Of a stretch of 61,520 bases of DNA, positions 1-61,520 are shown piece by piece. The DNA is from an uncultured Alistipes sp. (GTDB lineage: Bacteria > Bacteroidota > Bacteroidia > Bacteroidales > Rikenellaceae). Each line of letters starts with the position of its first letter. Position 1 is the stretch's first letter. A program made the translations under genes and the position numbers. The notes beneath the pieces were generated by a model. That model saw only the letters and a list, made by a program, of their open reading frames with translations. It did no database searches and was not told the DNA's origin. The stretch lies in NCBI GenBank assembly GCA_900546005.1, contig URBJ01000001.1, forward strand, positions 1 through 61,520, in the 5' to 3' direction.

Positions 1-512
1 GACTTTTTCTTCCGTTTTTCGCGAGGGAAGATGTCCAATTTCCGCATCACCTCGAGACGATCGGCCAGCTTGATCAGAATGACTCGCGGATCGGTCGAAT
101 AGGAAACGATCAGTTCGCGGAAGTTATCCGCCTGCTTGGACTCCACCTTCGGATCGACTTCCGAGATATTGCACAGTCCCTGCAAAATGCCGACACACTG
201 TTCTCCGAATCGCTCACCGACTTGCTCCGCATCCATCAAACCGAGTCGCACCACATCGTGCAACAGCGTCGAAACGGTGGAGTTTCGTCCCAACCCGACC
301 TCTTGGATTACGATAATCGCCGTATTGATGGCATGAGTGACAAAAGGGGTTCCGTCGTGCCGTGTCATTCCCTTCAGCAGATCGACAGCAACGCGCAAGG
401 CAGAACATACCACATCATACACCGTATCATCGAATACGGAACGTGCTATTTTCAAAAACGGCCGATAATACTCCGGCGCCAAATCCAACTCCAATTCTTT
501 GCTCTCGACCAT
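1..512 (-). CDS. RelA/SpoT-family (p)ppGpp enzyme, N-terminal part, cut by window edge
   Basis: The first 170 residues of a RelA/SpoT (Rel) stringent-response protein; the rest lies beyond the left edge. The ATG at 512 follows a GAGG about 6 nt upstream. The HD hydrolase fold is recognisable: RHDGTPFVTH at residues 51-60, LLHDVV at 83-88, and LIKLADRLEVMRKL at 146-159. Functional Rel hydrolases read HDVVEDT and LADRLHNM. Here the acidic ED pair is RL (residues 89-90) and the HN is EV (154-155), while H85, D86 and D151 remain. By family knowledge the lost residues serve ppGpp hydrolysis, so I infer a synthetase-biased, RelA-like enzyme. The synthetase domain is not in view. The gene diverges from the GNAT gene at 663. 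Confidence 0.85.
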   Translation of the reverse strand, partial: MVESKELELDLAPEYYRPFLKIARSVFDDTVYDVVCSALRVAVDLLKGMTRHDGTPFVTHAINTAIIVIQEVGLGRNSTVSTLLHDVVRLGLMDAEQVGERFGEQCVGILQGLCNISEVDPKVESKQADNFRELIVSYSTDPRVILIKLADRLEVMRKLDIFPREKRKKK

Positions 513-603
513 AACACCTCGTCATTAAAATTCGCGATAAAGTTAACAATTTTTCAAGAGAATGCCGCCCATGGGGATCAATCCTGTCCCGTATGGATGT
601 CCT

Positions 604-634
604 CTTGTCCGATCAAAAAATTCATCTATCTTTG
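604..634 (+). promoter_or_regulatory. Bacteroidota-type promoter for the GNAT gene
   Basis: CTTG at 604-607 and TATCTTTG at 627-634 are separated by 19 bp. This fits the Bacteroidota pattern of a -33 TTTG and a -7 TAnnTTTG. The predicted transcript would start near 641, about 20 nt before the ATG at 663. Confidence 0.6.
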
Positions 635-662
635 TCTCCGCGAGATCAATCTTCTTAAACGT

Positions 663-1190
663 ATGGAACAAATTCGACTCGATTCGACGCAACACCCGAT
701 GTTTACAGCCGCATGGGAGCTCTATTGTCACAGTTTTCCCCGCAACGAACGCCGTTCGCTGGAACACCAACAGACTGCTTTCGAGTCGGAACACTACCGC
801 ATGGAAATCTTCACCGAACAGGACAAATTTGTCGGTCTGCTCGGATACTGGACCTTCGACGACTACATCTACATCGAACACCTTGCCGTAAACCCGGCTC
901 TACGGAGCGGGGGATATGGCAGCCGCATCGTATCGAAATTTCTCTCATCGACCGACAAAACCATCATCCTCGAAATCGAACAGGTCACCGATGAACTGAC
1001 GGCACGACGTCTGCACTTCTACGAGCGACTCGGTTTCCGGACCAATCCGTACGACCACATCCAACCCCTCTACCACGAAGACGATCCGGCCGGATTCCAC
1101 CTGACCATTCTCTCCTATCCCCATCCCATTACACCGGCCCTCTACGATCGATTCAACCGGCAGCTCCATTCGGTAGTTCTAAAAAAATAG
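663..1190 (+). CDS. GNAT-family N-acetyltransferase
   Basis: 175 residues, starting at ATG 663 just after a good promoter; the frame stays open upstream, but earlier starts would lie inside the promoter and the divergent rel gene. The protein has the Gcn5-related acetyltransferase layout: a strand ending IEHLAVNPALRSGGYGSRIV carries the acetyl-CoA pyrophosphate-binding loop (R/Q-x-x-G-x-G/A type), and ARRLHFYERLGF is the typical C-terminal helix-strand. The acceptor substrate cannot be told from the sequence. It is monocistronic: rel diverges upstream and a hairpin overlaps its stop codon. It is probably cytosolic because no signal or membrane segment is seen. Confidence 0.85.
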   Translation: MEQIRLDSTQHPMFTAAWELYCHSFPRNERRSLEHQQTAFESEHYRMEIFTEQDKFVGLLGYWTFDDYIYIEHLAVNPALRSGGYGSRIVSKFLSSTDKTIILEIEQVTDELTARRLHFYERLGFRTNPYDHIQPLYHEDDPAGFHLTILSYPHPITPALYDRFNRQLHSVVLKK

Positions 1191-1219
1191 GACAAGAGCG
1201 CCTTTTGACACTCTTGTCC
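1190..1219 (-). terminator. Intrinsic terminator of the rubrerythrin operon
   Basis: A perfect 9-bp stem, GGACAAGAG (1190-1198) with CTCTTGTCC (1211-1219), and a 12-nt loop. Read on the minus strand it is followed by a U-run from the A7 at 1181-1187. It lies between two convergent genes and overlaps the last base of the GNAT stop codon. Confidence 0.75.
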
Positions 1220-1247
1220 TCCCACACCTAACCTATTGTTTCTGACC

Positions 1248-1805
1248 TTACTTCTTGAAGTATCGGTTGTAAAGTCCTTCGAAACCTTTTCCGTGACGGG
1301 CCTCGTCTTTACACATTTCGTGTACTGTGTCGTGGATCGCATCCAAGCCCAACTGTTTTGCACGGGTAGCAATCCGTTTCTTATCTTCACAAGCACCGCT
1401 CTCTGCCTCCATGCGGGCTTTCACGTTGGTCTTCGTATCCCATACGATTTCACCCAGCAGTTCAGCGAATTTTGCGGCATGTTCAGCCTCTTCCCATGCA
1501 TAGCGTTTGAAAGCCTCTGCAATTTCGGGATAGCCTTCGCGATCGGCCTGACGGCTCATGGCCAAATACATTCCCACTTCGCTGCACTCGCCCGAGAAAT
1601 GAGCTTGAAGTCCTTCCAGCACCTCAGCATCAACACCTTTAGCTACTCCGAGCACATGTTCGTCAGCCCAAGTCAGAGAATCGCTTTCGATTACTTCCTT
1701 GAATTTCGAACCCGGTTGTTTACATTGCGGACAGAATTCAGGGGGATTTTCGCCTTCATATACATAACCGCATACCGTACAAATAAATTTCTTTTTCATA
1801 GCCAT
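1248..1805 (-). CDS. Reverse rubrerythrin (peroxide-reducing diiron protein)
   Basis: About 185 residues. A rubredoxin-type Fe(Cys)4 site (CTVC and CPQC) lies at the N terminus and a four-helix ferritin-like diiron domain follows, with motifs [25 protein letters not shown] and [12 protein letters not shown]. The rubredoxin-first order is that of reverse rubrerythrins; classical rubrerythrin has it last. Family members reduce H2O2 in the cytosol of anaerobes. The start could be ATG 1805 (MAMKKK) or 1799 (MKKK). It lies 50 bp downstream of the Fur/PerR-type gene on the same strand, with no terminator between, so the two are probably one peroxide-responsive operon. Confidence 0.9.
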
Positions 1806-1855
1806 CAAGTTTTTGTGTGAATTTTGTTATGTTAACTCTTGTTATCTTGTTTCGT

Positions 1856-2272
1856 TCAATTTTTTCTGCCAGAACACATTTTACAATATCCCTTATAGTA
1901 GACTTGTACCTCATCGATCTCGAATCCTTCGCGTTCGACCTGCAAACCTTCAGCCGAAACCGACAACGGCATATCGAACACCCTTCCGCAGCCCCGACAC
2001 AGAAAGTGGGCATGTGGCGAAACATCGCCGTCGAACCGTGCATTCCGTCCGTCGAGATCCAAAAGAAGAACGGCTCTGTGAGCTGCCAAAAGCTTCAGCG
2101 TATTGTAGACCGTCGTTTTGGAGAGCGTCGGCATCGATGGACTCAAAGCTACATAAATCTCATCTGCCGTAGGGTGTGTCCGGTGCTCCATCAGGTACCT
2201 CATCACCGCAATACGCTGCACCGAAGGCTTGACCCCACACGATAAAAGATATTGATGTAATTCTGTTTCCAT
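1856..2272 (-). CDS. Fur-family repressor, PerR-like
   Basis: 138 residues from ATG 2272; an in-frame TTG at 2278 lies inside the operator and is less likely. The N-terminal winged helix (KPSVQRIAVMRYLMEHRTHPTADEI, then TLSKTTVYNTLKLL) is followed by a dimerisation domain with the Fur structural zinc cysteines, CRGC and CKMC. The regulatory-site segment reads RFDGDVSPHAHFLC. Co-transcription with a reverse rubrerythrin points to PerR, a metal-catalysed-oxidation peroxide sensor, rather than an iron Fur; this is inference from context. A 21-bp perfect palindrome just upstream of the start is its likely own operator. Confidence 0.88.
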   Translation of the reverse strand: METELHQYLLSCGVKPSVQRIAVMRYLMEHRTHPTADEIYVALSPSMPTLSKTTVYNTLKLLAAHRAVLLLDLDGRNARFDGDVSPHAHFLCRGCGRVFDMPLSVSAEGLQVEREGFEIDEVQVYYKGYCKMCSGRKN

Positions 2273-2276
2273 TCCC

Positions 2277-2297
2277 AATTTGTAATAATTACAAATT
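2277..2297 (-). promoter_or_regulatory. PerR/Fur-type operator, perfect palindrome
   Basis: Arms AATTTGTAAT and ATTACAAATT are symmetric around a central A (2287), giving 10-1-10. The core TTGTAAT-A-ATTACAA has the 7-1-7 form of PerR/Fur boxes. It sits about 12 bp downstream of the -7 element and ends 5 bp before the repressor's ATG, so bound repressor would cover the transcription start and early leader. Confidence 0.8.
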
Positions 2298-2308
2298 TGT
2301 TTTCATTG

Positions 2309-2339
2309 CAAATGTAGGGACTTTTTCTGTTTCTGCAAA
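2309..2339 (-). promoter_or_regulatory. Promoter of the perR-like/rubrerythrin operon
   Basis: On the minus strand, TTTG (2339-2336) and TACATTTG (2316-2309) are separated by exactly 19 bp, matching the Bacteroidota consensus in full. Transcription should start near 2302, immediately ahead of the palindromic operator. Confidence 0.8.
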
Positions 2340-2371
2340 TTTTTTTTCAAATTTTTCCCATAAATATTTTT

Positions 2372-2821
2372 CTACATTGATAAGACCCTCATTTTCAGTA
2401 TAGCTTTTTTGATAGTTCCGGTTCCGATCAGAGGGGCATGAGCGTCTTCCGGAAAGAAGATCACAAAATCGCCGGGCTGTAACGTAACGTAAGATTCGGG
2501 CCTGTCCTCAAAAAAGACAATATCTTTTTGTCGATCGAAAGCGCCGCGCGGTGTCCGACAGCGGCTGCGCGGACTCCAGCCATAGGTCTCAGTACCCTGA
2601 ATCGGCAGTTGTACATCTATATACCGATCGTGTGCTTCGAGCGGAGCCTCCTCCTTTGTTCTCATCGCCCCCTCACTAACCGTCAGGTAGAGGTCCTCTC
2701 CGATAATAGGATAAACTCCTGCGCCCAGACTTGGATGCTCCGAGAGAAACTCAACAGCCTTTTTCAAACACGGGTGGAGCTTCTCGTAATGTTCGATCTC
2801 CGTTAATGTTCCGATAACCAT
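2372..2821 (-). CDS. YhcH/YjgK/YiaL (EbgC-like) family protein
   Basis: 149 residues from ATG 2821, the usual length for this cupin-fold family. Conserved segments are EAHDRYIDVQLPIQGTE in the middle, FFPEDAHAP (metal-binding histidine) and KKAILKMRV near the end. Family members accompany sugar operons, for example those for sialic acid, galactosides or 2,3-diketogulonate, and may act on anomers or sugar epimers; the substrate here is unknown. It lies 137 bp downstream of the EF-G paralogue, behind a hairpin, so it is probably a separate unit. It is not next to any sugar transporter in this window. Confidence 0.8.
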   Translation of the reverse strand: MVIGTLTEIEHYEKLHPCLKKAVEFLSEHPSLGAGVYPIIGEDLYLTVSEGAMRTKEEAPLEAHDRYIDVQLPIQGTETYGWSPRSRCRTPRGAFDRQKDIVFFEDRPESYVTLQPGDFVIFFPEDAHAPLIGTGTIKKAILKMRVLSM

Positions 2822-2905
2822 AAGTTTTTCCAATATATTTATTAAACACGAGCCAGTGGATGGTACTACACACGTTACCCATATCCCAACCGACATTTAA
2901 ACACA

Positions 2906-2936
2906 GTGAGGGCACCCGAACATGGAGTGCCCTCAC
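2906..2936 (-). terminator. Hairpin terminator downstream of the EF-G paralogue
   Basis: A perfect 10-bp stem, GTGAGGGCAC (2906-2915) with GTGCCCTCAC (2927-2936), and an 11-nt loop, 22 bp past the stop of the EF-G-like gene. The following minus-strand sequence is only moderately U-rich. Confidence 0.6.
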
Positions 2937-2958
2937 CCATCTCTATTTATCGTACGAA

Positions 2959-5115
2959 CTATTCGTCTTTATCCGTATCTGCATATGCCTTCAAGAGCTT
3001 CTCCTGAACATCCGAAGGCACCTGCTCGTAGGATGCGAATTGCATCGAGTAGGTAGCCCGACCGTTCGTCAACGAACTGAGCGTCGTTGAATAACGATAC
3101 ATCTCGGCCAAGGGTACCCGCGCAACGAGCCTTTCGAAACCTTTCTCGCTGCTCATACCCTCGATCATCGCCCGGCGATTCTGCAGATCGCTCATCACAT
3201 CGCCCATCTTGTCCGACGGAACCAGCACCTCAACGCTGTAAATCGGCTCCATGATCTTCGGTCCAGCCTTACGGAAGGCCTCCTTGAAAGCATTACGACC
3301 GGCCAGCTTAAAGGAGAGTTCGTTGGAATCCACCGGATGCATCTTACCGTCGTAGACAACCACGCGAATATCCCGGGCATAAGATCCGGTCAACGGACCC
3401 TCCTCCATCTTCTCCATGATACCCTTCATAATCGCCGGGAGGAAACGGGCATCGATCGCACCTCCGACAATCGCGCTGTAAAATACGAGTTTACCGCCCC
3501 ACGGAAGATCGACCTCCTCTTTGCTTTTGATGTTGACCATCAAATCGCGACCGTCTATCTTATACTTGCTGGGCTCGGGCATACCCTCCGTATAGGGCTC
3601 AATCACCAGCCAAACCTCTCCGAACTGTCCGGCTCCACCCGACTGTTTCTTGTGACGATAATCGGCCGCAGCCACTTTGGTAATGGTCTCCCGATAGGGA
3701 ATCTTCGGTGCGAAGTACTCCACATCGATCTTGTTCTGGTTGGCGAGCTGCCACTTGAGAATATTCAGATGGTGTTCGCCCTGACCCTGCAGAATGGTCT
3801 GTTTCAACTCTTTCGAATATTCGACCAGAATCGTCGGATCCTCGAAGTGCGCCCGATTGAGTAACTCACCGAGTTTTTCATCCTCTCCCGTCTTGAGTGA
3901 CCGTACTGCCGCACGATAGCGAGGATCGGGGAAGCGGATCGGCTCATATTCGACGTCGAATCCCGGAGCAGCCAATGTCTGGTTGGTCTTCGTACCCTTG
4001 AGCTTGACCGTACATCCGATATCGCCGGCCTCCATCTCGGTCACCTTGACGCGTCCCTTACCTGCAACGGCAAACAGCTGCGAAATTTTCTCTTTGTTTC
4101 CGGTCTTCGTATTGATCAGCTCCATTCCTTCGGTCACCTTACCCGACACAACGCGGAAATAGGTCATCTCGCCGAGATGAGGTTCTACGCTGCTGCGGAA
4201 TACGAACAACGAAGTAGGAGCCGAACTGTCAGCAAGCACCTCCTTTCCATCGACCGTCTTAAAGGCGGGAGCCTCCAGCGGACCGGGGGCCACATTGATA
4301 ATAAACTCCATCAGTCGTTTGGCACCGATATCCCGCTTTCCGGAGGCACAGAACACCGGAATCAGATCGCGTTTTGCCAATCCGAACTTCAACCCTTTAC
4401 GCATTTCGTCCTGCGTCAAAACCCCCTTGTCGAAATAGAGCTCCATCAACGATTCGTCATTTTCAGCTGCAGCTTCCGTCAGGATTTGGTTCAACTCTCG
4501 GGCCCGCTCCATCTCCGATTCGGGGATCTCCAACTCTTCACGAATACCCGTATCTCCTTTGAATTTATACATCTTCATCAGCAACACGTCGATGAATGCA
4601 TCGAAGTCCGGACCGGGATTCACCGGATACTGCACGATCACGGGTTTCACCTGCGAGGCCGCCCGCAGAGACTCGAGCGTATTCTCCCACGAGGCCTTTT
4701 CGCTGTCGAGCTGATTGATCACGGCAATGATCGGCTTTTCATGTTTGCGGGCATAGCGGGCCTGAATTTCGGTTCCCACCTCGAAACCGTTTTGCGCATT
4801 GAGCAGCATGACTCCCACGTCAGCCACTTTGAAGGCCGAAAACAGACCGCCACAAAAATCGTCCGATCCGGGCGTGTCGAAGATATTCAGTTTTCTGCCG
4901 TTGTATTCGGCAAACAGAATCGTCGTGTAGATCGAACGTTTGTAAAGATGCTCCACTTCGGTATAATCCGACAGGGTATTTTCTGATTCGATAGTGCCTC
5001 TCCGGTCGATCACCTTTCCATCGAAAGCCATCGCTTCGGCCAGTGTGGTCTTCCCGGAGCCGGACGCCCCGAGCAGCACAACGTTTTTGATCTCGTTAGT
5101 TGCATAGGTTCTCAT
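2959..5115 (-). CDS. Elongation factor G paralogue (EF-G2 type) with altered GTPase motifs
   Basis: 718 residues with the full five-domain EF-G layout: G domain (about 1-280), beta-barrel domain II, then domains III-V ending in the EF-G C fold (MEPIYSVEVLVPS...). G1 is intact (GASGSGKT, 16-23). The invariant DTPGH reads DTPGS (Ser84 for His). Switch I lacks the RGITI sequence, the G4 motif is NQLD (134-137) instead of NKxD, and G5 reads CASGK. The histidine activates the water for GTP hydrolysis, so this protein probably hydrolyses GTP poorly or not at all. From memory, Bacteroides EF-G2 was described as a GTP-hydrolysis-free factor made on carbon starvation; this is the likely relative. It is monocistronic. 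Confidence 0.88.
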   Translation of the reverse strand: MRTYATNEIKNVVLLGASGSGKTTLAEAMAFDGKVIDRRGTIESENTLSDYTEVEHLYKRSIYTTILFAEYNGRKLNIFDTPGSDDFCGGLFSAFKVADVGVMLLNAQNGFEVGTEIQARYARKHEKPIIAVINQLDSEKASWENTLESLRAASQVKPVIVQYPVNPGPDFDAFIDVLLMKMYKFKGDTGIREELEIPESEMERARELNQILTEAAAENDESLMELYFDKGVLTQDEMRKGLKFGLAKRDLIPVFCASGKRDIGAKRLMEFIINVAPGPLEAPAFKTVDGKEVLADSSAPTSLFVFRSSVEPHLGEMTYFRVVSGKVTEGMELINTKTGNKEKISQLFAVAGKGRVKVTEMEAGDIGCTVKLKGTKTNQTLAAPGFDVEYEPIRFPDPRYRAAVRSLKTGEDEKLGELLNRAHFEDPTILVEYSKELKQTILQGQGEHHLNILKWQLANQNKIDVEYFAPKIPYRETITKVAAADYRHKKQSGGAGQFGEVWLVIEPYTEGMPEPSKYKIDGRDLMVNIKSKEEVDLPWGGKLVFYSAIVGGAIDARFLPAIMKGIMEKMEEGPLTGSYARDIRVVVYDGKMHPVDSNELSFKLAGRNAFKEAFRKAGPKIMEPIYSVEVLVPSDKMGDVMSDLQNRRAMIEGMSSEKGFERLVARVPLAEMYRYSTTLSSLTNGRATYSMQFASYEQVPSDVQEKLLKAYADTDKDE

Positions 5116-5295
5116 AGTCGAAAGTTTTAGATTTTAGGTTCAAGTATATACGGTTTTAAATTTACTTAAATAATCGGATTAATACAATTATTTCAATGAT
5201 TTTTTATAATTTTCGCGCGAAATGGGTCGGCCCCGATGCAAAAGGACTCGACCCCGGTTTCCGAAACCTTACGATACAGGATAGAGACTGAGTCT

Positions 5296-5775
5296 ATGGA
5301 TACAGTGTTAACGATACTTGCGGTTATTTGCTCGATAGTGGGAATTGCAGGGTGCATCCTGCCGTTTCTGCCCGGACCTCCCCTTAATTTTATAGCCCTG
5401 CTGCTGATGCAGTGGGCCGGCACAGCGACATTCTCTTCGCGGTTTCTATGGATCTGGGGAGCCATCGCCGTAGTGGTTACCCTGATCGATTACCTGCTGC
5501 CGGCTTGGTTTGCCAAGCGTTTCGGAGGGTCAAAACAGGCAACCACCGGATCGACCGTTGGTCTGATCGTCGGAATGATATTTTTCCCTCCATTCGGGTT
5601 GATTCTGGGTGCTTTCGCCGGAGCTTTGATCGGAGAACTGATGCACGATAAAGAGAATCTGGCCAAAGCATTTCGGGTTGCCCTCAGTTCATTTGTCGCT
5701 TTCGTCTTCGGTACCGGACTGAAACTGGCCGCCTCGCTCATCATGAGCTGGTATGTGTTGCGAGCCTTGTTTTAA
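5296..5775 (+). CDS. DUF456 family small membrane protein
   Basis: 159 residues from ATG 5296. There are four or five hydrophobic spans with glycine-rich turns, such as GIAGCILPFLPGPPL near the N terminus, IDYLLPAWFAKRFGGSKQATTGS in a loop, and VGMIFFPPFGLILGAFAGALIGEL. These features and the length match the DUF456 family, whose function is unknown. It is an inner-membrane protein, divergent from the EF-G paralogue. The 120 bp between them is AT-rich; TAATTTTC at 5206-5213 is a weak -7 candidate. Confidence 0.75.
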   Translation: MDTVLTILAVICSIVGIAGCILPFLPGPPLNFIALLLMQWAGTATFSSRFLWIWGAIAVVVTLIDYLLPAWFAKRFGGSKQATTGSTVGLIVGMIFFPPFGLILGAFAGALIGELMHDKENLAKAFRVALSSFVAFVFGTGLKLAASLIMSWYVLRALF

Positions 5776-5932
5776 CCCGCTATTATCAATCAATCGGACG
5801 GCCGCTCTTCGCCAGATTCACCTATGGTGAAGCCAAATACTGCGCCATCTTCACCCCAAAGGCCGCCCTTATCCTCCCTTTTAAACAGACAACATCTTCG
5901 AACGGAGATACGGTCCCGTCATTTTATTTCCG

Positions 5933-5940
5933 TATCTTTG
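5933..5940 (+). promoter_or_regulatory. Likely -7 element for the HAD gene
   Basis: TATCTTTG fits TAnnTTTG and lies 80 bp before the ATG at 6021. No convincing -33 TTTG is seen 19-20 bp upstream. The rest of the 245-bp gap shows no gene or clear structure. Confidence 0.4.
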
Positions 5941-6020
5941 TCGGCCGGTCTACCGCTACAAACGAAAGCTCTTCCAGACCAGCTACTGCTTATTATTATA
6001 TTATTGTAAACAAAGACGCA

Positions 6021-6791
6021 ATGATTAAAGCCATATTCCTCGATATTGACGGCACCTTGGTCAGTTTTAAGACCCATCAGGTTCCGGACTCAGCCACAAG
6101 AGCCCTGAAACGCGTCAGGGAGCAGGGCGTTCGGCTCTTCATCGCAACCGGCCGCCACTACACCGATCTGAACAACTTGGGCGACCTCGAATTCGACGGA
6201 TACATCACCCTGAACGGACAATATTGCTACGACCGCCGTGGCGTCATCCATAAACAGCACATTCCGAGCGAGGACATTCGTTCAGTCCTTCCGAACATCG
6301 AACACGACCCGTTCGGATGCCTCTTCATCGAGGAGCACAGAATGTACCTCAACCGCATGGATGCACAGGTCCGGATCGCACAGGATTTGATTAACTTCCA
6401 CGATCCGGAGATTCTGCCACTCGAAACGGCCCTACACCACGACATTTACCAGATGATGGCCTTTATCGGTCCGGAGCGGGAGCAAACCCTGATGCAATCC
6501 CTACCCCATTGCGATTCGACCCGGTGGAATCCCTACTTCATCGACATCGTCCCCCGAGGAGGAAGCAAACGAATCGGTCTCGACGCCGTCATTCAGGCCT
6601 ATGGAATCGAGTTGAACGAAACGATGGCCTTCGGTGACGGACAAAACGATTCGGAAATGCTGCGTCATGCAGGCATCGGTATCGCCATGGGAAACGCAGC
6701 CGACGAAGTCAAACAGGCGGCCGACTACGTCACCTCCGATATCGATGACGACGGTATAGCCCGTGCACTCAAGCACTGGTTCGACATATAG
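6021..6791 (+). CDS. Cof-type HAD-IIB phosphatase
   Basis: 256 residues, the usual size for Cof/YbiV-like haloacid-dehalogenase phosphatases. Motif I is FLDIDGTL (residues 6-13, nucleophile Asp), motif II is FIATGR, and motifs III/IV are KRIGLD and FGDGQNDSEML followed by GIAMGNA. The C2B cap sits between motifs II and III. Such enzymes dephosphorylate sugar phosphates, nucleotides or flavin and pyridoxal phosphates in the cytosol; the substrate cannot be predicted. It is a single gene converging on the SPOR/lgt pair, whose 3' end is only 16 bp away. Confidence 0.9.
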   Translation: MIKAIFLDIDGTLVSFKTHQVPDSATRALKRVREQGVRLFIATGRHYTDLNNLGDLEFDGYITLNGQYCYDRRGVIHKQHIPSEDIRSVLPNIEHDPFGCLFIEEHRMYLNRMDAQVRIAQDLINFHDPEILPLETALHHDIYQMMAFIGPEREQTLMQSLPHCDSTRWNPYFIDIVPRGGSKRIGLDAVIQAYGIELNETMAFGDGQNDSEMLRHAGIGIAMGNAADEVKQAADYVTSDIDDDGIARALKHWFDI

Positions 6792-6807
6792 TCTTCCGGC
6801 TATAAAA

Positions 6808-7698
6808 CTACTTCTTGAGAATCCAAGATCCGGGGAAGATCTCGTTCAGCGTCCGCAACATCCGCTGAGCCTCCTGCTCGGAATCAGACGCATAGGCAAC
6901 CACCATAATCCGACCGTTCGGACGTGGCAGTTTCTCGTAGTGCAACGTATCGTTCTTTTGCTTGGCCGAAGCGATAAACTTGTCGGCATTGGCCTCCGTG
7001 CTGTACGTTCCAACGATTACCTTATATTTACCCTGCACGGATGGCGCTGCGGGCTTAGGAGCTTTGGACACGCTATCCGCCGCAACAGGCCGAACCGATG
7101 TAGCCGAAAGGATGTCGGCAACCGTATCGTTCACCACGGATTGCTGCGTAACCGAAGTCGTATCCACTACGGCAGGCACCTCTTCGGGAAGCATTCGGTT
7201 AACCCCTTGAATCTGCGAACGCGACTCAATCCAAAGAATCAACACAACCGACAATCCTACACCTACAACAATAGCCAATACGATCCAAGTCACGACCCGT
7301 TTGACACCCACATTATCGGGAAGATATACAGGCGAAACCACACCGGGATTTAAGGCTCTCTCCAGATCCGATGCCACCACGAAGACTCCATCCTGCACCT
7401 TCCCGACAGAGGGAATAACCACCCCTTCTTCTGTGCATGCTGCAGCCAACCATTCGGTATATTGCTCTTTGGCCTGCTCCTCATCAGTTCCCTGCACCGT
7501 TGCGACCAATTTGACCACAGAAGGCAATCCTTTGCTGCTTTCATCCGCCAATACGACACGATACTTCGGAGGAGTAACCACCCCCGCCTGCTCCATGACA
7601 GCCGGTTCCGTCTCGACATACAAATCACCGATTCCGGGCAAAGAGAGCCCTTGTCGAGCCGAAAGGGTATTAAATATCAAAACACTGATGTGATCCAT
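6808..7698 (-). CDS. SPOR-domain membrane protein with N-terminal HU/CCDC81-like domain
   Basis: 296 residues from ATG 7698; an earlier in-frame start would run into lgt. The N terminus, MDHISVLIFNTLSARQGLSLPGIG followed by a PPKYRVVL segment, resembles the bacterial HU-CCDC81 domains often fused to SPOR in Bacteroidota. One transmembrane helix lies at about 163-185 (VVTWIVLAIVVGVGLSVVLILW), then a Ser/Val/Thr-rich linker, then a C-terminal SPOR domain (YKVIVGTYSTEANADKFI... PNGRIMVVAYASDSEQEAQRML). SPOR binds denuded septal peptidoglycan. The gene starts 7 bp after lgt ends, so they form an operon. I infer a cell-envelope or division role with a cytosolic N terminus. Confidence 0.8.
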   Translation of the reverse strand: MDHISVLIFNTLSARQGLSLPGIGDLYVETEPAVMEQAGVVTPPKYRVVLADESSKGLPSVVKLVATVQGTDEEQAKEQYTEWLAAACTEEGVVIPSVGKVQDGVFVVASDLERALNPGVVSPVYLPDNVGVKRVVTWIVLAIVVGVGLSVVLILWIESRSQIQGVNRMLPEEVPAVVDTTSVTQQSVVNDTVADILSATSVRPVAADSVSKAPKPAAPSVQGKYKVIVGTYSTEANADKFIASAKQKNDTLHYEKLPRPNGRIMVVAYASDSEQEAQRMLRTLNEIFPGSWILKK

Positions 7699-7705
7699 TT
7701 CGATA

Positions 7706-8539
7706 CTATTTTTTTTCAAGTTTTTTCTCAGGAGCACGATATGCACGATACAGCAGCACACATCCGGCCACAATAAACGGAATACTGAGCAATTGTCCCA
7801 TATTCAGTATCATGCCGACTTCGAAATCCTCCTGCGGATTTTTAATAAACTCAATCAGAAAGCGGATTCCGAAGAGTGCAATCAGGAAGATACCAAACAT
7901 CGCGCCGGGCCGTCTTTGCGCAAGATTTTTTCGGTAATACAGCCACAGGAATACCACGAATATAATCAAATAGGCCAAAGCTTCATAGAGTTGGGTAGGG
8001 TGACAGGGCAGACCTTTGTAGAGCGTATTCCACTCATTCGACAGGACAAACTCTACGCCCCACGGCAGCGATGTGGGCCGGCCAAAGATTTCCGAATTCA
8101 TAAAATTGCCGATACGCACCAAAGCTCCGGAAATAGCGACCAAGATACCGATTCGATCCAGCGACCAGATATACGGAATCTTGTTTTTCCTTGAGAAGAG
8201 CCACAGACCGACCAATAGACCGACAGCCGCACCGTGACTGGCCATTCCGCCCTGATGGATATACAGAATCTCAATCGGATGAGTCAAATAGTAGCCGGGA
8301 GCATAAAACAGACAGTGCCCGAGACGAGATCCGATAACGGTTGAAAGCAGGGCATACCAGAAAAATGAATCAAACGTCTTTTCGGGATACCCTTCCCGTT
8401 TCATGATGTTACTGATAATGTATGCACTGATGATAAATCCCAAAGCCCACATCAATCCATAATATCGCACCTCAACGGGTCCGATCGTAAACAGTGTCGG
8501 ATGAACATCCCAAACGAATAACGGCAAACCTATTCCCAT
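7706..8539 (-). CDS. lgt: Prolipoprotein diacylglyceryl transferase
   Basis: 277 residues, an integral inner-membrane enzyme with about seven spans. It transfers diacylglycerol from phosphatidylglycerol to the lipobox cysteine of prolipoproteins. Signature segments are YYGLMWALGF near the N terminus, GSRLGHCLFYAPGYY, GMASHGAAVG, RIGNFMNSEIFGRPTSLPWGVEF (Lgt signature) and HPTQLYEAL. The window encodes at least one substrate, the fibronectin-type lipoprotein just upstream. A promoter with TACATTTG lies 85 bp upstream of the ATG. It is first in an operon with the SPOR protein. Confidence 0.95.
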   Translation of the reverse strand: MGIGLPLFVWDVHPTLFTIGPVEVRYYGLMWALGFIISAYIISNIMKREGYPEKTFDSFFWYALLSTVIGSRLGHCLFYAPGYYLTHPIEILYIHQGGMASHGAAVGLLVGLWLFSRKNKIPYIWSLDRIGILVAISGALVRIGNFMNSEIFGRPTSLPWGVEFVLSNEWNTLYKGLPCHPTQLYEALAYLIIFVVFLWLYYRKNLAQRRPGAMFGIFLIALFGIRFLIEFIKNPQEDFEVGMILNMGQLLSIPFIVAGCVLLYRAYRAPEKKLEKK

Positions 8540-8623
8540 ACTACAATTGATTCATCGGTTAAGCTGCCCACAGCACCTCAACTCATACAATAACACAGTG
8601 TGTTCGGCAGCAACTATTTTTAG

Positions 8624-8654
8624 CAAATGTAACCAATTTTGTTTAAAGTGGAAA
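8624..8654 (-). promoter_or_regulatory. Promoter of the lgt operon
   Basis: On the minus strand, TTTC (8654-8651) and TACATTTG (8631-8624) are separated by 19 bp. This is one mismatch from the -33/-7 consensus. The predicted leader is about 78 nt. Confidence 0.6.
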
Positions 8655-8707
8655 CACCCTGTTGCGATTCGGCACCTTAAAATTCAGCAACCGCTGTTAC
8701 AAAAAAA

Positions 8708-8739
8708 TATCCGGTGAGACACCAACATCTCACCGGATA
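8708..8739 (-). terminator. Intrinsic terminator of the lipoprotein gene
   Basis: A perfect 12-bp stem, TATCCGGTGAGA (8708-8719) with TCTCACCGGATA (8728-8739), with an 8-nt loop. On the minus strand it is followed by a U-run from the A7 at 8701-8707. It lies 31 bp after the stop codon at 8771. Confidence 0.85.
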
Positions 8740-8770
8740 CCCTTTTATTTACTTCGATAAATCGAACAGA

Positions 8771-10729
8771 TTATTTTGCATTGATTCCGACTGCGAAGCA
8801 AGGAGACAGACCACCTTCAGGAGTTGTGTTTATAACCGTCTCATTGTTGATCGTCAAACCGACACAAATATTAGATTCTACTTGGCTGATAGCCGGCATC
8901 GGGAAACCGTAAGTCAAACCGACGCTGATCATAGCCTCACAAACATCTTCTTGAGAATATGCTGAGCTACCCGAGACAAAGAAGCCACCCATTTGAGCAT
9001 CGCTGGGAACGCCATAATAAGCGAAGAAACATTGTGGCTTACCGGTCGTGGTATGAGGAGGATCAGAAGTATATCCATTCGGAGCACCCGGATTCAAATA
9101 GAAACCATTGCCCGTAAATCCTTTTGCTGGACTCCATGGAGTTTTTCCTGCATCGTAGTTGATAAACACATCACCATCCCACTGTCCGGTAGCGTGCATC
9201 CAAGTTCCGTCAGGCATAGCGGCAAACATCGGGTTCTGACCGTTATTCTCAGTACCTTTCAACGCAGCCTGACCATCGATGAAGACCGTCTGGATATTAT
9301 TCGTTCCTGATACAAGAATCGTATTGTTTGCTCCATACTCTGTCACATAATCTGCGAACGGCATGGCATCAACCCCAATATGATATACAGAGAAGTCGGT
9401 ATTTTCTTTCGGCCAAAGAACTACATAGGCATCGTCAGGCAGTTGATATACAGCCATTCCTGCCGGGATAGGTTGATCATTGAAATTCTCTATACGAGTC
9501 CATTCTGCCGGAATTGCCTTACCGGTAAGAGATGCAGGATCGAACAGCTCTTCAGGAAGATCGATCTGATTTCCGATACATTCGATCGTATAGGAAGCCT
9601 CACAATCATATTTACCCTTAGCTACGATTGCTGCATTAGCGATCGAAAGATCCATCGTTGCTTGTGCTGTTTCCGGAGCAACCAGCGTTGCATTCGAGGA
9701 CAGCGTGATATCTACATCGATTGCTTTCTTGTTGATCTCATTTTCACCGAAATCGATCGTAATAGCCAGTTTTTCCTGATCGATCGTCACCGTAGCCTCT
9801 TGCTCTTCATATTTTGCAGTAAGAGCGGTAACCAAAGTATCTACTTCGGCTTGAATTTGATAAGCAACTTTAGCTCCGTTGAAATCTACTTCAAACGTAA
9901 CGGGTTCTTCACCGCTGAGATCGAACTCTTGAGCAACCGGAGAAGCCTGTTCGCCGATCGTTGCACCTTCGATCAAACTGATCGTAACAGGAACAGCCTT
10001 AAGATCTACATTTTTCACATAATAGAGACTGAACATCGAGGTCTCTGCATCGTATCCACTGTAAGCAGCGTCGGTTTCAATTCCCGAAATGAGGTCAACC
10101 GGCTGTGCTGAAGCTTCCTGACTGATAGACTGACCACCTTCATATACAGCTACGATAGTAAACGTATAGTCTTCGCCATTGGTCAATTCACCAACCGTAT
10201 AGGTAACCGTTTCCGGATCTTCGATGACGATCGGTTGCTCGCTACCCGACACTTGGATAGAATAGCCCGTCAGAGTAGTTTTTTCTGCTGCTACAGGAGC
10301 GGTCCATGACAGAACAACCGACTTATACGAAGCTGCAGCTTGGAATTCGGTAACCGGGTTATACACCACGGCTTCTGCCTCTGGAGTAGCCTGAATCGTG
10401 GCAACTTCAGATTCACCTTGACTGTAAACGGCTTTGATCTGGAACGAATAGGCGGTACCATTCGTCAAACCGGTTGCCGTATAAGTCGTCACATTAGAAG
10501 CTACGCTGGCCGCACCGTTGCCCGGAGTCCATGTAATGACGTAGCTTTGTACATCTTCGCTGTTGGCAGCTTTCCAGCTCAACAACACTTCACTGTCTCC
10601 GGCCGTAGCCTTAAACTCGGTCGGCGCAGGGGTCGGCGCAGGGGTCGTATCATCGTCCTTATCACACGACACCATTAAAAACAGTGCCGATAACAACAGC
10701 GCCCATTTTTGAAATAATCTCCTTTTCAT
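8771..10729 (-). CDS. Surface lipoprotein with two fibronectin type III domains
   Basis: 652 residues. A lipoprotein signal peptide ends in LMVSC (Cys22), followed by an acidic stretch (DKDDD, typical of surface-exported Bacteroidota lipoproteins) and an APTPAPT linker. Two fibronectin type III domains follow (about 36-115 and 122-210, each with VLSW...SYVITW/GYSIQV and NGxxYxFxI). Residues 215-410 look like two further beta-sandwich modules. The C-terminal 240 residues form a domain I do not recognise, with aromatic and Gly/Asn-rich stretches such as GTWMHATGQWDGDV. No catalytic motif is evident. A glycan-binding or adhesive role is possible but not shown. It stands alone, with no SusC/D pair nearby. 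Confidence 0.75.
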   Translation of the reverse strand: MKRRLFQKWALLLSALFLMVSCDKDDDTTPAPTPAPTEFKATAGDSEVLLSWKAANSEDVQSYVITWTPGNGAASVASNVTTYTATGLTNGTAYSFQIKAVYSQGESEVATIQATPEAEAVVYNPVTEFQAAASYKSVVLSWTAPVAAEKTTLTGYSIQVSGSEQPIVIEDPETVTYTVGELTNGEDYTFTIVAVYEGGQSISQEASAQPVDLISGIETDAAYSGYDAETSMFSLYYVKNVDLKAVPVTISLIEGATIGEQASPVAQEFDLSGEEPVTFEVDFNGAKVAYQIQAEVDTLVTALTAKYEEQEATVTIDQEKLAITIDFGENEINKKAIDVDITLSSNATLVAPETAQATMDLSIANAAIVAKGKYDCEASYTIECIGNQIDLPEELFDPASLTGKAIPAEWTRIENFNDQPIPAGMAVYQLPDDAYVVLWPKENTDFSVYHIGVDAMPFADYVTEYGANNTILVSGTNNIQTVFIDGQAALKGTENNGQNPMFAAMPDGTWMHATGQWDGDVFINYDAGKTPWSPAKGFTGNGFYLNPGAPNGYTSDPPHTTTGKPQCFFAYYGVPSDAQMGGFFVSGSSAYSQEDVCEAMISVGLTYGFPMPAISQVESNICVGLTINNETVINTTPEGGLSPCFAVGINAK

Positions 10730-10769
10730 AGCTGATTCAATTAAAAGGTTAGCATATTCAAAACTTTAA

Positions 10770-10803
10770 ATATTTCGCATCTTCATCTCGAGATGCGAAA
10801 TAT
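10770..10803 (-). terminator. Long hairpin, probable terminator of ribE operon
   Basis: A perfect 13-bp stem, ATATTTCGCATCT (10770-10782) with AGATGCGAAATAT (10791-10803), and an 8-nt loop. It lies 115 bp beyond the stop of the riboflavin synthase gene, and the minus-strand sequence that follows is U-rich. It also sits about 40 bp upstream of the lipoprotein start, so a role in that gene's leader is possible. Confidence 0.55.
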
Positions 10804-10917
10804 CTGCTTCTGTAAAAGTAGAAAGAATTTATCGAAAAAGCAAATAAAAATCGCCTTTTACGAAAAACAAAAACAAACGGCACATCGAAAAAGCCAAAAC
10901 GACTTATATAAATCTTC

Positions 10918-11511
10918 CTATTTTAAGTATTGTTTCATCAATTTAGCGATGTACTTTCCCACGATATCAAACTCGAGATTGACTACAGTTCCAACTTTAA
11001 ATGTGTGAAAATTAGTATGTTCGTAGGTATAGGGAATGATTGCTACCTGGAATGATCCCTTTTGAGAATTGACCACGGTCAGACTGACACCATTCACGGC
11101 GACCGAACCCTTCTCTACGGTTATATTCCCTGTCGAAGGATCATATTCAAACGTAAAGTACCAACTTCCGTCTGCTTCCGTAATCGCCGTACAGGTTGCC
11201 GTCTGATCCACATGTCCCTGTACAATGTGGCCATCGAGCAGAGCGTCGGGACGCATGCTGCGTTCGATATTGACCCAATCACCCACTTTCAAAAGACCGA
11301 GATTCGATTTGATCAGCGTCTCATGGATGGCTGTCACCGTATATCGGGGGCCGTCAATGGCCACAACGGTCAAACAAACCCCATTGTGTGCAATACTTTG
11401 ATCGATTTTCAACTCCTGTGTAAACGGACACTCCAGCTCAATGTGGCGGTTGCCCTGTTCTTCCCGAATCGCTACGACACGGGCCGTGGTTTCGATAATT
11501 CCTGAAAACAT
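10918..11511 (-). CDS. ribE: Riboflavin synthase alpha subunit
   Basis: 197 residues made of two tandem lumazine-binding barrels. The first starts with the invariant MFSGIIE and contains SIAHNGVCLTV; the second contains LLDGHIVQGHVD, EKGSVAVNGVSLTV and FQVAIIPYTYEHTNF. The enzyme dismutates two molecules of 6,7-dimethyl-8-ribityllumazine to riboflavin in the cytosol. It is the second gene of a unit with the S24-type regulator, which ends 6 bp upstream of its ATG. The other rib genes are not in this window. Some databases call the symbol ribC. Confidence 0.93.
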   Translation of the reverse strand: MFSGIIETTARVVAIREEQGNRHIELECPFTQELKIDQSIAHNGVCLTVVAIDGPRYTVTAIHETLIKSNLGLLKVGDWVNIERSMRPDALLDGHIVQGHVDQTATCTAITEADGSWYFTFEYDPSTGNITVEKGSVAVNGVSLTVVNSQKGSFQVAIIPYTYEHTNFHTFKVGTVVNLEFDIVGKYIAKLMKQYLK

Positions 11512-11517
11512 ACCGAG

Positions 11518-12153
11518 CTACAAATTTTTCTTTATTATAATGCCTTGTACAATATACAATTTGACAATCTCATTGCGCGACAACACGATCGGATCGTACT
11601 GTGCCGAATTTCCGGCAAGCAACACCAATCGATCGGACTCCCGTTCCTGACGAATGATTCTTATTCCCTTGAAGAACGACGTCACGATCAAATAGATCTC
11701 ACCGGGGACTATATTTTGCAGCGTCCACTCTTTCAGTATGACAATAGCCCCGGCCGGAATATCGGGATGCATCGCCGTTCCTATATTCAAGGCAGCGAGA
11801 TCTCCATCGGCAAACATCGGAAGGTTGATACGGAACAACGGCTCGGGCAACGCATCCGAACAGACGGCCGTCAACGCATCCATTCCGTAATATGGAATCC
11901 CTCGTCCCGACTCCCGCTGCGACAACGTCTCATCTATAAACATGGTCCCTTCGCCAGTCAGCAACCAACCTTTGCTGACGGAAGGATATTTTGCAGCGAT
12001 CAGTTCTGCCAAATCGCGACTAATTCCGTTGTTTCCCCGTTTGATTTGGTACAGGTTCTCGCTCCGCTTCAAACCGATGTTCAAAGCGAATGAATTAACG
12101 GAGAGTCCGGTCCATTTAATTACACGTTCGAGTCTGTGCCACGCATCCCACAT
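11518..12153 (-). CDS. Helix-turn-helix regulator with S24/LexA-like C domain, catalytic Ser missing
   Basis: 211 residues. The N-terminal HTH (residues 1-67: GLSVNSFALNIGLKRSENLYQIKRG...ISRDLAELIAAKYPSVSKGWLLTGEG) is the XRE/CI type seen in Bacteroidota phage-like repressors. The C-terminal half resembles the S24 peptidase domain (IGTAMHPDIPAGAIVIL...PGEIYLIV...FKGIRIIR). The nucleophile Ser of the G-x-S-M motif is Ala127 (GTAM); the general-base Lys appears as K162. Self-cleavage is therefore unlikely, and I infer a ligand- or dimer-controlled regulator. It is co-transcribed with riboflavin synthase, 6 bp apart. No phage genes are nearby. Confidence 0.8.
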   Translation of the reverse strand: MWDAWHRLERVIKWTGLSVNSFALNIGLKRSENLYQIKRGNNGISRDLAELIAAKYPSVSKGWLLTGEGTMFIDETLSQRESGRGIPYYGMDALTAVCSDALPEPLFRINLPMFADGDLAALNIGTAMHPDIPAGAIVILKEWTLQNIVPGEIYLIVTSFFKGIRIIRQERESDRLVLLAGNSAQYDPIVLSRNEIVKLYIVQGIIIKKNL

Positions 12154-12184
12154 ACGATAGATCTCTTTTCATCCGATCTATCTA

Positions 12185-12207
12185 CAAAGTTACATCTTTT
12201 TGTACAA
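12185..12207 (-). promoter_or_regulatory. Promoter and possible operator of the S24-type regulator
   Basis: On the minus strand TAACTTTG (12192-12185) fits the -7 element, 32 bp before the ATG. An 8-bp palindrome TTGTACAA (12200-12207) and an outer TACAAA/TTTGTA inverted repeat overlap the spacer, as expected for an autoregulatory site. The -33 element is not clear. Confidence 0.4.
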
Positions 12208-12344
12208 TACTCACCCATCCCGTCTTGTAAATTTATCAGCCTCTGCACTCTGTGAAAACAGCATACGGCTAAACGTAACGAAACATCCGGCATGATCTTT
12301 CATACAGGTGCCTAACTCTTCCTTTTCTCCCTTACAACAAAAAA

Positions 12345-12377
12345 CGGAGAGATCCGATAGGGTATCAGACCTCTCCG
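12345..12377 (-). terminator. Intrinsic terminator of the gyrA-TPR operon
   Basis: The stem CGGAGAG (12345-12351) pairs with CTCTCCG (12371-12377), with further partial pairing inside. On the minus strand it is followed by a U-rich run from the A tract at 12338-12344. It is 25 bp past the stop at 12403. Confidence 0.7.
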
Positions 12378-12402
12378 AAAACAATCTATTTGGGGTTAAT
12401 CC

Positions 12403-13710
12403 TTATTGTTGCATGCTTTTAAACATGGCATCATACTTTTCGAACTTGCTCATCATCTCAGGAGAGTTATCACGCAGACGGAAGCAAACACTCTTTAAAA
12501 GTTCAACCGTTACAGCATCTTGAGGCTTTTTAGCAAGTGCTTTTTCCAACGGTTCGATGGCTTTCTCATAAGCGGCATCAAGCTCTTTCATCGCTGCATC
12601 TCGCTCTTCTGTACTTGTAAAGCTTTTTTTGTTAAATTCTTCAGTCTTCTTATCAGCCATTCGTATAACCATCAAAGCATAATTGTAATTAGTTTCATAT
12701 CCTTCCGGATCCAATTCCCGTGCTTTCATAAAAGCCTCTATAGCTTTTTCGTTTTCACCTAATTTATCGTATACTCCTCCTAATCCATTCCATAGAACTG
12801 CGTTGTTCGGATCCGATTCTATTCCTCGCTCAATGTACGGAATGATCGTATTGGGATCTTTACCCATCTCGCCGTGCAGCGAAATCAAATGTTCCAGAAT
12901 GGCACTGTTCTGTGGAAATTTGGATATACCGGCAAGCAACGTCTGTTCTGCACTCTCATAATTCTTTTGTTTATAGTAGCACAAGAACAAATAGTCATAA
13001 CTATCGCCGTTGCTCTCATAGCCGTTTTCGATAGCTTGTGACAAATACTTCTCACCCAAGTCGTACTTCTCCAAGAAAGTGTACAAATATCCGGCATTGA
13101 AACAACAAACCGTATCGATCTTATTCAGAGGAGCCTGTTTCTGGAGCTCATAGGCAGCAGCAAATACATCCGATGCATGTGCATAATCTGCTTCCGTATA
13201 GTAGTTGTCAGCCGTCTCCTTATACGAATTTGCGATCTTCTCCAAGCCTGTTTTTACCTTGGCTTCTGCATTTTTAGGATCCAACTCATAGGCCTTCTGA
13301 TAAGCGGCAACTCCCTTTTCCAATGCTCCATCAACGAAATTTCTCTTTACTCTCCAGAATTGAACCATCATATCCTTCAAATAGACATCCAGATAGGCAT
13401 TGCTATACTTTACGTACTCGACTCCGTTAATGGTTTCAGTTCCCTCTTCGGGATTCTGCATAAGAATCTTGGTTGTAAATTCATCCATACCCCGATAGAG
13501 TCCCGTCGAAGCAACCGTTCCGGCTTCAGTATAAGCATCTCCCAAAGCGAGCCATGTTTCGGCTTTAGTCGCTTTTTTAGGGTTCTGGGTGTTGAGTTCC
13601 AACTTGTCAATCTTTTTGATAATGGCGGCTTCGTCGAACTTAGCCTCCTGAGCCATAACTGTACCACATACAAACGATACGGCTGCTGCGATTAAAAATA
13701 ATCGTTTCAT
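12403..13710 (-). CDS. Secreted tetratricopeptide-repeat protein
   Basis: 435 residues with a signal peptide (MKRLFLIAAAVSFVCGTVMA, cleaved before Q). The rest is mostly helical TPR pairs, clearest at AVLWNGLGGVYDKLGENEKAIEAFMKARELDPEGYETNYNYALM and in the segment starting GVAAYQKAYELDPKNAEA. It is probably periplasmic or outer-membrane attached, acting as a protein-protein scaffold; no enzymatic domain is seen. It follows gyrA by 30 bp without a terminator and ends at one, so the two are co-transcribed. From memory a TPR gene behind gyrA recurs in Bacteroidales. Its function is unknown. Confidence 0.85.
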   Translation of the reverse strand: MKRLFLIAAAVSFVCGTVMAQEAKFDEAAIIKKIDKLELNTQNPKKATKAETWLALGDAYTEAGTVASTGLYRGMDEFTTKILMQNPEEGTETINGVEYVKYSNAYLDVYLKDMMVQFWRVKRNFVDGALEKGVAAYQKAYELDPKNAEAKVKTGLEKIANSYKETADNYYTEADYAHASDVFAAAYELQKQAPLNKIDTVCCFNAGYLYTFLEKYDLGEKYLSQAIENGYESNGDSYDYLFLCYYKQKNYESAEQTLLAGISKFPQNSAILEHLISLHGEMGKDPNTIIPYIERGIESDPNNAVLWNGLGGVYDKLGENEKAIEAFMKARELDPEGYETNYNYALMVIRMADKKTEEFNKKSFTSTEERDAAMKELDAAYEKAIEPLEKALAKKPQDAVTVELLKSVCFRLRDNSPEMMSKFEKYDAMFKSMQQ

Positions 13711-13740
13711 AATCCAATAAAATTATGGTTTAACCTGTTT

Positions 13741-16272
13741 TTACTCATTTACATTTTGCGATTCGGTCGTTTCGGCAGGCGTTTCAGTCTTCGTTTCCGA
13801 TCCTTCCTCCTCGGCTTCTTCACTCTTCGGTACTGGTACAACGGATGCAATGGCATCATTGTTACGCAGGTTGATCACTTTTACGCCCTGCGTGGCACGT
13901 CCGGCTACCCGAATGTCTGAAACCGGAATGCGGATCGTCACACCCGAACGATTAATGATCATCAAATCGTTATCATCGGATACCGATTTTATCGCCACCA
14001 ATTTACCGGTTTTTTCAGTAATCTGCAAGGTTTTCACACCCTTGCCACCCCGGTTCGTGATCCGGTAATCATCCAAATCGGTCCGTTTGCCGTATCCATT
14101 CTCGGAAACTACCAAGATATCCTCTTTGGTTCCCTTCTCCACGCAAACCATACCGACGACTTCATCATCCTCATCGATCGTAATCGCCTTCACACCGGTT
14201 CCCGTTCTGCCGATCGGACGAACCGTATCCTCATTGAACCGAATGGCCTTACCGTTCTTGGCTGCGATGATGATTTCGTTGTTTCCGTTGGTCAGTTTAG
14301 CCTCGATCAACTGATCTCCTTCACGAATGGTGATCGCATTGACTCCATTCTGACGAGGACGGGAATAGGCTTCCAACAGAGTCTTCTTGACGATACCCGA
14401 CTTCGTACACATGATGATGTAATTGTTATTTACATATTCAGGATCGTCCAGATGGCGAACGTTGATATAGGCCCGCACCTTGTCGTCCGGAGCGATCTGG
14501 ATCACATTCTGAATGGCCCGTCCTTTCGATGCGCGTGTACCTTCCGGAATCGCATACACCTTCAACCAGTAACAACGACCCTGTTCGGTAAAGAACAGCA
14601 TCGTATTGTGCATCGTCGTCACATAGATGTATTCGATAAAGTCCTCCTCGCGCGTAGAGCTTCCCTTGACGCCGACTCCGCCTCGATTCTGTGTCCGATA
14701 CTCGGTCAGCGGAGTTCGCTTGATATATCCCATGTGTGAGATCGTAATGACCATCTCGTCATCCGCGTAGAAATCCTCCGGATTGAACTCTTCGGCACTC
14801 CGCACGATCTCCGTCCGACGCTCGTCGCCATACTTTTCCTTGATTTCCAGCATCTCATCACGAATGATCTGCATCTGCATAGCTACGCTTTCGAGCACTT
14901 CTTTATAATAGGCTATTTTCTGACACAGATCGTCGTATTCCGTTTTGAGTTTGTTCCGTTCCAGACCGGTCAATGCGCGCAGACGCATATCGATAATCGC
15001 AGCAGCCTGCAATTCCGAGAGCGAGAAACGCTCCATCAACTGAACCTTGGCCTCATCGGGACTTTGTGCACCACGGATGATCCGGATCACCTCGTCGATA
15101 TGATCGACCGCGATCAACAGTCCTTCGAGAATGTGAGCCCGTTTTTCGGCCTGTGCCAAATCGTAACGGGTCCGACGAACCACCACATCGTGACGATGCT
15201 CGACAAAATTCCGAATCAGATCACGCAGATTAAGCAGCATCGGACGGCCATCGACCAAGGCAATGTTGTTGACCGGGAAAGAGGTCTGCATCGCCGTGTA
15301 CTTGAACAGATTGTTCAGCACGACACTGGCTACGGCATCGTGTTTGAGGATCATGACGATCCGCATACCCTTCCGGTCGCTCTCGTCGTTGATATAGGCG
15401 ATTCCCTCGATCTTCTTCTCGTTGATCAAGTCGGCAATCCGGCGGATCATTTCGGCCTTGTTCACCATATAGGGAATCTCGGTCACCACGATACATTCGC
15501 GTCCCGAAGCAGTATGTTCGATTTCGGTTCTCGCCCGCATGATTACGCGGCCACGTCCGGTCTCGTAGGCCTCCTTAACCCCTTCGTATCCATAGATGAT
15601 TCCGCCCGTCGGGAAATCGGGAGCCTTGATACACCGAATCAACTCATCCATCTCGATATTCGGATTGTCGATATAGGCACATATCGCATCGATCGTATCG
15701 GAGAGGTTGTGAGGCGGCATGTTGGTAGCCATTCCGACTGCAATACCCGAAGCGCCGTTGACCAACAGCAACGGAATCTTCGTAGGCAACACGACCGGTT
15801 CGGGAATGGTCTCATCGAAGTTCGGACGGAAATCCACCGTATCCTTTTCGATATCGGCCATCACCTCATCGGCGATCTTCTGCATGCGGGCCTCCGTATA
15901 ACGCATGGCGGCCGGGCCGTCGCCGTCGACCGAACCGAAGTTACCCTGACCGTCCACCAACATGTAGCGCATGCTCCACTCCTGAGCCATACGCACCATC
16001 GCTTCGTACACCGAGGAGTCGCCGTGCGGGTGGAACTTACCGAGCACATCACCGACGATTCTGGCCGATTTACGATGCGGTTTATCGGAATAGAGGTTCA
16101 ACTCGCTGCTCATATCGTAGAGGATTCTTCGGTGCACCGGTTTCAATCCGTCCCGCACATCGGGTAGCGCACGCGATATGATGACCGACATCGAATAGTC
16201 GATGTAGGCCGTTTTCATCTTCTCTTCGATATTGATTTTAATAATTCTCTCCCCTTCTGTCGTCTCTGCCAT
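13741..16272 (-). CDS. gyrA: DNA gyrase subunit A
   Basis: 843 residues. The breakage-reunion domain holds the active-site tyrosine in [10 protein letters not shown], and the quinolone-resistance region reads [20 protein letters not shown]: the Ser at the E. coli S83 position is wild type and Glu occupies the D87 position. The C-terminal beta-pinwheel repeats contain the GyrA box ([10 protein letters not shown]) and related strands. The tail is an acidic Glu/Thr-rich extension. With GyrB it introduces negative supercoils using ATP. The 286-bp region upstream contains a 7-bp hairpin (16301-16324) in the leader and no clear consensus promoter. Confidence 0.97.
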
Positions 16273-16558
16273 AATTTTTGTAATCTTTTATCATCTTTTC
16301 CGCCGAAAAGGATCCTATTCGGCGCCAAATTCGCTATAAATTTCGTACTCTTTAGAAGTGTGCTAATTTACGCATTTTTCAGAGAACCGCAAAATAGCCC
16401 CCTAAAATCGCTTTATTCCGAAATTTTTTCATACCTATAACAATAACGGGAAAGTAGCGATCCTATTTTCCTTCCGGGAAAGTACCGGATTGACAGATTT
16501 TACGTATCTTTCGAATAAACTTGGCCCCTCCTCCTGCCGGATACCATATTGCACCAAC

Positions 16559-17551
16559 ATGAACTTTGCCCTTCGCTTCCTTGCACTACTCCTCGGCCTG
16601 TCCCTTTACGGGGCTGCCGTTGCCAATCATCCGGGTCGACTCCGAATCGCCAGTTACAACGTGGAGTCTCTGTGCGATACGCTGCACGACCCACAGCTCG
16701 AAGATGCGGAGTTCACACCCCAAGGCTCCATACGCTGGAACACCGATCGCTACAAGACAAAGATCGCACATATTGCTCGGGTGATCGACGACTTAGATGC
16801 CGATCTGCTCGTCTTGGAAGAGATCGAAAACGAAGAGGTGCTGCGTGATCTGATGTTCGCCACCCAATCGGACTACAACTACGTCCACCGGGACTCCCGA
16901 GACCGACGCGGCATGGACGTCGCACTGCTCTACCGCAGCAGCCGGTTCTTTCCCCTCCACACCCGACGAATCTCGGGGAGAGGGCTCTCCCGCGAAGCTC
17001 TTTTTGTCAAGGGAGTCCTTGCCAACGGAGACACCCTATCGGTGATCGGTGTCCACCTTCCGTCGAAACAGAACGCCCAATCATACCGGCTCAACGCGCT
17101 GCTCTCGCTTCGTTCCGTCATCGACTCGATCCTCACGCGCAACCCCTCGGAAAAGTTAATCGTCTTGGGCGACTTCAATACGGAGCCCATCACCCGACAG
17201 ACCATGCGGACCCTTCGCCTCTCCGATGCCCTGCCTATCGAAAGAGATCCCGCCGAAGATCGCTCCCTATACACCCCATTCCTGCGTTTAAGCCGCAAAG
17301 GATACAGTTCCCTGATCTACCGCGACCGTCGCCAACTGTTCGACTTCATCGCCTTCAGCCGGTCGCTGTTGACCGACAACTCCCTGTCCTACAACGGATC
17401 CTGCGGCATCTTCGTCCGCGACTATCTGCTCGACCCGGAAAGCCCGTTCAAAGGCTACCCGCTACGCTCGTTCCGCAACGGACGATACACCGCCGGGTAC
17501 AGCGACCACCTGCCCGTGTACCTCGATCTAAAGATACAACACGCTGAATGA
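16559..17551 (+). CDS. Secreted endonuclease/exonuclease/phosphatase-family protein
   Basis: 330 residues from ATG 16559, which gives a signal peptide ([22 protein letters not shown]). The DNase I-like fold is shown by [13 protein letters not shown] (Asn), [13 protein letters not shown] (catalytic Glu), [18 protein letters not shown] (Asp/Asn) and [11 protein letters not shown] (terminal Asp-His). It could be an extracellular or periplasmic nuclease or phosphodiesterase; family motifs do not tell which. It is a single gene. An upstream TATCTTTC (about 16505) partly fits a -7 element. The plus strand is C-rich here although the gene is on it, in keeping with the regional strand bias. Confidence 0.85.
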
Positions 17552-17568
17552 AATTCGGTTCCGTAAAT

Positions 17569-17599
17569 TTTGCAGATCGAAAATTAATCCTTACCTTTG
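17569..17599 (+). promoter_or_regulatory. Strong Bacteroidota promoter of ppdK
   Basis: TTTG (17569-17572) and TACCTTTG (17592-17599) are separated by 19 bp, a full match to the consensus. The predicted leader is about 85-90 nt to the ATG at 17694 and AT-rich. Confidence 0.8.
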
Positions 17600-17693
17600 C
17601 ATACTTTCCTATGAACCGAAACTTTTTGATAACAAGCTTTGTGATTTTATAAATTTTCTTAAAAATACACACCAATTTAATTCAAAAGAAACA

Positions 17694-20429
17694 ATGCCAA
17701 ACGTAAAAAGAGTTTACACCTTCGGCAACAAACAGGCTGAAGGAAACGGAAAAATGAGAGAGTTGCTCGGAGGAAAGGGAGCAAATCTTGCTGAAATGAA
17801 CTTGGTCGGCATTCCGGTACCTCCGGGATTCACCATCACCACCGAAGTGTGCACCGAATACTATACACACGGCCGTGAAGAGGTGATCAAATTGATCAAA
17901 CCCGATGTGGAAGCCGCCATGAAAGGCGTTGAAAAGAACATGGGCATGGAGTTCGGCAGCAGCACCAATCCGCTGTTGTTGTCGGTCCGCTCAGGCGCAC
18001 GCGCGTCGATGCCGGGTATGATGGACACCATCCTGAACCTCGGTCTGAACGACGAAGCTGTGGAAGGTTTGGCTAAAAAGACGGGCAATCCGCGTTTTGC
18101 ATGGGACTCCTACCGCCGTTTCGTACAGATGTACGGCGACGTGGTGCTCAGCATGAAACCGCAAAGCAAAGAGGATGTCGATCCGTTTGAAGAGATCATC
18201 GACGCCATCAAGGAAGAGAAAAAGGTCAAAAACGATACCGAACTGACCACTGAAGATCTGCAGGAACTCGTAAAACGTTTCAAAGCAGCCATCAAGAAAA
18301 ATACCGGCAAAGACTTCCCGAACGATCCGTGGGAACAACTCTGGGGAGCCATCTGCGCCGTATTCAGCAGCTGGATGAACGAACGTGCCATTCTCTACCG
18401 TAAACTGAACAACATTCCGTCGGAATGGGGTACCGCCGTTACCGTACAGGCTATGGTATTCGGTAACATGGGTGAGACTTCGGCTACGGGCGTTGCCTTC
18501 ACGCGTGACGCCGCAACCGGTGAGAACATCTTCAACGGTGAGTATCTGGTGAACGCACAGGGTGAGGATGTGGTTGCCGGTATCCGTACGCCTCAGGTCA
18601 TCACGATCGAAGGCTCGCGCCGTTGGGCCGAACTGCAAGGTATCTCGGAGAGCGAACGTGCACTGAAATACCCCTCTCTGGAAGAGGTTATGCCTGCTGC
18701 GTTCAAGGAACTGAACGAAATCCAAGACCACCTCGAAAAATACTTCCACGACATGCAGGATCTGGAATTCACGATCCAGAACGGCAAACTGTGGATGCTG
18801 CAAACCCGTAGTGGAAAACGTACCGGTGCCGCTATGGTCCGCATGGCCATGGAGATGCTTGACGAGGGTCTGATCGACGCTCCGACCGCTGTATTGCGCG
18901 TAGAGCCCGCCAAACTCGACGAGCTGCTCCACCCGGTATTCGACAAGGAAGCCCTGAAGAAAGCCAACATCATCGCCAAGGGTCTGCCCGCATCTCCGGG
19001 AGCTGCTACCGGCCAGATCGTATTCTTCGCCGACGAAGCCGAAAAATGGGCTGCCGCCGGTAAAGAGACCATCCTCGTTCGTATCGAAACCTCTCCGGAG
19101 GACCTCAAGGGCATGAACTCGGCAAACGGTATCCTGACCGCACGCGGTGGTATGACCTCGCACGCTGCCGTTGTGGCCCGTGGTATGGGTAAATGCTGCG
19201 TATCGGGTGCCGGTGATCTGCAGATCGACTACAAAGCCCGTACGATCACCGTTGACAACAAGACCTACAAAGAGGGCGATTGGATCTCCCTGGACGGTTC
19301 TACGGGTATCATCTACGAAGGCAAGGTTACGACCAAAGACGCAGACGTCAGCGGCGACTTCGCCAAACTGATGGAACTGGCCGACAAATATGCACGCCTC
19401 AAGGTACGTGCCAATGCCGATACTCCGCGCGACGCCAAGACGGCCTTCCGTTTCGGGGCTCAAGGTATCGGTTTGTGCCGTACCGAGCATATGTTCTTCG
19501 AAGGCGACCGGATCAAAGCCGTACGCGAAATGATCCTCGCCGATGACGAAGCCGGACGTCGCAAAGCCCTCGACAAACTGTTGCCGATGCAACGCGGCGA
19601 CTTCGAAGGTCTGTTCGAAGCGATGAACGGGCTGCCCGTTACGGTACGTCTGCTCGATCCGCCTTTGCACGAGTTCGTTCCTCATTTCGAGAAAGAGATG
19701 AGAGAATTGGCTGCCGACTTGAACGTATCGTTCGAGAAGATCAAGAACAAGGTAAATTCGCTGGCTGAAGCCAACCCGATGTTGGGTCACCGGGGTTGCC
19801 GTCTGGGTAACACCTATCCGGAGATCACCGAAATGCAGGCTCGTGCCATCATCGAGGCCGCTCTGAATACCCGCAAGGAGAAAGGTATCGACGTACATGT
19901 CGAGATCATGGTTCCGCTGGTAGGTAACGTTAAAGAGCTGAAACTCCAGAAAGAGATCATCAACGCAACGGCAGAGGCTGTATTTGCAGAACGCAACGAC
20001 AAGATCGACTACATGGTCGGTACGATGATCGAAATCCCGCGTGCTGCCGTTACGGCCAACGAGATCGCCGAAGAGGCCGAATTCTTCTCATTCGGTACGA
20101 ATGACCTGACGCAGATGACGCTCGGATTCTCTCGTGACGACGTAGCCAAATTCCTGCCGGTTTACCTCGAAAAAGGTATCCTGAAACACGATCCGTTCCA
20201 AGTATTGGATCAGGACGGTGTTGGTCAGTTGGTTCGTGAGGCCGTATTCAAAGGTCGTGGCGTGAAACCGAACCTCAAATGTGGTATCTGCGGTGAGCAC
20301 GGTGGTGAACCGAGCTCAGTAGAGTTCTGCCACTATGCAGGTCTGAACTACGTCTCTTGTTCTCCGTTCCGTGTGCCTATCGCCCGTCTGGCTGCCGCTC
20401 ACGCTGCGTTGAAACAAGGCGGAAAATAG
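17694..20429 (+). CDS. ppdK: Pyruvate, phosphate dikinase
   Basis: 911 residues, full length. It interconverts pyruvate + ATP + Pi and phosphoenolpyruvate + AMP + PPi. The N-terminal nucleotide-binding domain begins [13 protein letters not shown] and [23 protein letters not shown]. The central swivelling domain has the phosphohistidine motif [21 protein letters not shown], and the C-terminal PEP/pyruvate barrel has FGTNDLTQM and CGICGEHGG with the catalytic cysteine. Codons are noticeably enriched for CGT, GGT and AAC compared with neighbours, as in highly expressed genes. It has its own promoter and two stacked terminators. In anaerobic Bacteroidales it serves PPi-linked glycolysis or gluconeogenesis. 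Confidence 0.97.
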
Positions 20430-20436
20430 TCTAATC

Positions 20437-20471
20437 AAAGGGGAGCGGGATCTCAAGTTCCGCCCCTTTTT
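20437..20471 (+). terminator. Intrinsic terminator of ppdK
   Basis: AAAGGGG with GCGG (20437-20448) pairs, with a small bulge, to CCGCCCCTTT (20460-20469) and ends in a T5 run (20467-20471), 8 bp after the ppdK stop. Confidence 0.8.
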
Positions 20472-20480
20472 CTGACACAT

Positions 20481-20529
20481 ATAAAGAGAGAGGCGGTGAA
20501 GAATAGTTCTTCACCGCCTCTCTCTTTAT
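20481..20529. terminator. Perfect 23-bp hairpin between convergent genes
   Basis: The 23 bases 20481-20503 are the exact reverse complement of 20507-20529, with a TAG loop. The stem core is GAGAGAGGCGGTGAAGAA. It lies between the ends of ppdK (+) and the ICMT-like gene (-) and would stop transcription from both sides. It is unusually long and perfect for a simple terminator. Confidence 0.75.
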
Positions 20530-20543
20530 GCTTAACAAACGGG

Positions 20544-21284
20544 TTATCCTCTCTTTTTCTTCTTTCTCGCCCTCTGACGCATCCAACTTCCGAATAAAAA
20601 GACAATCAGAACCAATCCGGCAATCAACAGGGAGGTTCCCGAGATGCCCCACGTCAGATGAATCATCCGATATTTAATCGCTCCAAACAGAAGAAACAGC
20701 AAAACCATTCCAGCAAGGTTTCGGGATTCATACCGTAACATACCGCCAAAAGAGAACCGACCGGTTTGGTGAGCCCCTCCGTTCCGTTTCGGGACGAGCG
20801 CCGGTACCTGCTCACACCATTGCCGATACTCATCGCCATATTTGAGCAACATCACCTCCTCCTCTTTGCTCAGAATGATCAGGTAACAAAAAATATAGAG
20901 TAATGTAGCCCCCACAGCGAACCAATCCACCCCGATATAGAGGATAAAGCCGAACCAGATCAGAAAATCGCCCGTATAGAGCGGATATCTCATCCGGGCA
21001 TATATTCCTGTTTTAGGAAAAGAGGGAGGCAAAGCGGAGGCTGACGTCTCCTTGGAATCAACCTTCTTCTCGGCAGCCAAAACCCCCACAGCACGGCTTC
21101 GAATGATGAAACCCAGTGCCGAGCAAGCCACACAACACACCACAAACGGAAAGCTGTTCCATATAGAGAACGGCACAGCCCACCATAAAGCGATCAACGC
21201 AGCGGGAATCAACAGCAGCGGGATCCGTTTTCGACGAAACCACAACTTACCACGCAGCACTTTAAAACGATCGAGAACTGTCAT
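20544..21284 (-). CDS. Isoprenylcysteine carboxyl methyltransferase-like membrane protein
   Basis: 246 residues with five or six hydrophobic spans. The middle carries the ICMT/PEMT-type SAM-binding signature: YARMRYPLYTGDFLIWFG (usually RHPxYxG), then SKEEEVMLLKYGDEYRQWCEQVPALVPK. The C-terminal 80 residues add two more spans and a very basic tail (RARKKKKRG). Bacterial members methylate small or lipid substrates; no isoprenylated protein is implied. It is the last gene of the five-gene envelope operon, 6 bp behind the PAP2 gene, so I infer a lipid or lipid-linked glycan substrate. Confidence 0.75.
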   Translation of the reverse strand: MTVLDRFKVLRGKLWFRRKRIPLLLIPAALIALWWAVPFSIWNSFPFVVCCVACSALGFIIRSRAVGVLAAEKKVDSKETSASALPPSFPKTGIYARMRYPLYTGDFLIWFGFILYIGVDWFAVGATLLYIFCYLIILSKEEEVMLLKYGDEYRQWCEQVPALVPKRNGGAHQTGRFSFGGMLRYESRNLAGMVLLFLLFGAIKYRMIHLTWGISGTSLLIAGLVLIVFLFGSWMRQRARKKKKRG

Positions 21285-21290
21285 TGTTTT

Positions 21291-21881
21291 TTATGATTTA
21301 TCCGGAAGTTTTCCGGGTCCACTACCTTTCCGCATCCGCAACATAAAGAGCCGGTAGGCACCCACGCCCATCGCGATCCCCAGAATCGTCCCCAGACAGA
21401 TATCCATCGGGAAGTGAACCCCGAGATAGATCCGACTGTATGCCATGAGCAGTGCCCACCCCACGATAAGTACCGTATACCACCACCGGCGAAACAGCAG
21501 AGCCGTATATACGGCAATGGTAAAGCTGATTGCGGCGTGGGCCGACACCGTTCCGTAAAGTCCTCCCCGGTAATCTTTCACCGTGTGGACCCACATCTCG
21601 ATATCGGGTGTGTGCGTTGGGCGGAACTTCGGAGTATAATGTTTGAAAAAATTGCAAATCTGATCGGCCAAACCTACGCTGACTCCAAGAATCACGACAC
21701 TCCACAGCAGTCCACGCCACCCCAGCCGCCGCCAGATGCAATACAACAGCAGCGCATAAAGCGGTACCCATGTCAATTTTGCCGAAACGACATAAAAAAA
21801 GCTATCCCAGAAGGGACCGCCGTCACCGTTCAATGCCAGCAACAACTGTTTGTCTACATCGAGAAGGGTCTGCCAGATCAT
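21291..21881 (-). CDS. PAP2-family membrane phosphatase
   Basis: 196 residues, about five or six transmembrane spans. The three phosphatase motifs are KHYTPKFRP (KxxxxxxRP), YGTVSAHAA (PSGH equivalent, catalytic His) and SRIYLGVHFPMD (SRxxxxxHxxxD, nucleophile His). Family members dephosphorylate undecaprenyl pyrophosphate, phosphatidic acid or lipid A; the active site faces the periplasm. The position between an MBOAT gene (15 bp upstream) and an ICMT-like gene suggests a lipid-linked glycan or lipid A substrate. Undecaprenyl pyrophosphate recycling is an alternative. Confidence 0.88.
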   Translation of the reverse strand: MIWQTLLDVDKQLLLALNGDGGPFWDSFFYVVSAKLTWVPLYALLLYCIWRRLGWRGLLWSVVILGVSVGLADQICNFFKHYTPKFRPTHTPDIEMWVHTVKDYRGGLYGTVSAHAAISFTIAVYTALLFRRWWYTVLIVGWALLMAYSRIYLGVHFPMDICLGTILGIAMGVGAYRLFMLRMRKGSGPGKLPDKS

Positions 21882-21896
21882 AAAATCTACACCGCA

Positions 21897-23396
21897 TTAA
21901 AATTGGAAATAGATAAACGGTTGTATCTCGGCCGACTTGATCTGCATGATACCCCAAATCAGCACGGTCAACAACAGGGCCTGAACCACAACAGGCGAGG
22001 CCGTAACCACGCGTTTTCCCCACGCCTCGGTCGTTCGGGGCAGCATGTGCAACACATATCCGAGCGCCATCAACGCAAAGATTACTCCATAACCCGACAC
22101 CACCTGTGGAATCAGAGCGACGTTAAAGTTATGAAAAATCTGCGACAAGATCTCCATGCCGTTATTCATATCCTGTGCCCGGAAAAGGATCCATCCGGCA
22201 CACACCACATGGAACGTAATGATCATACCGAGGATTCGTCTCCAGAGCACCATCTCGGACCCCATTCTACGGAACGACGAGAAGTGCGTCGTCACCCACT
22301 TGTGTACGGCCAACGCCGCGCCATGCCATGCCCCCCATAAAACGAACCGTATGGCCGCGCCATGCCACAAGCCTCCGAGCAGCATGGTCAGGAAGAGGTT
22401 CAGATAGGTCCGGCCTTTCCCCTTTCGGCTTCCCCCCAACGGGATATAGAGATAATCGCGCAACCAGCTCGACAGTGAGATGTGCCAGCGGCGCCAGAAT
22501 TCGGTAATCGTCGCGGATTTATAGGGAGAATTGAAGTTTTCCGGGAACCGGAAACCCAACAGCAACGCAATCCCGATAGCCATATCGGAGTACCCCGAAA
22601 AATCGCAATAGATCTGCAGGGCATATCCATACACTCCCATCAGGTTCTCGAATCCACTATACAGCAACGGATTATCGAAAATCCGGTCGACGAAGTTCAG
22701 GCTGATATAATCGGAGATGATCGCCTTCTTGAACAGTCCCGAAAGGATCAGAAAAATTCCCGTACCGAACATCTCCCGCGTCACGACCACCGGATTCTGC
22801 CGGATCTGCGGAATAAAATCATGCGCCTTGACAATCGGTCCGGCCACTAACTGCGGGAAAAAGGAGAGAAAGAAGAGGTAATCGAGCCAGTTGTGTACCG
22901 GTTCGACCCGATGTTTATACAAATCGACGACATAGCTGATCGACTGGAAGATGAAGAACGAAATCCCGACGGGCAGAAAGATATTATGAAACGCCAGCCA
23001 GTCCCGTCCCGACAAGTCATTAAGTATCCCTACAAAAAAATTGGTATACTTAAAATAGCACAGAATTCCGAGATCGATCGTCACACTGAGTGCAACCCAC
23101 CCTTTTCGTGCTCTCTGTCCCTTAGTTCGTGACAAGAAATGTCCGATCAAAAAATCTGACAACGACAAGGCGACCAACAGCAAAAAGTAGATTCCACTGG
23201 TTTTATAGTAGAAATAGACCGAGAAACAGACCACATACAGGATCCTCAGCATCACGGTCCGTCGCATAAACCGATAGAAAAAGGCGAACCCGGCAAACAG
23301 AAACAGAAACAATCCGCTCGAAAAAAGCATCGGATTGGTCGGGTCATAGACCAGCAGCTCCTTTATTTTAGAGAAAATCGACGAAATCTCATCCAT
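21897..23396 (-). CDS. MBOAT-family O-acyltransferase (AlgI/DltB-like)
   Basis: 499 residues, about 11-12 transmembrane spans. Conserved AlgI-type segments are LPVGISFFIFQSISYVVDLY, FFPQLVAGPIVKAHDFIPQ, DFSGYSDMAIGIALLLGF, EFWRRWHISLSSWLRDYLYIPLGG and MLLGGLWHGAA with the catalytic histidine. Such proteins carry an acyl group, usually acetyl, across the inner membrane to a polysaccharide-modifying partner. The two SGNH proteins upstream (66 bp and beyond) are the expected partners, as AlgJ/AlgX or PatB are in other systems. I infer O-acetylation of an exported glycan, peptidoglycan or lipid-linked sugar. No polysaccharide synthase lies alongside. Confidence 0.92.
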   Translation of the reverse strand: MDEISSIFSKIKELLVYDPTNPMLFSSGLFLFLFAGFAFFYRFMRRTVMLRILYVVCFSVYFYYKTSGIYFLLLVALSLSDFLIGHFLSRTKGQRARKGWVALSVTIDLGILCYFKYTNFFVGILNDLSGRDWLAFHNIFLPVGISFFIFQSISYVVDLYKHRVEPVHNWLDYLFFLSFFPQLVAGPIVKAHDFIPQIRQNPVVVTREMFGTGIFLILSGLFKKAIISDYISLNFVDRIFDNPLLYSGFENLMGVYGYALQIYCDFSGYSDMAIGIALLLGFRFPENFNSPYKSATITEFWRRWHISLSSWLRDYLYIPLGGSRKGKGRTYLNLFLTMLLGGLWHGAAIRFVLWGAWHGAALAVHKWVTTHFSSFRRMGSEMVLWRRILGMIITFHVVCAGWILFRAQDMNNGMEILSQIFHNFNVALIPQVVSGYGVIFALMALGYVLHMLPRTTEAWGKRVVTASPVVVQALLLTVLIWGIMQIKSAEIQPFIYFQF

Positions 23397-23462
23397 ACCC
23401 CATTCATCTGTTTTTCGGTTCGGCTCCTTCCGGTTAAAACCAAGAGCACAAATGTAGCTATT

Positions 23463-24758
23463 TTACTCCTTATCTGTTCGTTTCATTTCGGATAAATCCG
23501 CCTTTTCGGGGGCAACTTCGGCACAACGCCGCAAATAGTCGGAATAGGCCGCAAGAAGTGCCTCGACCAGCAACTCTCCTTGCATCTGGTACCCTTCCCG
23601 GGTCAGATGGATCCGATCCCGATTCATCATACCCGAACCATACCAGGCGGTGACAGCCCCACGACCACCGGCCACCGTATAAAAATCCCAAACCGGAATC
23701 CCCCTCATGTCAGCTTCATCCAGAATCACCTTCCGCATCGAAGCGACGTGGGGATTCTCGCGACGATAGATCCGCCCCCGTGACCGCACCGCTCGACAAC
23801 ACTGCATCGGAGTGGTCATCAGCACCGCAGCCGTCGGCATCGACCGGGCGATCTGATCCAACAGATTGGCCACCTGCCGCTCGACAAACTCCCGATCGAA
23901 CCGTGACCCGCTGCAATCGTTCGTACCCAGCGAGACAATCACCAAATCGGGTTCGAGCCACGCCGCCTGCTCAAAGATCTGAGGATTTCGCACAAAAGCG
24001 GAGAAGGTATTTCCATTAATTCCTACACTGTGATACTGCACCCCGTTTTGGGTACGGTCAAGCGAGAATCCGTAAAAACAGGGGTGAGCATAAGCCGTAT
24101 CGGTCACCCGTGCCTTTAAAACCACACGACATACGGCACTGTCCAGCTGAATCGAGGTCAGCTCATCGCTCGGCTCGGGACACCAGATCCCCGCATCGAG
24201 CGAATCGGATACCTCGAGCAACGGAGCCCTTGCATGATGAAAAGCCAACACCCGATCAAACGGCGTTTTATCTTCAATACGGAATTCAATCTCACGATCC
24301 GAAGTCGCCAGTACCATCCCGGAGACGCCGACCTCCTCCTCCGGACGCAAGTCGACACATTTGGCTCCGTACCAACTGTTCGGTGAGGTGATCGTATAAT
24401 CCGGCGGTTCATTTGTTCCCAACAGCTTCAACGGCGCAACCAATCCGCGCCCGGCATCTCCAAACACTGCCTGCAGGCTATCCCGCACGGCACCCGAAAA
24501 AAATCCGGCCTGAATGTGTGAGTCCCCCAAATGCAAAATAGAGACGACGACAGCAGTATCGCTTCCGACCGCACTCCATTTGCGGAACACTTCATCCAGC
24601 TCGGTAAGGTTTCCGGTGATCCGGTTCGAATCGGCACAAATATAGTCGGGCCACTTCCGCACGGAGAGTGAATCGCGATCCTCTGCACGAAGAGCCGTAA
24701 CCGTCCACACAAAAACGATGACAAATCCCCATCCGATCACCTTTCCGAATCGCCTCAT
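23463..24758 (-). CDS. Periplasmic SGNH/GDSL hydrolase or acetyltransferase (partner 1)
   Basis: 431 residues. A hydrophobic N terminus (GKVIGWGFVIVFVWTVTALRA) acts as signal peptide. The SGNH triad is visible: block I LHLGDSHIQ (Ser80), block III VSLGTNDCSGS (Asn) and block V DRIHLTREGY near residue 395 (Asp/His). GDSH in place of GDSL is common in peptidoglycan or polysaccharide O-acetyl enzymes. It starts 15 bp after the second SGNH gene and precedes the MBOAT gene. It either transfers the acetyl group delivered by the MBOAT or removes it. Confidence 0.85.
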   Translation of the reverse strand: MRRFGKVIGWGFVIVFVWTVTALRAEDRDSLSVRKWPDYICADSNRITGNLTELDEVFRKWSAVGSDTAVVVSILHLGDSHIQAGFFSGAVRDSLQAVFGDAGRGLVAPLKLLGTNEPPDYTITSPNSWYGAKCVDLRPEEEVGVSGMVLATSDREIEFRIEDKTPFDRVLAFHHARAPLLEVSDSLDAGIWCPEPSDELTSIQLDSAVCRVVLKARVTDTAYAHPCFYGFSLDRTQNGVQYHSVGINGNTFSAFVRNPQIFEQAAWLEPDLVIVSLGTNDCSGSRFDREFVERQVANLLDQIARSMPTAAVLMTTPMQCCRAVRSRGRIYRRENPHVASMRKVILDEADMRGIPVWDFYTVAGGRGAVTAWYGSGMMNRDRIHLTREGYQMQGELLVEALLAAYSDYLRRCAEVAPEKADLSEMKRTDKE

Positions 24759-24773
24759 CTCCTCTCCGCGTGT

Positions 24774-26387
24774 TTACTCTGCCATTAAAACCGAATCGAA
24801 TCCCGGAGTATAACTCTCCATCTTCTGCTGTTCGAGCCGCTCGGCCTCCTCCTGCCGGAACTGCCTCTCCGCCTCAACGCCCTGCATCAGACTCTCCAAC
24901 AACTTGCCGGCAACAAATTTACCTCCCGCATAACTGATGTGCGTATAATCCTTGGCAGCCCAGTTTTTCTCGACGAATTCGGCCATACTGTTGCGTCCGC
25001 CCATCGCCTCAAACGTATTCCAGAAGGCCACGCCCGTCTCCTCCGCAGCCGCACGTTGCGCCGCAATCATTCCATCGACCGACGGCATCGTCTCGAATAC
25101 CCCGTTGTTCTGCATGCTTCGGTCACAGATTCCCATCACCAACACGGCCGCATCGGGAAAACAGCGCTTCATGTAATTGATCACCCGCACAAACGCCTTT
25201 CTGTATGAGTCGTAATGCAACACATCGGCGGTCAGCACATTCAATCCATACTCCAATACGATCAGGTCGTAATCGAACATCGCCCCGAGCGTCGAATTGA
25301 CCCTGCCGTTGGTCGCAAAAAGAGCCAGTCCGCTATTCCCCCGAATCGAGTAGTTATCGACCCTCGCCCCATTCGGCCCCCCAAAGACAATTCCGTACCC
25401 GATAAACCCTTCTGTTCCGGTAAACCGACACTCGATCGAATGGATCGATCGCTGTTTGATACGAATCTGCTGGATCTCTTCACTCGACTCGGGACGATAC
25501 TCCTGCTGGATCGTATCGTTGATCGTAACCTGAATACAGGTTTGTCCCCGGTTCATAAAAATCAACCGACACTCGGGGACGCTCCACAGATGTTTTCGGA
25601 AACTGACCCCCTCATAGCGAACGGAAGCACCCTCGTCGGGAATGCACAGGTATCCCGAAACAAAAAACTTGTCCTTCAGATCCTCCGCCACACTCCGGGC
25701 ATTTTTGACATCCAACGTTTGCCACCCCTCAAACACATGGCGAATCGTCCCCCGAAACTGGGCGATCGGTGAAGAGAAGGGGACAAAACCGACTCCCGAA
25801 CCGCCATAAGACTCCTGCAGCTTTTCTCGCAAATCGGCCGTTACAATGTCGCCTTCGATAAACGAATCGCCGAGCACGGCAATGCGGAGCGGTTTGCGAT
25901 GAAGCGTATCGGACAGCACCGCGTCATAGAAGGGCTGCATGGCAGAACAACTGTCCCCGAAATCTTCCAAATAGGGAATCTCAACCCGAGGTCGCTCTGT
26001 TCCAACCGCTTGTACAACCTCTTGGACCGTCTGCTCCGCGACACGGGACGCTTCGTTCGATCCAGCATGATTCGAAGCCTCCTGCACCGTCCCGCTCTCT
26101 GTCCTCTTCGTGGTCGGTGTTTCAGCCTCCGTATGGCTTACCGGAGTATGTGAGGCCATATCCGCTTCGATCGCATCGGCCTCTGCCAAAAAAGTCGTAT
26201 CGAAATAGAGATCTCCCTCGATCTCCGACGAAGCATCGTCCTCGATCAGGTCCGAAAGAATATTGATCTTCTTCAACTTTACCTCCCCGATCTTCGTTCC
26301 GGGAATGCGAGAGGCCGCTGCCAAAAAGACGATCACCAAAATAGCGATCAATGAGGCATAACCCGTATAATCTTTTTTCGAATTCAT
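24774..26387 (-). CDS. Membrane-anchored SGNH/GDSL hydrolase or acetyltransferase (partner 2)
   Basis: 537 residues. One transmembrane helix (about 11-27), an acidic Thr/Ala/Glu-rich linker (about 50-135) that looks unstructured, then the SGNH domain: block I AVLGDSFIEGD (Ser175), LEYGLNVL for the Asn block, and DYTHISYAGG for the Asp-His pair. A Glu/Gln-rich helix follows (AERQFRQEEAERLEQQK). First gene of the operon: the citrate synthase terminator lies just upstream. Two different SGNH proteins beside one MBOAT recall alginate AlgJ/AlgX, so acetyl relay is the working model. The exact role of each copy is unknown. Confidence 0.85.
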   Translation of the reverse strand: MNSKKDYTGYASLIAILVIVFLAAASRIPGTKIGEVKLKKINILSDLIEDDASSEIEGDLYFDTTFLAEADAIEADMASHTPVSHTEAETPTTKRTESGTVQEASNHAGSNEASRVAEQTVQEVVQAVGTERPRVEIPYLEDFGDSCSAMQPFYDAVLSDTLHRKPLRIAVLGDSFIEGDIVTADLREKLQESYGGSGVGFVPFSSPIAQFRGTIRHVFEGWQTLDVKNARSVAEDLKDKFFVSGYLCIPDEGASVRYEGVSFRKHLWSVPECRLIFMNRGQTCIQVTINDTIQQEYRPESSEEIQQIRIKQRSIHSIECRFTGTEGFIGYGIVFGGPNGARVDNYSIRGNSGLALFATNGRVNSTLGAMFDYDLIVLEYGLNVLTADVLHYDSYRKAFVRVINYMKRCFPDAAVLVMGICDRSMQNNGVFETMPSVDGMIAAQRAAAEETGVAFWNTFEAMGGRNSMAEFVEKNWAAKDYTHISYAGGKFVAGKLLESLMQGVEAERQFRQEEAERLEQQKMESYTPGFDSVLMAE

Positions 26388-26438
26388 CTTTATCGATTAT
26401 CCACCCCGCGAATTTAACAAAAAAGGATTATAAAAAAC

Positions 26439-26462
26439 AGAAGCGACCCGAAAGCCGCTTCT
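26439..26462 (-). terminator. Terminator of citrate synthase gene
   Basis: AGAAGCG (26439-26445) pairs with CGCTTCT (26456-26462) around a 10-nt loop. The A6 run at 26432-26437 gives a U-run after the stem on the minus strand. Confidence 0.7.
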
Positions 26463-26493
26463 CTTATTCGATAATCCCCTATCAGCCAATCGT

Positions 26494-27858
26494 TCAGGCC
26501 TTGTTATGGTCCCGCTGATCGAGAGCGATAAATTTCTGATCCTGACCGACATTACGATAGGCCGGCCGAATGATCCGCTTGCTGTCAAAGTTGAGCTCTT
26601 CGATGCGGTGTGCCGCCCAACCTGCAATACGGCTCATGGCAAACAGAGGAGTAAACACCTCGCGCGGAAGGCCGATCAGATCGTACACGAAGCCCGAATA
26701 GAAGTCGACATTCGCACAAACCCGTTTATTGACCTTATTTCCTTTGAACTCCATAAAGGTATGTACCGCACGCTCCTCGAGCAGCTCCAAAAAGGCGAAC
26801 TCCTCTTCACGATGTTTCTCCTTGGCCAGATCTCGCGCCATCTCCTTCAGCAGCAGCGCACGCGGATCCGAAATCGTGTACACCGCATGACCGATTCCAT
26901 AGATCAGTCCACACTTGTCGTACACCTCCTTACGCAACATCTTACCCAGATATTCATCGATTTCGGCTACATTCGTCCAATCGTGGATATTCTCCTTGAG
27001 GTGCGCGAACATACTCACGACAGCCAGATTGGCACCTCCGTGCAGCGGGCCCTTCAATGATCCGATAGCTGCCGCAATCGACGAATAGGTATCCGTTCCG
27101 GACGAACTGGTCACCCGCACCGTAAAGGTCGAGTTGTTGCCACCTCCGTGTTCCGCATGAAGCATCAGCGCCAAATCGAGCGTCTTCGCCTCCAAATCGG
27201 TATACTCTCCCTTCAACATATAGAGGAAATTCTCGGCTACCGACAGATTCTCTTTCGGGAAACGGATATGCAGCGAACGCCCTTCGTTGCTGTGACGAAC
27301 AATATTGTATGCGTAGGCAATAATGGTCGGGAACTTCGAGATCAGATCGATCGACTGCCGCATCAGATTGATCCGGGAAGTATCGTCGGGATTGTCATCG
27401 AACGTGTACATCTCCAACACGCTACGAGCCAGAATATTCATAATGTTCTGACCCTCCAGATCGAGGATGTTCATCTTCGTCTTCTGGGGCAGTGGCATGC
27501 TCTGATGGATGATCTTGTTGAAAGCGGCGAGTTCTTCACGGTCGGGCAGATATCCGGACAGCAACAGAAAAGCCGTCTCCTCGTAACCGAAACGTCCTTC
27601 GGCCTGAATACCCCGTACCAGATCCTCAACATCGATTCCCCGGTAGATCAGACGCCCCGGAATCGCCTTCAGTCCGCCACCGGGCAGCGCTTCATAGCCC
27701 ACGACGTTTCCGATCTTGGTCAATCCGACCAGCACTCCGGAGTGGTCTTCGTTGCGAAGTCCCCGCTTAACGTTATACTTTACAAACAGATCATTATCGA
27801 TATGACTGGTCGTCTTGATCGACTCCGACAGTCTTTTGATGATGCACTCTTTATCCAT
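26494..27858 (-). CDS. gltA: Citrate synthase
   Basis: 454 residues. It condenses oxaloacetate with acetyl-CoA. Catalytic residues are seen in LHAEHGGGNNSTF (His), YGIGHAVYTISDPRA (His) and NVDFYSGFVYDLIG (Asp). The N-terminal extension of about 50 residues before the conserved GRLIYRGIDVEDL is normal for the larger citrate synthases of this phylum. GGGAGGG precedes the ATG by about 10 nt, an unusually good Shine-Dalgarno for this region. Single gene with its own terminator. Methylcitrate activity cannot be excluded from the sequence, but no prp genes are nearby. Confidence 0.92.
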   Translation of the reverse strand: MDKECIIKRLSESIKTTSHIDNDLFVKYNVKRGLRNEDHSGVLVGLTKIGNVVGYEALPGGGLKAIPGRLIYRGIDVEDLVRGIQAEGRFGYEETAFLLLSGYLPDREELAAFNKIIHQSMPLPQKTKMNILDLEGQNIMNILARSVLEMYTFDDNPDDTSRINLMRQSIDLISKFPTIIAYAYNIVRHSNEGRSLHIRFPKENLSVAENFLYMLKGEYTDLEAKTLDLALMLHAEHGGGNNSTFTVRVTSSSGTDTYSSIAAAIGSLKGPLHGGANLAVVSMFAHLKENIHDWTNVAEIDEYLGKMLRKEVYDKCGLIYGIGHAVYTISDPRALLLKEMARDLAKEKHREEEFAFLELLEERAVHTFMEFKGNKVNKRVCANVDFYSGFVYDLIGLPREVFTPLFAMSRIAGWAAHRIEELNFDSKRIIRPAYRNVGQDQKFIALDQRDHNKA

Positions 27859-27981
27859 TCTTTATGCCCTCCCTATTTTTCGTTCCTCATTAATATTCGT
27901 ATTCGTTTTTTTCACTTTTCGTCGCATCTTTCCGTGCGATTCGACAAGCAAATCGCATCCGGCCCAACACCCCGAAAAAAA

Positions 27982-28860
27982 TTAAAAATATTCAACCGAA
28001 CTGCCGACAATCGCCGACAACAACCGATTGCCCAAACCACTCGCTCCGATACGGAACCGTTCGGGACTCAACCACTCCTCACCCAAAACCTGTTCGGCGA
28101 TCGTATAATACAGCAGAGCATCCTCTGCCGTAGAGATTCCTCCAGCGGCTTTGAAGCCAACCTGTCGGCCTGTTTTTTCCGCAAACGTCCGAATCGCCCG
28201 ACACATCACAACAGCCGCTTCGGGAGTTGCCGCCACGGCCGCTTTTCCCGTCGAGGTTTTAATGAAATCGGCCCCTGCCAACATCGCAATCACCGAAGCC
28301 CGATGAATGGCCTCCGGTGCGGCCAGGATTCCCGACTCGAGAATCACCTTCAGTACGATATCGTCGCCGATTTCGTTCCGCAGCATCTCGATCTCATTTC
28401 CCATCAGATCGTACTCGCCATTGAGAAACTCGCCGATACTGATAACCACATCCACCTCATCCGCTCCGTTTTCGACCGCCATCGCCGTTTCGAGCATCTT
28501 TACCTCCAAATAGGTCTGGGAAGAGGGGAAACCGCCACACACACTCGTAATGGACATTCCCGAATCGCCGATAGCCATACCTGCCGTTTCGACAAAAACG
28601 GGGTAGACACACACCGAAGCGACATTAGGCACCTCGGGATAGTGGTTCGGGAGTTCAACGGCCCGGGTTACAAAACGATCGATCCGATCCTTCGAATCCG
28701 TACTGTTCAAAGAGGTCAGATCGATAGCCCCGAAACAACGTTTATAGACCTTCTCGTTGCGGTTTTTCGGCAAGGCACGACGCACAGCAGCGAGGGTCTC
28801 TTCTATCTCTGCGGGCGAGACGCCTGTTCCGAATTTTTTCAGGTTGCTGCTGTATTCCAT
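27982..28860 (-). CDS. deoC: Deoxyribose-phosphate aldolase
   Basis: 292 residues, a class I aldolase that splits 2-deoxyribose 5-phosphate to glyceraldehyde 3-phosphate and acetaldehyde. The Schiff-base lysine lies in AGADFIKTSTGKA, the second lysine in VGFKAAGGIST, and the Asp of the proton relay in ENGADEVDVVI. The longer form (about 290 residues) carries an N-terminal helical extension compared with 220-260-residue bacterial types. It works in the cytosol in deoxynucleoside salvage; punA at 43.9 kb belongs to the same pathway but is not linked. It has its own promoter 35 bp upstream. Confidence 0.93.
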   Translation of the reverse strand: MEYSSNLKKFGTGVSPAEIEETLAAVRRALPKNRNEKVYKRCFGAIDLTSLNSTDSKDRIDRFVTRAVELPNHYPEVPNVASVCVYPVFVETAGMAIGDSGMSITSVCGGFPSSQTYLEVKMLETAMAVENGADEVDVVISIGEFLNGEYDLMGNEIEMLRNEIGDDIVLKVILESGILAAPEAIHRASVIAMLAGADFIKTSTGKAAVAATPEAAVVMCRAIRTFAEKTGRQVGFKAAGGISTAEDALLYYTIAEQVLGEEWLSPERFRIGASGLGNRLLSAIVGSSVEYF

Positions 28861-28895
28861 GACTCCGATCTATTGATTCGATCCGTTACTTCTTG

Positions 28896-28926
28896 CAAAG
28901 ATAATAAATTATGCGGAAAGATCGAA
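28896..28926 (-). promoter_or_regulatory. Promoter of deoC
   Basis: On the minus strand TTCG (28926-28923) and TATCTTTG (28903-28896) are separated by 19 bp. The -7 element is a full match and the -33 element a two-base variant. Confidence 0.55.
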
Positions 28927-29030
28927 CAGATACAAGAAAGAAGGAGCCTGATGTCGACGCTTAATCCACGCAAAGGGTCCTGTTGTTATTTGTACGTTTG
29001 ACAAAAACTCGTTTCGCATTCCATAAAAAA

Positions 29031-29051
29031 ACGAGTCCGATCGGGACTCGT
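29031..29051 (-). terminator. Terminator of the sigma/anti-sigma/barrel operon
   Basis: ACGAGTCC (29031-29038) pairs with GGACTCGT (29044-29051), with a 5-nt loop. The A7 run just to its left gives a U-run on the minus strand. It is 60 bp past the stop of the barrel gene. Confidence 0.75.
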
Positions 29052-29110
29052 CGTATGGTTTCTCACATCGGGCTATGCCTCACAACGTGAGACCGTCCTT
29101 TATCGCTCCT

Positions 29111-29956
29111 CTACAACAGGAAGGTCAAACCGATATTGATCTGTTGCACCCGAGGGCCTCTTCCATTTTTGAACAACGTCGAGCGATAGTAGACGGCCGA
29201 CAACGCAAAGTGGTTGTACCCGATATTGATCGTATAACCGTAATGAAAGTTCCGGAGACCGAAACTATCGTGTTTCTTGAACTTGCCGCTCAACCGGGGA
29301 TCCGAAGCCTTAATCTTTGTGTGGGCTCCGATACGCCATCCGCCGACCATACCCGCATTAACGAAAAAGTTGTTGTTACGTCCCATCTGCACCTCCACCA
29401 ACAACGGGACGTTCAGATAACAGGTATAGAGTTTCGACTTCTCCAACCGGATGTTCTGTGCCTGATACTGATAATCCGGAACCGTCACCCCATTCTCGAC
29501 CTTCAACGCCATATTCTCTTCGAACCGGAAATTATTGAACTCGACTCCCAAACCGGTAACCAACCCGACGTGTTTGCTCTTCAACAGCGTATAATCGATC
29601 GGATTGAGCGTAACACCGATCGACTTGGCACTCTGGGAGAGAAACTCGGCTCCGGCCGGAAGATTCATGTGGGTCAGATTGGTGATCAGTCCGCTGTAAT
29701 GGATCCCGATTCCTGCCCAATGTCCGTCGTTCCACAGCAACCGATTGTGGCGTTGCTCTCCTTCGTCCGTTTTCGAGATGTTTTTTATCGCAATCGTCAG
29801 CCGGCTCCGTTTCTCTCCGGCTTTCTGCGAAATCGACGCGGCTCTCTGCTGAATGGACATTTCGTTGTCACCCCGATGCGCAGTATCCTCTATCTGTCCG
29901 TATACACTACACACCAACAAGGAAAACAACACCCCTAAAAAACTCTTTTTTATCAT
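29111..29956 (-). CDS. PorT-like outer-membrane beta-barrel protein
   Basis: 281 residues with a signal peptide (MIKKSFLGVLFSLLVCSVYG, cleaved before Q). The mature part is rich in alternating hydrophobic/polar strands and glycine turns (GHWAGIGIHYSGLI, KHVGLVTGLGVEFNNF, LYTCYLNVPLLVEVQMG, NFFVNAGMVGGWRIG) and ends in aromatic-leucine strands (QQINIGLTFLL), as in Bacteroidota outer-membrane barrels. It lies 23 bp behind the anti-sigma gene, so it is probably the operon's effector or envelope sensor. No ligand can be predicted. Confidence 0.8.
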   Translation of the reverse strand: MIKKSFLGVLFSLLVCSVYGQIEDTAHRGDNEMSIQQRAASISQKAGEKRSRLTIAIKNISKTDEGEQRHNRLLWNDGHWAGIGIHYSGLITNLTHMNLPAGAEFLSQSAKSIGVTLNPIDYTLLKSKHVGLVTGLGVEFNNFRFEENMALKVENGVTVPDYQYQAQNIRLEKSKLYTCYLNVPLLVEVQMGRNNNFFVNAGMVGGWRIGAHTKIKASDPRLSGKFKKHDSFGLRNFHYGYTINIGYNHFALSAVYYRSTLFKNGRGPRVQQINIGLTFLL

Positions 29957-29979
29957 CGATTCATCTTTTTCCCCAAGCG

Positions 29980-30858
29980 TTATTCAATCCGGTTTCCTAT
30001 CCGGATAAACGATGCAATCTCTATTCCACGTTCATCCTCCGTACTATATCTTTTGATCGGCAACAGATCATCGAGCGGAGCCAACAGCGAGGACAAAATA
30101 CGCAGCGCCTCCTTGGTTCCGTCAGTCAAACCCTCCTCCGTATCGTCATATTCAGAAAAATCGTCGACACTTGCCACAGGCAGCGTCACCGGCTCCAGAA
30201 CAATATCCGCACTCGGTGCAATCGGATCGGGAAGCGCACGGGAGTCGGCAAACAACGGCTCCAATACGACCTGACTCATCGGATCCTCATCGGCAGGCTT
30301 TTCCGTTTGGGTATCGATCTTGTCCTCCCAAACAGCCGATCTCTTCTCCGCTCCGACATGTCTATCCACCGAGGAGACCACCCTCTCCGGGGCAGGAACG
30401 ACATACGGCACGGCACGTTCCGCATCTGCATGCTCGGCTGCTGCAGAGGATTCATCTTCGGTCACCGCAGCTACGGATTTTGCCGTTTCCTGATAGACCT
30501 CCTCGATCTGTTCGGCCAACTGCCGTTCGCCATACTCGATCGAATCGTCTATCTTACCAATACCACCAAACAGTCCAAACAGACCGATTACGACGGATGC
30601 AGCGGCCGCTCCACCCAGAAACGAACCGACCTGACGCCACCGCAAGTTTCTCTTCATGCCGCGTTTGAGCATCTCCTTGTGCGGAAATTCCACCCGATCG
30701 ACCGGCAAAACCGGCATGCCCTGCGCCAACGAGTGAACCTCTTGTGCTACATCGGGCCGACTCTTCAGGAAGGATTCGAATGCCTTCCGCTTTTCGTCCG
30801 ACAGGTTACCCTCAAGGTAATCCAGAGCCAGCTCTTCGTAATGATCCCAATCGTACAT
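29980..30858 (-). CDS. Probable membrane anti-sigma factor
   Basis: 292 residues from ATG 30858, which overlaps the sigma factor's stop codon by one base (TGATG), implying translational coupling. The N-terminal 75 residues form a short helical domain (YEELALDYLEGNLSDEKRKAFESFLKSRPDVAQEV) typical of Bacteroidota anti-sigma proteins but without a zinc HxxxCxxC motif. One transmembrane span (about 77-100, glycine/alanine-rich) is followed by an acidic, low-complexity periplasmic region of about 190 residues. Assignment rests on position and layout, since the family is weakly conserved. It should hold the ECF sigma factor at the membrane. Confidence 0.75.
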   Translation of the reverse strand: MYDWDHYEELALDYLEGNLSDEKRKAFESFLKSRPDVAQEVHSLAQGMPVLPVDRVEFPHKEMLKRGMKRNLRWRQVGSFLGGAAAASVVIGLFGLFGGIGKIDDSIEYGERQLAEQIEEVYQETAKSVAAVTEDESSAAAEHADAERAVPYVVPAPERVVSSVDRHVGAEKRSAVWEDKIDTQTEKPADEDPMSQVVLEPLFADSRALPDPIAPSADIVLEPVTLPVASVDDFSEYDDTEEGLTDGTKEALRILSSLLAPLDDLLPIKRYSTEDERGIEIASFIRIGNRIE

Positions 30859-31346
30859 CACAATATGTCGTTTATATCTCCTATATACTTTTTCAACGCT
30901 ACCCGCGCCCGAAAAATGTAGACCTTCACCTGCGATTCGCTCAAAGCGGTCATTTCTGCCATCTCGCGATAGCTGTAACCCTCGTAGTCCCGCAACATAA
31001 TCAAAGCCTTCTGAATCGGAGGCAAACGATCCAGATAGCGTTCGATGGTCTCGGACAGATTGTTGAACTCTCCTCGCTGCGGACTCTTCCGGTTCACCAA
31101 CATCTGCTCCCCGCCGACATACCGCCGCCGCATACGGATCTGATCAACCATCAACCGGTAGGCTATCGTGAAAAGATAACCCTTCTCCTTGCCGCTGATT
31201 ACGGCCTCACGATTCTCCCACAACCTCAGAAAACTCTCCTGAACGACATCCTTGGCCTGCTCCTCATCGCGCAAAGACTTAAGGACAAACCGGTATAAGT
31301 TGTCGGAATACAGGTCGACGCATCTATCATACTCTGAGATTGTCAT
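30858..31346 (-). CDS. ECF-type RNA polymerase sigma factor
   Basis: 162 residues with sigma region 2 (LYRFVLKSLRDEEQAKDVVQESFLRLWENRE, then KGYLFTIAYRLMVDQIRMRR) and region 4 (LPPIQKALIMLRDYEGYSYREMAEMTALSESQVKVYIFRARVALKKYI). This is the extracytoplasmic-function size and layout. It is first in an operon with its putative anti-sigma factor and an outer-membrane barrel, so the regulon probably concerns the envelope. No SusC/TonB receptor or FecR-type anti-sigma is present, which sets it apart from the nutrient-uptake sigma systems of the phylum. Confidence 0.92.
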   Translation of the reverse strand: MTISEYDRCVDLYSDNLYRFVLKSLRDEEQAKDVVQESFLRLWENREAVISGKEKGYLFTIAYRLMVDQIRMRRRYVGGEQMLVNRKSPQRGEFNNLSETIERYLDRLPPIQKALIMLRDYEGYSYREMAEMTALSESQVKVYIFRARVALKKYIGDINDIL

Positions 31347-31429
31347 GCAAACACCGGTATTTGACGGTACAACGTATAGTAAAATGGAAAAGTTACATCG
31401 AAAGCCGTTTTTTCGGTATCGATTTTCGA

Positions 31430-32206
31430 TTACAGCCTCTCGATGACGTATTCGATCTCTTTAAACAGGTAGCGACGCACCGATCCGTCGGAGTGTTCCA
31501 CCTCCAGCTCGCCCGAAGGCCATACGCGACGAATCACCCCTTCGAAACGCTCACCGCTTCGGCCATCAAGATAGGTTCTGCGTTCGCCGAGCCCGTAGAG
31601 CCGTTCCATATAATCGTGAGCGAGCGATGACTCCTCTCCCCGCTCCAACATCGCGTAACGATAGCTCAACTTCCGGTAAAACGTCTCGAAAACAGCTCCA
31701 CGATCGAGCGACCCGCCCCGTTCGAGGGCGAGCGAGGTCGGGTTGGGGAGCGACGGATCGAACTCCGTCTGATTTACATTGATTCCGATCCCCACGATCG
31801 AACGGGCGATATATCCGTTCGAGAGATCGTTTTCGATCAACATGCCTACGGCCTTCCGGTCTCCGGCATAGATGTCGTTGGGCCACTTGATTCGGGCAGG
31901 GACTCCACATGCCTCCAACGTATCGGCCACGGCCAAAGCCACGGATTGCAACAACCGGAACTGCCGTTCAGCCGGAAGAAAACCGGGACACAAAATGACC
32001 GAAAAGGTCAAATTTGCACCCGTTTCACTACTCCATCGATTGCCTTTTTGGCCCCTACCCTGACTCTGCCGTTCGACCAGAATCACATCACCCGCATCAT
32101 ATTGCGGATTCTGAGCCTCATCATTGGTCGATGTCAGCTCTTCGAAATAGTAAAAGCCAAAACCCGCAGCAGCTGCAAAATGTTCCAGTCGTTGCTTCAA
32201 ATCCAT
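31430..32206 (-). CDS. birA: Biotin--[acetyl-CoA-carboxylase] ligase
   Basis: 258 residues, the catalytic and C-terminal domains only; there is no N-terminal DNA-binding helix-turn-helix, so this is the non-regulatory (class I) type. The biotin/ATP-binding loop reads QSQGRGQKGNRWSS (normally GRGRRGRxW), followed by KWPNDIYAGDRKAVGMLIEN with the catalytic Lys and IVGIGINVNQ. The C-terminal SH3-like barrel follows (RFEGVIRRVWPSGELEV). It charges biotin carboxyl carrier proteins in the cytosol. It lies 33 bp behind dapD on the same strand, so it is probably co-transcribed. Confidence 0.92.
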   Translation of the reverse strand: MDLKQRLEHFAAAAGFGFYYFEELTSTNDEAQNPQYDAGDVILVERQSQGRGQKGNRWSSETGANLTFSVILCPGFLPAERQFRLLQSVALAVADTLEACGVPARIKWPNDIYAGDRKAVGMLIENDLSNGYIARSIVGIGINVNQTEFDPSLPNPTSLALERGGSLDRGAVFETFYRKLSYRYAMLERGEESSLAHDYMERLYGLGERRTYLDGRSGERFEGVIRRVWPSGELEVEHSDGSVRRYLFKEIEYVIERL

Positions 32207-32239
32207 CTCAACCTCGTGAATGATTGGACCCTCAATCGC

Positions 32240-33061
32240 TTATACGGAGACTCCGAAATCTCTCAGAGCCTGATTCAACGCCGTTTTACGATCGGTCGAC
32301 TCCTTTCTTTGTCCGATGATCAGGGCACAGGAGACGTGGTACTCTCCGGCCGGATACTGCCTCGTATAGGATCCGGGAATAACGACCGAACGCGGCGGTA
32401 CGTAGCCTTTATAGTAAACCGGTTCCGGACCGGTCACGTCGATAATCTTGGTCGATCCCGTGAGCACTACATTCGCTCCGAGCACAGCCTCATGACAGAC
32501 GTGCGCTCCTTCGACAACGATACACCGGCTGCCGATGAAGCAGTGGTCCTCGATGATCACCGGTGCCGCCTGAATCGGCTCCAGAACTCCACCGATACCG
32601 ACACCACCACTGAGGTGCACCCCTTTACCGATCTGGGCACACGAACCGACCGTCGCCCACGTGTCGATCATCGTACCCTCACCGACATAGGCCCCAATAT
32701 TGACGTACGAAGGCATCATAACCACTCCCGGGGCCAAATAAGCTCCGTAACGGGCCGCAGCATGCGGCACAACACGTACCCCGAGGTCCTTATATTCGGT
32801 TTTCAGTTTCAGTTTATCGTAGAACTCCATCGGTCCCGCTTCGGATACTTCGAGCTGCTGGATCGGGAAATAGAGAATCACGGCCTTTTTCACCCACTCG
32901 TTCACTTGCCATGTGCCATCGGCCAGCGGTTCTGCCGTACGGATTTTCCCTTTATCGAGCCATTCGATCACCTGTCGAATACTCTGTTTGACCCGCTCTT
33001 CCTTCAACAGATCCCGGTTTTCCCAAGCCTGTTCGATAATCTCCTTTACCTCTTGATACAT
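32240..33061 (-). CDS. dapD: 2,3,4,5-tetrahydropyridine-2,6-dicarboxylate N-succinyltransferase
   Basis: 273 residues. An N-terminal helical domain is followed by a left-handed beta-helix of hexapeptide repeats (VVMMPSYVNIGAYVGEGTMIDTWATVG, then QIGKGVHLSGGVGIGGVLEP, then IIEDHCFIGSRCIVVEGAHV). It succinylates tetrahydrodipicolinate with succinyl-CoA, a step of lysine and meso-diaminopimelate synthesis for peptidoglycan. The asd gene of the same pathway lies 4 kb away in its own unit. It has a promoter 27 bp upstream that diverges from that of the prolyl oligopeptidase gene. Confidence 0.95.
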   Translation of the reverse strand: MYQEVKEIIEQAWENRDLLKEERVKQSIRQVIEWLDKGKIRTAEPLADGTWQVNEWVKKAVILYFPIQQLEVSEAGPMEFYDKLKLKTEYKDLGVRVVPHAAARYGAYLAPGVVMMPSYVNIGAYVGEGTMIDTWATVGSCAQIGKGVHLSGGVGIGGVLEPIQAAPVIIEDHCFIGSRCIVVEGAHVCHEAVLGANVVLTGSTKIIDVTGPEPVYYKGYVPPRSVVIPGSYTRQYPAGEYHVSCALIIGQRKESTDRKTALNQALRDFGVSV

Positions 33062-33087
33062 CTCTAACCCTTTTTTAATACTACACG

Positions 33088-33095
33088 CGCAAAGT
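33088..33095 (-). promoter_or_regulatory. -7 element of dapD promoter
   Basis: TAACTTTG on the minus strand fits TAnnTTTG, 27 bp upstream of the dapD ATG. A TTTC at 33121-33118 (22-bp spacer) may be the -33 element. Confidence 0.55.
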
Positions 33096-33130
33096 TATGA
33101 ATTTTTACATGTTTTCCGCGAAACAATCCC

Positions 33131-33138
33131 TACATTTG
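33131..33138 (+). promoter_or_regulatory. -7 element of prolyl oligopeptidase promoter
   Basis: TACATTTG is a full match to the -7 consensus, 53 bp before the ATG at 33191. The -33 region overlaps that of the divergent dapD promoter (33110-33121), so the two promoters may compete for polymerase. Confidence 0.55.
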
Positions 33139-33190
33139 CTTCAGGAGAGAAGAGAATCGTACTTTTCTACCCCACAACACATTTAAATCG

Positions 33191-35260
33191 ATGACATCAC
33201 CAAGAATCAAATATCCATTCAGCCGCCGGTGCGAAACGACCGACAACTATTTCGGAACCGAAGTCGCCGATCCTTACCGCTGGCTTGAAGAGAGTCGTTC
33301 CGACGAAACCCAACAATGGATCGCGGCCCAAAACAAATTGAGCAAAAACTACCTCTCTGCCATTCCATATCGTCCGGCGATCCGCCAACGACTGACCGAG
33401 TTGTGGCACTCACCTCAGTTCGGCATCCCCGAACGGCACGGAGACCGGCTCTTCTTTTTCCATAACGACGGCGGGCACAACCAAAGTATTCTATACTGCC
33501 AGCCCGACGGTGAAGAGGCCCGGATCTTTCTCGATCCGAACACCCTCTCTCCGGATGGAACGGCTGCTCTCACCGGCATCTCCTTCTCCAAAAACGGAAA
33601 GTATATGGCCTACTCACTCGCCGTTTCCGGTTCGGACTGGTCCGAAATACGGATCATGGAGTGTGCCACGGGACGCCTGCTTGCCGACCGCATCCACTGG
33701 GTAAAGTTCTCGTGTGCCGTATGGTGCGGCGAGGGTTTTTATTACAGCGGATTCGATGCTCCGGACACGGGAAAAGAGTATGAAGCGCAATCGCTCGCTC
33801 AGAAGATATTCTACCACCGATTAGGATCGGAACAGAGCGACGACCAGACCGTCTATCACGACCCGGAACACCCGCAACGCTACTTTCAGGCATCGGTCAG
33901 TCACGACGAACAGCATCTTTTTGTCATTGCATCAGAAGGGACTTCGGGCAGTGAGGTTCTCTACCGACGCATTGAAGATGAGACGAAATTTCAGCTGCTC
34001 TTTTCAGGATTCGACTACGACTATACGTTTGTATGTGCCAATCGGGGCGAAGCCCTCTTCCTGACCAACGCACAAGCTCCGAACGGGAAAGTCGTCCGGG
34101 CGATTTTACAGGATAAACCGCAGATTGAACCGTGGCTACCCGAATCGGACAACCGGTTGATTCAGGTGACTTCGGCCGGAGGAGCCTATTTTGTCCACTA
34201 CCTCAAGGACGCCTGCAGCGAAATCATCCGCCTCGACAACGATGGAAATCCTACCAGCCGAGTCGACCTTCCGGGAAACGGTACCGTTTCGGGGTTCGAC
34301 AACGACGGCAACGACGATATTTTTTACTCCTACACCTCCTTCATCGATCCGGTTTCGATCTACCGTTACGATCTCCGAAACGGAAAATCTTCGCTGTACC
34401 GCTCTCCGGAAAAACAGTTCGATCCGGCCTCTTTTGTAGTCGAACGGCACCGGACCCAAAGCAAAGACGGAACTTCGATTCCGTTTTTCGTTGTCCGGCA
34501 TCGGAACAGCCGCCCCGACGGAGATCGCCCGACCTACCTCTACGGATACGGCGGATTCGACATCAGCCTGACCCCTACCTTCTCCCCCTTGGCCATCGCA
34601 TGGATGGAACAGGGTGGCCTATATGTGGTCGCCAATCTGCGGGGCGGAGGGGAGTTCGGAGAGCAGTGGCACCGGGCCGGAATGAAAGCCCGGAAACAGA
34701 ACGTTTTCGATGACTTTATCGCCGTTGCCCAACAGCTGATCGACAGCGGATACACCTCGCCCCGAAAACTGGCCATAGCGGGCGGATCGAACGGAGGCCT
34801 GCTGGTCGGAGCCTGCATGACCCAGCGTCCCGACCTCTTCGCCGTCGCTCTCCCTGCCGTAGGCGTTATGGATATGCTGCGCTACCAATACTTTACCGTC
34901 GGCTGGGGATGGTGCGTCGAATACGGCAACAGCGAACTTCCCGAAGAGTTCGCATGGCTGTATGCCTATTCTCCGCTGCACAACATCCGTCCCGGTGGCG
35001 ACTATCCGGCCACACTGATTACGACCGCCGATCACGACGACCGCGTCGTACCGGCCCACTCCTTCAAGTTTGCCGCTACGCTTCAGACCGCACAAAAAGG
35101 AGACCGTCCGATCCTGATCCGAATCGACTCCGCTGCCGGACACGGCATGGGAAAACCTCTCTCGAAAAAGATCGAGGAGCAGACCGATCAACTTGCGTTC
35201 CTGTTCGCGAACACCGCAACACCCTACCATCCGATCCATGACGACCCCTCGACTGTCTAA
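33191..35260 (+). CDS. Prolyl oligopeptidase family (S9A) serine peptidase
   Basis: 689 residues, full length. The N-terminal seven-bladed propeller starts with YFGTEVADPYRWLEESRSDETQQWIAAQN. The C-terminal alpha/beta-hydrolase holds the nucleophile in IAGGSNGGLLVGA, the Asp in DHDDRVVPAHS and the His in SAAGHGMGKP. There is no signal peptide, so it is probably cytosolic, cleaving short peptides after proline. Oligopeptidase B preference is less likely because the proline-pocket segment GWGWCVEYGNSE is present. Single gene, converging on the epimerase gene with only 5 bp between their stops. Confidence 0.92.
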   Translation: MTSPRIKYPFSRRCETTDNYFGTEVADPYRWLEESRSDETQQWIAAQNKLSKNYLSAIPYRPAIRQRLTELWHSPQFGIPERHGDRLFFFHNDGGHNQSILYCQPDGEEARIFLDPNTLSPDGTAALTGISFSKNGKYMAYSLAVSGSDWSEIRIMECATGRLLADRIHWVKFSCAVWCGEGFYYSGFDAPDTGKEYEAQSLAQKIFYHRLGSEQSDDQTVYHDPEHPQRYFQASVSHDEQHLFVIASEGTSGSEVLYRRIEDETKFQLLFSGFDYDYTFVCANRGEALFLTNAQAPNGKVVRAILQDKPQIEPWLPESDNRLIQVTSAGGAYFVHYLKDACSEIIRLDNDGNPTSRVDLPGNGTVSGFDNDGNDDIFYSYTSFIDPVSIYRYDLRNGKSSLYRSPEKQFDPASFVVERHRTQSKDGTSIPFFVVRHRNSRPDGDRPTYLYGYGGFDISLTPTFSPLAIAWMEQGGLYVVANLRGGGEFGEQWHRAGMKARKQNVFDDFIAVAQQLIDSGYTSPRKLAIAGGSNGGLLVGACMTQRPDLFAVALPAVGVMDMLRYQYFTVGWGWCVEYGNSELPEEFAWLYAYSPLHNIRPGGDYPATLITTADHDDRVVPAHSFKFAATLQTAQKGDRPILIRIDSAAGHGMGKPLSKKIEEQTDQLAFLFANTATPYHPIHDDPSTV

Positions 35261-35265
35261 AAAGA

Positions 35266-36249
35266 TCACATGATTTCGACCCAGCTCAGTCCGGCAAACG
35301 ACTTCTGATTCGCTTTCCGCACACGGTCGAACTCCTTGATCGTCCGGATCAGTCCCTCTTCGATGGAGAGCGTCGGTTCCCAGCCGAGCCTGTTACGGGC
35401 ATAGCCGATATCGGGAACGACATACGGCACCGAATCGGAACGCAGATTGAGGCATACGATTTTGGACTGGCTGCCGGTCAAATGTACCACATCTTCGGCC
35501 AAAGCATCGACCCGAATCGACTCGACACTGCCAATGTTGACCGGTTTTGCGACATCCCCTCCGGAGTCCATCAGCCGGATCAAGGCATCGATCGCATCAT
35601 CGATATAGAGGAAACTGCGCATCTGGGCCGCATTGCCCCGAATAACCAACGGCTCGTTATCGAATGCACTCCGAATGAATCCCGAAAGCAGCCGGCCGTC
35701 GTTCAACGGCATACCCGGCCCATAGATATGGAACAGACGGGCAATCCGCACATCGACGCCATACTGATTCCGATAGGCCGTACAGATTGTCTCTGCAGCC
35801 CGTTTTCCTTCGGCATACGAACTCCCCTCGCCTACCGTATCCACACTCCCCTGATACTCTTCCGATACCGGATAACGGCACATCTTTCCATACACCTCAG
35901 CCGAGGAGGCCTGTATCACTCGAGCTTGCATCCGTTTGGCCAACTCCAAAATGTTGATCGTTCCGATCAGCGACGTTTTGAGCGTCATCACCGGATCACG
36001 CAGGTAGCTACCCGGAGCCGACGGACACGCCAAATTATAGATACAATCGACCTCCTCGAAGTAGGGAAACGTTATGTCGTGCCGCAGCAGTGTGAACAAC
36101 GGATTGTGCAGCAAATGGTCCACATTCTGGCGGGTGCTGGTGCAAAAGTTATCCAGCACGATCACCTCGTTTCCTTCGGCGAGCAGACGTTCGCACAGGT
36201 GACTGCCGATAAATCCGGCCCCACCGGTAACCAATATTTTTTTTCTCAT
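35266..36249 (-). CDS. NAD-dependent sugar epimerase/decarboxylase, UXS-like
   Basis: 327 residues, an extended short-chain dehydrogenase. The Rossmann motif is VTGGAGFIGSHL, and the catalytic set appears as ASSAEVYG (Ser/Thr) and SSYAEGKRAAE (Tyr-x-x-x-Lys). The segment ACPSAPGSYLRDPVMTLKTSLIGTINILELAKR is typical of UDP-glucuronate decarboxylase (UXS), which makes UDP-xylose. UXS normally has RSCYDEGKR and RIFNTYGP, and here these read SSYAEGKR and RLFHIYGPG. The product could therefore be a related 4-epimerase or 4-keto sugar. It provides a nucleotide sugar for surface glycan in the cytosol. Single gene. Confidence 0.8.
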   Translation of the reverse strand: MRKKILVTGGAGFIGSHLCERLLAEGNEVIVLDNFCTSTRQNVDHLLHNPLFTLLRHDITFPYFEEVDCIYNLACPSAPGSYLRDPVMTLKTSLIGTINILELAKRMQARVIQASSAEVYGKMCRYPVSEEYQGSVDTVGEGSSYAEGKRAAETICTAYRNQYGVDVRIARLFHIYGPGMPLNDGRLLSGFIRSAFDNEPLVIRGNAAQMRSFLYIDDAIDALIRLMDSGGDVAKPVNIGSVESIRVDALAEDVVHLTGSQSKIVCLNLRSDSVPYVVPDIGYARNRLGWEPTLSIEEGLIRTIKEFDRVRKANQKSFAGLSWVEIM

Positions 36250-36311
36250 CTTTGCGTAGGTTTTACCGCTATCCTACGCAAGAACTGTTCCACACAGGAG
36301 ATTGTAAACAG

Positions 36312-36348
36312 CGAGGCGGAATGAGCCTCGATCACTCATTCCGCCTCG
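36312..36348 (-). terminator. Terminator of asd
   Basis: A perfect 14-bp stem (36312-36325 with 36335-36348, CGAGGCGGAATGAG arms) with a 9-nt loop, 33 bp past the asd stop. The downstream U-run on the minus strand is weak. Confidence 0.65.
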
Positions 36349-36381
36349 TCCGATATATCATCTGTTCCTTATCGGTTCCGA

Positions 36382-37392
36382 TTACTTCACATGTCCGTTT
36401 TTAACCAAGTATTCGGCAATCTGTACGGCGTTGAGAGCGGCACCTTTGCGGATCTGGTCGCTCACACACCAGAACGTCAAACCGTTCGGATCGGAGAGAT
36501 CCTGACGGATCCGACCCACATAAACCGCATCGACACCCGCCAACGGCAGAGGCATCGGATAGACCTTCTTCTCCGGCTCATCCATCAGCACAACTCCTTC
36601 GGCCGAAGCAAACGCCTTACGGGCCTCCTCAACCGACACCGGACGCTCCGTCTCAACCCAAACCGCTTCGGAGTGGGCACGCATAACCGGAACACGAACA
36701 CACGTTGCACTCACCTTTACGTCCGAGTGCATGATTTTGCGTGTTTCGTTATACATCTTCATCTCCTCCTTCGTATAGCCGTTATCGGTAAAGACATCGA
36801 CCTGAGGAATCACGTTATAGGCCAGCTGAAATGCAAACTTATTGATCGTCGGTTCCTCACCGCGAACCAGTTGGGCGTTCTGCTCCTTGAGCTCCTCCAT
36901 AGCCGCTGCACCCGCACCGCTGGCCGATTGATAGGTCGACACATGTACCCGACGAATGTGTGACAGTCCCTCGATTGCTTTCAGGGCTACGACCATCTGA
37001 ATCGTCGTACAGTTCGGATTGGCAATGATGCGGCGCGGCGGATTGATGGCATCCGTCGGGTTAACTTCCGGAACCACCAAGGGTACATCCTCATCCATCC
37101 GGAAAGCACTCGAATTGTCAATCATCAAGGCTCCGTACTTCGTAATGGTTTCAGCAAACTCTTTCGACGTTCCGGCACCGGCCGAAGTGAAGGCAATGTC
37201 TACGCCCTTAAAATCATCGTTATGAGCCAACAGACGGACCGGAATCTCTTTCCCGCGGAAAGCATACGTCCGACCCGCACTCCGCGACGATCCGAACAAC
37301 AACAACTCGTCAATCGGGAAATTTCTCTGTTTCAGCACCTTCAGGAACTCCTGACCTACGGCACCACTGGCTCCTACAATCGCAACTTTCAT
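36382..37392 (-). CDS. asd: Aspartate-semialdehyde dehydrogenase
   Basis: 336 residues. It reduces aspartyl phosphate to aspartate semialdehyde with NADPH, feeding lysine/DAP, threonine and methionine synthesis. The NADP motif is [15 protein letters not shown] at the N terminus, the active-site cysteine lies in [11 protein letters not shown], and the substrate-binding segment is [15 protein letters not shown] with the catalytic His. It is full length and monocistronic, with a consensus promoter upstream. Confidence 0.96.
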
Positions 37393-37468
37393 AATTGGTT
37401 TTCAGTTTTTATGTTGATTTTTTCGACTCTCTTGCTCATTTCCATGGATTTACACACCATTTTAGCCG

Positions 37469-37503
37469 CAAATGTATGTTACACGGAAATAAAATCCTAC
37501 CAA
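37469..37503 (-). promoter_or_regulatory. Promoter of asd
   Basis: On the minus strand TTGG (37503-37500) and TACATTTG (37476-37469) have a 23-bp spacer. The -7 element is a full match. The leader would be about 70 nt. Confidence 0.5.
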
Positions 37504-37562
37504 TTGTTAAATTTTTATTTATTTTGTTAATTTATCAATAGAATCAAACGCATACTCTTCGA

Positions 37563-39935
37563 TTAATCAAAGAACTCATCTTCGCGGGATGTGGTCGAAG
37601 CGGCCGGAGCTTCAGCGCTTTCATCGCAGTCATACGACACCGCTCCGACCGGTACCGGAAACTTATCCTTTTGCGTAATCCCGAGTTTGGGATCTGCATA
37701 CACGCGTTCCATAAACTTCGCGAAGATCGGCAAAGCGATCCGCGCACCCTCACCGCCCGACGAGAGGTGAATACTCCGGTCCTCGCCACCAACCCATGCA
37801 CCGCCGACCAACTTGGGCAGCACCCCGACAAACCACGCATCGGAGTTATTCTGCGAAGTTCCGGTCTTACCCCCCATATCCGCCTCCTTGATACCCAATC
37901 TGCGGATACTTCCTGCCGTTCCGGCGTTGACTACCCGCCGCAACATGTCGAGCATCGTATAGGCCGTCTGTTCGGAGATCGCCTCCTGCATCGGAGCTGC
38001 GAAGTTAGCCAACACGTTTCCCTGACGATCCTCGATCCGTGTAACGAAGATAGGATCGATATGCACCCCACGATTGGCAAAAGTTCCATAGGCCCCGACA
38101 AGCTCAAACAGCGAAAAGGCCGAAGTTCCCAAACAGAGCGGATAAACCGGGTCGATGTAACTCTCAATACCGAACTTATGGATCAGATCGGCAACGGCCT
38201 CAGGCTGGCGTGTCTGCTTCATGATCCATGCCGAATAGTTGTTGCGGCTGCGGGCCAACCCCCACCACAACGGATTCAGCGCTCCGTCATACACCACCTT
38301 GCTGGCTTCACGCGGCGACCACGGTCCGCTCGGGGTCTCAATCGTCACCGGAAGATTCGGCACCGGCGTACAGGGCGTCAGCCCGAGCTGTTCAATAGCG
38401 AAGGTATAGACAAACGGTTTGATGGTCGAACCGATCTGCCGTTTTCCCTGCTTCACCATATCGTACTTGAAGTAACGGAAAGAGGTTCCTCCGACATAGG
38501 CCTTTACATATCCCGTAGACGGATCGAGCGCCATGAACGATGCCCGCAAAAAGCGTTTATAATAGTAGAGCGAATCCTTTGGCGTCATCAACGTATCCCG
38601 ATCGCCACGATAGTCGAATACCCGCATCTTGACCGGGGTATTGAATGCCTTTTCGATCTCCTGATCGCTCGCACCCTCCTTTTTCAGGAAACGATACCGG
38701 TCCGAGTTGCGCATCGCACGGCGCATGATGGCCTCCTCCTCTTCATCCGTAATGTTGGTGAAAATCGACCGGCGCGCCTTGATCGTCTGATCCATCTTCG
38801 GCTGCACCGTTTCGCTCATCTGCTCCCACACGGCCTCCTCTGCATAGCGCTGCATCGAAGCGTCGATCGTCGTGTAGATCTTCAAGCCGTCCCGATAGAG
38901 GTCATAGGGTTGGCCGTTCGCCTTCGTATTCTTCTCGCACCAACCGTACAGCGGATTGTTCTCCCACTGTTCGACAGCCTTTTCGTACTCCCAGTCTCCC
39001 TCAACTCCGGCAGCAAAGCTCTTCCGCGAAGGCCGATCCGACGTCATCACCTGTTGCAACATGGCACGGAAATAGGTTCCCGTTCCGGCATTGTGCGAGA
39101 TGGGTTGGAAATCGAGCTCGATGGGCAACGCCTTGATCGAATCGCGCTGATGACGGGTCAGGTAACCGCCGTTTTTCATACGGTCGATTACCGTGTTGCG
39201 CCGAATCAAGGCACGGTCCGGATTGCTTCGGGGGCTATATCGAGTCGGTGCATTCACCACCCCAACCAACATTGCGGCCTCCTGTACGTTCAACTCCGAA
39301 GGCAACTTATTGAAAAAGGTCCGGGCGGCCGACTTGATCCCGTAAGCATTGCTTCCGTAGGCCACCGTATTGAGGTACATCGTCAGAATCTCCTCTTTCG
39401 TGTAGTTGTATTCGAGCATTACGGCCGTGATCCACTCCTTCATCTTTGAAATCACTAACTTCGAAGTTCTCGAAATGGCATTGTCGTAAATCGACGTATC
39501 CCGTGGATAGAGGTTCTTGGCCAACTGTTGTGTAATCGTACTTCCCCCACCCTGACTCCGGTTTCCGAGCGCCATGGTCTTGACCGCCACACGGGCCAAC
39601 GAGATGAAGTCGATCCCGGAGTGGGAATAAAAACGCATATCTTCGGTCGACACCAAAGCGGCAATCAATGCCGGAGAGAGCTCCTCGTAATCGACATAGG
39701 AACGGTTCTGCACGAAAAAGCTGCCGATCATCTCGCCATCCTGCGAATAGATCTCGGTGGCCAGATTGCTTTTCGGATTTTCGAGCTCCTCGAAAGTGGG
39801 CAACTTACCGAACACCCCGATCCGGATCAAAAAGAGCAGAATCAGAATCAGAGCGATCGGCGATATGATCAAGATCCAGAACCACCTCACGGCACGAGGG
39901 GTCTGAAGCGTTTCGATAATCTTTTTTTTAGTCAT
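37563..39935 (-). CDS. Class A penicillin-binding protein (PBP1A-like)
   Basis: 790 residues, bifunctional peptidoglycan synthase anchored by one N-terminal transmembrane helix (about 17-43). The GT51 glycosyltransferase domain shows EDMRFYSHSGID, GGGSTITQQLAKNL and KEEILTMYLNTVAYG. The transpeptidase domain has the SxxK motif in RQIGSTIKPFVYT, a likely SxN in RSRNNYSAW, and the KTG box in GGKTGTSQNNSDAWFVG. The C-terminal tail is short and acidic. It stands 89 bp behind the metalloprotease-barrel gene and probably forms its own unit. Confidence 0.93.
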   Translation of the reverse strand: MTKKKIIETLQTPRAVRWFWILIISPIALILILLFLIRIGVFGKLPTFEELENPKSNLATEIYSQDGEMIGSFFVQNRSYVDYEELSPALIAALVSTEDMRFYSHSGIDFISLARVAVKTMALGNRSQGGGSTITQQLAKNLYPRDTSIYDNAISRTSKLVISKMKEWITAVMLEYNYTKEEILTMYLNTVAYGSNAYGIKSAARTFFNKLPSELNVQEAAMLVGVVNAPTRYSPRSNPDRALIRRNTVIDRMKNGGYLTRHQRDSIKALPIELDFQPISHNAGTGTYFRAMLQQVMTSDRPSRKSFAAGVEGDWEYEKAVEQWENNPLYGWCEKNTKANGQPYDLYRDGLKIYTTIDASMQRYAEEAVWEQMSETVQPKMDQTIKARRSIFTNITDEEEEAIMRRAMRNSDRYRFLKKEGASDQEIEKAFNTPVKMRVFDYRGDRDTLMTPKDSLYYYKRFLRASFMALDPSTGYVKAYVGGTSFRYFKYDMVKQGKRQIGSTIKPFVYTFAIEQLGLTPCTPVPNLPVTIETPSGPWSPREASKVVYDGALNPLWWGLARSRNNYSAWIMKQTRQPEAVADLIHKFGIESYIDPVYPLCLGTSAFSLFELVGAYGTFANRGVHIDPIFVTRIEDRQGNVLANFAAPMQEAISEQTAYTMLDMLRRVVNAGTAGSIRRLGIKEADMGGKTGTSQNNSDAWFVGVLPKLVGGAWVGGEDRSIHLSSGGEGARIALPIFAKFMERVYADPKLGITQKDKFPVPVGAVSYDCDESAEAPAASTTSREDEFFD

Positions 39936-40024
39936 AATCGTACGACGTTACACCGCGCAAAGGTACAATTTTATCTCTATTTTATAGAATAACGCTCAGA
40001 TATTGCAGTTATTTCATCACGGGT

Positions 40025-42874
40025 TTACAACGGAAGCGACAGACTGACTCCGGTAACCACGCCGGTCCGGTCACTGGGCTTATAGACATAAACTCCGACC
40101 GAAGCCGTATTGACCGGCAGGCGCAACGGCTGTACATCGAAAATGAGCTCACCACCGTAGGAAGTTACCGTCTGCGTCGACCTCAAGTGCGATCCTCCCA
40201 CCGGGGATTCGATTCGGGCAAAGTCGTAGTAACCGTTCAACCGGATCCGCCGGAAATAAAGGATGCCGTTGATCCCTCCGTCGGGACACCACACGGGAAA
40301 CTGATAATCGACCGAAAGGGCTCCGAGCCGATTTGCCGAAACATTGTAACGTGCTCCACGCGGAAAGAGTTCTTTGTAATAAAAGCCATAGGTGGCGGTC
40401 TTCTGATGCTGCAGGTTACCCCGCAACGTCAACGAGTGGTGCATCATCACACCGGGCAGATATACCCTCCCGAACAGCGAATAGATCCGACTGAACTTCG
40501 ACGAAAAGGGAGCACACACCATCGAGGCCCGCAACAGGTATCCCCACCGGGGCAACAGATCGCGCGTAGCCATCCGTACATTCTCGGAATAGGTCAGATT
40601 GACCACCATCCGCTGGTATCCGGTCGTTAGCGAAGAGTCCTCAACGAGCTGTGCATTCGTATGCCGCAGTTCGACGGCCGGTGCCAACGTACGCGTCAAA
40701 TGTCCGGAAGAGAGGGTCATCGGCAGATAGGCCATGATTCCCAGATCGAGATACTCTTTCCGGGCAAAATAGCTTCGATCCTCTGGAAATGTACCGTAGA
40801 CCTGTTGCTTTCCACCGCCATAGAGAAAAGAGAATTCGAATTTCGGGGCCCATCCGTAGTAGTTCAGCGCACCGCGCAGCAGACTTCCGTTACCGGGCGA
40901 ATACCCGTAGGCCAAATATCCGAACGTATTGGCCAACAGGTTTTGCGACATGACCGTAGCCCCGAATCCCACATCGATCCGACTCTCACCGGCGATGTTG
41001 AACGGATTGAAGTTCCACGGAGCCCAACTGTGCAGGTTGAACAGATGGGTTCCCTTTCTATATCGCTTCACGCGCACTCCGTCACGAAAAAGCGAATCGC
41101 CCCTGACCGTATCGATATTGATTACGTTCCATTTTCGCCGAGGTGGATTCACCCGGTTTTCGGGTATTTTCCGATACCCGACAGGCACCAGAGAATCCGC
41201 AACAATCGGCTGCCGGGCCAAACGATAACCCTCCAACGAATAGGTCGTGAACAGAAGCGTATCATCGGGCGCAGGGTCTGACGGCGCAACCGAACCGTAT
41301 CGCGACCGACTCAGCCGAAATTCGCGATGTTGCTCCAGATCATAGAGATGAATCTCGTCTTTCCCCGAAGCGATCGAGTTAAAGGAGAGTTTGCCGGCTC
41401 CTCCGCGCAAGTTATATATGCTGACATACGAGGGTTCCGTAAGAGCGGTCATCGATCCGGTTTCGGGGTCGATCCGGCGGATGGCCATGCCCGCATCGCT
41501 TAACGTAATAACGGCCAACGTCCGGGTACGATCGTCGTAAGCCAATCCATGCACCGAAACCGTATCGGGCAGATTGAATTGCCGTCCGTCACTGAACTCC
41601 AACCGGTAGATCCCCCGATAATCGTACCCGATCGCCGCCAGCGTACCGTCATCCAACGGCTGCGGAAAGAGCGCATTGTCGAAATGCCGCAACGTCCGAC
41701 GCTTTCCACTCCTCAAGTCATAAGAGCATATCTTCGAAGAGATCCGCTGGCTCCAAAACGTACTGCTGCGGTACTCGCTCCAGTAGAGTACACTGTCGCG
41801 CAAGACCGGAGCCGTATTTACACTTCCCGTATAAAAGAGCCTGCGCTCCTTTCCGGATCGGGAATCCACGACCACCACCCGACTGGTACGGTCCATATCG
41901 CGCTTGAGCGCAAGCAGCGTCGTATCGTTCAGCTTCATCGGAGCCGAATAGACCGTATAGCTGGTAATCGGGGTCGGAATGATCGTACTGCTGTTCGGTT
42001 CGACCGGCTGCGCTTTCCAGAAGCGTTCGAGCTCATCGAGCGTTTCACGGGCAATCCGTCCGGAGGTTGTCCCGAAGTATTTACGCAGGGCCCACGGTGT
42101 AGTAAAAATCGTATAGGGGCGTTTGGAGGCGTATTCGGCCACTCGGGACCACATGTCGTCTCCGTACCGCTCACGCGACCATGCAGCCAGCTGATACCCG
42201 AACTGATAGTGATCCGGAATATAATCTTTATAGGAGCCGCAAAACCATTTGTCCAATGCGAATTTGCGTTTCCCTTCGGTCAGATAGGCTCTGTATTCGA
42301 TCGTAAAAGAGGGTTGTAAGGCTCGACCATAGGTAGCCGTCTGCGTTTCGTGCATAACTGCATCGCCCTCCAAAAACCAGATCGGCATCAACACCGAACT
42401 GATCAAACCCGACTGCTGGCCGATCAGGTACCCCAACCACTTCATCGGTCCGCGATAGAGATTGTTGTACTGGACCGCATGGCGGTATTCATGGGCGATC
42501 AACTGTTTGTGCCACGGTTCGGCAAAGGGTGCCGCCGGAGGAATCGCTTCGAGCTCTATCCGCTTCGGCGCCCAGATTACGATTCCGTTCGATACGAAAT
42601 TCTGGGTATGCAACAATACGGGCATACGCATCGGTCCATATTTGAATCCATACGAAACCGACGGCTGCAGTCGCTCCATATAGGAAGCAATCCGGGCTGC
42701 ATTCTTCTGATAATAATCCGGGAAAATAATGGTTCCTTCAGCGGTTTTGGCCTGATTCCACCGAATACTCTGCGGCGAACGGCCCCAATCGTAGTATTGT
42801 CCCGACAGGGTCGAAAATCCCGATCCTATCAGCACGACCATCCACGCACCGATACACCGCAACAGCACCCTCAT
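40025..42874 (-). CDS. HExxH metalloprotease-like, propeller and outer-membrane barrel fusion protein
   Basis: 949 residues from ATG 42874, which has GGAGGA 8 nt upstream and follows the SUI1 gene by 4 bp. A signal peptide (MRVLLRCIGAWMVVLIGSG...) leads into three parts. Residues 40-290 are a gluzincin-like domain with HEYRH (128-132) and a downstream Glu in WFLEGDA (169), as in MA-clan peptidases. Residues 310-640 are repeated beta segments resembling a TolB/PD40 propeller. Residues about 660-949 are long amphipathic strands ending in GVSLSLPL, resembling an outer-membrane barrel. A peptidase domain attached to its own barrel would sit at the outer membrane. No substrate is known, and the family is not one I can name. 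Confidence 0.75.
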   Translation of the reverse strand: MRVLLRCIGAWMVVLIGSGFSTLSGQYYDWGRSPQSIRWNQAKTAEGTIIFPDYYQKNAARIASYMERLQPSVSYGFKYGPMRMPVLLHTQNFVSNGIVIWAPKRIELEAIPPAAPFAEPWHKQLIAHEYRHAVQYNNLYRGPMKWLGYLIGQQSGLISSVLMPIWFLEGDAVMHETQTATYGRALQPSFTIEYRAYLTEGKRKFALDKWFCGSYKDYIPDHYQFGYQLAAWSRERYGDDMWSRVAEYASKRPYTIFTTPWALRKYFGTTSGRIARETLDELERFWKAQPVEPNSSTIIPTPITSYTVYSAPMKLNDTTLLALKRDMDRTSRVVVVDSRSGKERRLFYTGSVNTAPVLRDSVLYWSEYRSSTFWSQRISSKICSYDLRSGKRRTLRHFDNALFPQPLDDGTLAAIGYDYRGIYRLEFSDGRQFNLPDTVSVHGLAYDDRTRTLAVITLSDAGMAIRRIDPETGSMTALTEPSYVSIYNLRGGAGKLSFNSIASGKDEIHLYDLEQHREFRLSRSRYGSVAPSDPAPDDTLLFTTYSLEGYRLARQPIVADSLVPVGYRKIPENRVNPPRRKWNVINIDTVRGDSLFRDGVRVKRYRKGTHLFNLHSWAPWNFNPFNIAGESRIDVGFGATVMSQNLLANTFGYLAYGYSPGNGSLLRGALNYYGWAPKFEFSFLYGGGKQQVYGTFPEDRSYFARKEYLDLGIMAYLPMTLSSGHLTRTLAPAVELRHTNAQLVEDSSLTTGYQRMVVNLTYSENVRMATRDLLPRWGYLLRASMVCAPFSSKFSRIYSLFGRVYLPGVMMHHSLTLRGNLQHQKTATYGFYYKELFPRGARYNVSANRLGALSVDYQFPVWCPDGGINGILYFRRIRLNGYYDFARIESPVGGSHLRSTQTVTSYGGELIFDVQPLRLPVNTASVGVYVYKPSDRTGVVTGVSLSLPL

Positions 42875-42878
42875 CGAT

Positions 42879-43229
42879 CTATCCTCCCGCCTTCTTGGCT
42901 TGATAACCGGCACGGGTCAAAACCTCGACCACCCGATCACGGAAATCTCCCTGTATCAGGATCTCTCCATCCTTCGCCGTACCCCCTACTCCACACTTAC
43001 TCTTGAGCATCCGTCCCAACTCCTTCAAATCCTCTTCCGTCCCGACAAACCCCTTAACGAGCGTAACCTGTTTTCCGGCCCGCTGTTTCCGGTCGAGCCA
43101 CACTTTCAGACGCTGCTGCGCCGGAGGCAAAGTCTCCTGCACCGGCTCATCCTCTTCATACTGATACTGAAAATCGGGATTCGTCGAATAGACGACATGC
43201 AGGCGGCTCTTCCAATCGTTATCAGACAT
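42879..43229 (-). CDS. yciH: SUI1/eIF1-family translation factor (YciH-like)
   Basis: 116 residues. The C-terminal SUI1 domain reads [54 protein letters not shown], with the conserved K-C-G-x-G-G-T-x-K loop. The N-terminal 35 residues are acidic and variable. Bacterial YciH proteins bind the small ribosomal subunit and affect start-codon fidelity, mostly under stress. It lies 19 bp behind ssb and 4 bp before the metalloprotease-barrel gene, so all three are probably one transcript. Confidence 0.9.
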
Positions 43230-43248
43230 ATCCTTAGGCTAAACAGAA

Positions 43249-43725
43249 TTAAAACGGCAGATCGTCCACCTCATCCTCCGGGACGGCTGTTCCCATACTG
43301 CCCGAGGGTTGCTGAATCGTCGCTGCAGGTGCTGCAGCCTGTGGGCGTGGAGCGGCTCCATAGGTTGTTCCGTCCATCGGCATACCGGCATTCTCGGCAC
43401 GGCGCCCCAACAGACGCATATCGTTGGCTACAATCTCCGTCGAGTACCGTTTGTTATTGTCCTTGTCCGTCCACTCACGGGTCCGGATGCTTCCCTCAAT
43501 ATAAACCTGACTCCCCTTGCGGACATATCGATCGGCCACATCAGCCAACCCCCGCCACAACATTACGGTATGCCACTCGGTATGTTCTCGGGTCTCCTGC
43601 GTCTGGCGGTTATAGATCCGTTCCGTCGTTGCCACACGCAACCGTGCCATCTTGGTACCTCCTTCGAGCGTTCTTATCTCCGGATCCATTCCTACGTTTC
43701 CGATCAAAATCACTTTGTTAACCAT
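43249..43725 (-). CDS. ssb: Single-stranded DNA-binding protein
   Basis: 158 residues. The OB-fold domain (1-112) starts MVNKVILIGNVGMDPEIRTL and includes EWHTVMLWRGLADVADRYVRKGSQVYIEGSI. A Pro/Ala/Gln-rich linker follows, with the acidic C-terminal tip DEVDDLPF that recruits replication and repair partners. First gene of a unit with yciH. The 141-bp gap towards punA holds only a weak 7-bp inverted repeat (43814-43839). Confidence 0.96.
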   Translation of the reverse strand: MVNKVILIGNVGMDPEIRTLEGGTKMARLRVATTERIYNRQTQETREHTEWHTVMLWRGLADVADRYVRKGSQVYIEGSIRTREWTDKDNNKRYSTEIVANDMRLLGRRAENAGMPMDGTTYGAAPRPQAAAPAATIQQPSGSMGTAVPEDEVDDLPF

Positions 43726-43866
43726 CCCTTTCCTATTTTACTGACAATATCTCCATTTCTTCCATGCCTCCCTTCCTGCAACACACCTGCAACCCTCCTC
43801 CACCATCTTCATCGATCCGACTCCCATCGTTATCGGATCTGCAAAAGGGGAGCTTCGCCGTTGGAT

Positions 43867-44682
43867 CTAAACAAAATTTTCCAACTTTTCGAGCATTCCG
43901 ACAAACAAACGGGTCATCTTCATCTCCGCCTTTGCGCCTTCGGTCTGCACCTCCTCGTGGCTGGCTTTCGCTCCGTCCAACCCCATATTCGTAATGACCG
44001 AAACCGCAAATACCGGCAAACCCATATGTCGAGCCGCAATCACTTCGGGCGTTGTCGACATACCCACGGCATCTCCTCCGATCGTGTGATAAAACCGATA
44101 CTCCTTACGGGTTTCAAAAGTCGGGCCGGTCACTCCGGTGTAACAGCCATACTGAAGCGGAATCCCCTCCTTACAAGCCACATCTCCGGCCCAAGCGATC
44201 AGCCGCCGGTCATACGGCTCACTCATATCGGGGAATCTCGGCCCCAGTTCAGCCTCATTCGGCCCTACCAGTGGATTGGGGATCAGATTGATGTGGTCGG
44301 TAATCACCATCAGGTCTCCGGGCCGGAAGGTAGGATTTACCCCACCGCTGGAGTTCGAGACAAAAAGCACCTTAATGCCCAAATATTTCATCACCCGCAC
44401 CGGGAAGACCACCTGCTGCGGCGTATAGCCTTCGTAATAGTGGAATCGTCCCTGCATGGCTACAACCCGACGTCCGGCCAAAGTGCCGAAGATCAATTTT
44501 CCGGCATGCCCCTCGACCGTCGAGACCGGAAAGTCCGGAATGTCCCGATAATCGATCGACGCCTGAATCTCCATGCTTTCGACCATCCGGCCGAGTCCCG
44601 TTCCGAGAATGATCCCTACCTCCGGTTCGAAATCAATCTTACTCCGGATGAAGGATGCTGTATTTTTGATTTGAGCTAGCAT
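43867..44682 (-). CDS. punA: Purine-nucleoside phosphorylase
   Basis: 271 residues, trimeric PNP type. Key segments are GIILGTGLG (phosphate site), VEGHAGKLIFG, MQGRFHYYEGY, VSNSSGGVNPTFRPGDLMVITDHINL and the purine-binding NAVGMSTTPEV region (here DAVGMSTTPEVIAARH). It splits inosine or guanosine with phosphate. Its first 44 bases overlap the end of lpxK in another frame; the next in-frame Met is residue 33, inside the phosphate-binding region, so the overlapping start must be right. Expression is therefore probably coupled to lpxK translation. Confidence 0.93.
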   Translation of the reverse strand: MLAQIKNTASFIRSKIDFEPEVGIILGTGLGRMVESMEIQASIDYRDIPDFPVSTVEGHAGKLIFGTLAGRRVVAMQGRFHYYEGYTPQQVVFPVRVMKYLGIKVLFVSNSSGGVNPTFRPGDLMVITDHINLIPNPLVGPNEAELGPRFPDMSEPYDRRLIAWAGDVACKEGIPLQYGCYTGVTGPTFETRKEYRFYHTIGGDAVGMSTTPEVIAARHMGLPVFAVSVITNMGLDGAKASHEEVQTEGAKAEMKMTRLFVGMLEKLENFV

Positions 44683-45715
44683 ATTTTTTTAATTGACGTA
44701 TGAAATCGTGTTCCGAATCTCCGAGAAAAGCCACCCGAACCGGCACGTAATAGAGCCGTTTCTGCACCTCTTCCGGAACCTTTTTGCGGTTGGTCAGCTT
44801 CACCGCATCTTTTTCCGTAGTCAAGATAACCGCATCGGGGTGCTCCTCGATCAGCTCGCACAATCGCCTCATATCGCCGACCCGATAGACATGATGATCA
44901 CTGAATATCAATCGATCGACAATCTGAAAACGCTCTTCGGTCTGCCGGATCAAAGGTTCCGGATTCGCAATTCCCGACATCACGATCACCTGATCGCCTG
45001 CATATAGTCGTCTTCCGGCCCGATCGGGAAACAGCGGAGCAATCTCGTCCTGCACCATTGTCGTAAAATAAAGCGATTGATAGGGATAGAGTCCGAGCGA
45101 ATTGATTACAATTCTTATCTCCAACGGATTGATATCTTTCGGACATTTGGTGACCAAAACCAATTCGGCCCGGTGAATTTGAGAAGGAACATCCCGCAAC
45201 TGTCCCCATGGTAACATTTTATCACGATAGATCGGCCGGTTGTAGTCCATCAACAGAATGTTGACCCACGGCTCGACATAGCGGTGCTGGAAAGCATCAT
45301 CCAACAGTATCAGATTGATCTCGGGATGAGCTTTTCGCAATTTATGAATTCCCTCAGCTCTTTTTTCGCATACAGCGACCGGAATATCCGGATACTTCAA
45401 CTTGATCTGCCGCGGTTCATCCCCGATCATGCGCGCCGACGATTTATGGGTTGCCAGCACGAAACCCTTTGTCCTCCGGCGGTATCCCCTCGAAAGAACC
45501 CCCACACGATAATCGGCCGACAGACATTCGATCAAAAATTCGGTAACCGGTGTCTTTCCGGTTCCGCCGACCGTCAGATTACCCACACACACGACAGGTA
45601 TATCGAACTCTTCGCTCCGAAGTATATTCAATTCGAAAAGCTTGTGCCTGATCCGCACGGCCATTCCGTAAAGAAAGGCTAACGGTGCCGCAATCAATGT
45701 GGGTAATTTAACCAT
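44639..45715 (-). CDS. lpxK: Tetraacyldisaccharide 4'-kinase
   Basis: 358 residues. It phosphorylates the 4' position of lipid A precursor at the inner membrane. It has an N-terminal hydrophobic helix (PTLIAAPLAFLYGMAVRIRHKLF), the P-loop VGNLTVGGTGKTPVTEFL, then SRGYRRRTKGFVLA, GDEPRQI and LDDAFQHRYV with the catalytic Asp region. The C-terminal Rossmann half contains IVMSGIANPEP and FSDHHVYRVGD. The 3' end overlaps punA by 44 nt. sppA lies 106 bp upstream; that gap holds no consensus promoter. Confidence 0.94.
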   Translation of the reverse strand: MVKLPTLIAAPLAFLYGMAVRIRHKLFELNILRSEEFDIPVVCVGNLTVGGTGKTPVTEFLIECLSADYRVGVLSRGYRRRTKGFVLATHKSSARMIGDEPRQIKLKYPDIPVAVCEKRAEGIHKLRKAHPEINLILLDDAFQHRYVEPWVNILLMDYNRPIYRDKMLPWGQLRDVPSQIHRAELVLVTKCPKDINPLEIRIVINSLGLYPYQSLYFTTMVQDEIAPLFPDRAGRRLYAGDQVIVMSGIANPEPLIRQTEERFQIVDRLIFSDHHVYRVGDMRRLCELIEEHPDAVILTTEKDAVKLTNRKKVPEEVQKRLYYVPVRVAFLGDSEHDFIRQLKKYASSNQKYSILHPE

Positions 45716-45821
45716 TTCGTTCCGTCTATCCAGTCTTCAAAAATAACGTAAAAAGATTGAATATCAAATTTTTTATGGATTTATAGAAACCGTTCTATTT
45801 GAAAAACCACCTCAGAAAAAA

Positions 45822-47612
45822 TTATTTCATCTCGACCCGATAGGGAGTAAGCGCCTGAATGCTGTTCGAATAGAGAATATTGCGCAACATGTCGTACATT
45901 TCATACACCTCACCGGTCTCCCCCCGAAACATCTGTGCCCGGGCTTCGGCCGAGAGAAGTTTTACGATTTGCGTCAACCGGCTCTCATCCGTCGCCGGAG
46001 AGACGATACGAAAGTCCTCGGACACTCCAGCCCGTTCGGCGGCAACACTGATCGCCTCCTTCAATCCCCCGAAACCGTCGATCAAACCGATATTCAATGC
46101 ATCGGTTCCGGACCAGATGTGTCCTCCACCAATGCTATCCACCGCTTCGACACTCAAATTACGCCCTTCGGCCACATGTCCGACAAAAGTTTTGTACACC
46201 TGTTCTACACCATACTGCATGTATTCGCGTTCGGATTGAGACAGCGGACGAACCCCGACCGCACCGAATACCGTCATGCCCATATCGGCCGACGGATTGG
46301 TCTTGACCACATCGACCGAAATTCCCAACTTGTTCTTGAGTCCCTGTTCTCCGTTCAACATCAGCCCGAAAACTCCGATCGAACCGGTCTCGGTCATCGG
46401 TGAAGCGAGAATCAAGTCGGCCGGAGCCGAAATGTAATAACCGCCCGATGCAGCCATATTCCCCATCGACACGATCAGCGGTTTCTCCTGCCGCAACGCC
46501 TCCGCCTCGTGCCAAATCACTTCAGAAGCCAGCGCACTTCCACCCGGACTGTTCACCCGGAGTACGACCGCCTTCACCTCATCATCCTCCTTCAACGCAG
46601 CCAACTGCCGTGCCAAGGTCTCTCCACCGACCAATCCCTCACGACTCTTCCCGCCGACAATCTGACCTTCGGCATACACCACCGCAATCTTGTTTTTCGA
46701 TACATTCGACTCCTCCATCAAAATGCGATCGATATAACTTCTCAGGGAGACATAGTTCGGCTCCTCCTGCTCGGTCCACTCACCGAGCATCTGATCCACC
46801 TGCTGTCCGTACATCAACGTATCGACCATCCCCAACTGGCGCGCATACGAAGCGTCCTTGATCTCCAAATTCGTAGCAAAGGATTGAAGAGCAGCAGAGT
46901 CGATTCCTCGTGAATCGGCAATATCTCTTACTACGGTTCCCCACAGCGATCCCAACAACATCTCGATCTGCTGCCGATTTTCGGGGCTCATCTGATCCAT
47001 AATGAAAGGCTCGACCGCCGATTTGAACGATCCGTGTCGAACTGCCTCTACCTGTACTTCAAGTTTATCCAACAACCCCTTGTAAAACAGGGTTCCCGAA
47101 GCCATTCCACGCCACGTGACATCGCCCTGCGGGTTCAACGACACCTGATCGGCCACCGAAGAGAGGTAGTAGGAGCTCTGGGTATAAAAGTCGGAGTGAC
47201 TCACGATGAATTTTCCCGAACGGCGAAATACGGAGAGTGCATTCCGTATCTCCTGCATCGTGGCCAGACCCATTCTGGCATTTGGCGTAATGTTCAGGTA
47301 GATTCCGGCAATACGGTCATCCGTTTCAGCTGCTTCGATCGCCTTCAGGACGTCGATCAGCGCATATCCCCTGATCTGCATGTTCATCAGATCGCTGAAC
47401 CCCGACAAGGAGAGCGGGGTATAGTCGGGATTGTCAAAAACCGGGTCAGAAAAATCGATCCTCAGCACCGATTTTTCTTTCACCTCGGGAACTTTTTCCA
47501 TAAAAACCGTTCCGAAACTGGCGATAACCATCACAAAAAATACGCTTGCCAGTACTCCTGCAACCACCAAGGCCAACAAACAGGCCAAAAAAGTCCTAAT
47601 AAACTGATTCAT
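45822..47612 (-). CDS. sppA: Signal peptide peptidase SppA, 67K type
   Basis: 596 residues from ATG 47612, with GTGGAG just upstream; the frame extends upstream but without coding character. One N-terminal transmembrane helix (about 7-33) anchors two tandem ClpP-like halves. The N-terminal half holds the catalytic Lys in RHGSFKSAVEPF and the C-terminal half the nucleophile Ser in NMAASGGYYISAPAD, with LRVNSPGGS before it. It degrades cleaved signal peptides in the membrane, working from the periplasmic side. It is probably the first gene of an sppA-lpxK-punA unit, though the 106-bp gap weakens this. Confidence 0.93.
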   Translation of the reverse strand: MNQFIRTFLACLLALVVAGVLASVFFVMVIASFGTVFMEKVPEVKEKSVLRIDFSDPVFDNPDYTPLSLSGFSDLMNMQIRGYALIDVLKAIEAAETDDRIAGIYLNITPNARMGLATMQEIRNALSVFRRSGKFIVSHSDFYTQSSYYLSSVADQVSLNPQGDVTWRGMASGTLFYKGLLDKLEVQVEAVRHGSFKSAVEPFIMDQMSPENRQQIEMLLGSLWGTVVRDIADSRGIDSAALQSFATNLEIKDASYARQLGMVDTLMYGQQVDQMLGEWTEQEEPNYVSLRSYIDRILMEESNVSKNKIAVVYAEGQIVGGKSREGLVGGETLARQLAALKEDDEVKAVVLRVNSPGGSALASEVIWHEAEALRQEKPLIVSMGNMAASGGYYISAPADLILASPMTETGSIGVFGLMLNGEQGLKNKLGISVDVVKTNPSADMGMTVFGAVGVRPLSQSEREYMQYGVEQVYKTFVGHVAEGRNLSVEAVDSIGGGHIWSGTDALNIGLIDGFGGLKEAISVAAERAGVSEDFRIVSPATDESRLTQIVKLLSAEARAQMFRGETGEVYEMYDMLRNILYSNSIQALTPYRVEMK

Positions 47613-47699
47613 TCTCCACTCTTTAACTGTCGATCCCCCATTTCCATTCGCGGGCAGACGATTCACGCCCGTAAATTTACAAATTATTTTTATTAACTT

Positions 47700-47707
47700 T
47701 ATCTTTG
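47700..47707 (+). promoter_or_regulatory. -7 element of mrp promoter
   Basis: TATCTTTG fits the -7 consensus and lies 21 bp before the ATG at 47729. The -33 region (TTTA near 47676) is weak. Confidence 0.5.
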
Positions 47708-47728
47708 TGATTTCAATACCGTTTAAGT

Positions 47729-48814
47729 ATGACACAAGAAGAACTGTTCGGCTTACTGCATGAAGTAATCCATCCCGAACGACAAGGTGATATCGTCACC
47801 TTAGGCATGATCGAAAATCCGACGGTCACCCCGGACAAGATTCAATTTTCCCTTGTTTTCAACCGGAACAGGGATCCGTTCGCCGCAGCCCTCAAAAAAC
47901 GTTGCGAGGAGCTGATCGTCGCCCGTCATCCCGAATATGCGGGTAACATACACATCTTTATCAAAGAGAACCCGAATAAAAAGCCAACCGAGCCTCATGA
48001 ACGCACCGTCTTCGGCAGCGATGGCAAAACGGGCCGAATCGTAGCCATCAGTTCCGCGAAAGGGGGTGTCGGTAAAAGTACAGTCACGGCTAATCTGGCT
48101 GTTGCCCTCTCTAAAATGGGGTACCGTGTCGGTCTTCTCGACGCCGACATCTACGGACCCTCACAACCGATGCTGTTTGATATCGAAGGGTATCAGCCCG
48201 ACGGTATAGAGGTCGAGGGACACGAGTGGATCCGCCCGGCAGAGCGTTTCGGCATTCTCATCATGTCGATCGGCTTTTTCATCAACCCGAAAGATGCGCT
48301 GATGTGGCGGGGCCCGATGGCCATCAATGCCCTGCGGCAAATGATCCGGCAAACCCTTTGGGGAGAGCTCGATTTTCTGCTGATCGACATGCCTCCCGGA
48401 ACCGGAGACATACACCTTTCGATCCTTCAGGAGATGTCTCTGAGCGGTGCCATCATTGTCAGTACGCCGCAAAAGATGGCGTTGGCCGATGTGGTACGGG
48501 GAATTTCGATGTTCCGCAACGAAAAAATCGGCATTCCCGTTTTGGGACTTGTTGAAAACATGGCGTGGTTTACACCGGAAGAGCTGCCCGATCACAAATA
48601 CTATCTCTTCGGTAAAGAGGGTACCAAGCGGCTGGCCGAAGAGGAGCATCTGCCGTTACTGGCCCAAATTCCGCTGATACAGAACATACGGGAATCATCC
48701 GATGAGGGCAAACCCGTATCCACGGAAGAGGGTCTGACAAGCGAGTATTATCGGCTTTTGGCAAAACGGACGATCGAAGAGCTCGACAAACAACAGCAAC
48801 ACGGCAAGTCGTAA
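47729..48814 (+). CDS. mrp: Mrp/NBP35-family P-loop ATPase, without the C-terminal CxxC
   Basis: 361 residues. The N-terminal MIP18/DUF59 domain (about 1-80) is followed by a deviant Walker A KGGVGKST (111-118), DADIYGPSQPM and LIDMPPGTGD. This is the ApbC/Mrp iron-sulfur cluster carrier family. The segment after VENMAWF, where family members usually carry a CxxC that bridges the Fe-S cluster between subunits, reads TPEELPDHKYYLFG (282-295); the only cysteine visible is C59. The fold is thus intact but the classic cluster ligands are absent. It lies immediately left of the proposed replication origin and is the last plus-strand gene before it. Confidence 0.88.
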   Translation: MTQEELFGLLHEVIHPERQGDIVTLGMIENPTVTPDKIQFSLVFNRNRDPFAAALKKRCEELIVARHPEYAGNIHIFIKENPNKKPTEPHERTVFGSDGKTGRIVAISSAKGGVGKSTVTANLAVALSKMGYRVGLLDADIYGPSQPMLFDIEGYQPDGIEVEGHEWIRPAERFGILIMSIGFFINPKDALMWRGPMAINALRQMIRQTLWGELDFLLIDMPPGTGDIHLSILQEMSLSGAIIVSTPQKMALADVVRGISMFRNEKIGIPVLGLVENMAWFTPEELPDHKYYLFGKEGTKRLAEEEHLPLLAQIPLIQNIRESSDEGKPVSTEEGLTSEYYRLLAKRTIEELDKQQQHGKS

Positions 48815-49300
48815 GGATTTTTGATAATTTTCGCTTGCTTTTTTTGAAGCGCTTGATTAGCAGGGAGTATAGGGAAGGGAAGAGGTGTTAAAAAAGTGTT
48901 GAAATGTAACGGAATGTCGGTTTATATTCTTTTATCGAAAGGGATAGAAAACATTTGCAAAATCCGGAAGACATAAGGGATATAAAAAAGAGAGAAGAAT
49001 GCAAGAAAAAAATATTCGAAACTTTAGACAGTCAACTACGATGAATAACAGCTGTTTTGTTGACAGAAAACGTTATCGATAATTGCGCTGTATCTTTCCG
49101 AATCGAGTGTGCATAAAGTTTAACCGAACTCGACATCTCACAGAATATCAACCTGAAAAAACTATCAACAACTGTCAAAAAGCTGTCAACAACCGATCAT
49201 AAAAAAAGATCAAATAAGTTACGAACACAATAAACAGTTATTGTTTAGATTCTTTTTTTAGATTGAATTTTAAAATTGAAAAATAAAAACAAACAAAAAA
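48815..49300. other. Proposed chromosomal replication origin (oriC), 486 bp without genes
   Basis: No open frame of coding character, tRNA or RNA fold is seen. Three observations support an origin. The strand composition flips here: 46441-46500 has 26 C and 12 G on the plus strand, 49681-49740 has 21 G and 11 C. The dominant gene direction flips too. The gap carries CTRTCAACA-like 9-mers (49058-49066 reversed, 49162-49170, 49172-49180, 49183-49191), TTATCGATA at 49073, a 7-bp hairpin (49227-49244), and a very AT-rich tract from 49245 to 49300 that could be the unwinding element. Canonical TTATCCACA DnaA boxes are absent, so DnaA binding is inference. The nadA promoter must also lie here. Confidence 0.5.
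49162..49191 (+). repeat. Helically phased CTRTCAACA array, possible DnaA-box variants
   Basis: Three 9-mers in direct orientation begin at 49162 (CTATCAACA), 49172 (CTGTCAAAA) and 49183 (CTGTCAACA), spaced 10 and 11 bp, close to one helical turn. An inverted copy, TGTTGACAG, is at 49058-49066. The 9-mers differ from the DnaA consensus TTATCCACA at two to four positions. Confidence 0.55.
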
Positions 49301-50278
49301 ATGAACGACAAGAATAACTGCATCCCGACCGAGAGCTCCGTTTCGGTAAAAGAGTGGATGGAACGGATCTGTGCATTGAAACGACAGAAAAACGCCATCA
49401 TCTTGGCCCATTACTATACCTTGCCCGAAATCCAGCAGATCGCCGACTTTACCGGGGATAGTCTGGCGCTTTCGGCACAGGCTGCTGAAACGGATGCGGC
49501 GATCCTGCTCTTCGCGGGCGTCCATTTTATGGCCGAGACCGCAAAGATCCTCGCTCCGGAGAAGAAGGTGTTGCTGCCAGAACCCCAAGCCGGGTGTTCG
49601 TTGGCCGACTCCTGTACGGCGGATCGATTTGCCGAATTTTTAAAGCAGTATCCCGACCATACGGTGGTATCCTATGTGAATACGTCGGTTGGGGTGAAGG
49701 CCTTGACGGATATTTGTTGTACATCCGGCAATGCGGTCGAGGTGATCCGTTCGCTGCCCGAAACTCAGAAAATCGTCTTTGCGCCGGATCGTAATCTCGG
49801 CAACTATATTCAGCGGATTACGGGGCGGAAAAATATGGTGATCTGGGACGGAGCCTGTGAGGTGCACGAAAAGTTTTCCGCCGAGAAGATTCTCGAGATG
49901 AAGAGACGCTATCCGCAAGCCAAGGTGTTGGCCCATCCCGAGTGCAAGGAGGAGGTTTTGGCGGTGGCCGATGTGGTGGGCAGTACGGCGGCTCTGTTGA
50001 AGTTCGCTTCGAGCGATCCGTGCGATACCTTCCTCGTGGTGACCGAGGCCGGCATTTTGTTCCAGATGCAGCAGGACAATCCGAACAAACGGTTTATTCC
50101 GGTACCGCCCGTTGGTTCTGAATCGAGTTGTAACGAGTGCGAGTACATGAAGATGGTGACTCTGGAAAAAATTTACCGGACGTTACAGGAGGAGTCGCCT
50201 GAAGTAATACTTGATGAAGAGATCCGGCATAAGGCGGAACGTTCGATCCAGCGCATGTTGGAGATCAAAAGGAGTTAG
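49301..50278 (+). CDS. nadA: Quinolinate synthase A
   Basis: 325 residues. It condenses iminoaspartate with dihydroxyacetone phosphate to quinolinate for NAD synthesis, using a 4Fe-4S cluster. Three pseudo-repeated domains contain AHYYTLPEIQQIADFTGDSLALS, FAGVHFMAETAKIL and PEPQAGCSLADSC. Cluster cysteines are the one in PQAGCSLADSC, another in SYVNTSVGVKALTDICCTSGNA and those in CNECEYMKM. First gene right of the proposed origin. nadB and nadC do not follow, which is unusual because the genes are often grouped. The plus strand becomes G-rich from here. Confidence 0.94.
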   Translation: MNDKNNCIPTESSVSVKEWMERICALKRQKNAIILAHYYTLPEIQQIADFTGDSLALSAQAAETDAAILLFAGVHFMAETAKILAPEKKVLLPEPQAGCSLADSCTADRFAEFLKQYPDHTVVSYVNTSVGVKALTDICCTSGNAVEVIRSLPETQKIVFAPDRNLGNYIQRITGRKNMVIWDGACEVHEKFSAEKILEMKRRYPQAKVLAHPECKEEVLAVADVVGSTAALLKFASSDPCDTFLVVTEAGILFQMQQDNPNKRFIPVPPVGSESSCNECEYMKMVTLEKIYRTLQEESPEVILDEEIRHKAERSIQRMLEIKRS

Positions 50279-50476
50279 AAGGGGAAGAGGTTTGGTCGGA
50301 TCAGTCGGGTCGGACGCTTTAATCCGAAGGGGGTGAAACAGGTGGTGAGTCATCTCGTTTTTGCGTGGATATATTGCTGTTTTCGCCTTTCTCTTTCTGC
50401 TTTTATTTGATATGCAAATCATTGAAAAAGTAAGGAAGTGTAAAAATAACCGAACAAGTTATTAAAAACGTGTGGT

Positions 50477-52624
50477 ATGAAAAAGTTTTGGAGTAGGGTA
50501 GTTCTTCTATCTGTTTTGTGTCTCTCGGTGGTAGCGGCACGGGCCGACGAGGGAATGTGGCTGTTGCCCTATCTGCAACAGTTGAATATCAAGGATATGA
50601 AGGCCAAGGGGCTGAAACTTTCGGCGCAGGATATCTATCGGGCCAACGGTACGGCCTTGAAGGATGCCATTGTGATTTTCGGAGGCGGATGTACAGCGAG
50701 TGTGGTCTCCGAGCGCGGATTGGTGCTGACCAACCACCACTGCGGGTATGGGGCGATTCAGCAGCACAGCAGTGTAGAGCACGACTACCTGCAGGATGGT
50801 TTTTGGGCAATGTCCGATAAGGAGGAGATTCCGACTCCCGGATTGACCGTGACCTTTATTCGGCGGATCGAAGATGTCTCGGATCGAATTCTCTCTCAGT
50901 TGAACGATACGATGAGTGAGGAGCGCAGGGCCGAGTGTGTACTTGCCGCCGTGCAGCAGATCAAGAGCGAGACGCAGCTCGACCGGAAGAGTCAGGAGGT
51001 GGAGATCAAGGATTTTTTTGGAGGAAACCAGTATCTGCTCTTTGTGAAGGAGGTGTATAGGGATGTGCGCTTGGTGGGGGCTCCGCCCAGTTCGATCGGC
51101 AAGTTCGGAGGGGATACCGATAACTGGATGTGGCCCCGGCATACGGGTGACTTCTCGGTGTTCCGCATCTACACCGCTCCGGATGGTTCTCCGGCCGAAT
51201 ATGCCCCGGAGAATGTGCCTTACGAGGCTCCGGTTCATCTTTCTGTTTCGTTGAAGGGGTATAAACCCGGTGATTTTTCGATGATTATCGGATTTCCCGG
51301 ATCGACCGAACGCTACAAAACCTCGTGCGAGATCGATTTCACGTTGGAGGTGGATAACCCCAACCGGATTTTCATCCGTGGCGAGCGGCAAGAGCTGATG
51401 ATGGAGGATATGATGGCCGATGAGCAGGTGAAGATTCAGTATGCAACGAAATACAGCGGATCGTCCAACTATTGGAAAAATTCGATCGGGGAGAGTCAAG
51501 GATTGAAACGCTTGAAGATAAAGGATCGTATGTCGGACGAGGAGGCTCGCTTTACCGAATGGGTCGAGTCCGATCCGGCGCGTAAGGCCAAATACGGACA
51601 GGCGCTCCATTTGATTTGTAGATCCATCGAGGGTATGACACCGTTGCGGGATCGGCAGCAGTACCTTGCCGAGGCATTGATTAATGGGGTGGAGATCAAG
51701 AATGCAGCATCCATCGTTCGTTCTATTTTCAAGGAGGATCGGACGATCGATACGGCACGTTGGGACGAGGCCCGGAAAAATTTAAAGGAATTTTATAAAA
51801 ATTACAGCGAAAGGACCGATCGGAAGATTGCTAAACGGATGTTTGAGATCGTACGGGACGGCTTTCCGGGAGAAGATTTGACGCCGAGTTTCGGAGTGAT
51901 CCGCGACTATTACGGCAACAACGTTTCCGATTATGTTGACGATATGTACGATCGTTCGCTGTTCTCCTCCGAACAACGGGCCGAGCAATTTTTGGAGCAT
52001 CCCGATGTGAATGTTTTGGTGAATGATCCTGCCTACAAGTTTTGGTTTGGTCTTGTCAACTCCTACAATCATCTGATCGATTCGATCGGTACCTATCGCG
52101 ACGATTTGATTCGTGGACACCGGCTTTATGTAGCGGGTTTAATGGAGATGAACCCTCAGAAAAAATTCTATCCCGATGCGAACTTCACGATGCGGTTGAC
52201 CTACGGTCAGATATTGCCCTACTATCCGCAGGATGCAGTTTTCTATGACTACTATACCACACTGGAAGGGGTAATGCAGAAAGAGGACCCGGAGAATCCG
52301 TATGAGTTTGAAGTACCAGAGCGATTGAAAGAGCTGTATCAGCAGAAAGATTACGGTCCCTATGCCGAAAAAGGGGTTATGCATGTCAATTTTCTGACCA
52401 ATAACGACATTACGGGAGGAAATTCTGGAAGTCCCGTGATGAATGCCCGGGGTGAGTTGATCGGTCTGGCTTTCGACGGGAACTGGGAGGCAATGAGCGG
52501 CGATACGGTGTTCGAACCCGAGCTGCAGCGGACCATCTGTGTTGACATTCGCTATGTGCTCTTCGTCATCGACAAATTTGCCGGAGACAGCCGTCTGATC
52601 GACGAAATGACAATCGTGCGTTAA
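50477..52624 (+). CDS. S46-family dipeptidyl peptidase, DPP7 type
   Basis: 715 residues with a signal peptide ([23 protein letters not shown]). The chymotrypsin-like triad shows as [11 protein letters not shown] (His87/88), [20 protein letters not shown] (Asp) and [11 protein letters not shown] (Ser650). Residue 668, 18 after the Ser, is Gly. In this family Gly at that place marks DPP7 (hydrophobic P1 residues) and Arg marks DPP11 (Asp/Glu). It removes dipeptides from peptide N termini in the periplasm, feeding amino-acid fermentation. Single gene; the 198-bp upstream gap shows no consensus promoter. Confidence 0.93.
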
Positions 52625-52664
52625 GGATTTTTCGATCGGATGGACGAATGTCGGAAAATAAGAT

Positions 52665-52672
52665 TAATTTTG
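52665..52672 (+). promoter_or_regulatory. -7 element of glnS promoter
   Basis: TAATTTTG fits TAnnTTTG, 17 bp before ATG 52690. It lies inside the longer reading frame that begins at 52648, which argues for the downstream start. No clear -33 element. Confidence 0.5.
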
Positions 52673-52689
52673 CGTCAAATCGTTGTAGT

Positions 52690-54381
52690 ATGAACCATTT
52701 GTGCGAAAATGCGGCTTCAGCAAACGAAGAGAAGTCGCTCAATTTTCTGGAAGAGATTATCGAAGAGAGTATCGCGAAGGGCGAAAAACATATCCAAACC
52801 CGTTTCCCGCCTGAACCGAACGGTTATCTGCATATCGGCCACGCCAAAAGTATCTGCCTGAACTTCGGTCTGGCCAAGAAGTATGGCGGAAAGTGTAACT
52901 TGCGGTTCGACGATACGAACCCCGTTAAGGAGGATGTCGAATATGTCGATTCGATTCAGGAGGATGTACATTGGTTGGGCTTCGACTGGGCCGGCATCTA
53001 TTACGCTTCCGACTACTTCGACCAACTCTATGAATGGGCCCTCGTATTGATCCGTAAGGGGCTTGCCTACGTTGACGATCAGTCGCAGGAAGAGATCCGG
53101 TTGAACCGGGGTACGGTAACCGTTCCCGGTAAGGAGAGCCCCTATCGGAATCGGTCGGTCGAGGAGAATCTCGATCTGTTCCAAAGGATGAAAAACGGTG
53201 AGTTTGCCGATGGAGAAAAGGTGCTTCGGGCCAAAATCGACATGGCACATCCCAATATGCTGTTGCGTGACCCGATCCTCTACCGGATCGTCCATGCCGA
53301 ACACCACCGTACGGGTAACAAGTGGTGTATCTATCCGATGTATGACTATGCGCACGGACAGAGCGACTCGATCGAGCACGTGACCCATTCGATCTGTACC
53401 CTTGAGTTCGACGTGCACCGTCCGCTGTACGACTGGTTTATCGAAAAATTGGAGATCTATCCGAGCCATCAATATGAGTTTGCCCGTTTGAACTTGACCT
53501 ATACGCTGATGAGTAAACGGAAACTGTTGCAGTTGGTGCAGCAAAAGAGCGTCATGGGGTGGGATGATCCCCGTATGCCGACCATTTGTGCCCTGCGTCG
53601 TCGGGGATATACGCCCGAAAGCGTGCGGATGTTTGCCGACAAGGTGGGAGTGGCCAAGCGCGATAACGTGATCGATTACGGATTGCTCGAATTCTGTGTG
53701 CGCGAGGACCTCAATAAAAAGGTTCAGCGCCGTATGGCCGTATTGGATCCGATCCGTGTCGTAATCACGAACTATCCGGAGGGTAAGAAGGAGATGATCT
53801 CCTGTGTCAACAATCCGGAGGATGAGTCGGCCGGACGTCGTGAAGTTCCATTCGGAAGAGAGATCTTTATCGAACGCGATGACTTTATGGAAGAGCCGCC
53901 GAAAAAGTATTATCGGCTCTCGCCGGGCAAGGAGGTGCGGTTGCGTTATGCCTACCTGATCCGTTGCGATGAGGTGATCAAGGATGAATCGGGTAGAGTA
54001 GTGGAGCTGCGTTGTACCTATGATCCGCTCTCGGGTGGAGGCAGCTCGTCGGATGGCCGTAAGGTCAAGGGTGTAATTCATTGGGTATCTGCTGCCGATG
54101 CCGTGGAGGCCGAAGTGCGGCTTTTCGACCGATTGTTTGTAAAAGAGGATATGAACAACCTCGAAGAGGGCAAAACCTTTGAAGACTATCTCAATCCCGA
54201 TTCGTTACGTGTGGTTACCGGCTATCTTGAACCGGCCTTGGGCGACGCGAAAGTAGGGGAGGTCTTCCAGTTCGAACGGTTGGGATATTTTTGTGTTGAC
54301 CGTGATTCGACACCGGAAAAACAGGTGTTTAATAGGACCGTTACGCTCAAGGACAGTTGGGCAAAGATGGCTTCGAAATAG
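52690..54381 (+). CDS. glnS: Glutaminyl-tRNA synthetase
   Basis: 563 residues from ATG 52690. It is a class I synthetase: the HIGH-type motif is [15 protein letters not shown], the KMSKS-type motif is LMSKRKL, and the segments [16 protein letters not shown] and [21 protein letters not shown] are typical of GlnRS as opposed to GluRS. The C-terminal anticodon-binding beta-barrels follow (from about 340). It charges tRNA-Gln directly, so this organism need not rely on the transamidation route. The TonB-like gene follows after 33 bp. Confidence 0.95.
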
Positions 54382-54414
54382 TTTTAAGCGGTTTCAGAAG
54401 GAGTAAAGTTGGGC

Positions 54415-55080
54415 ATGAAATGTAGATTCGGTTTTATACTCGTTTTTTGTTGTTTTACGCTCTTCTGTTCGGCCCAGCCCGACAGTTGCAAGGTTATCAT
54501 CACTACGCCCGGCTATACGAACATCTATCGTTATTCGTTAGATGAGTTCAGTGCGCAGATGGCCTCCGATTTCAAGAAGGAGGGGGTGACTGTTTCGCTG
54601 CAGCCCGAGAACGACAGCACTTCGCTGCTGACGCTCAACATCAGCCGAAAGGATTATCTATTCCGCATAACCCGTACGGCTCCCGTTGCTCGGTTAATCT
54701 ATGATCGGAATAAACGGCAATTTAAGGGGGTAGGCTTCAATTTTATCGAGCGAAAGGAGTACGACTACCGCGAACCCAGTTACGATGGCTTATCGCTGGC
54801 TAAATTCGCCACGGTTTGGCAACCTCAGATCGAGAAGCTGATTCATGACCGTACCTTTTTGTCTCCGGATAAGCCCAATGTGTTTCTCATCGAGGCCGAT
54901 ATCGATGAAGAGGGTAGGGTGCGGAAGATTGTTGAGCTGAACGGCGCCTTGAAACAGTATGCGCAGATCTTTATCGATAAGATTTATGATCTTTCGTGGA
55001 AGGGTTGGCAACCGGCAACGCGCAACGGGGTACCCTATCGGACGTTGGCACTGATCTATTTCGAACTGCCTCCCCGTTGA
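54415..55080 (+). CDS. Secreted protein with TonB-C-terminal-like domain
   Basis: 221 residues from ATG 54415, with AGGAG about 12 nt upstream. A signal peptide (MKCRFGFILVFCCFTLFCSA) is followed by about 110 residues without recognisable family. The last 85 residues (IEADIDEEGRVRKIVELNGALKQYAQIFIDKIYDLSWKGWQPATRNGVPYRTLALIYFELP) match the pattern of TonB C-terminal domains in Bacteroidota energy transducers (V-x-G-x-V, cluster of A/I-x-x-I, W-x-PA-x-NG-x-P). There is no transmembrane anchor or proline-rich spacer, so it is not a working TonB. It lies in the same direction as glnS and ends at a terminator. Confidence 0.7.
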   Translation: MKCRFGFILVFCCFTLFCSAQPDSCKVIITTPGYTNIYRYSLDEFSAQMASDFKKEGVTVSLQPENDSTSLLTLNISRKDYLFRITRTAPVARLIYDRNKRQFKGVGFNFIERKEYDYREPSYDGLSLAKFATVWQPQIEKLIHDRTFLSPDKPNVFLIEADIDEEGRVRKIVELNGALKQYAQIFIDKIYDLSWKGWQPATRNGVPYRTLALIYFELPPR

Positions 55081-55137
55081 TCTACGTAAAGGTTTGGTTT
55101 CAAGAAATCATGTAAGTATACAGTTATCCAGATAATT

Positions 55138-55176
55138 AAAAGATCGGTTCCGACCCAGCGGAACCGATCTTTTTTA
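55138..55176. terminator. Strong bidirectional terminator
   Basis: AAAGATCGGTTCCG (55139-55152) pairs with CGGAACCGATCTTT (55159-55172), loop ACCCAG, with T6 on the right and an A run on the left. It separates the glnS unit (+) from the convergent glycosidase-like gene (-). Confidence 0.88.
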
Positions 55177-55232
55177 TACGGATAATCGTGTAGATGTAAT
55201 ATTTATTTTTGTAAAAAATAAAATCATTTTAT

Positions 55233-57959
55233 CTAAAACTCAAGTAAGATGTGAGCCTCTCCATTGAATGGAGACAACGTTACGGTTTCGGTTTCCGGAT
55301 CATAGTCGCCACCCGTTACTTGGTTGGGTAGCATCTCTTCGGGGTGGGGAAGCCGAACCTTTATGCAGGCCGGTTTACGTGCATTGTCGTTGCATTTTAC
55401 CACAGCCTCGATACGCCCTTCCCGAACGTGTGAGACCACTTTCACATCGAACGTTCCGAAATAGCTCTGTACGTTCGTCAGTTCGATGCTCTTGCCGTCT
55501 TCCATCCATCGGCGCGGAATGACACGGAACAGTTGAAGCGTATCCCCCTCCTCCATGTAGAGCATCCAGCGGGTTTCCATCAGGAAGTTGGCCTCCTCGT
55601 GCGTTTTGTGCGGACTCAGCTTGTACAGATGTTCCCAGAACGTGTAAGTTCCCTTGTCCGCATAGGGAGCCATCGTATAGTAATAGGTGCTCAGGAAGGG
55701 CTTTACCATTCCCTTACGGGCCTGAAGCCAGTTATGTCGGCTGTAGTAGGGTTGGCTGAAAGCGGAATTTTCCTGCAGCATCAGTTCGCTGGAATAGTTC
55801 AGCAGGGTTTCGGCCAAGGGTTCGTTCGGATCCACAACTTCGCAAAAGATCAGATACATCGGCCCCAACATGTCCGCAACCGTAAAGGTTCCGTGTGAGC
55901 GAAATGTTTCGTGTTTCTGGTAGAGCAGGCGTGGGCCCGGAGCCTCAGTCCAAGGTGGAAGTGTCGGGGACCATGTGCCGTCTCCCAAAGGCACCACGGG
56001 GGATTTCGCCATCGTGCTGTCTACCGATTCCCGGATGGCCTTTTTCCAATCCTCCGCTTCGGCCTGCAGATTACGGGCCATTTCTTCGGAACCGATAGCC
56101 GCAAACACTTCTGCCATCCGTTTTACTCCCAGATAGCCGTATCCGTTCAGCATGAATTGGTGGAAGTGGTCTTCCGGGTCGGCAACCTTACCGTCGATCA
56201 TGCCGTAACCTTTTCCGCGGAGGCTGTCTTTTTTGCTGCGTTCGCGCCATTGGTGCAGGTAGTCACAGGCCTTTTCCAGCGAGGGTGTGATCTGCTCGAT
56301 CCACTCCCGATCACGAGTATAGCGATAGTACTCTCCGATTGACCATAATACAGCTCCTGTTTCGACCATATAGCCGTTGTAGTTCTCGATCCGACCATCC
56401 TCCTGTTGCGTTTCGATAAAGTAATTCAAGGCTCGTCGGGCGATGTCGTTCCACCCCATCGAAAGGTAGAATTGTATGATCGGGGCACTCTCCGTACCGA
56501 TCGGACTGTAAACTCCTACATTGGCTGCGAGGGTACCGTCGGGTTCCTTGCCGTAGGTAACCATGTCCAGATGGAGCAGGCCGGCGCGGATCATCTCGTC
56601 TATTCTCCGTTCCGGTAGCGAGATACGGGCAGCCTTGTCCAGTTTGTTTTTCCAGTAGGCTTTGCACGTTTGGTAGCGTTCCTGTTCGGACTCCTTGGCG
56701 AGCTTTTCGGCACGTTCCAGCGAAATAGGTTCGTGAGGAATGCAAAACGAAACATCGATCTTTTCCCCCGGTTGCAGCAGGATGGCCATCTCCTCGTTTT
56801 CGATCGGCCTCCCTTCGATTTTCGAGATACAGAAAATCCTGTCTTCGGAGAAGGAGGAGAATCCCTGCTTCGGGTCGTAGCGATACGCCGCTCCCATGTA
56901 CAGATTATTTATCGGTAGGGCAGGACGGGGAGTTTTGATCCATGCGTATCGGGGTACCGAACCCTTGTTTTCGATCGATGTCAGAACATAGAGCACGGTC
57001 TCCTCGTTCGATGGGGGTGTAGAGGCCACGATCTCTTCTAACTGTTTTTTTTGCGTCTCGGTGAAGACGCGGCCTCCCGATCGGCTGTCTGAAATCATGT
57101 AATGGGTCCCCTCGACATGTTCCGCAGTTAACGTCGATTTTTCGAGCGAGACGAAAGAGACGCTGTTGTAGTGTATGTCGTCGTCGATCATGTGTGAGTG
57201 ATAGATGGGAAGTACGCCCTCCTCCAAGTCTCTTTTGATGTTGTCCATTACACCCACGCCACGGCCCAGCGCGTAGCGGTAGTAGATCGGAGCCGAGTTT
57301 GTCTCGGGCAGCACCACGGGCGACGAAGAAAAGATCGGGCGTATGGTTTTGTCTTCAAGCATACCGTCGGGCAGCTCTTCGGTGATTTCGAACAAGCGAA
57401 TATCGCGGCTGAGCCCGAGCCAGATTGGTACGTTGGAGTTTCGGGTACGCTTGGCAGCTATATCGAAAGAGGCTTCCGGTTCGGTTTCGATCCGCTGGAT
57501 TTTAGTCCGGTTTTTTCGGGCGAGAAGGTCGTGTTCAACTTCGGCGTAGGATCGCGTGTCCTCTTTTGTTGTGACAACTACTTTGTAATCCGGGATATAT
57601 ATCGGCGTATCGGCGTTTACATCGCGCAAAAAGAAAGAGAACGAGCCTTGTGGAGCGTTTACGTGGATGAGGGTAGCTTCGGGTCCGTATGCTACGTTTA
57701 CGCTGTCTAATTGACATTCGATCCGACCTCCGGTGGTGTCTCTGAATTTGAAAGAGTTACCTTGGATTCGCATGTTTTTGGTGCCATCGATCGCATGGAT
57801 TGCTCCGTATTCGGCCGATAGGCTTCCGGAGCCCCCTCCTGATGCCCACTCGATCGCGAATGAGGAGATCGGTTGTCCGTTGGTTTGCGGTCGTGCGTGT
57901 CCGGCAAACCATATCGACACGCATGTAATACCTGTAATCAGGGTTTTCAGTTTCAGCAT
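55233..57959 (-). CDS. Secreted six-hairpin (alpha/alpha)6 glycosidase-like protein
   Basis: 908 residues from ATG 57959, which gives a signal peptide (MLKLKTLITGITCVSIWFAGHA); the frame upstream lacks coding character and covers the promoter. Residues 30-420 are a beta-sandwich region (IYIPDYKVVVTTKED, VPIWLGLSRDIRLFEI). Residues about 455-800 are helical pairs typical of six-hairpin glycosidases (AGLLHLDMVTYG, IGTESAPIIQFYLSMGWNDIARRALNYFIETQQEDGRIENYNGYMVETGAVLWSIGEYYRYT). A C-terminal beta-sandwich closes it. Family and catalytic acids cannot be fixed without alignment; rhamnosidase- or debranching-like relatives are possible. It diverges from the corrinoid operon. Confidence 0.7.
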   Translation of the reverse strand: MLKLKTLITGITCVSIWFAGHARPQTNGQPISSFAIEWASGGGSGSLSAEYGAIHAIDGTKNMRIQGNSFKFRDTTGGRIECQLDSVNVAYGPEATLIHVNAPQGSFSFFLRDVNADTPIYIPDYKVVVTTKEDTRSYAEVEHDLLARKNRTKIQRIETEPEASFDIAAKRTRNSNVPIWLGLSRDIRLFEITEELPDGMLEDKTIRPIFSSSPVVLPETNSAPIYYRYALGRGVGVMDNIKRDLEEGVLPIYHSHMIDDDIHYNSVSFVSLEKSTLTAEHVEGTHYMISDSRSGGRVFTETQKKQLEEIVASTPPSNEETVLYVLTSIENKGSVPRYAWIKTPRPALPINNLYMGAAYRYDPKQGFSSFSEDRIFCISKIEGRPIENEEMAILLQPGEKIDVSFCIPHEPISLERAEKLAKESEQERYQTCKAYWKNKLDKAARISLPERRIDEMIRAGLLHLDMVTYGKEPDGTLAANVGVYSPIGTESAPIIQFYLSMGWNDIARRALNYFIETQQEDGRIENYNGYMVETGAVLWSIGEYYRYTRDREWIEQITPSLEKACDYLHQWRERSKKDSLRGKGYGMIDGKVADPEDHFHQFMLNGYGYLGVKRMAEVFAAIGSEEMARNLQAEAEDWKKAIRESVDSTMAKSPVVPLGDGTWSPTLPPWTEAPGPRLLYQKHETFRSHGTFTVADMLGPMYLIFCEVVDPNEPLAETLLNYSSELMLQENSAFSQPYYSRHNWLQARKGMVKPFLSTYYYTMAPYADKGTYTFWEHLYKLSPHKTHEEANFLMETRWMLYMEEGDTLQLFRVIPRRWMEDGKSIELTNVQSYFGTFDVKVVSHVREGRIEAVVKCNDNARKPACIKVRLPHPEEMLPNQVTGGDYDPETETVTLSPFNGEAHILLEF

Positions 57960-57999
57960 AGTTAGATTAAGTTTTAGTTTAGATAGTTTGTGTTTCCTA

Positions 58000-58031
58000 C
58001 AAAAATATCTCTTTATCGGAAGAATACCAAA
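58000..58031 (-). promoter_or_regulatory. Promoter of the glycosidase-like gene
   Basis: On the minus strand TTTG (58031-58028) and TATTTTTG (58007-58000) are 20 bp apart, a full consensus match, 41 bp before the ATG. The 305-bp divergent gap (57960-58264) otherwise holds the corrinoid-operon promoter. I see no cobalamin-riboswitch core in it. Confidence 0.7.
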
Positions 58032-58217
58032 GAGTTTATCGTTCTCTTTCGGAGAAGGTTTTAGGACGGGCATAACATTCGAGAGACTCTCCCAAATCGT
58101 CTTAGAGATTTTGCGGGGAAGAGGGCGACGAGGTATAATAGGTTTTATCGGTGTAATTGCAATAATTATACGTCTATTTGGCAATAATAAGTCGGATTAA
58201 TGTGGCCTGATTCTGCG

Positions 58218-58225
58218 TATATTTG
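58218..58225 (+). promoter_or_regulatory. -7 element of the corrinoid operon promoter
   Basis: TATATTTG fits TAnnTTTG, 39 bp before the ATG at 58265. No clear -33 TTTG lies 19-20 bp upstream (TTAA at 58197-58200), which would suit an activator-dependent promoter. Confidence 0.5.
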
Positions 58226-58264
58226 TAAAAATGAAACCAATAACACACATAAATAGCCTGAAAG

Positions 58265-58900
58265 ATGACGAACTTGAATGAACTTTACGAAGCGATTCTG
58301 GGAGGAAAACTCGAGCCGGCCCAAGCTGTAACCCGGCAGGCTATTGCCGAAGGAATCGAACCCCAATCCATTATCAACGACTATATGGTAAAGGGAATGG
58401 AGGAGATCGGTGCCCGTTTTGAGGCGGGAAAGGCTTTCGTTCCCAATCTGTTGATGAGCGCCCGGGCGATGAAGGGTTGTCTCGAATTGCTTAAACCCTT
58501 GCTTAAAGGAGACAGCAGTACATCGGCCGGTCGGGTCGTGATCGGAACCGTAAAAGGCGATCTGCACGATATAGGAAAGAATCTCGTAGCCTCGATGCTC
58601 GAGGGATGTGGTTTTGAGGTGATCAATTTAGGGGTCGATGTATCGAGCGATAAATTTATCGATGCGGCCAAGGCCAATCATGCCGATATCATCTGCATGT
58701 CGGCACTGCTGACCACGACGATGAACTACATGAAGGAGGTCATAGCTGCCGTTAAGGCTTCGGGTCTCAGAGATCAAGTGAAGGTAATGGTGGGCGGTGC
58801 TCCGCTCAATAATGATTTTGCGGTGGCCATCGGTGCTGATGGGTACAGCTCCAATGCAAACGATGCTGTTGCTCTGGCTCGCCGTTTGGTAAATGCGTGA
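58265..58900 (+). CDS. Corrinoid (cobamide-binding) protein, MtbC/MttC-like
   Basis: 211 residues. An N-terminal four-helix cap (1-85, FEAGKAFVPNLLMSARAMKGCLELL) is followed by a Rossmann B12-binding domain: GDLHDIGKNLV holds the DxHxxG lower-ligand motif (D99, H101, G104), then MSALLTTTM and VMVGGAPLN. This is the free-standing methyl-carrier of corrinoid methyltransferase systems; the cobalt shuttles between Co(I) and methyl-Co(III). First gene of a three-gene operon, overlapping the reactivase by 8 bases. By family the partners are a substrate:corrinoid and a corrinoid:acceptor methyltransferase; only one UroD-type enzyme is present here. Confidence 0.93.
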   Translation: MTNLNELYEAILGGKLEPAQAVTRQAIAEGIEPQSIINDYMVKGMEEIGARFEAGKAFVPNLLMSARAMKGCLELLKPLLKGDSSTSAGRVVIGTVKGDLHDIGKNLVASMLEGCGFEVINLGVDVSSDKFIDAAKANHADIICMSALLTTTMNYMKEVIAAVKASGLRDQVKVMVGGAPLNNDFAVAIGADGYSSNANDAVALARRLVNA

Positions 58901-59597
58901 CGAAATGGTTACACGGTCCGTTTCATTAGATGAGTTGGAGATCGATTGGGACGGTTTTTGGCAGGAGAGCGGCTTCGGGGGGTATGTTCCCGATGAATCG
59001 GCGCAACGGCTCTATCGAGAAGTGGTCGATGAGGTTCGACGGAGGGTGCATCCGATGTATGGGTATGCCAGTTATCCGAACGAGGGTAGTGATCGGGTGG
59101 CGTTGCGTATGGGAGGAGTCTGTTTTCAGGCGGGAGGGATCATTTCCCGATACCTTTTCGAGGCCGATGAGTTCGTTGTGTTTGTAGCGACGGCGGGTCG
59201 GGAATTCGAATCGTTGCAGCGAGAACTTGGCCGTGAAGGGGATATTGTCAAACAGTTCATGGCCGACATGATCGGGTCGGAGATTGCCGAAGCTACCGGA
59301 AATTTACTCTCTCGAACACTCGAGAAAATACAATCGGACAGAGGGTTAGGCGTCAGCAATCGGTACAGTCCGGGATATTGCGGATGGCCGGTTGCCGAAC
59401 AGCGGAAGCTCTTCACGCTGTTGCCTCCGGCTCCGTGCGGAATTACGTTGACCGATTCATGCCTGATGCTGCCGATCAAATCGATCAGCGGAGTGATGGC
59501 TGTCGGGACGCGTGTGGAGAAGCGACCGTATGGGTGTGCGATTTGTGGCCGGAAAGATTGTTACAAAAACAGATTACGAAAAGCAGAAAAACGATGA
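58893..59597 (+). CDS. Stand-alone MetH-type reactivation domain protein
   Basis: 234 residues; start ATG 58893 overlaps the previous stop by 8 bases, and ATG 58905 is an in-frame alternative. Residues about 85-205 match the SAM-binding activation domain of cobalamin-dependent methionine synthase: RYSPGYCGWPVAEQRKLFTLL (RxSPGY at 157-162) and ITLTDSCLMLPIKSISGVMAVG. The rest of MetH is absent. The last 25 residues add three cysteines, CAICGRKDC (215-223), that could bind a metal or cluster. I infer that it restores oxidised Co(II) corrinoid protein to methyl-Co(III) with SAM and an electron donor, in place of RACE/RamA iron-sulfur activators. Coupled by ATGA overlap to the next gene. Confidence 0.87.
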   Translation: MRDEMVTRSVSLDELEIDWDGFWQESGFGGYVPDESAQRLYREVVDEVRRRVHPMYGYASYPNEGSDRVALRMGGVCFQAGGIISRYLFEADEFVVFVATAGREFESLQRELGREGDIVKQFMADMIGSEIAEATGNLLSRTLEKIQSDRGLGVSNRYSPGYCGWPVAEQRKLFTLLPPAPCGITLTDSCLMLPIKSISGVMAVGTRVEKRPYGCAICGRKDCYKNRLRKAEKR

Positions 59598-60598
59598 ATA
59601 CATTCGATTGGATCCGTGAGATTATCGGGACGAAACGAGTAGCGGCGATTCCGATTATGACCCACCCCGGTATCGAAATCTTGGGGTACCGGGTGTTGGA
59701 TGCGGTGGCGGACGGTGAGGTCCATTTCAAGGCGATTCAAGCGCTTGATGAGCGGTTTCCTCAGTCGTCGGCCAGTACCGTGATTATGGATCTCTCCGTA
59801 GAGGCAGAGGCTTTTGGCGCCATACTTCATTTTGCGGAGAACGAAGTGCCGAGTGTCGTCGGGCGGTTGGTCTCGTCGTATGACGAAGTTATGGCGCTGC
59901 CCGTTCCATCTGTCGATTCAGCTCGCGTGCCCGAGTTTCTGAAAGCGAATCGTCTGGCAGCTGAACATCTTGCCAAACCTGTCTTTGCTGGCTCCATTGG
60001 CCCCTTTTCATTGGCCGGTCGTCTCTTCGACATGACCGAAATCATGATGGCGATCTATACGGAACCCGAAACGGTCGAGGCGTTGCTCGAGAAGTGTACA
60101 GCCTTTCTTCTTGCCTACATACGGGCATTGAAGGAGTGTGGTGTTGCCGGGGTCATTGTGGCGGAACCAGCTGCTGGATTGTTGCCCGACGAGGATTGCC
60201 GCCGTTTTTCCTCCGTCTATATTCGAAAAATTGTCGAAGCCTTGCAGGAGGATACCTTTGCGGTGATTCTGCATAATTGCGGAAATTCAGGGCATTGTAC
60301 GGGGGCTATGGTGGCAACCGGTGCCAAAGGCTATCACTTCGGCAATCGCATCGATATGTTGGATGCCCTGCGCGACTGCCCGGAGGATACGATGGTTATG
60401 GGGAACTTGGATCCGGTCGGACTTTTTAAGAATGCGGCAGCCGAGGATGTCGAGCAGGTTACCCGTAACTTGTTGGAGCGTACGGCATCCTATCCGAATT
60501 TTGTTATCTCTACCGGGTGCGATACTCCCCCAGAGGTCCCGATGGCCAATATCGAGGCTTTTTATCGTGCGGTGGAAGCCTTCAATACTTCCCGATAG
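59594..60598 (+). CDS. Uroporphyrinogen-decarboxylase/MtaA-family cobamide methyltransferase
   Basis: 334 residues from ATG 59594, overlapping the reactivase stop (ATGA); the frame extends further upstream but only within that gene. UroD-like TIM barrel with the zinc ligands of the MtaA/CmuA/MtbA branch: H227-x-C229 in ILHNCGNSGH and C309 in ISTGCDTPPE. GNLDP (270-274) is also typical. The invariant arginines of haem-pathway UroD are missing, so it is not HemE. Zinc would activate a thiol, or bind the substrate in demethylases of this family. Without a MtaB/MttB-type partner here it could be either the methyl donor-side or acceptor-side enzyme. Convergent with the AraC gene, 21 bp apart. Confidence 0.88.
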   Translation: MNTFDWIREIIGTKRVAAIPIMTHPGIEILGYRVLDAVADGEVHFKAIQALDERFPQSSASTVIMDLSVEAEAFGAILHFAENEVPSVVGRLVSSYDEVMALPVPSVDSARVPEFLKANRLAAEHLAKPVFAGSIGPFSLAGRLFDMTEIMMAIYTEPETVEALLEKCTAFLLAYIRALKECGVAGVIVAEPAAGLLPDEDCRRFSSVYIRKIVEALQEDTFAVILHNCGNSGHCTGAMVATGAKGYHFGNRIDMLDALRDCPEDTMVMGNLDPVGLFKNAAAEDVEQVTRNLLERTASYPNFVISTGCDTPPEVPMANIEAFYRAVEAFNTSR

Positions 60599-60619
60599 AG
60601 GGGTGCATAATTTCGTTCT

Positions 60620-61507
60620 TTACAGTCTGAAGTCCTGTTTGCGGAATTCGGAGGGTGAGATGCCGACGAGGTGTTTAAAGGTGCGGGAAAAGTGGTCTGC
60701 ACTGCCGAATCCGAGTTTTGCGGCGATCTGGGAGACTGTCATTGATGTCTTGAGCAGGTATACGGTGGCTTTGTTGATCTTGAGGTGGTTGAAATATTCG
60801 ATCGGTGCCATCGATGTCTGTCGGATGAATTGGCGGTACAGGTACGAGGGGTTGTAACCGGCGTAGCGGGAGATTTCGTCGATGGTGAGTTTTCGGTCGA
60901 TGTGTTCGTTCATGAAGTGCGTAACCCGGTTGACGATTCCCTCGATGTGACGGGGCTGTTCGCTTATCGTTTCAAACAGCGTGAGGAACCGAAACGAGGC
61001 GATCAGATGGGCGAATGCGAGATTTGCGTAGTTCAGACGATCGAGAGTCAAGGTGCCGCAGAGGACACCGTAAAGGTTTTCGAACAGCTCGATGCGTTGT
61101 TCGATCCGCATGTTAATCGACGGGGGTACCGTGACGGGAGCCTCCATGTTTCGAGCGAAGATTTTTCCCTTCTCGCCGTCGAATTTTATCCAGTAGATGC
61201 TCCATGGATCGTCGTTTTCTGCACCGTAGGACAGGGGGATCTGTTTGGGTAGTACGATGTACTGGTTGGCCTTGATCGGAATCGTCTGTTGTCTGATGCG
61301 GATCGATCCGCTGCCCCAGACGCAGTAAATAAAGAGATAGGCGTCGTTGCCTGACGGTCGTTCGACGAAATGGTGACGGCCATGGGCAATGTACCCTAAT
61401 GAGTGGATGTATAGATCACCTGTCAAAGGGTCGTTTTGTATCAGATCGAGAAATTGTTGGGGGATCACTATGCGGCGTTCTCCCGGAAAACCAGTTTCGA
61501 TACCCAT
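60620..61507 (-). CDS. AraC-family transcriptional regulator
   Basis: 295 residues. The N-terminal cupin sensor domain (about 25-150: RPSGNDAYLFIYCVWGSGSIRI...KANQYIVLPKQIPLSYGAENDDPWSIYWIKFDGE) is the carbohydrate-type AraC ligand domain. The C-terminal double helix-turn-helix is complete (KLTIDEISRYAGYNPSYLYRQFIRQTSMAPIEYFNHLKINKA and TVSQIAAKLGFGSADHFSRTFKHLVGISPSEFRKQ). It ends next to the methyltransferase gene in convergent direction. It is the only regulator near that operon and the glycosidase-like gene, so control of both is a reasonable guess. The start at 61507 lies 13 bp from the window edge, so its promoter is not visible. Confidence 0.9.
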   Translation of the reverse strand: MGIETGFPGERRIVIPQQFLDLIQNDPLTGDLYIHSLGYIAHGRHHFVERPSGNDAYLFIYCVWGSGSIRIRQQTIPIKANQYIVLPKQIPLSYGAENDDPWSIYWIKFDGEKGKIFARNMEAPVTVPPSINMRIEQRIELFENLYGVLCGTLTLDRLNYANLAFAHLIASFRFLTLFETISEQPRHIEGIVNRVTHFMNEHIDRKLTIDEISRYAGYNPSYLYRQFIRQTSMAPIEYFNHLKINKATVYLLKTSMTVSQIAAKLGFGSADHFSRTFKHLVGISPSEFRKQDFRL

Positions 61508-61520
61508 CGGATGCTTTGTG

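What the first reader, a model, noticed from the sequence alone, without database searches (positions are those of the whole stretch)
48815..49300. Candidate chromosomal replication origin in the mrp-nadA gap
Three independent signals change at the same place. Left of the gap 33 of 40 genes are on the minus strand; right of it 7 of 9 are on the plus strand. Hand counts of plus-strand lines show 26 C/12 G at 46441-46500, 17 G/22 C inside a plus-strand gene at 34501-34560, 21 G/11 C at 49681-49740 and 21 G/11 C at 60661-60720 even though that gene is on the minus strand. A C-to-G switch left to right is the pattern of an origin, not a terminus. The gap is the longest non-coding stretch in the window and is AT-rich. 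There is no dnaA next to it.
Basis: partly seen in the sequence, partly recalled or inferred. Interest (0 to 1): 0.8.

Follow-up and report, generated by a model that had tools for sequence, protein, structure and literature searches.

The report
Chromosome replication start site
The gap is very probably the place where this bacterium begins copying its chromosome, marked by a short DNA signal that many relatives keep in the same spot beside the gene nadA and far from the usual neighbour gene dnaA.

Summary
The mrp-nadA gap (48815-49300) is the longest non-coding stretch left once two apparent gaps proved coding; G+C 0.315. GC skew flips there in third codon positions of genes on either strand, so it is replicative. 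The window's own genome is not held, so I used relatives. In two near-complete chromosomes of the family, sampled skew turns from minus to plus at this locus and back near the antipode. All 25 relatives with both genes in reach carry a 45-bp core in the gap: two abutting DnaA-box-like 9-mers, a GC step, then T-rich triplets with A every third base. The window's copy is 49216-49260. A model built without the window finds it as the window's only hit below E=1; in 97 of 107 held-out genomes its best listed hit lies just downstream of mrp. In relative G048 the core sits near ruvB, and the skew turn lies 8.5 kb from it, against 74 kb from mrp and 201 kb from nadA. So it is very probably a chromosomal oriC. 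OriC far from dnaA is already known in Bacteroidetes; the nadA linkage and the degenerate trio tract are the newer parts. Function is untested.

The parts
48815..49300 (.). candidate oriC: AT-rich non-coding gap with a cluster of DnaA-box-like sites
   Evidence: Skew flip; 6 sites within one mismatch of TTATCNACA against 0.60 expected; same gap in 25 of 25 relatives that hold both genes in reach
49216..49260 (+). conserved 45-bp core (box pair, GC step, triplet tract)
   Evidence: Only model hit below E=1 in the window, 49216-49259, E 6e-5, 19.3 bits; matrix score 37.1 against 9.1 for the next place. The model was built from 21 relatives without the window
49219..49236 (+). two abutting DnaA-box-like 9-mers, TTACGAACA and CAATAAACA; both weak (3 and 4 mismatches to TTATCCACA)
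   Evidence: columns: ACA of box 1 and AC of box 2 invariant in 26 of 26
49239..49260 (+). T-rich triplet tract beside nadA, proposed unwinding site; degenerate DnaA-trio-like (TAT TGT TTA GAT TCT)
   Evidence: In the 26 aligned cores, at positions outside the string used for anchoring, 35 of 36 A's fall on one 3-base phase; 5000 shuffles reach at most 23. In the window the phase is only partly kept
49073..49082 (.). palindromic DnaA-box-like pair TTATCGATAA
   Evidence: Within one mismatch of TTATCNACA on both strands
49108..49116 (-). DnaA-box-like TTATGCACA
49162..49193 (+). repeat block CTATCAACA ... CTGTCAACA, spaced 21 bp
   Evidence: Direct repeat D1; box list
47729..48814 (+). mrp (iron-sulfur carrier P-loop ATPase, ApbC/NUBPL family), left flank
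   Evidence: Pfam PF10609; NF008669 at 255.8 bits, below its cut-off of 348
49301..50278 (+). nadA (quinolinate synthase), right flank
   Evidence: NF006878, TIGR00550 over cut-off; PF02445

Best explanation
The gap is the chromosomal replication origin (oriC) of a bacterium of the family Rikenellaceae (Bacteroidales). Proposed mechanism: DnaA, encoded about 1.1-1.2 Mb away in relatives, binds the box cluster and the abutting box pair of the core (49219-49236), extends as a filament onto the T-rich triplet tract beside nadA (49239 onward), opens the AT-rich duplex and lets the helicase load; two forks leave in opposite directions and leave the minus/plus skew on either side. Shown here: a flip independent of gene strand, chromosome-wide skew turning at the same locus in relatives, box enrichment, a conserved core that marks the locus in held-out genomes. 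Inferred: DnaA binding, unwinding at the tract, bidirectional firing.
For: Strand-independent flip. Sampled whole-chromosome skew in G016 and G065 turns here and back near the antipode. Fine minima in the window, G016, G071 and G065 all about 1.2 kb from the core. DnaA-box-like sites 163 against 16.9 expected over 26 gaps. Model hit in the window E 6e-5; in ten held-out genomes the best hit is in the mrp-nadA gap in 7 and just before nadA at a contig end in 1. In 116 of 126 genomes with both listed, 97 of 107 held out, the element is 256-931 bp downstream of mrp. In G048 the skew minimum is 8.5 kb from the element, 74 kb from mrp, 201 kb from nadA.
Against: No functional or marker-frequency data and no genome of the window's own species. 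The window's core boxes are weak and its triplet tract breaks the strict DnaA-trio rule. The fine minimum lies in mrp, not in the gap. 35 of 200 family genomes have no model hit at E 0.01, and in 10 of 126 the best hit is not beside mrp. In G035 the local skew does not decide between element and mrp.
Confidence: 0.92

Rival explanations
1. The conserved core is a cis-regulatory element of nadA, and the skew flip has another cause.
For: The core lies within about 150 bp of the aligned start of nadA in 25 of the 26 gaps (220 bp in one), and is beside nadA in 12 of 19 genomes chosen because mrp was not listed beside it.
Against: In G048 and G035 the core is 193 and 304 kb from nadA, near ruvB, and in G048 the skew turn lies near the core, deep inside the minus arm for nadA. 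In 7 of 19 genomes the element is not beside nadA. Rfam finds no RNA family in the window.
Confidence: 0.03
2. The gap is a DnaA-binding cluster (titration or regulation, like datA, name recalled) near to but not at the initiation site.
For: The window's core boxes are weak, and the fine minimum lies 1.2 kb to the mrp side.
Against: The offset is small and inside a gene in all four cases. No other 486-bp stretch of the window has as many box-like sites and no second model hit is below E=1.
Confidence: 0.04
3. The flip is a local inversion, an assembly join or transcription bias.
For: Gene strand also switches at the gap.
Against: Third-position skew flips for genes of both strands; the order is shared by 25 relatives and chromosome-scale skew turns there in two.
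Confidence: 0.01

Closest known systems
Bacterial chromosomal oriC (DnaA-dependent); in Bacteroidetes Prevotella intermedia OMA14 (PMC4755523, passages seen)
   Same: Skew transition, DnaA-box cluster, intergenic, dnaA not nearby. That paper states that oriC is commonly far from dnaA in the phylum.
   Different: Neighbour genes are mrp and nadA; the passages I saw name no neighbours. The core described here is not mentioned in them.
Basal unwinding system (BUS): tandem DnaA-boxes, spacer, DnaA-trios (PMC8287927, passages seen)
   Same: Order of parts: two boxes, a short GC step, then a tract with A on every third base.
   Different: The tract is T-[A/C]-T-like and often lacks three successive central A's; the strict rule as I coded it is met at the core in 5 of 26 gaps and not in the window. 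That paper itself suspects deviant trios without the central adenine.

Membership tests
Chromosomal oriC | Chromosome-wide skew turns from minus to plus at the site | tested here: met
   In two relatives by sampling 20 stretches of 20 kb each; in the window only locally. Own genome not held
Chromosomal oriC | Cluster of DnaA boxes in an AT-rich intergenic region | tested here: met
   6 against 0.60 expected in the window, 163 against 16.9 in 26 gaps; none of the window's sites is an exact TTATCNACA
Chromosomal oriC | Conserved position and sequence in relatives | tested here: met
   25 of 25 with both genes in reach (18 of 44 loci lacked one gene in the fetched stretch); 116 of 126 in the family scan
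Chromosomal oriC | Replication starts here; coverage peak; DnaA binds | not testable with these tools
   No reads, no assay
BUS (DnaA-trio system) | Tandem DnaA boxes, one with at most 2 mismatches to TTATCCACA and the other at most 4 | tested here: not met
   Window core boxes have 3 and 4 mismatches
BUS (DnaA-trio system) | At least three successive NAN trios within 16 bp of a box | tested here: not met
   Not met at the window core; box and trio rules together met at the core in 5 of 26 gaps. One match of the box-and-trio rule elsewhere in the gap, minus strand, box at 49074
BUS (DnaA-trio system) | DnaA-dependent strand opening at the trios | not testable with these tools
   Needs purified DnaA

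The most novel reading that the evidence does not exclude
Bacteroidota origins share a core (abutting DnaA-box pair, GC step, degenerate T-[A/C]-T trio tract) that has stayed linked to nadA since before the split of its orders, as dnaA or gidA mark origins elsewhere, with occasional jumps (for example to ruvB); the tract would be a deviant DnaA-trio of the kind that published searches could miss.
Probability: 0.4. Interest if true: 0.62.

Novelty: new member of a known kind. Interest (0 to 1): 0.45.

Why it matters
Records of this phylum may start at dnaA (G016 does; Lutibacter profundi was rotated to it, PMC5219744, passage seen), yet in four relatives dnaA is about 1.1-1.2 Mb from the element. 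A short sequence that finds the origin in one scan would allow correct rotation and better growth-rate estimates from coverage. The degenerate triplet tract gives a concrete test of how far the DnaA-trio rule can bend.

Tried and rejected
Rejected: nadA regulator, titration cluster, inversion or assembly join (see rivals); origin at dnaA (in G016 dnaA lies at base 34, in a plus stretch that is not at a minus-to-plus turn).

Led nowhere or weak: Rfam 0 families; tRNAs 0. The order-level model scan is noisy: 154 of 198 genomes match at E up to 0.1, so I trusted only hits beside nadA. Of its 30 fetched loci 2 had mrp and nadA and, of the other 28, 5 had nadA alone. In the 80 nadA loci the matrix scores high upstream of nadA in 6, all of them training sequences, and 22.7 and 19.7 in two others (L029, L065); the rest score 10.4 or less, many below their own background. 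Box-plus-triplet runs seen by eye in other loci have no control. Skew around nadA in Chitinophaga sp. E66, G403 and G405 changes as expected but weakly; G336 is inconclusive. The first stretch of the fine G016 scan (1640-1660 kb) is mixed, -0.009. Paper searches with nadA or quinolinate synthase and origin terms and on origins in the phylum or related terms listed no paper that I saw to name nadA as an origin neighbour; the library holds open-licence papers only and I read passages of six.

Full report
What was checked. Gene strand does not explain it: third-position skew on the + strand is negative for genes of both strands on the left (-0.24, -0.17) and positive for both on the right (+0.13, +0.20). 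The gap 48815-49300 is 486 bp, G+C 0.315. A longer gap left by my gene caller holds a DUF386 gene, and a 477-bp one lies in an ORF with a Met_synt_B12 match. mrp and nadA are named by family matches. DnaA proteins of four relatives find nothing but short hits at E 0.15 or worse in the window.

Whose genome. None is held for the window. The nearest nadA loci in the GTDB contigs are from Alistipes and Rikenellaceae records, up to 65% identical. A scan of 200 genomes in the family of Alistipes sp. Zagget8 gave closer kin: Mrp 93% and 92% identical in G036 and G071, 72% in G016.

Chromosome scale. Contigs of 3,019,767 bp (G016) and 2,780,015 bp (G065), about the size of their genomes, were sampled with 20 stretches of 20 kb each. 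G016: 11 of 11 stretches from 302 kb to 1812 kb negative, 9 of 9 others positive; mrp at 1837 kb. G065: 9 of 9 from 417 kb to 1529 kb negative, 10 of 11 others positive; mrp at 1668 kb. The opposite change falls near the antipode (about 327 kb and 279 kb) in both. Finer scans put the cumulative minimum inside mrp, about 1.2 kb from the core, in the window (48013), G016 (1838149), G071 (225571) and G065 (1668202). dnaA lies at base 34 in G016, 599 kb in G065, 87 kb in G057 and 773 kb in G048; with the elements, and taking the contigs as closed circles, that is 1.1-1.2 Mb away. That oriC is commonly far from dnaA in Bacteroidetes is in print (PMC4755523, passages seen).

The element. Of 44 loci examined, 26 held mrp and nadA in reach, all in the same order and strand; one repeats another, leaving 25 relatives. 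In each gap I took the best match to a 27-letter consensus that I had drawn by eye from the gaps, so the anchoring is not blind. Scores are 19-25 of 27 in the 26 gaps with the window (21), while 252 strand-tiles of 486 bp across the window have median 14, then 16, 17 and 21 as the highest, the window's own core included. The shared core is TTATC[AG]ACA, an abutting NTATCAACA, GC, then a T-rich tract. Over all tract positions 75 of 82 A's are in one phase, part of which the anchor imposes; beyond the anchor 35 of 36 are, and 5000 shuffles reach at most 23. Sites within one mismatch of TTATCNACA: 163 against 16.9 expected in 26 gaps, 6 against 0.60 in the window.

Held-out tests. A sequence-only model was built from 21 cores without the window, G071, G016, G065 and G057; held-out genomes may still be near kin of training ones. 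In the window it gives 49216-49259 at E 6e-5, next E 7.9. The matching matrix scores 37.1 there, 9.1 next; in 640 kb of G016 stretches 48.0 at the gap and 19.8 next. In ten held-out genomes the best hit is in the mrp-nadA gap in 7, before nadA at a contig end in 1 (G036), and near ruvB in 2 (G048 E 0.022, G035 E 0.0045); RuvB and DUF4271 were named by Pfam for the G035 locus, and the G048 locus has like ORFs by inspection. In the family scan 165 of 200 have a hit at E up to 0.01. Crossing the listed rows only (151 mrp, 150 element), 126 genomes have both: 116 have the element 256-931 bp downstream of mrp on the same strand, 7 on another contig, 3 elsewhere on the contig; of the 107 not used in training 97, 7 and 3.

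Origin or nadA regulator. In G048 nadA is at 1648 kb, mrp at 1775 kb, the element at 1841 kb. Skew is negative at 500, 900 and 1300 kb and in each 20-kb stretch from 1760 to 1840 kb, with the cumulative minimum at 1849 kb and plus skew beyond and at 2200, 2600 and 100 kb. The turn is nearest the element, though 8.5 kb off it. In G035 local skew does not decide between element and mrp, but nadA, 304 kb away, is excluded. I then took 20 genomes where mrp was not listed beside the element (all 10 of one kind, and 10 of the 24 with mrp unlisted): 19 have nadA, in 12 it is beside the element and in 7 not.

Mechanism. The layout is that of the basal unwinding system: two boxes, spacer, DnaA-trios (PMC8287927, passages seen). 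I propose that DnaA docks on the abutting boxes and runs onto the tract towards nadA. By the published rule, as I coded it from those passages, the strict pattern is met at 5 of 26 cores and not at the window's, whose boxes have 3 and 4 mismatches and whose tract reads TAT TGT TTA GAT TCT. So it is laid out like that system but not filed as a member. The paper itself suspects deviant trios without the central adenine.

Wider view. At order level 5 of 28 fetched non-family-type loci have the element beside nadA without mrp, and by eye box-plus-triplet runs precede nadA in several other Bacteroidota loci (no control). Skew in Chitinophaga sp. E66 and two large contigs turns near nadA, weakly; one contig is inconclusive. 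A phylum-wide nadA link is possible, not shown.

Noticed in passing
G016:C1 (L113, L175): This near-complete record starts at dnaA, although the skew-defined origin is at about 1.84 Mb, so the record start misleads about the origin.
   Followed up: yes
L190 and L191 (G035:C2 about 1183835, G048:C1 about 1840940): The origin-like core sits between a DUF4271 gene and ruvB instead of mrp and nadA, which suggests that the origin or its neighbours moved in this lineage.
   Followed up: partly
window 58265-60598 (+): A B12-binding corrinoid protein, a protein with a match to the B12-dependent methionine synthase activation domain, and a URO-D family protein lie in a row, like a corrinoid methyl-transfer cassette.
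   Followed up: no
window 55233-58184 (-) and 40025-42913 (-): Two large proteins without family matches: 983 aa with no Pfam match and 962 aa with no NCBIfam match.
   Followed up: no
G036:C9 and G036:C23: In the closest relative the assembly breaks inside this gap, mrp ending one contig and the core plus nadA starting another.
   Followed up: no
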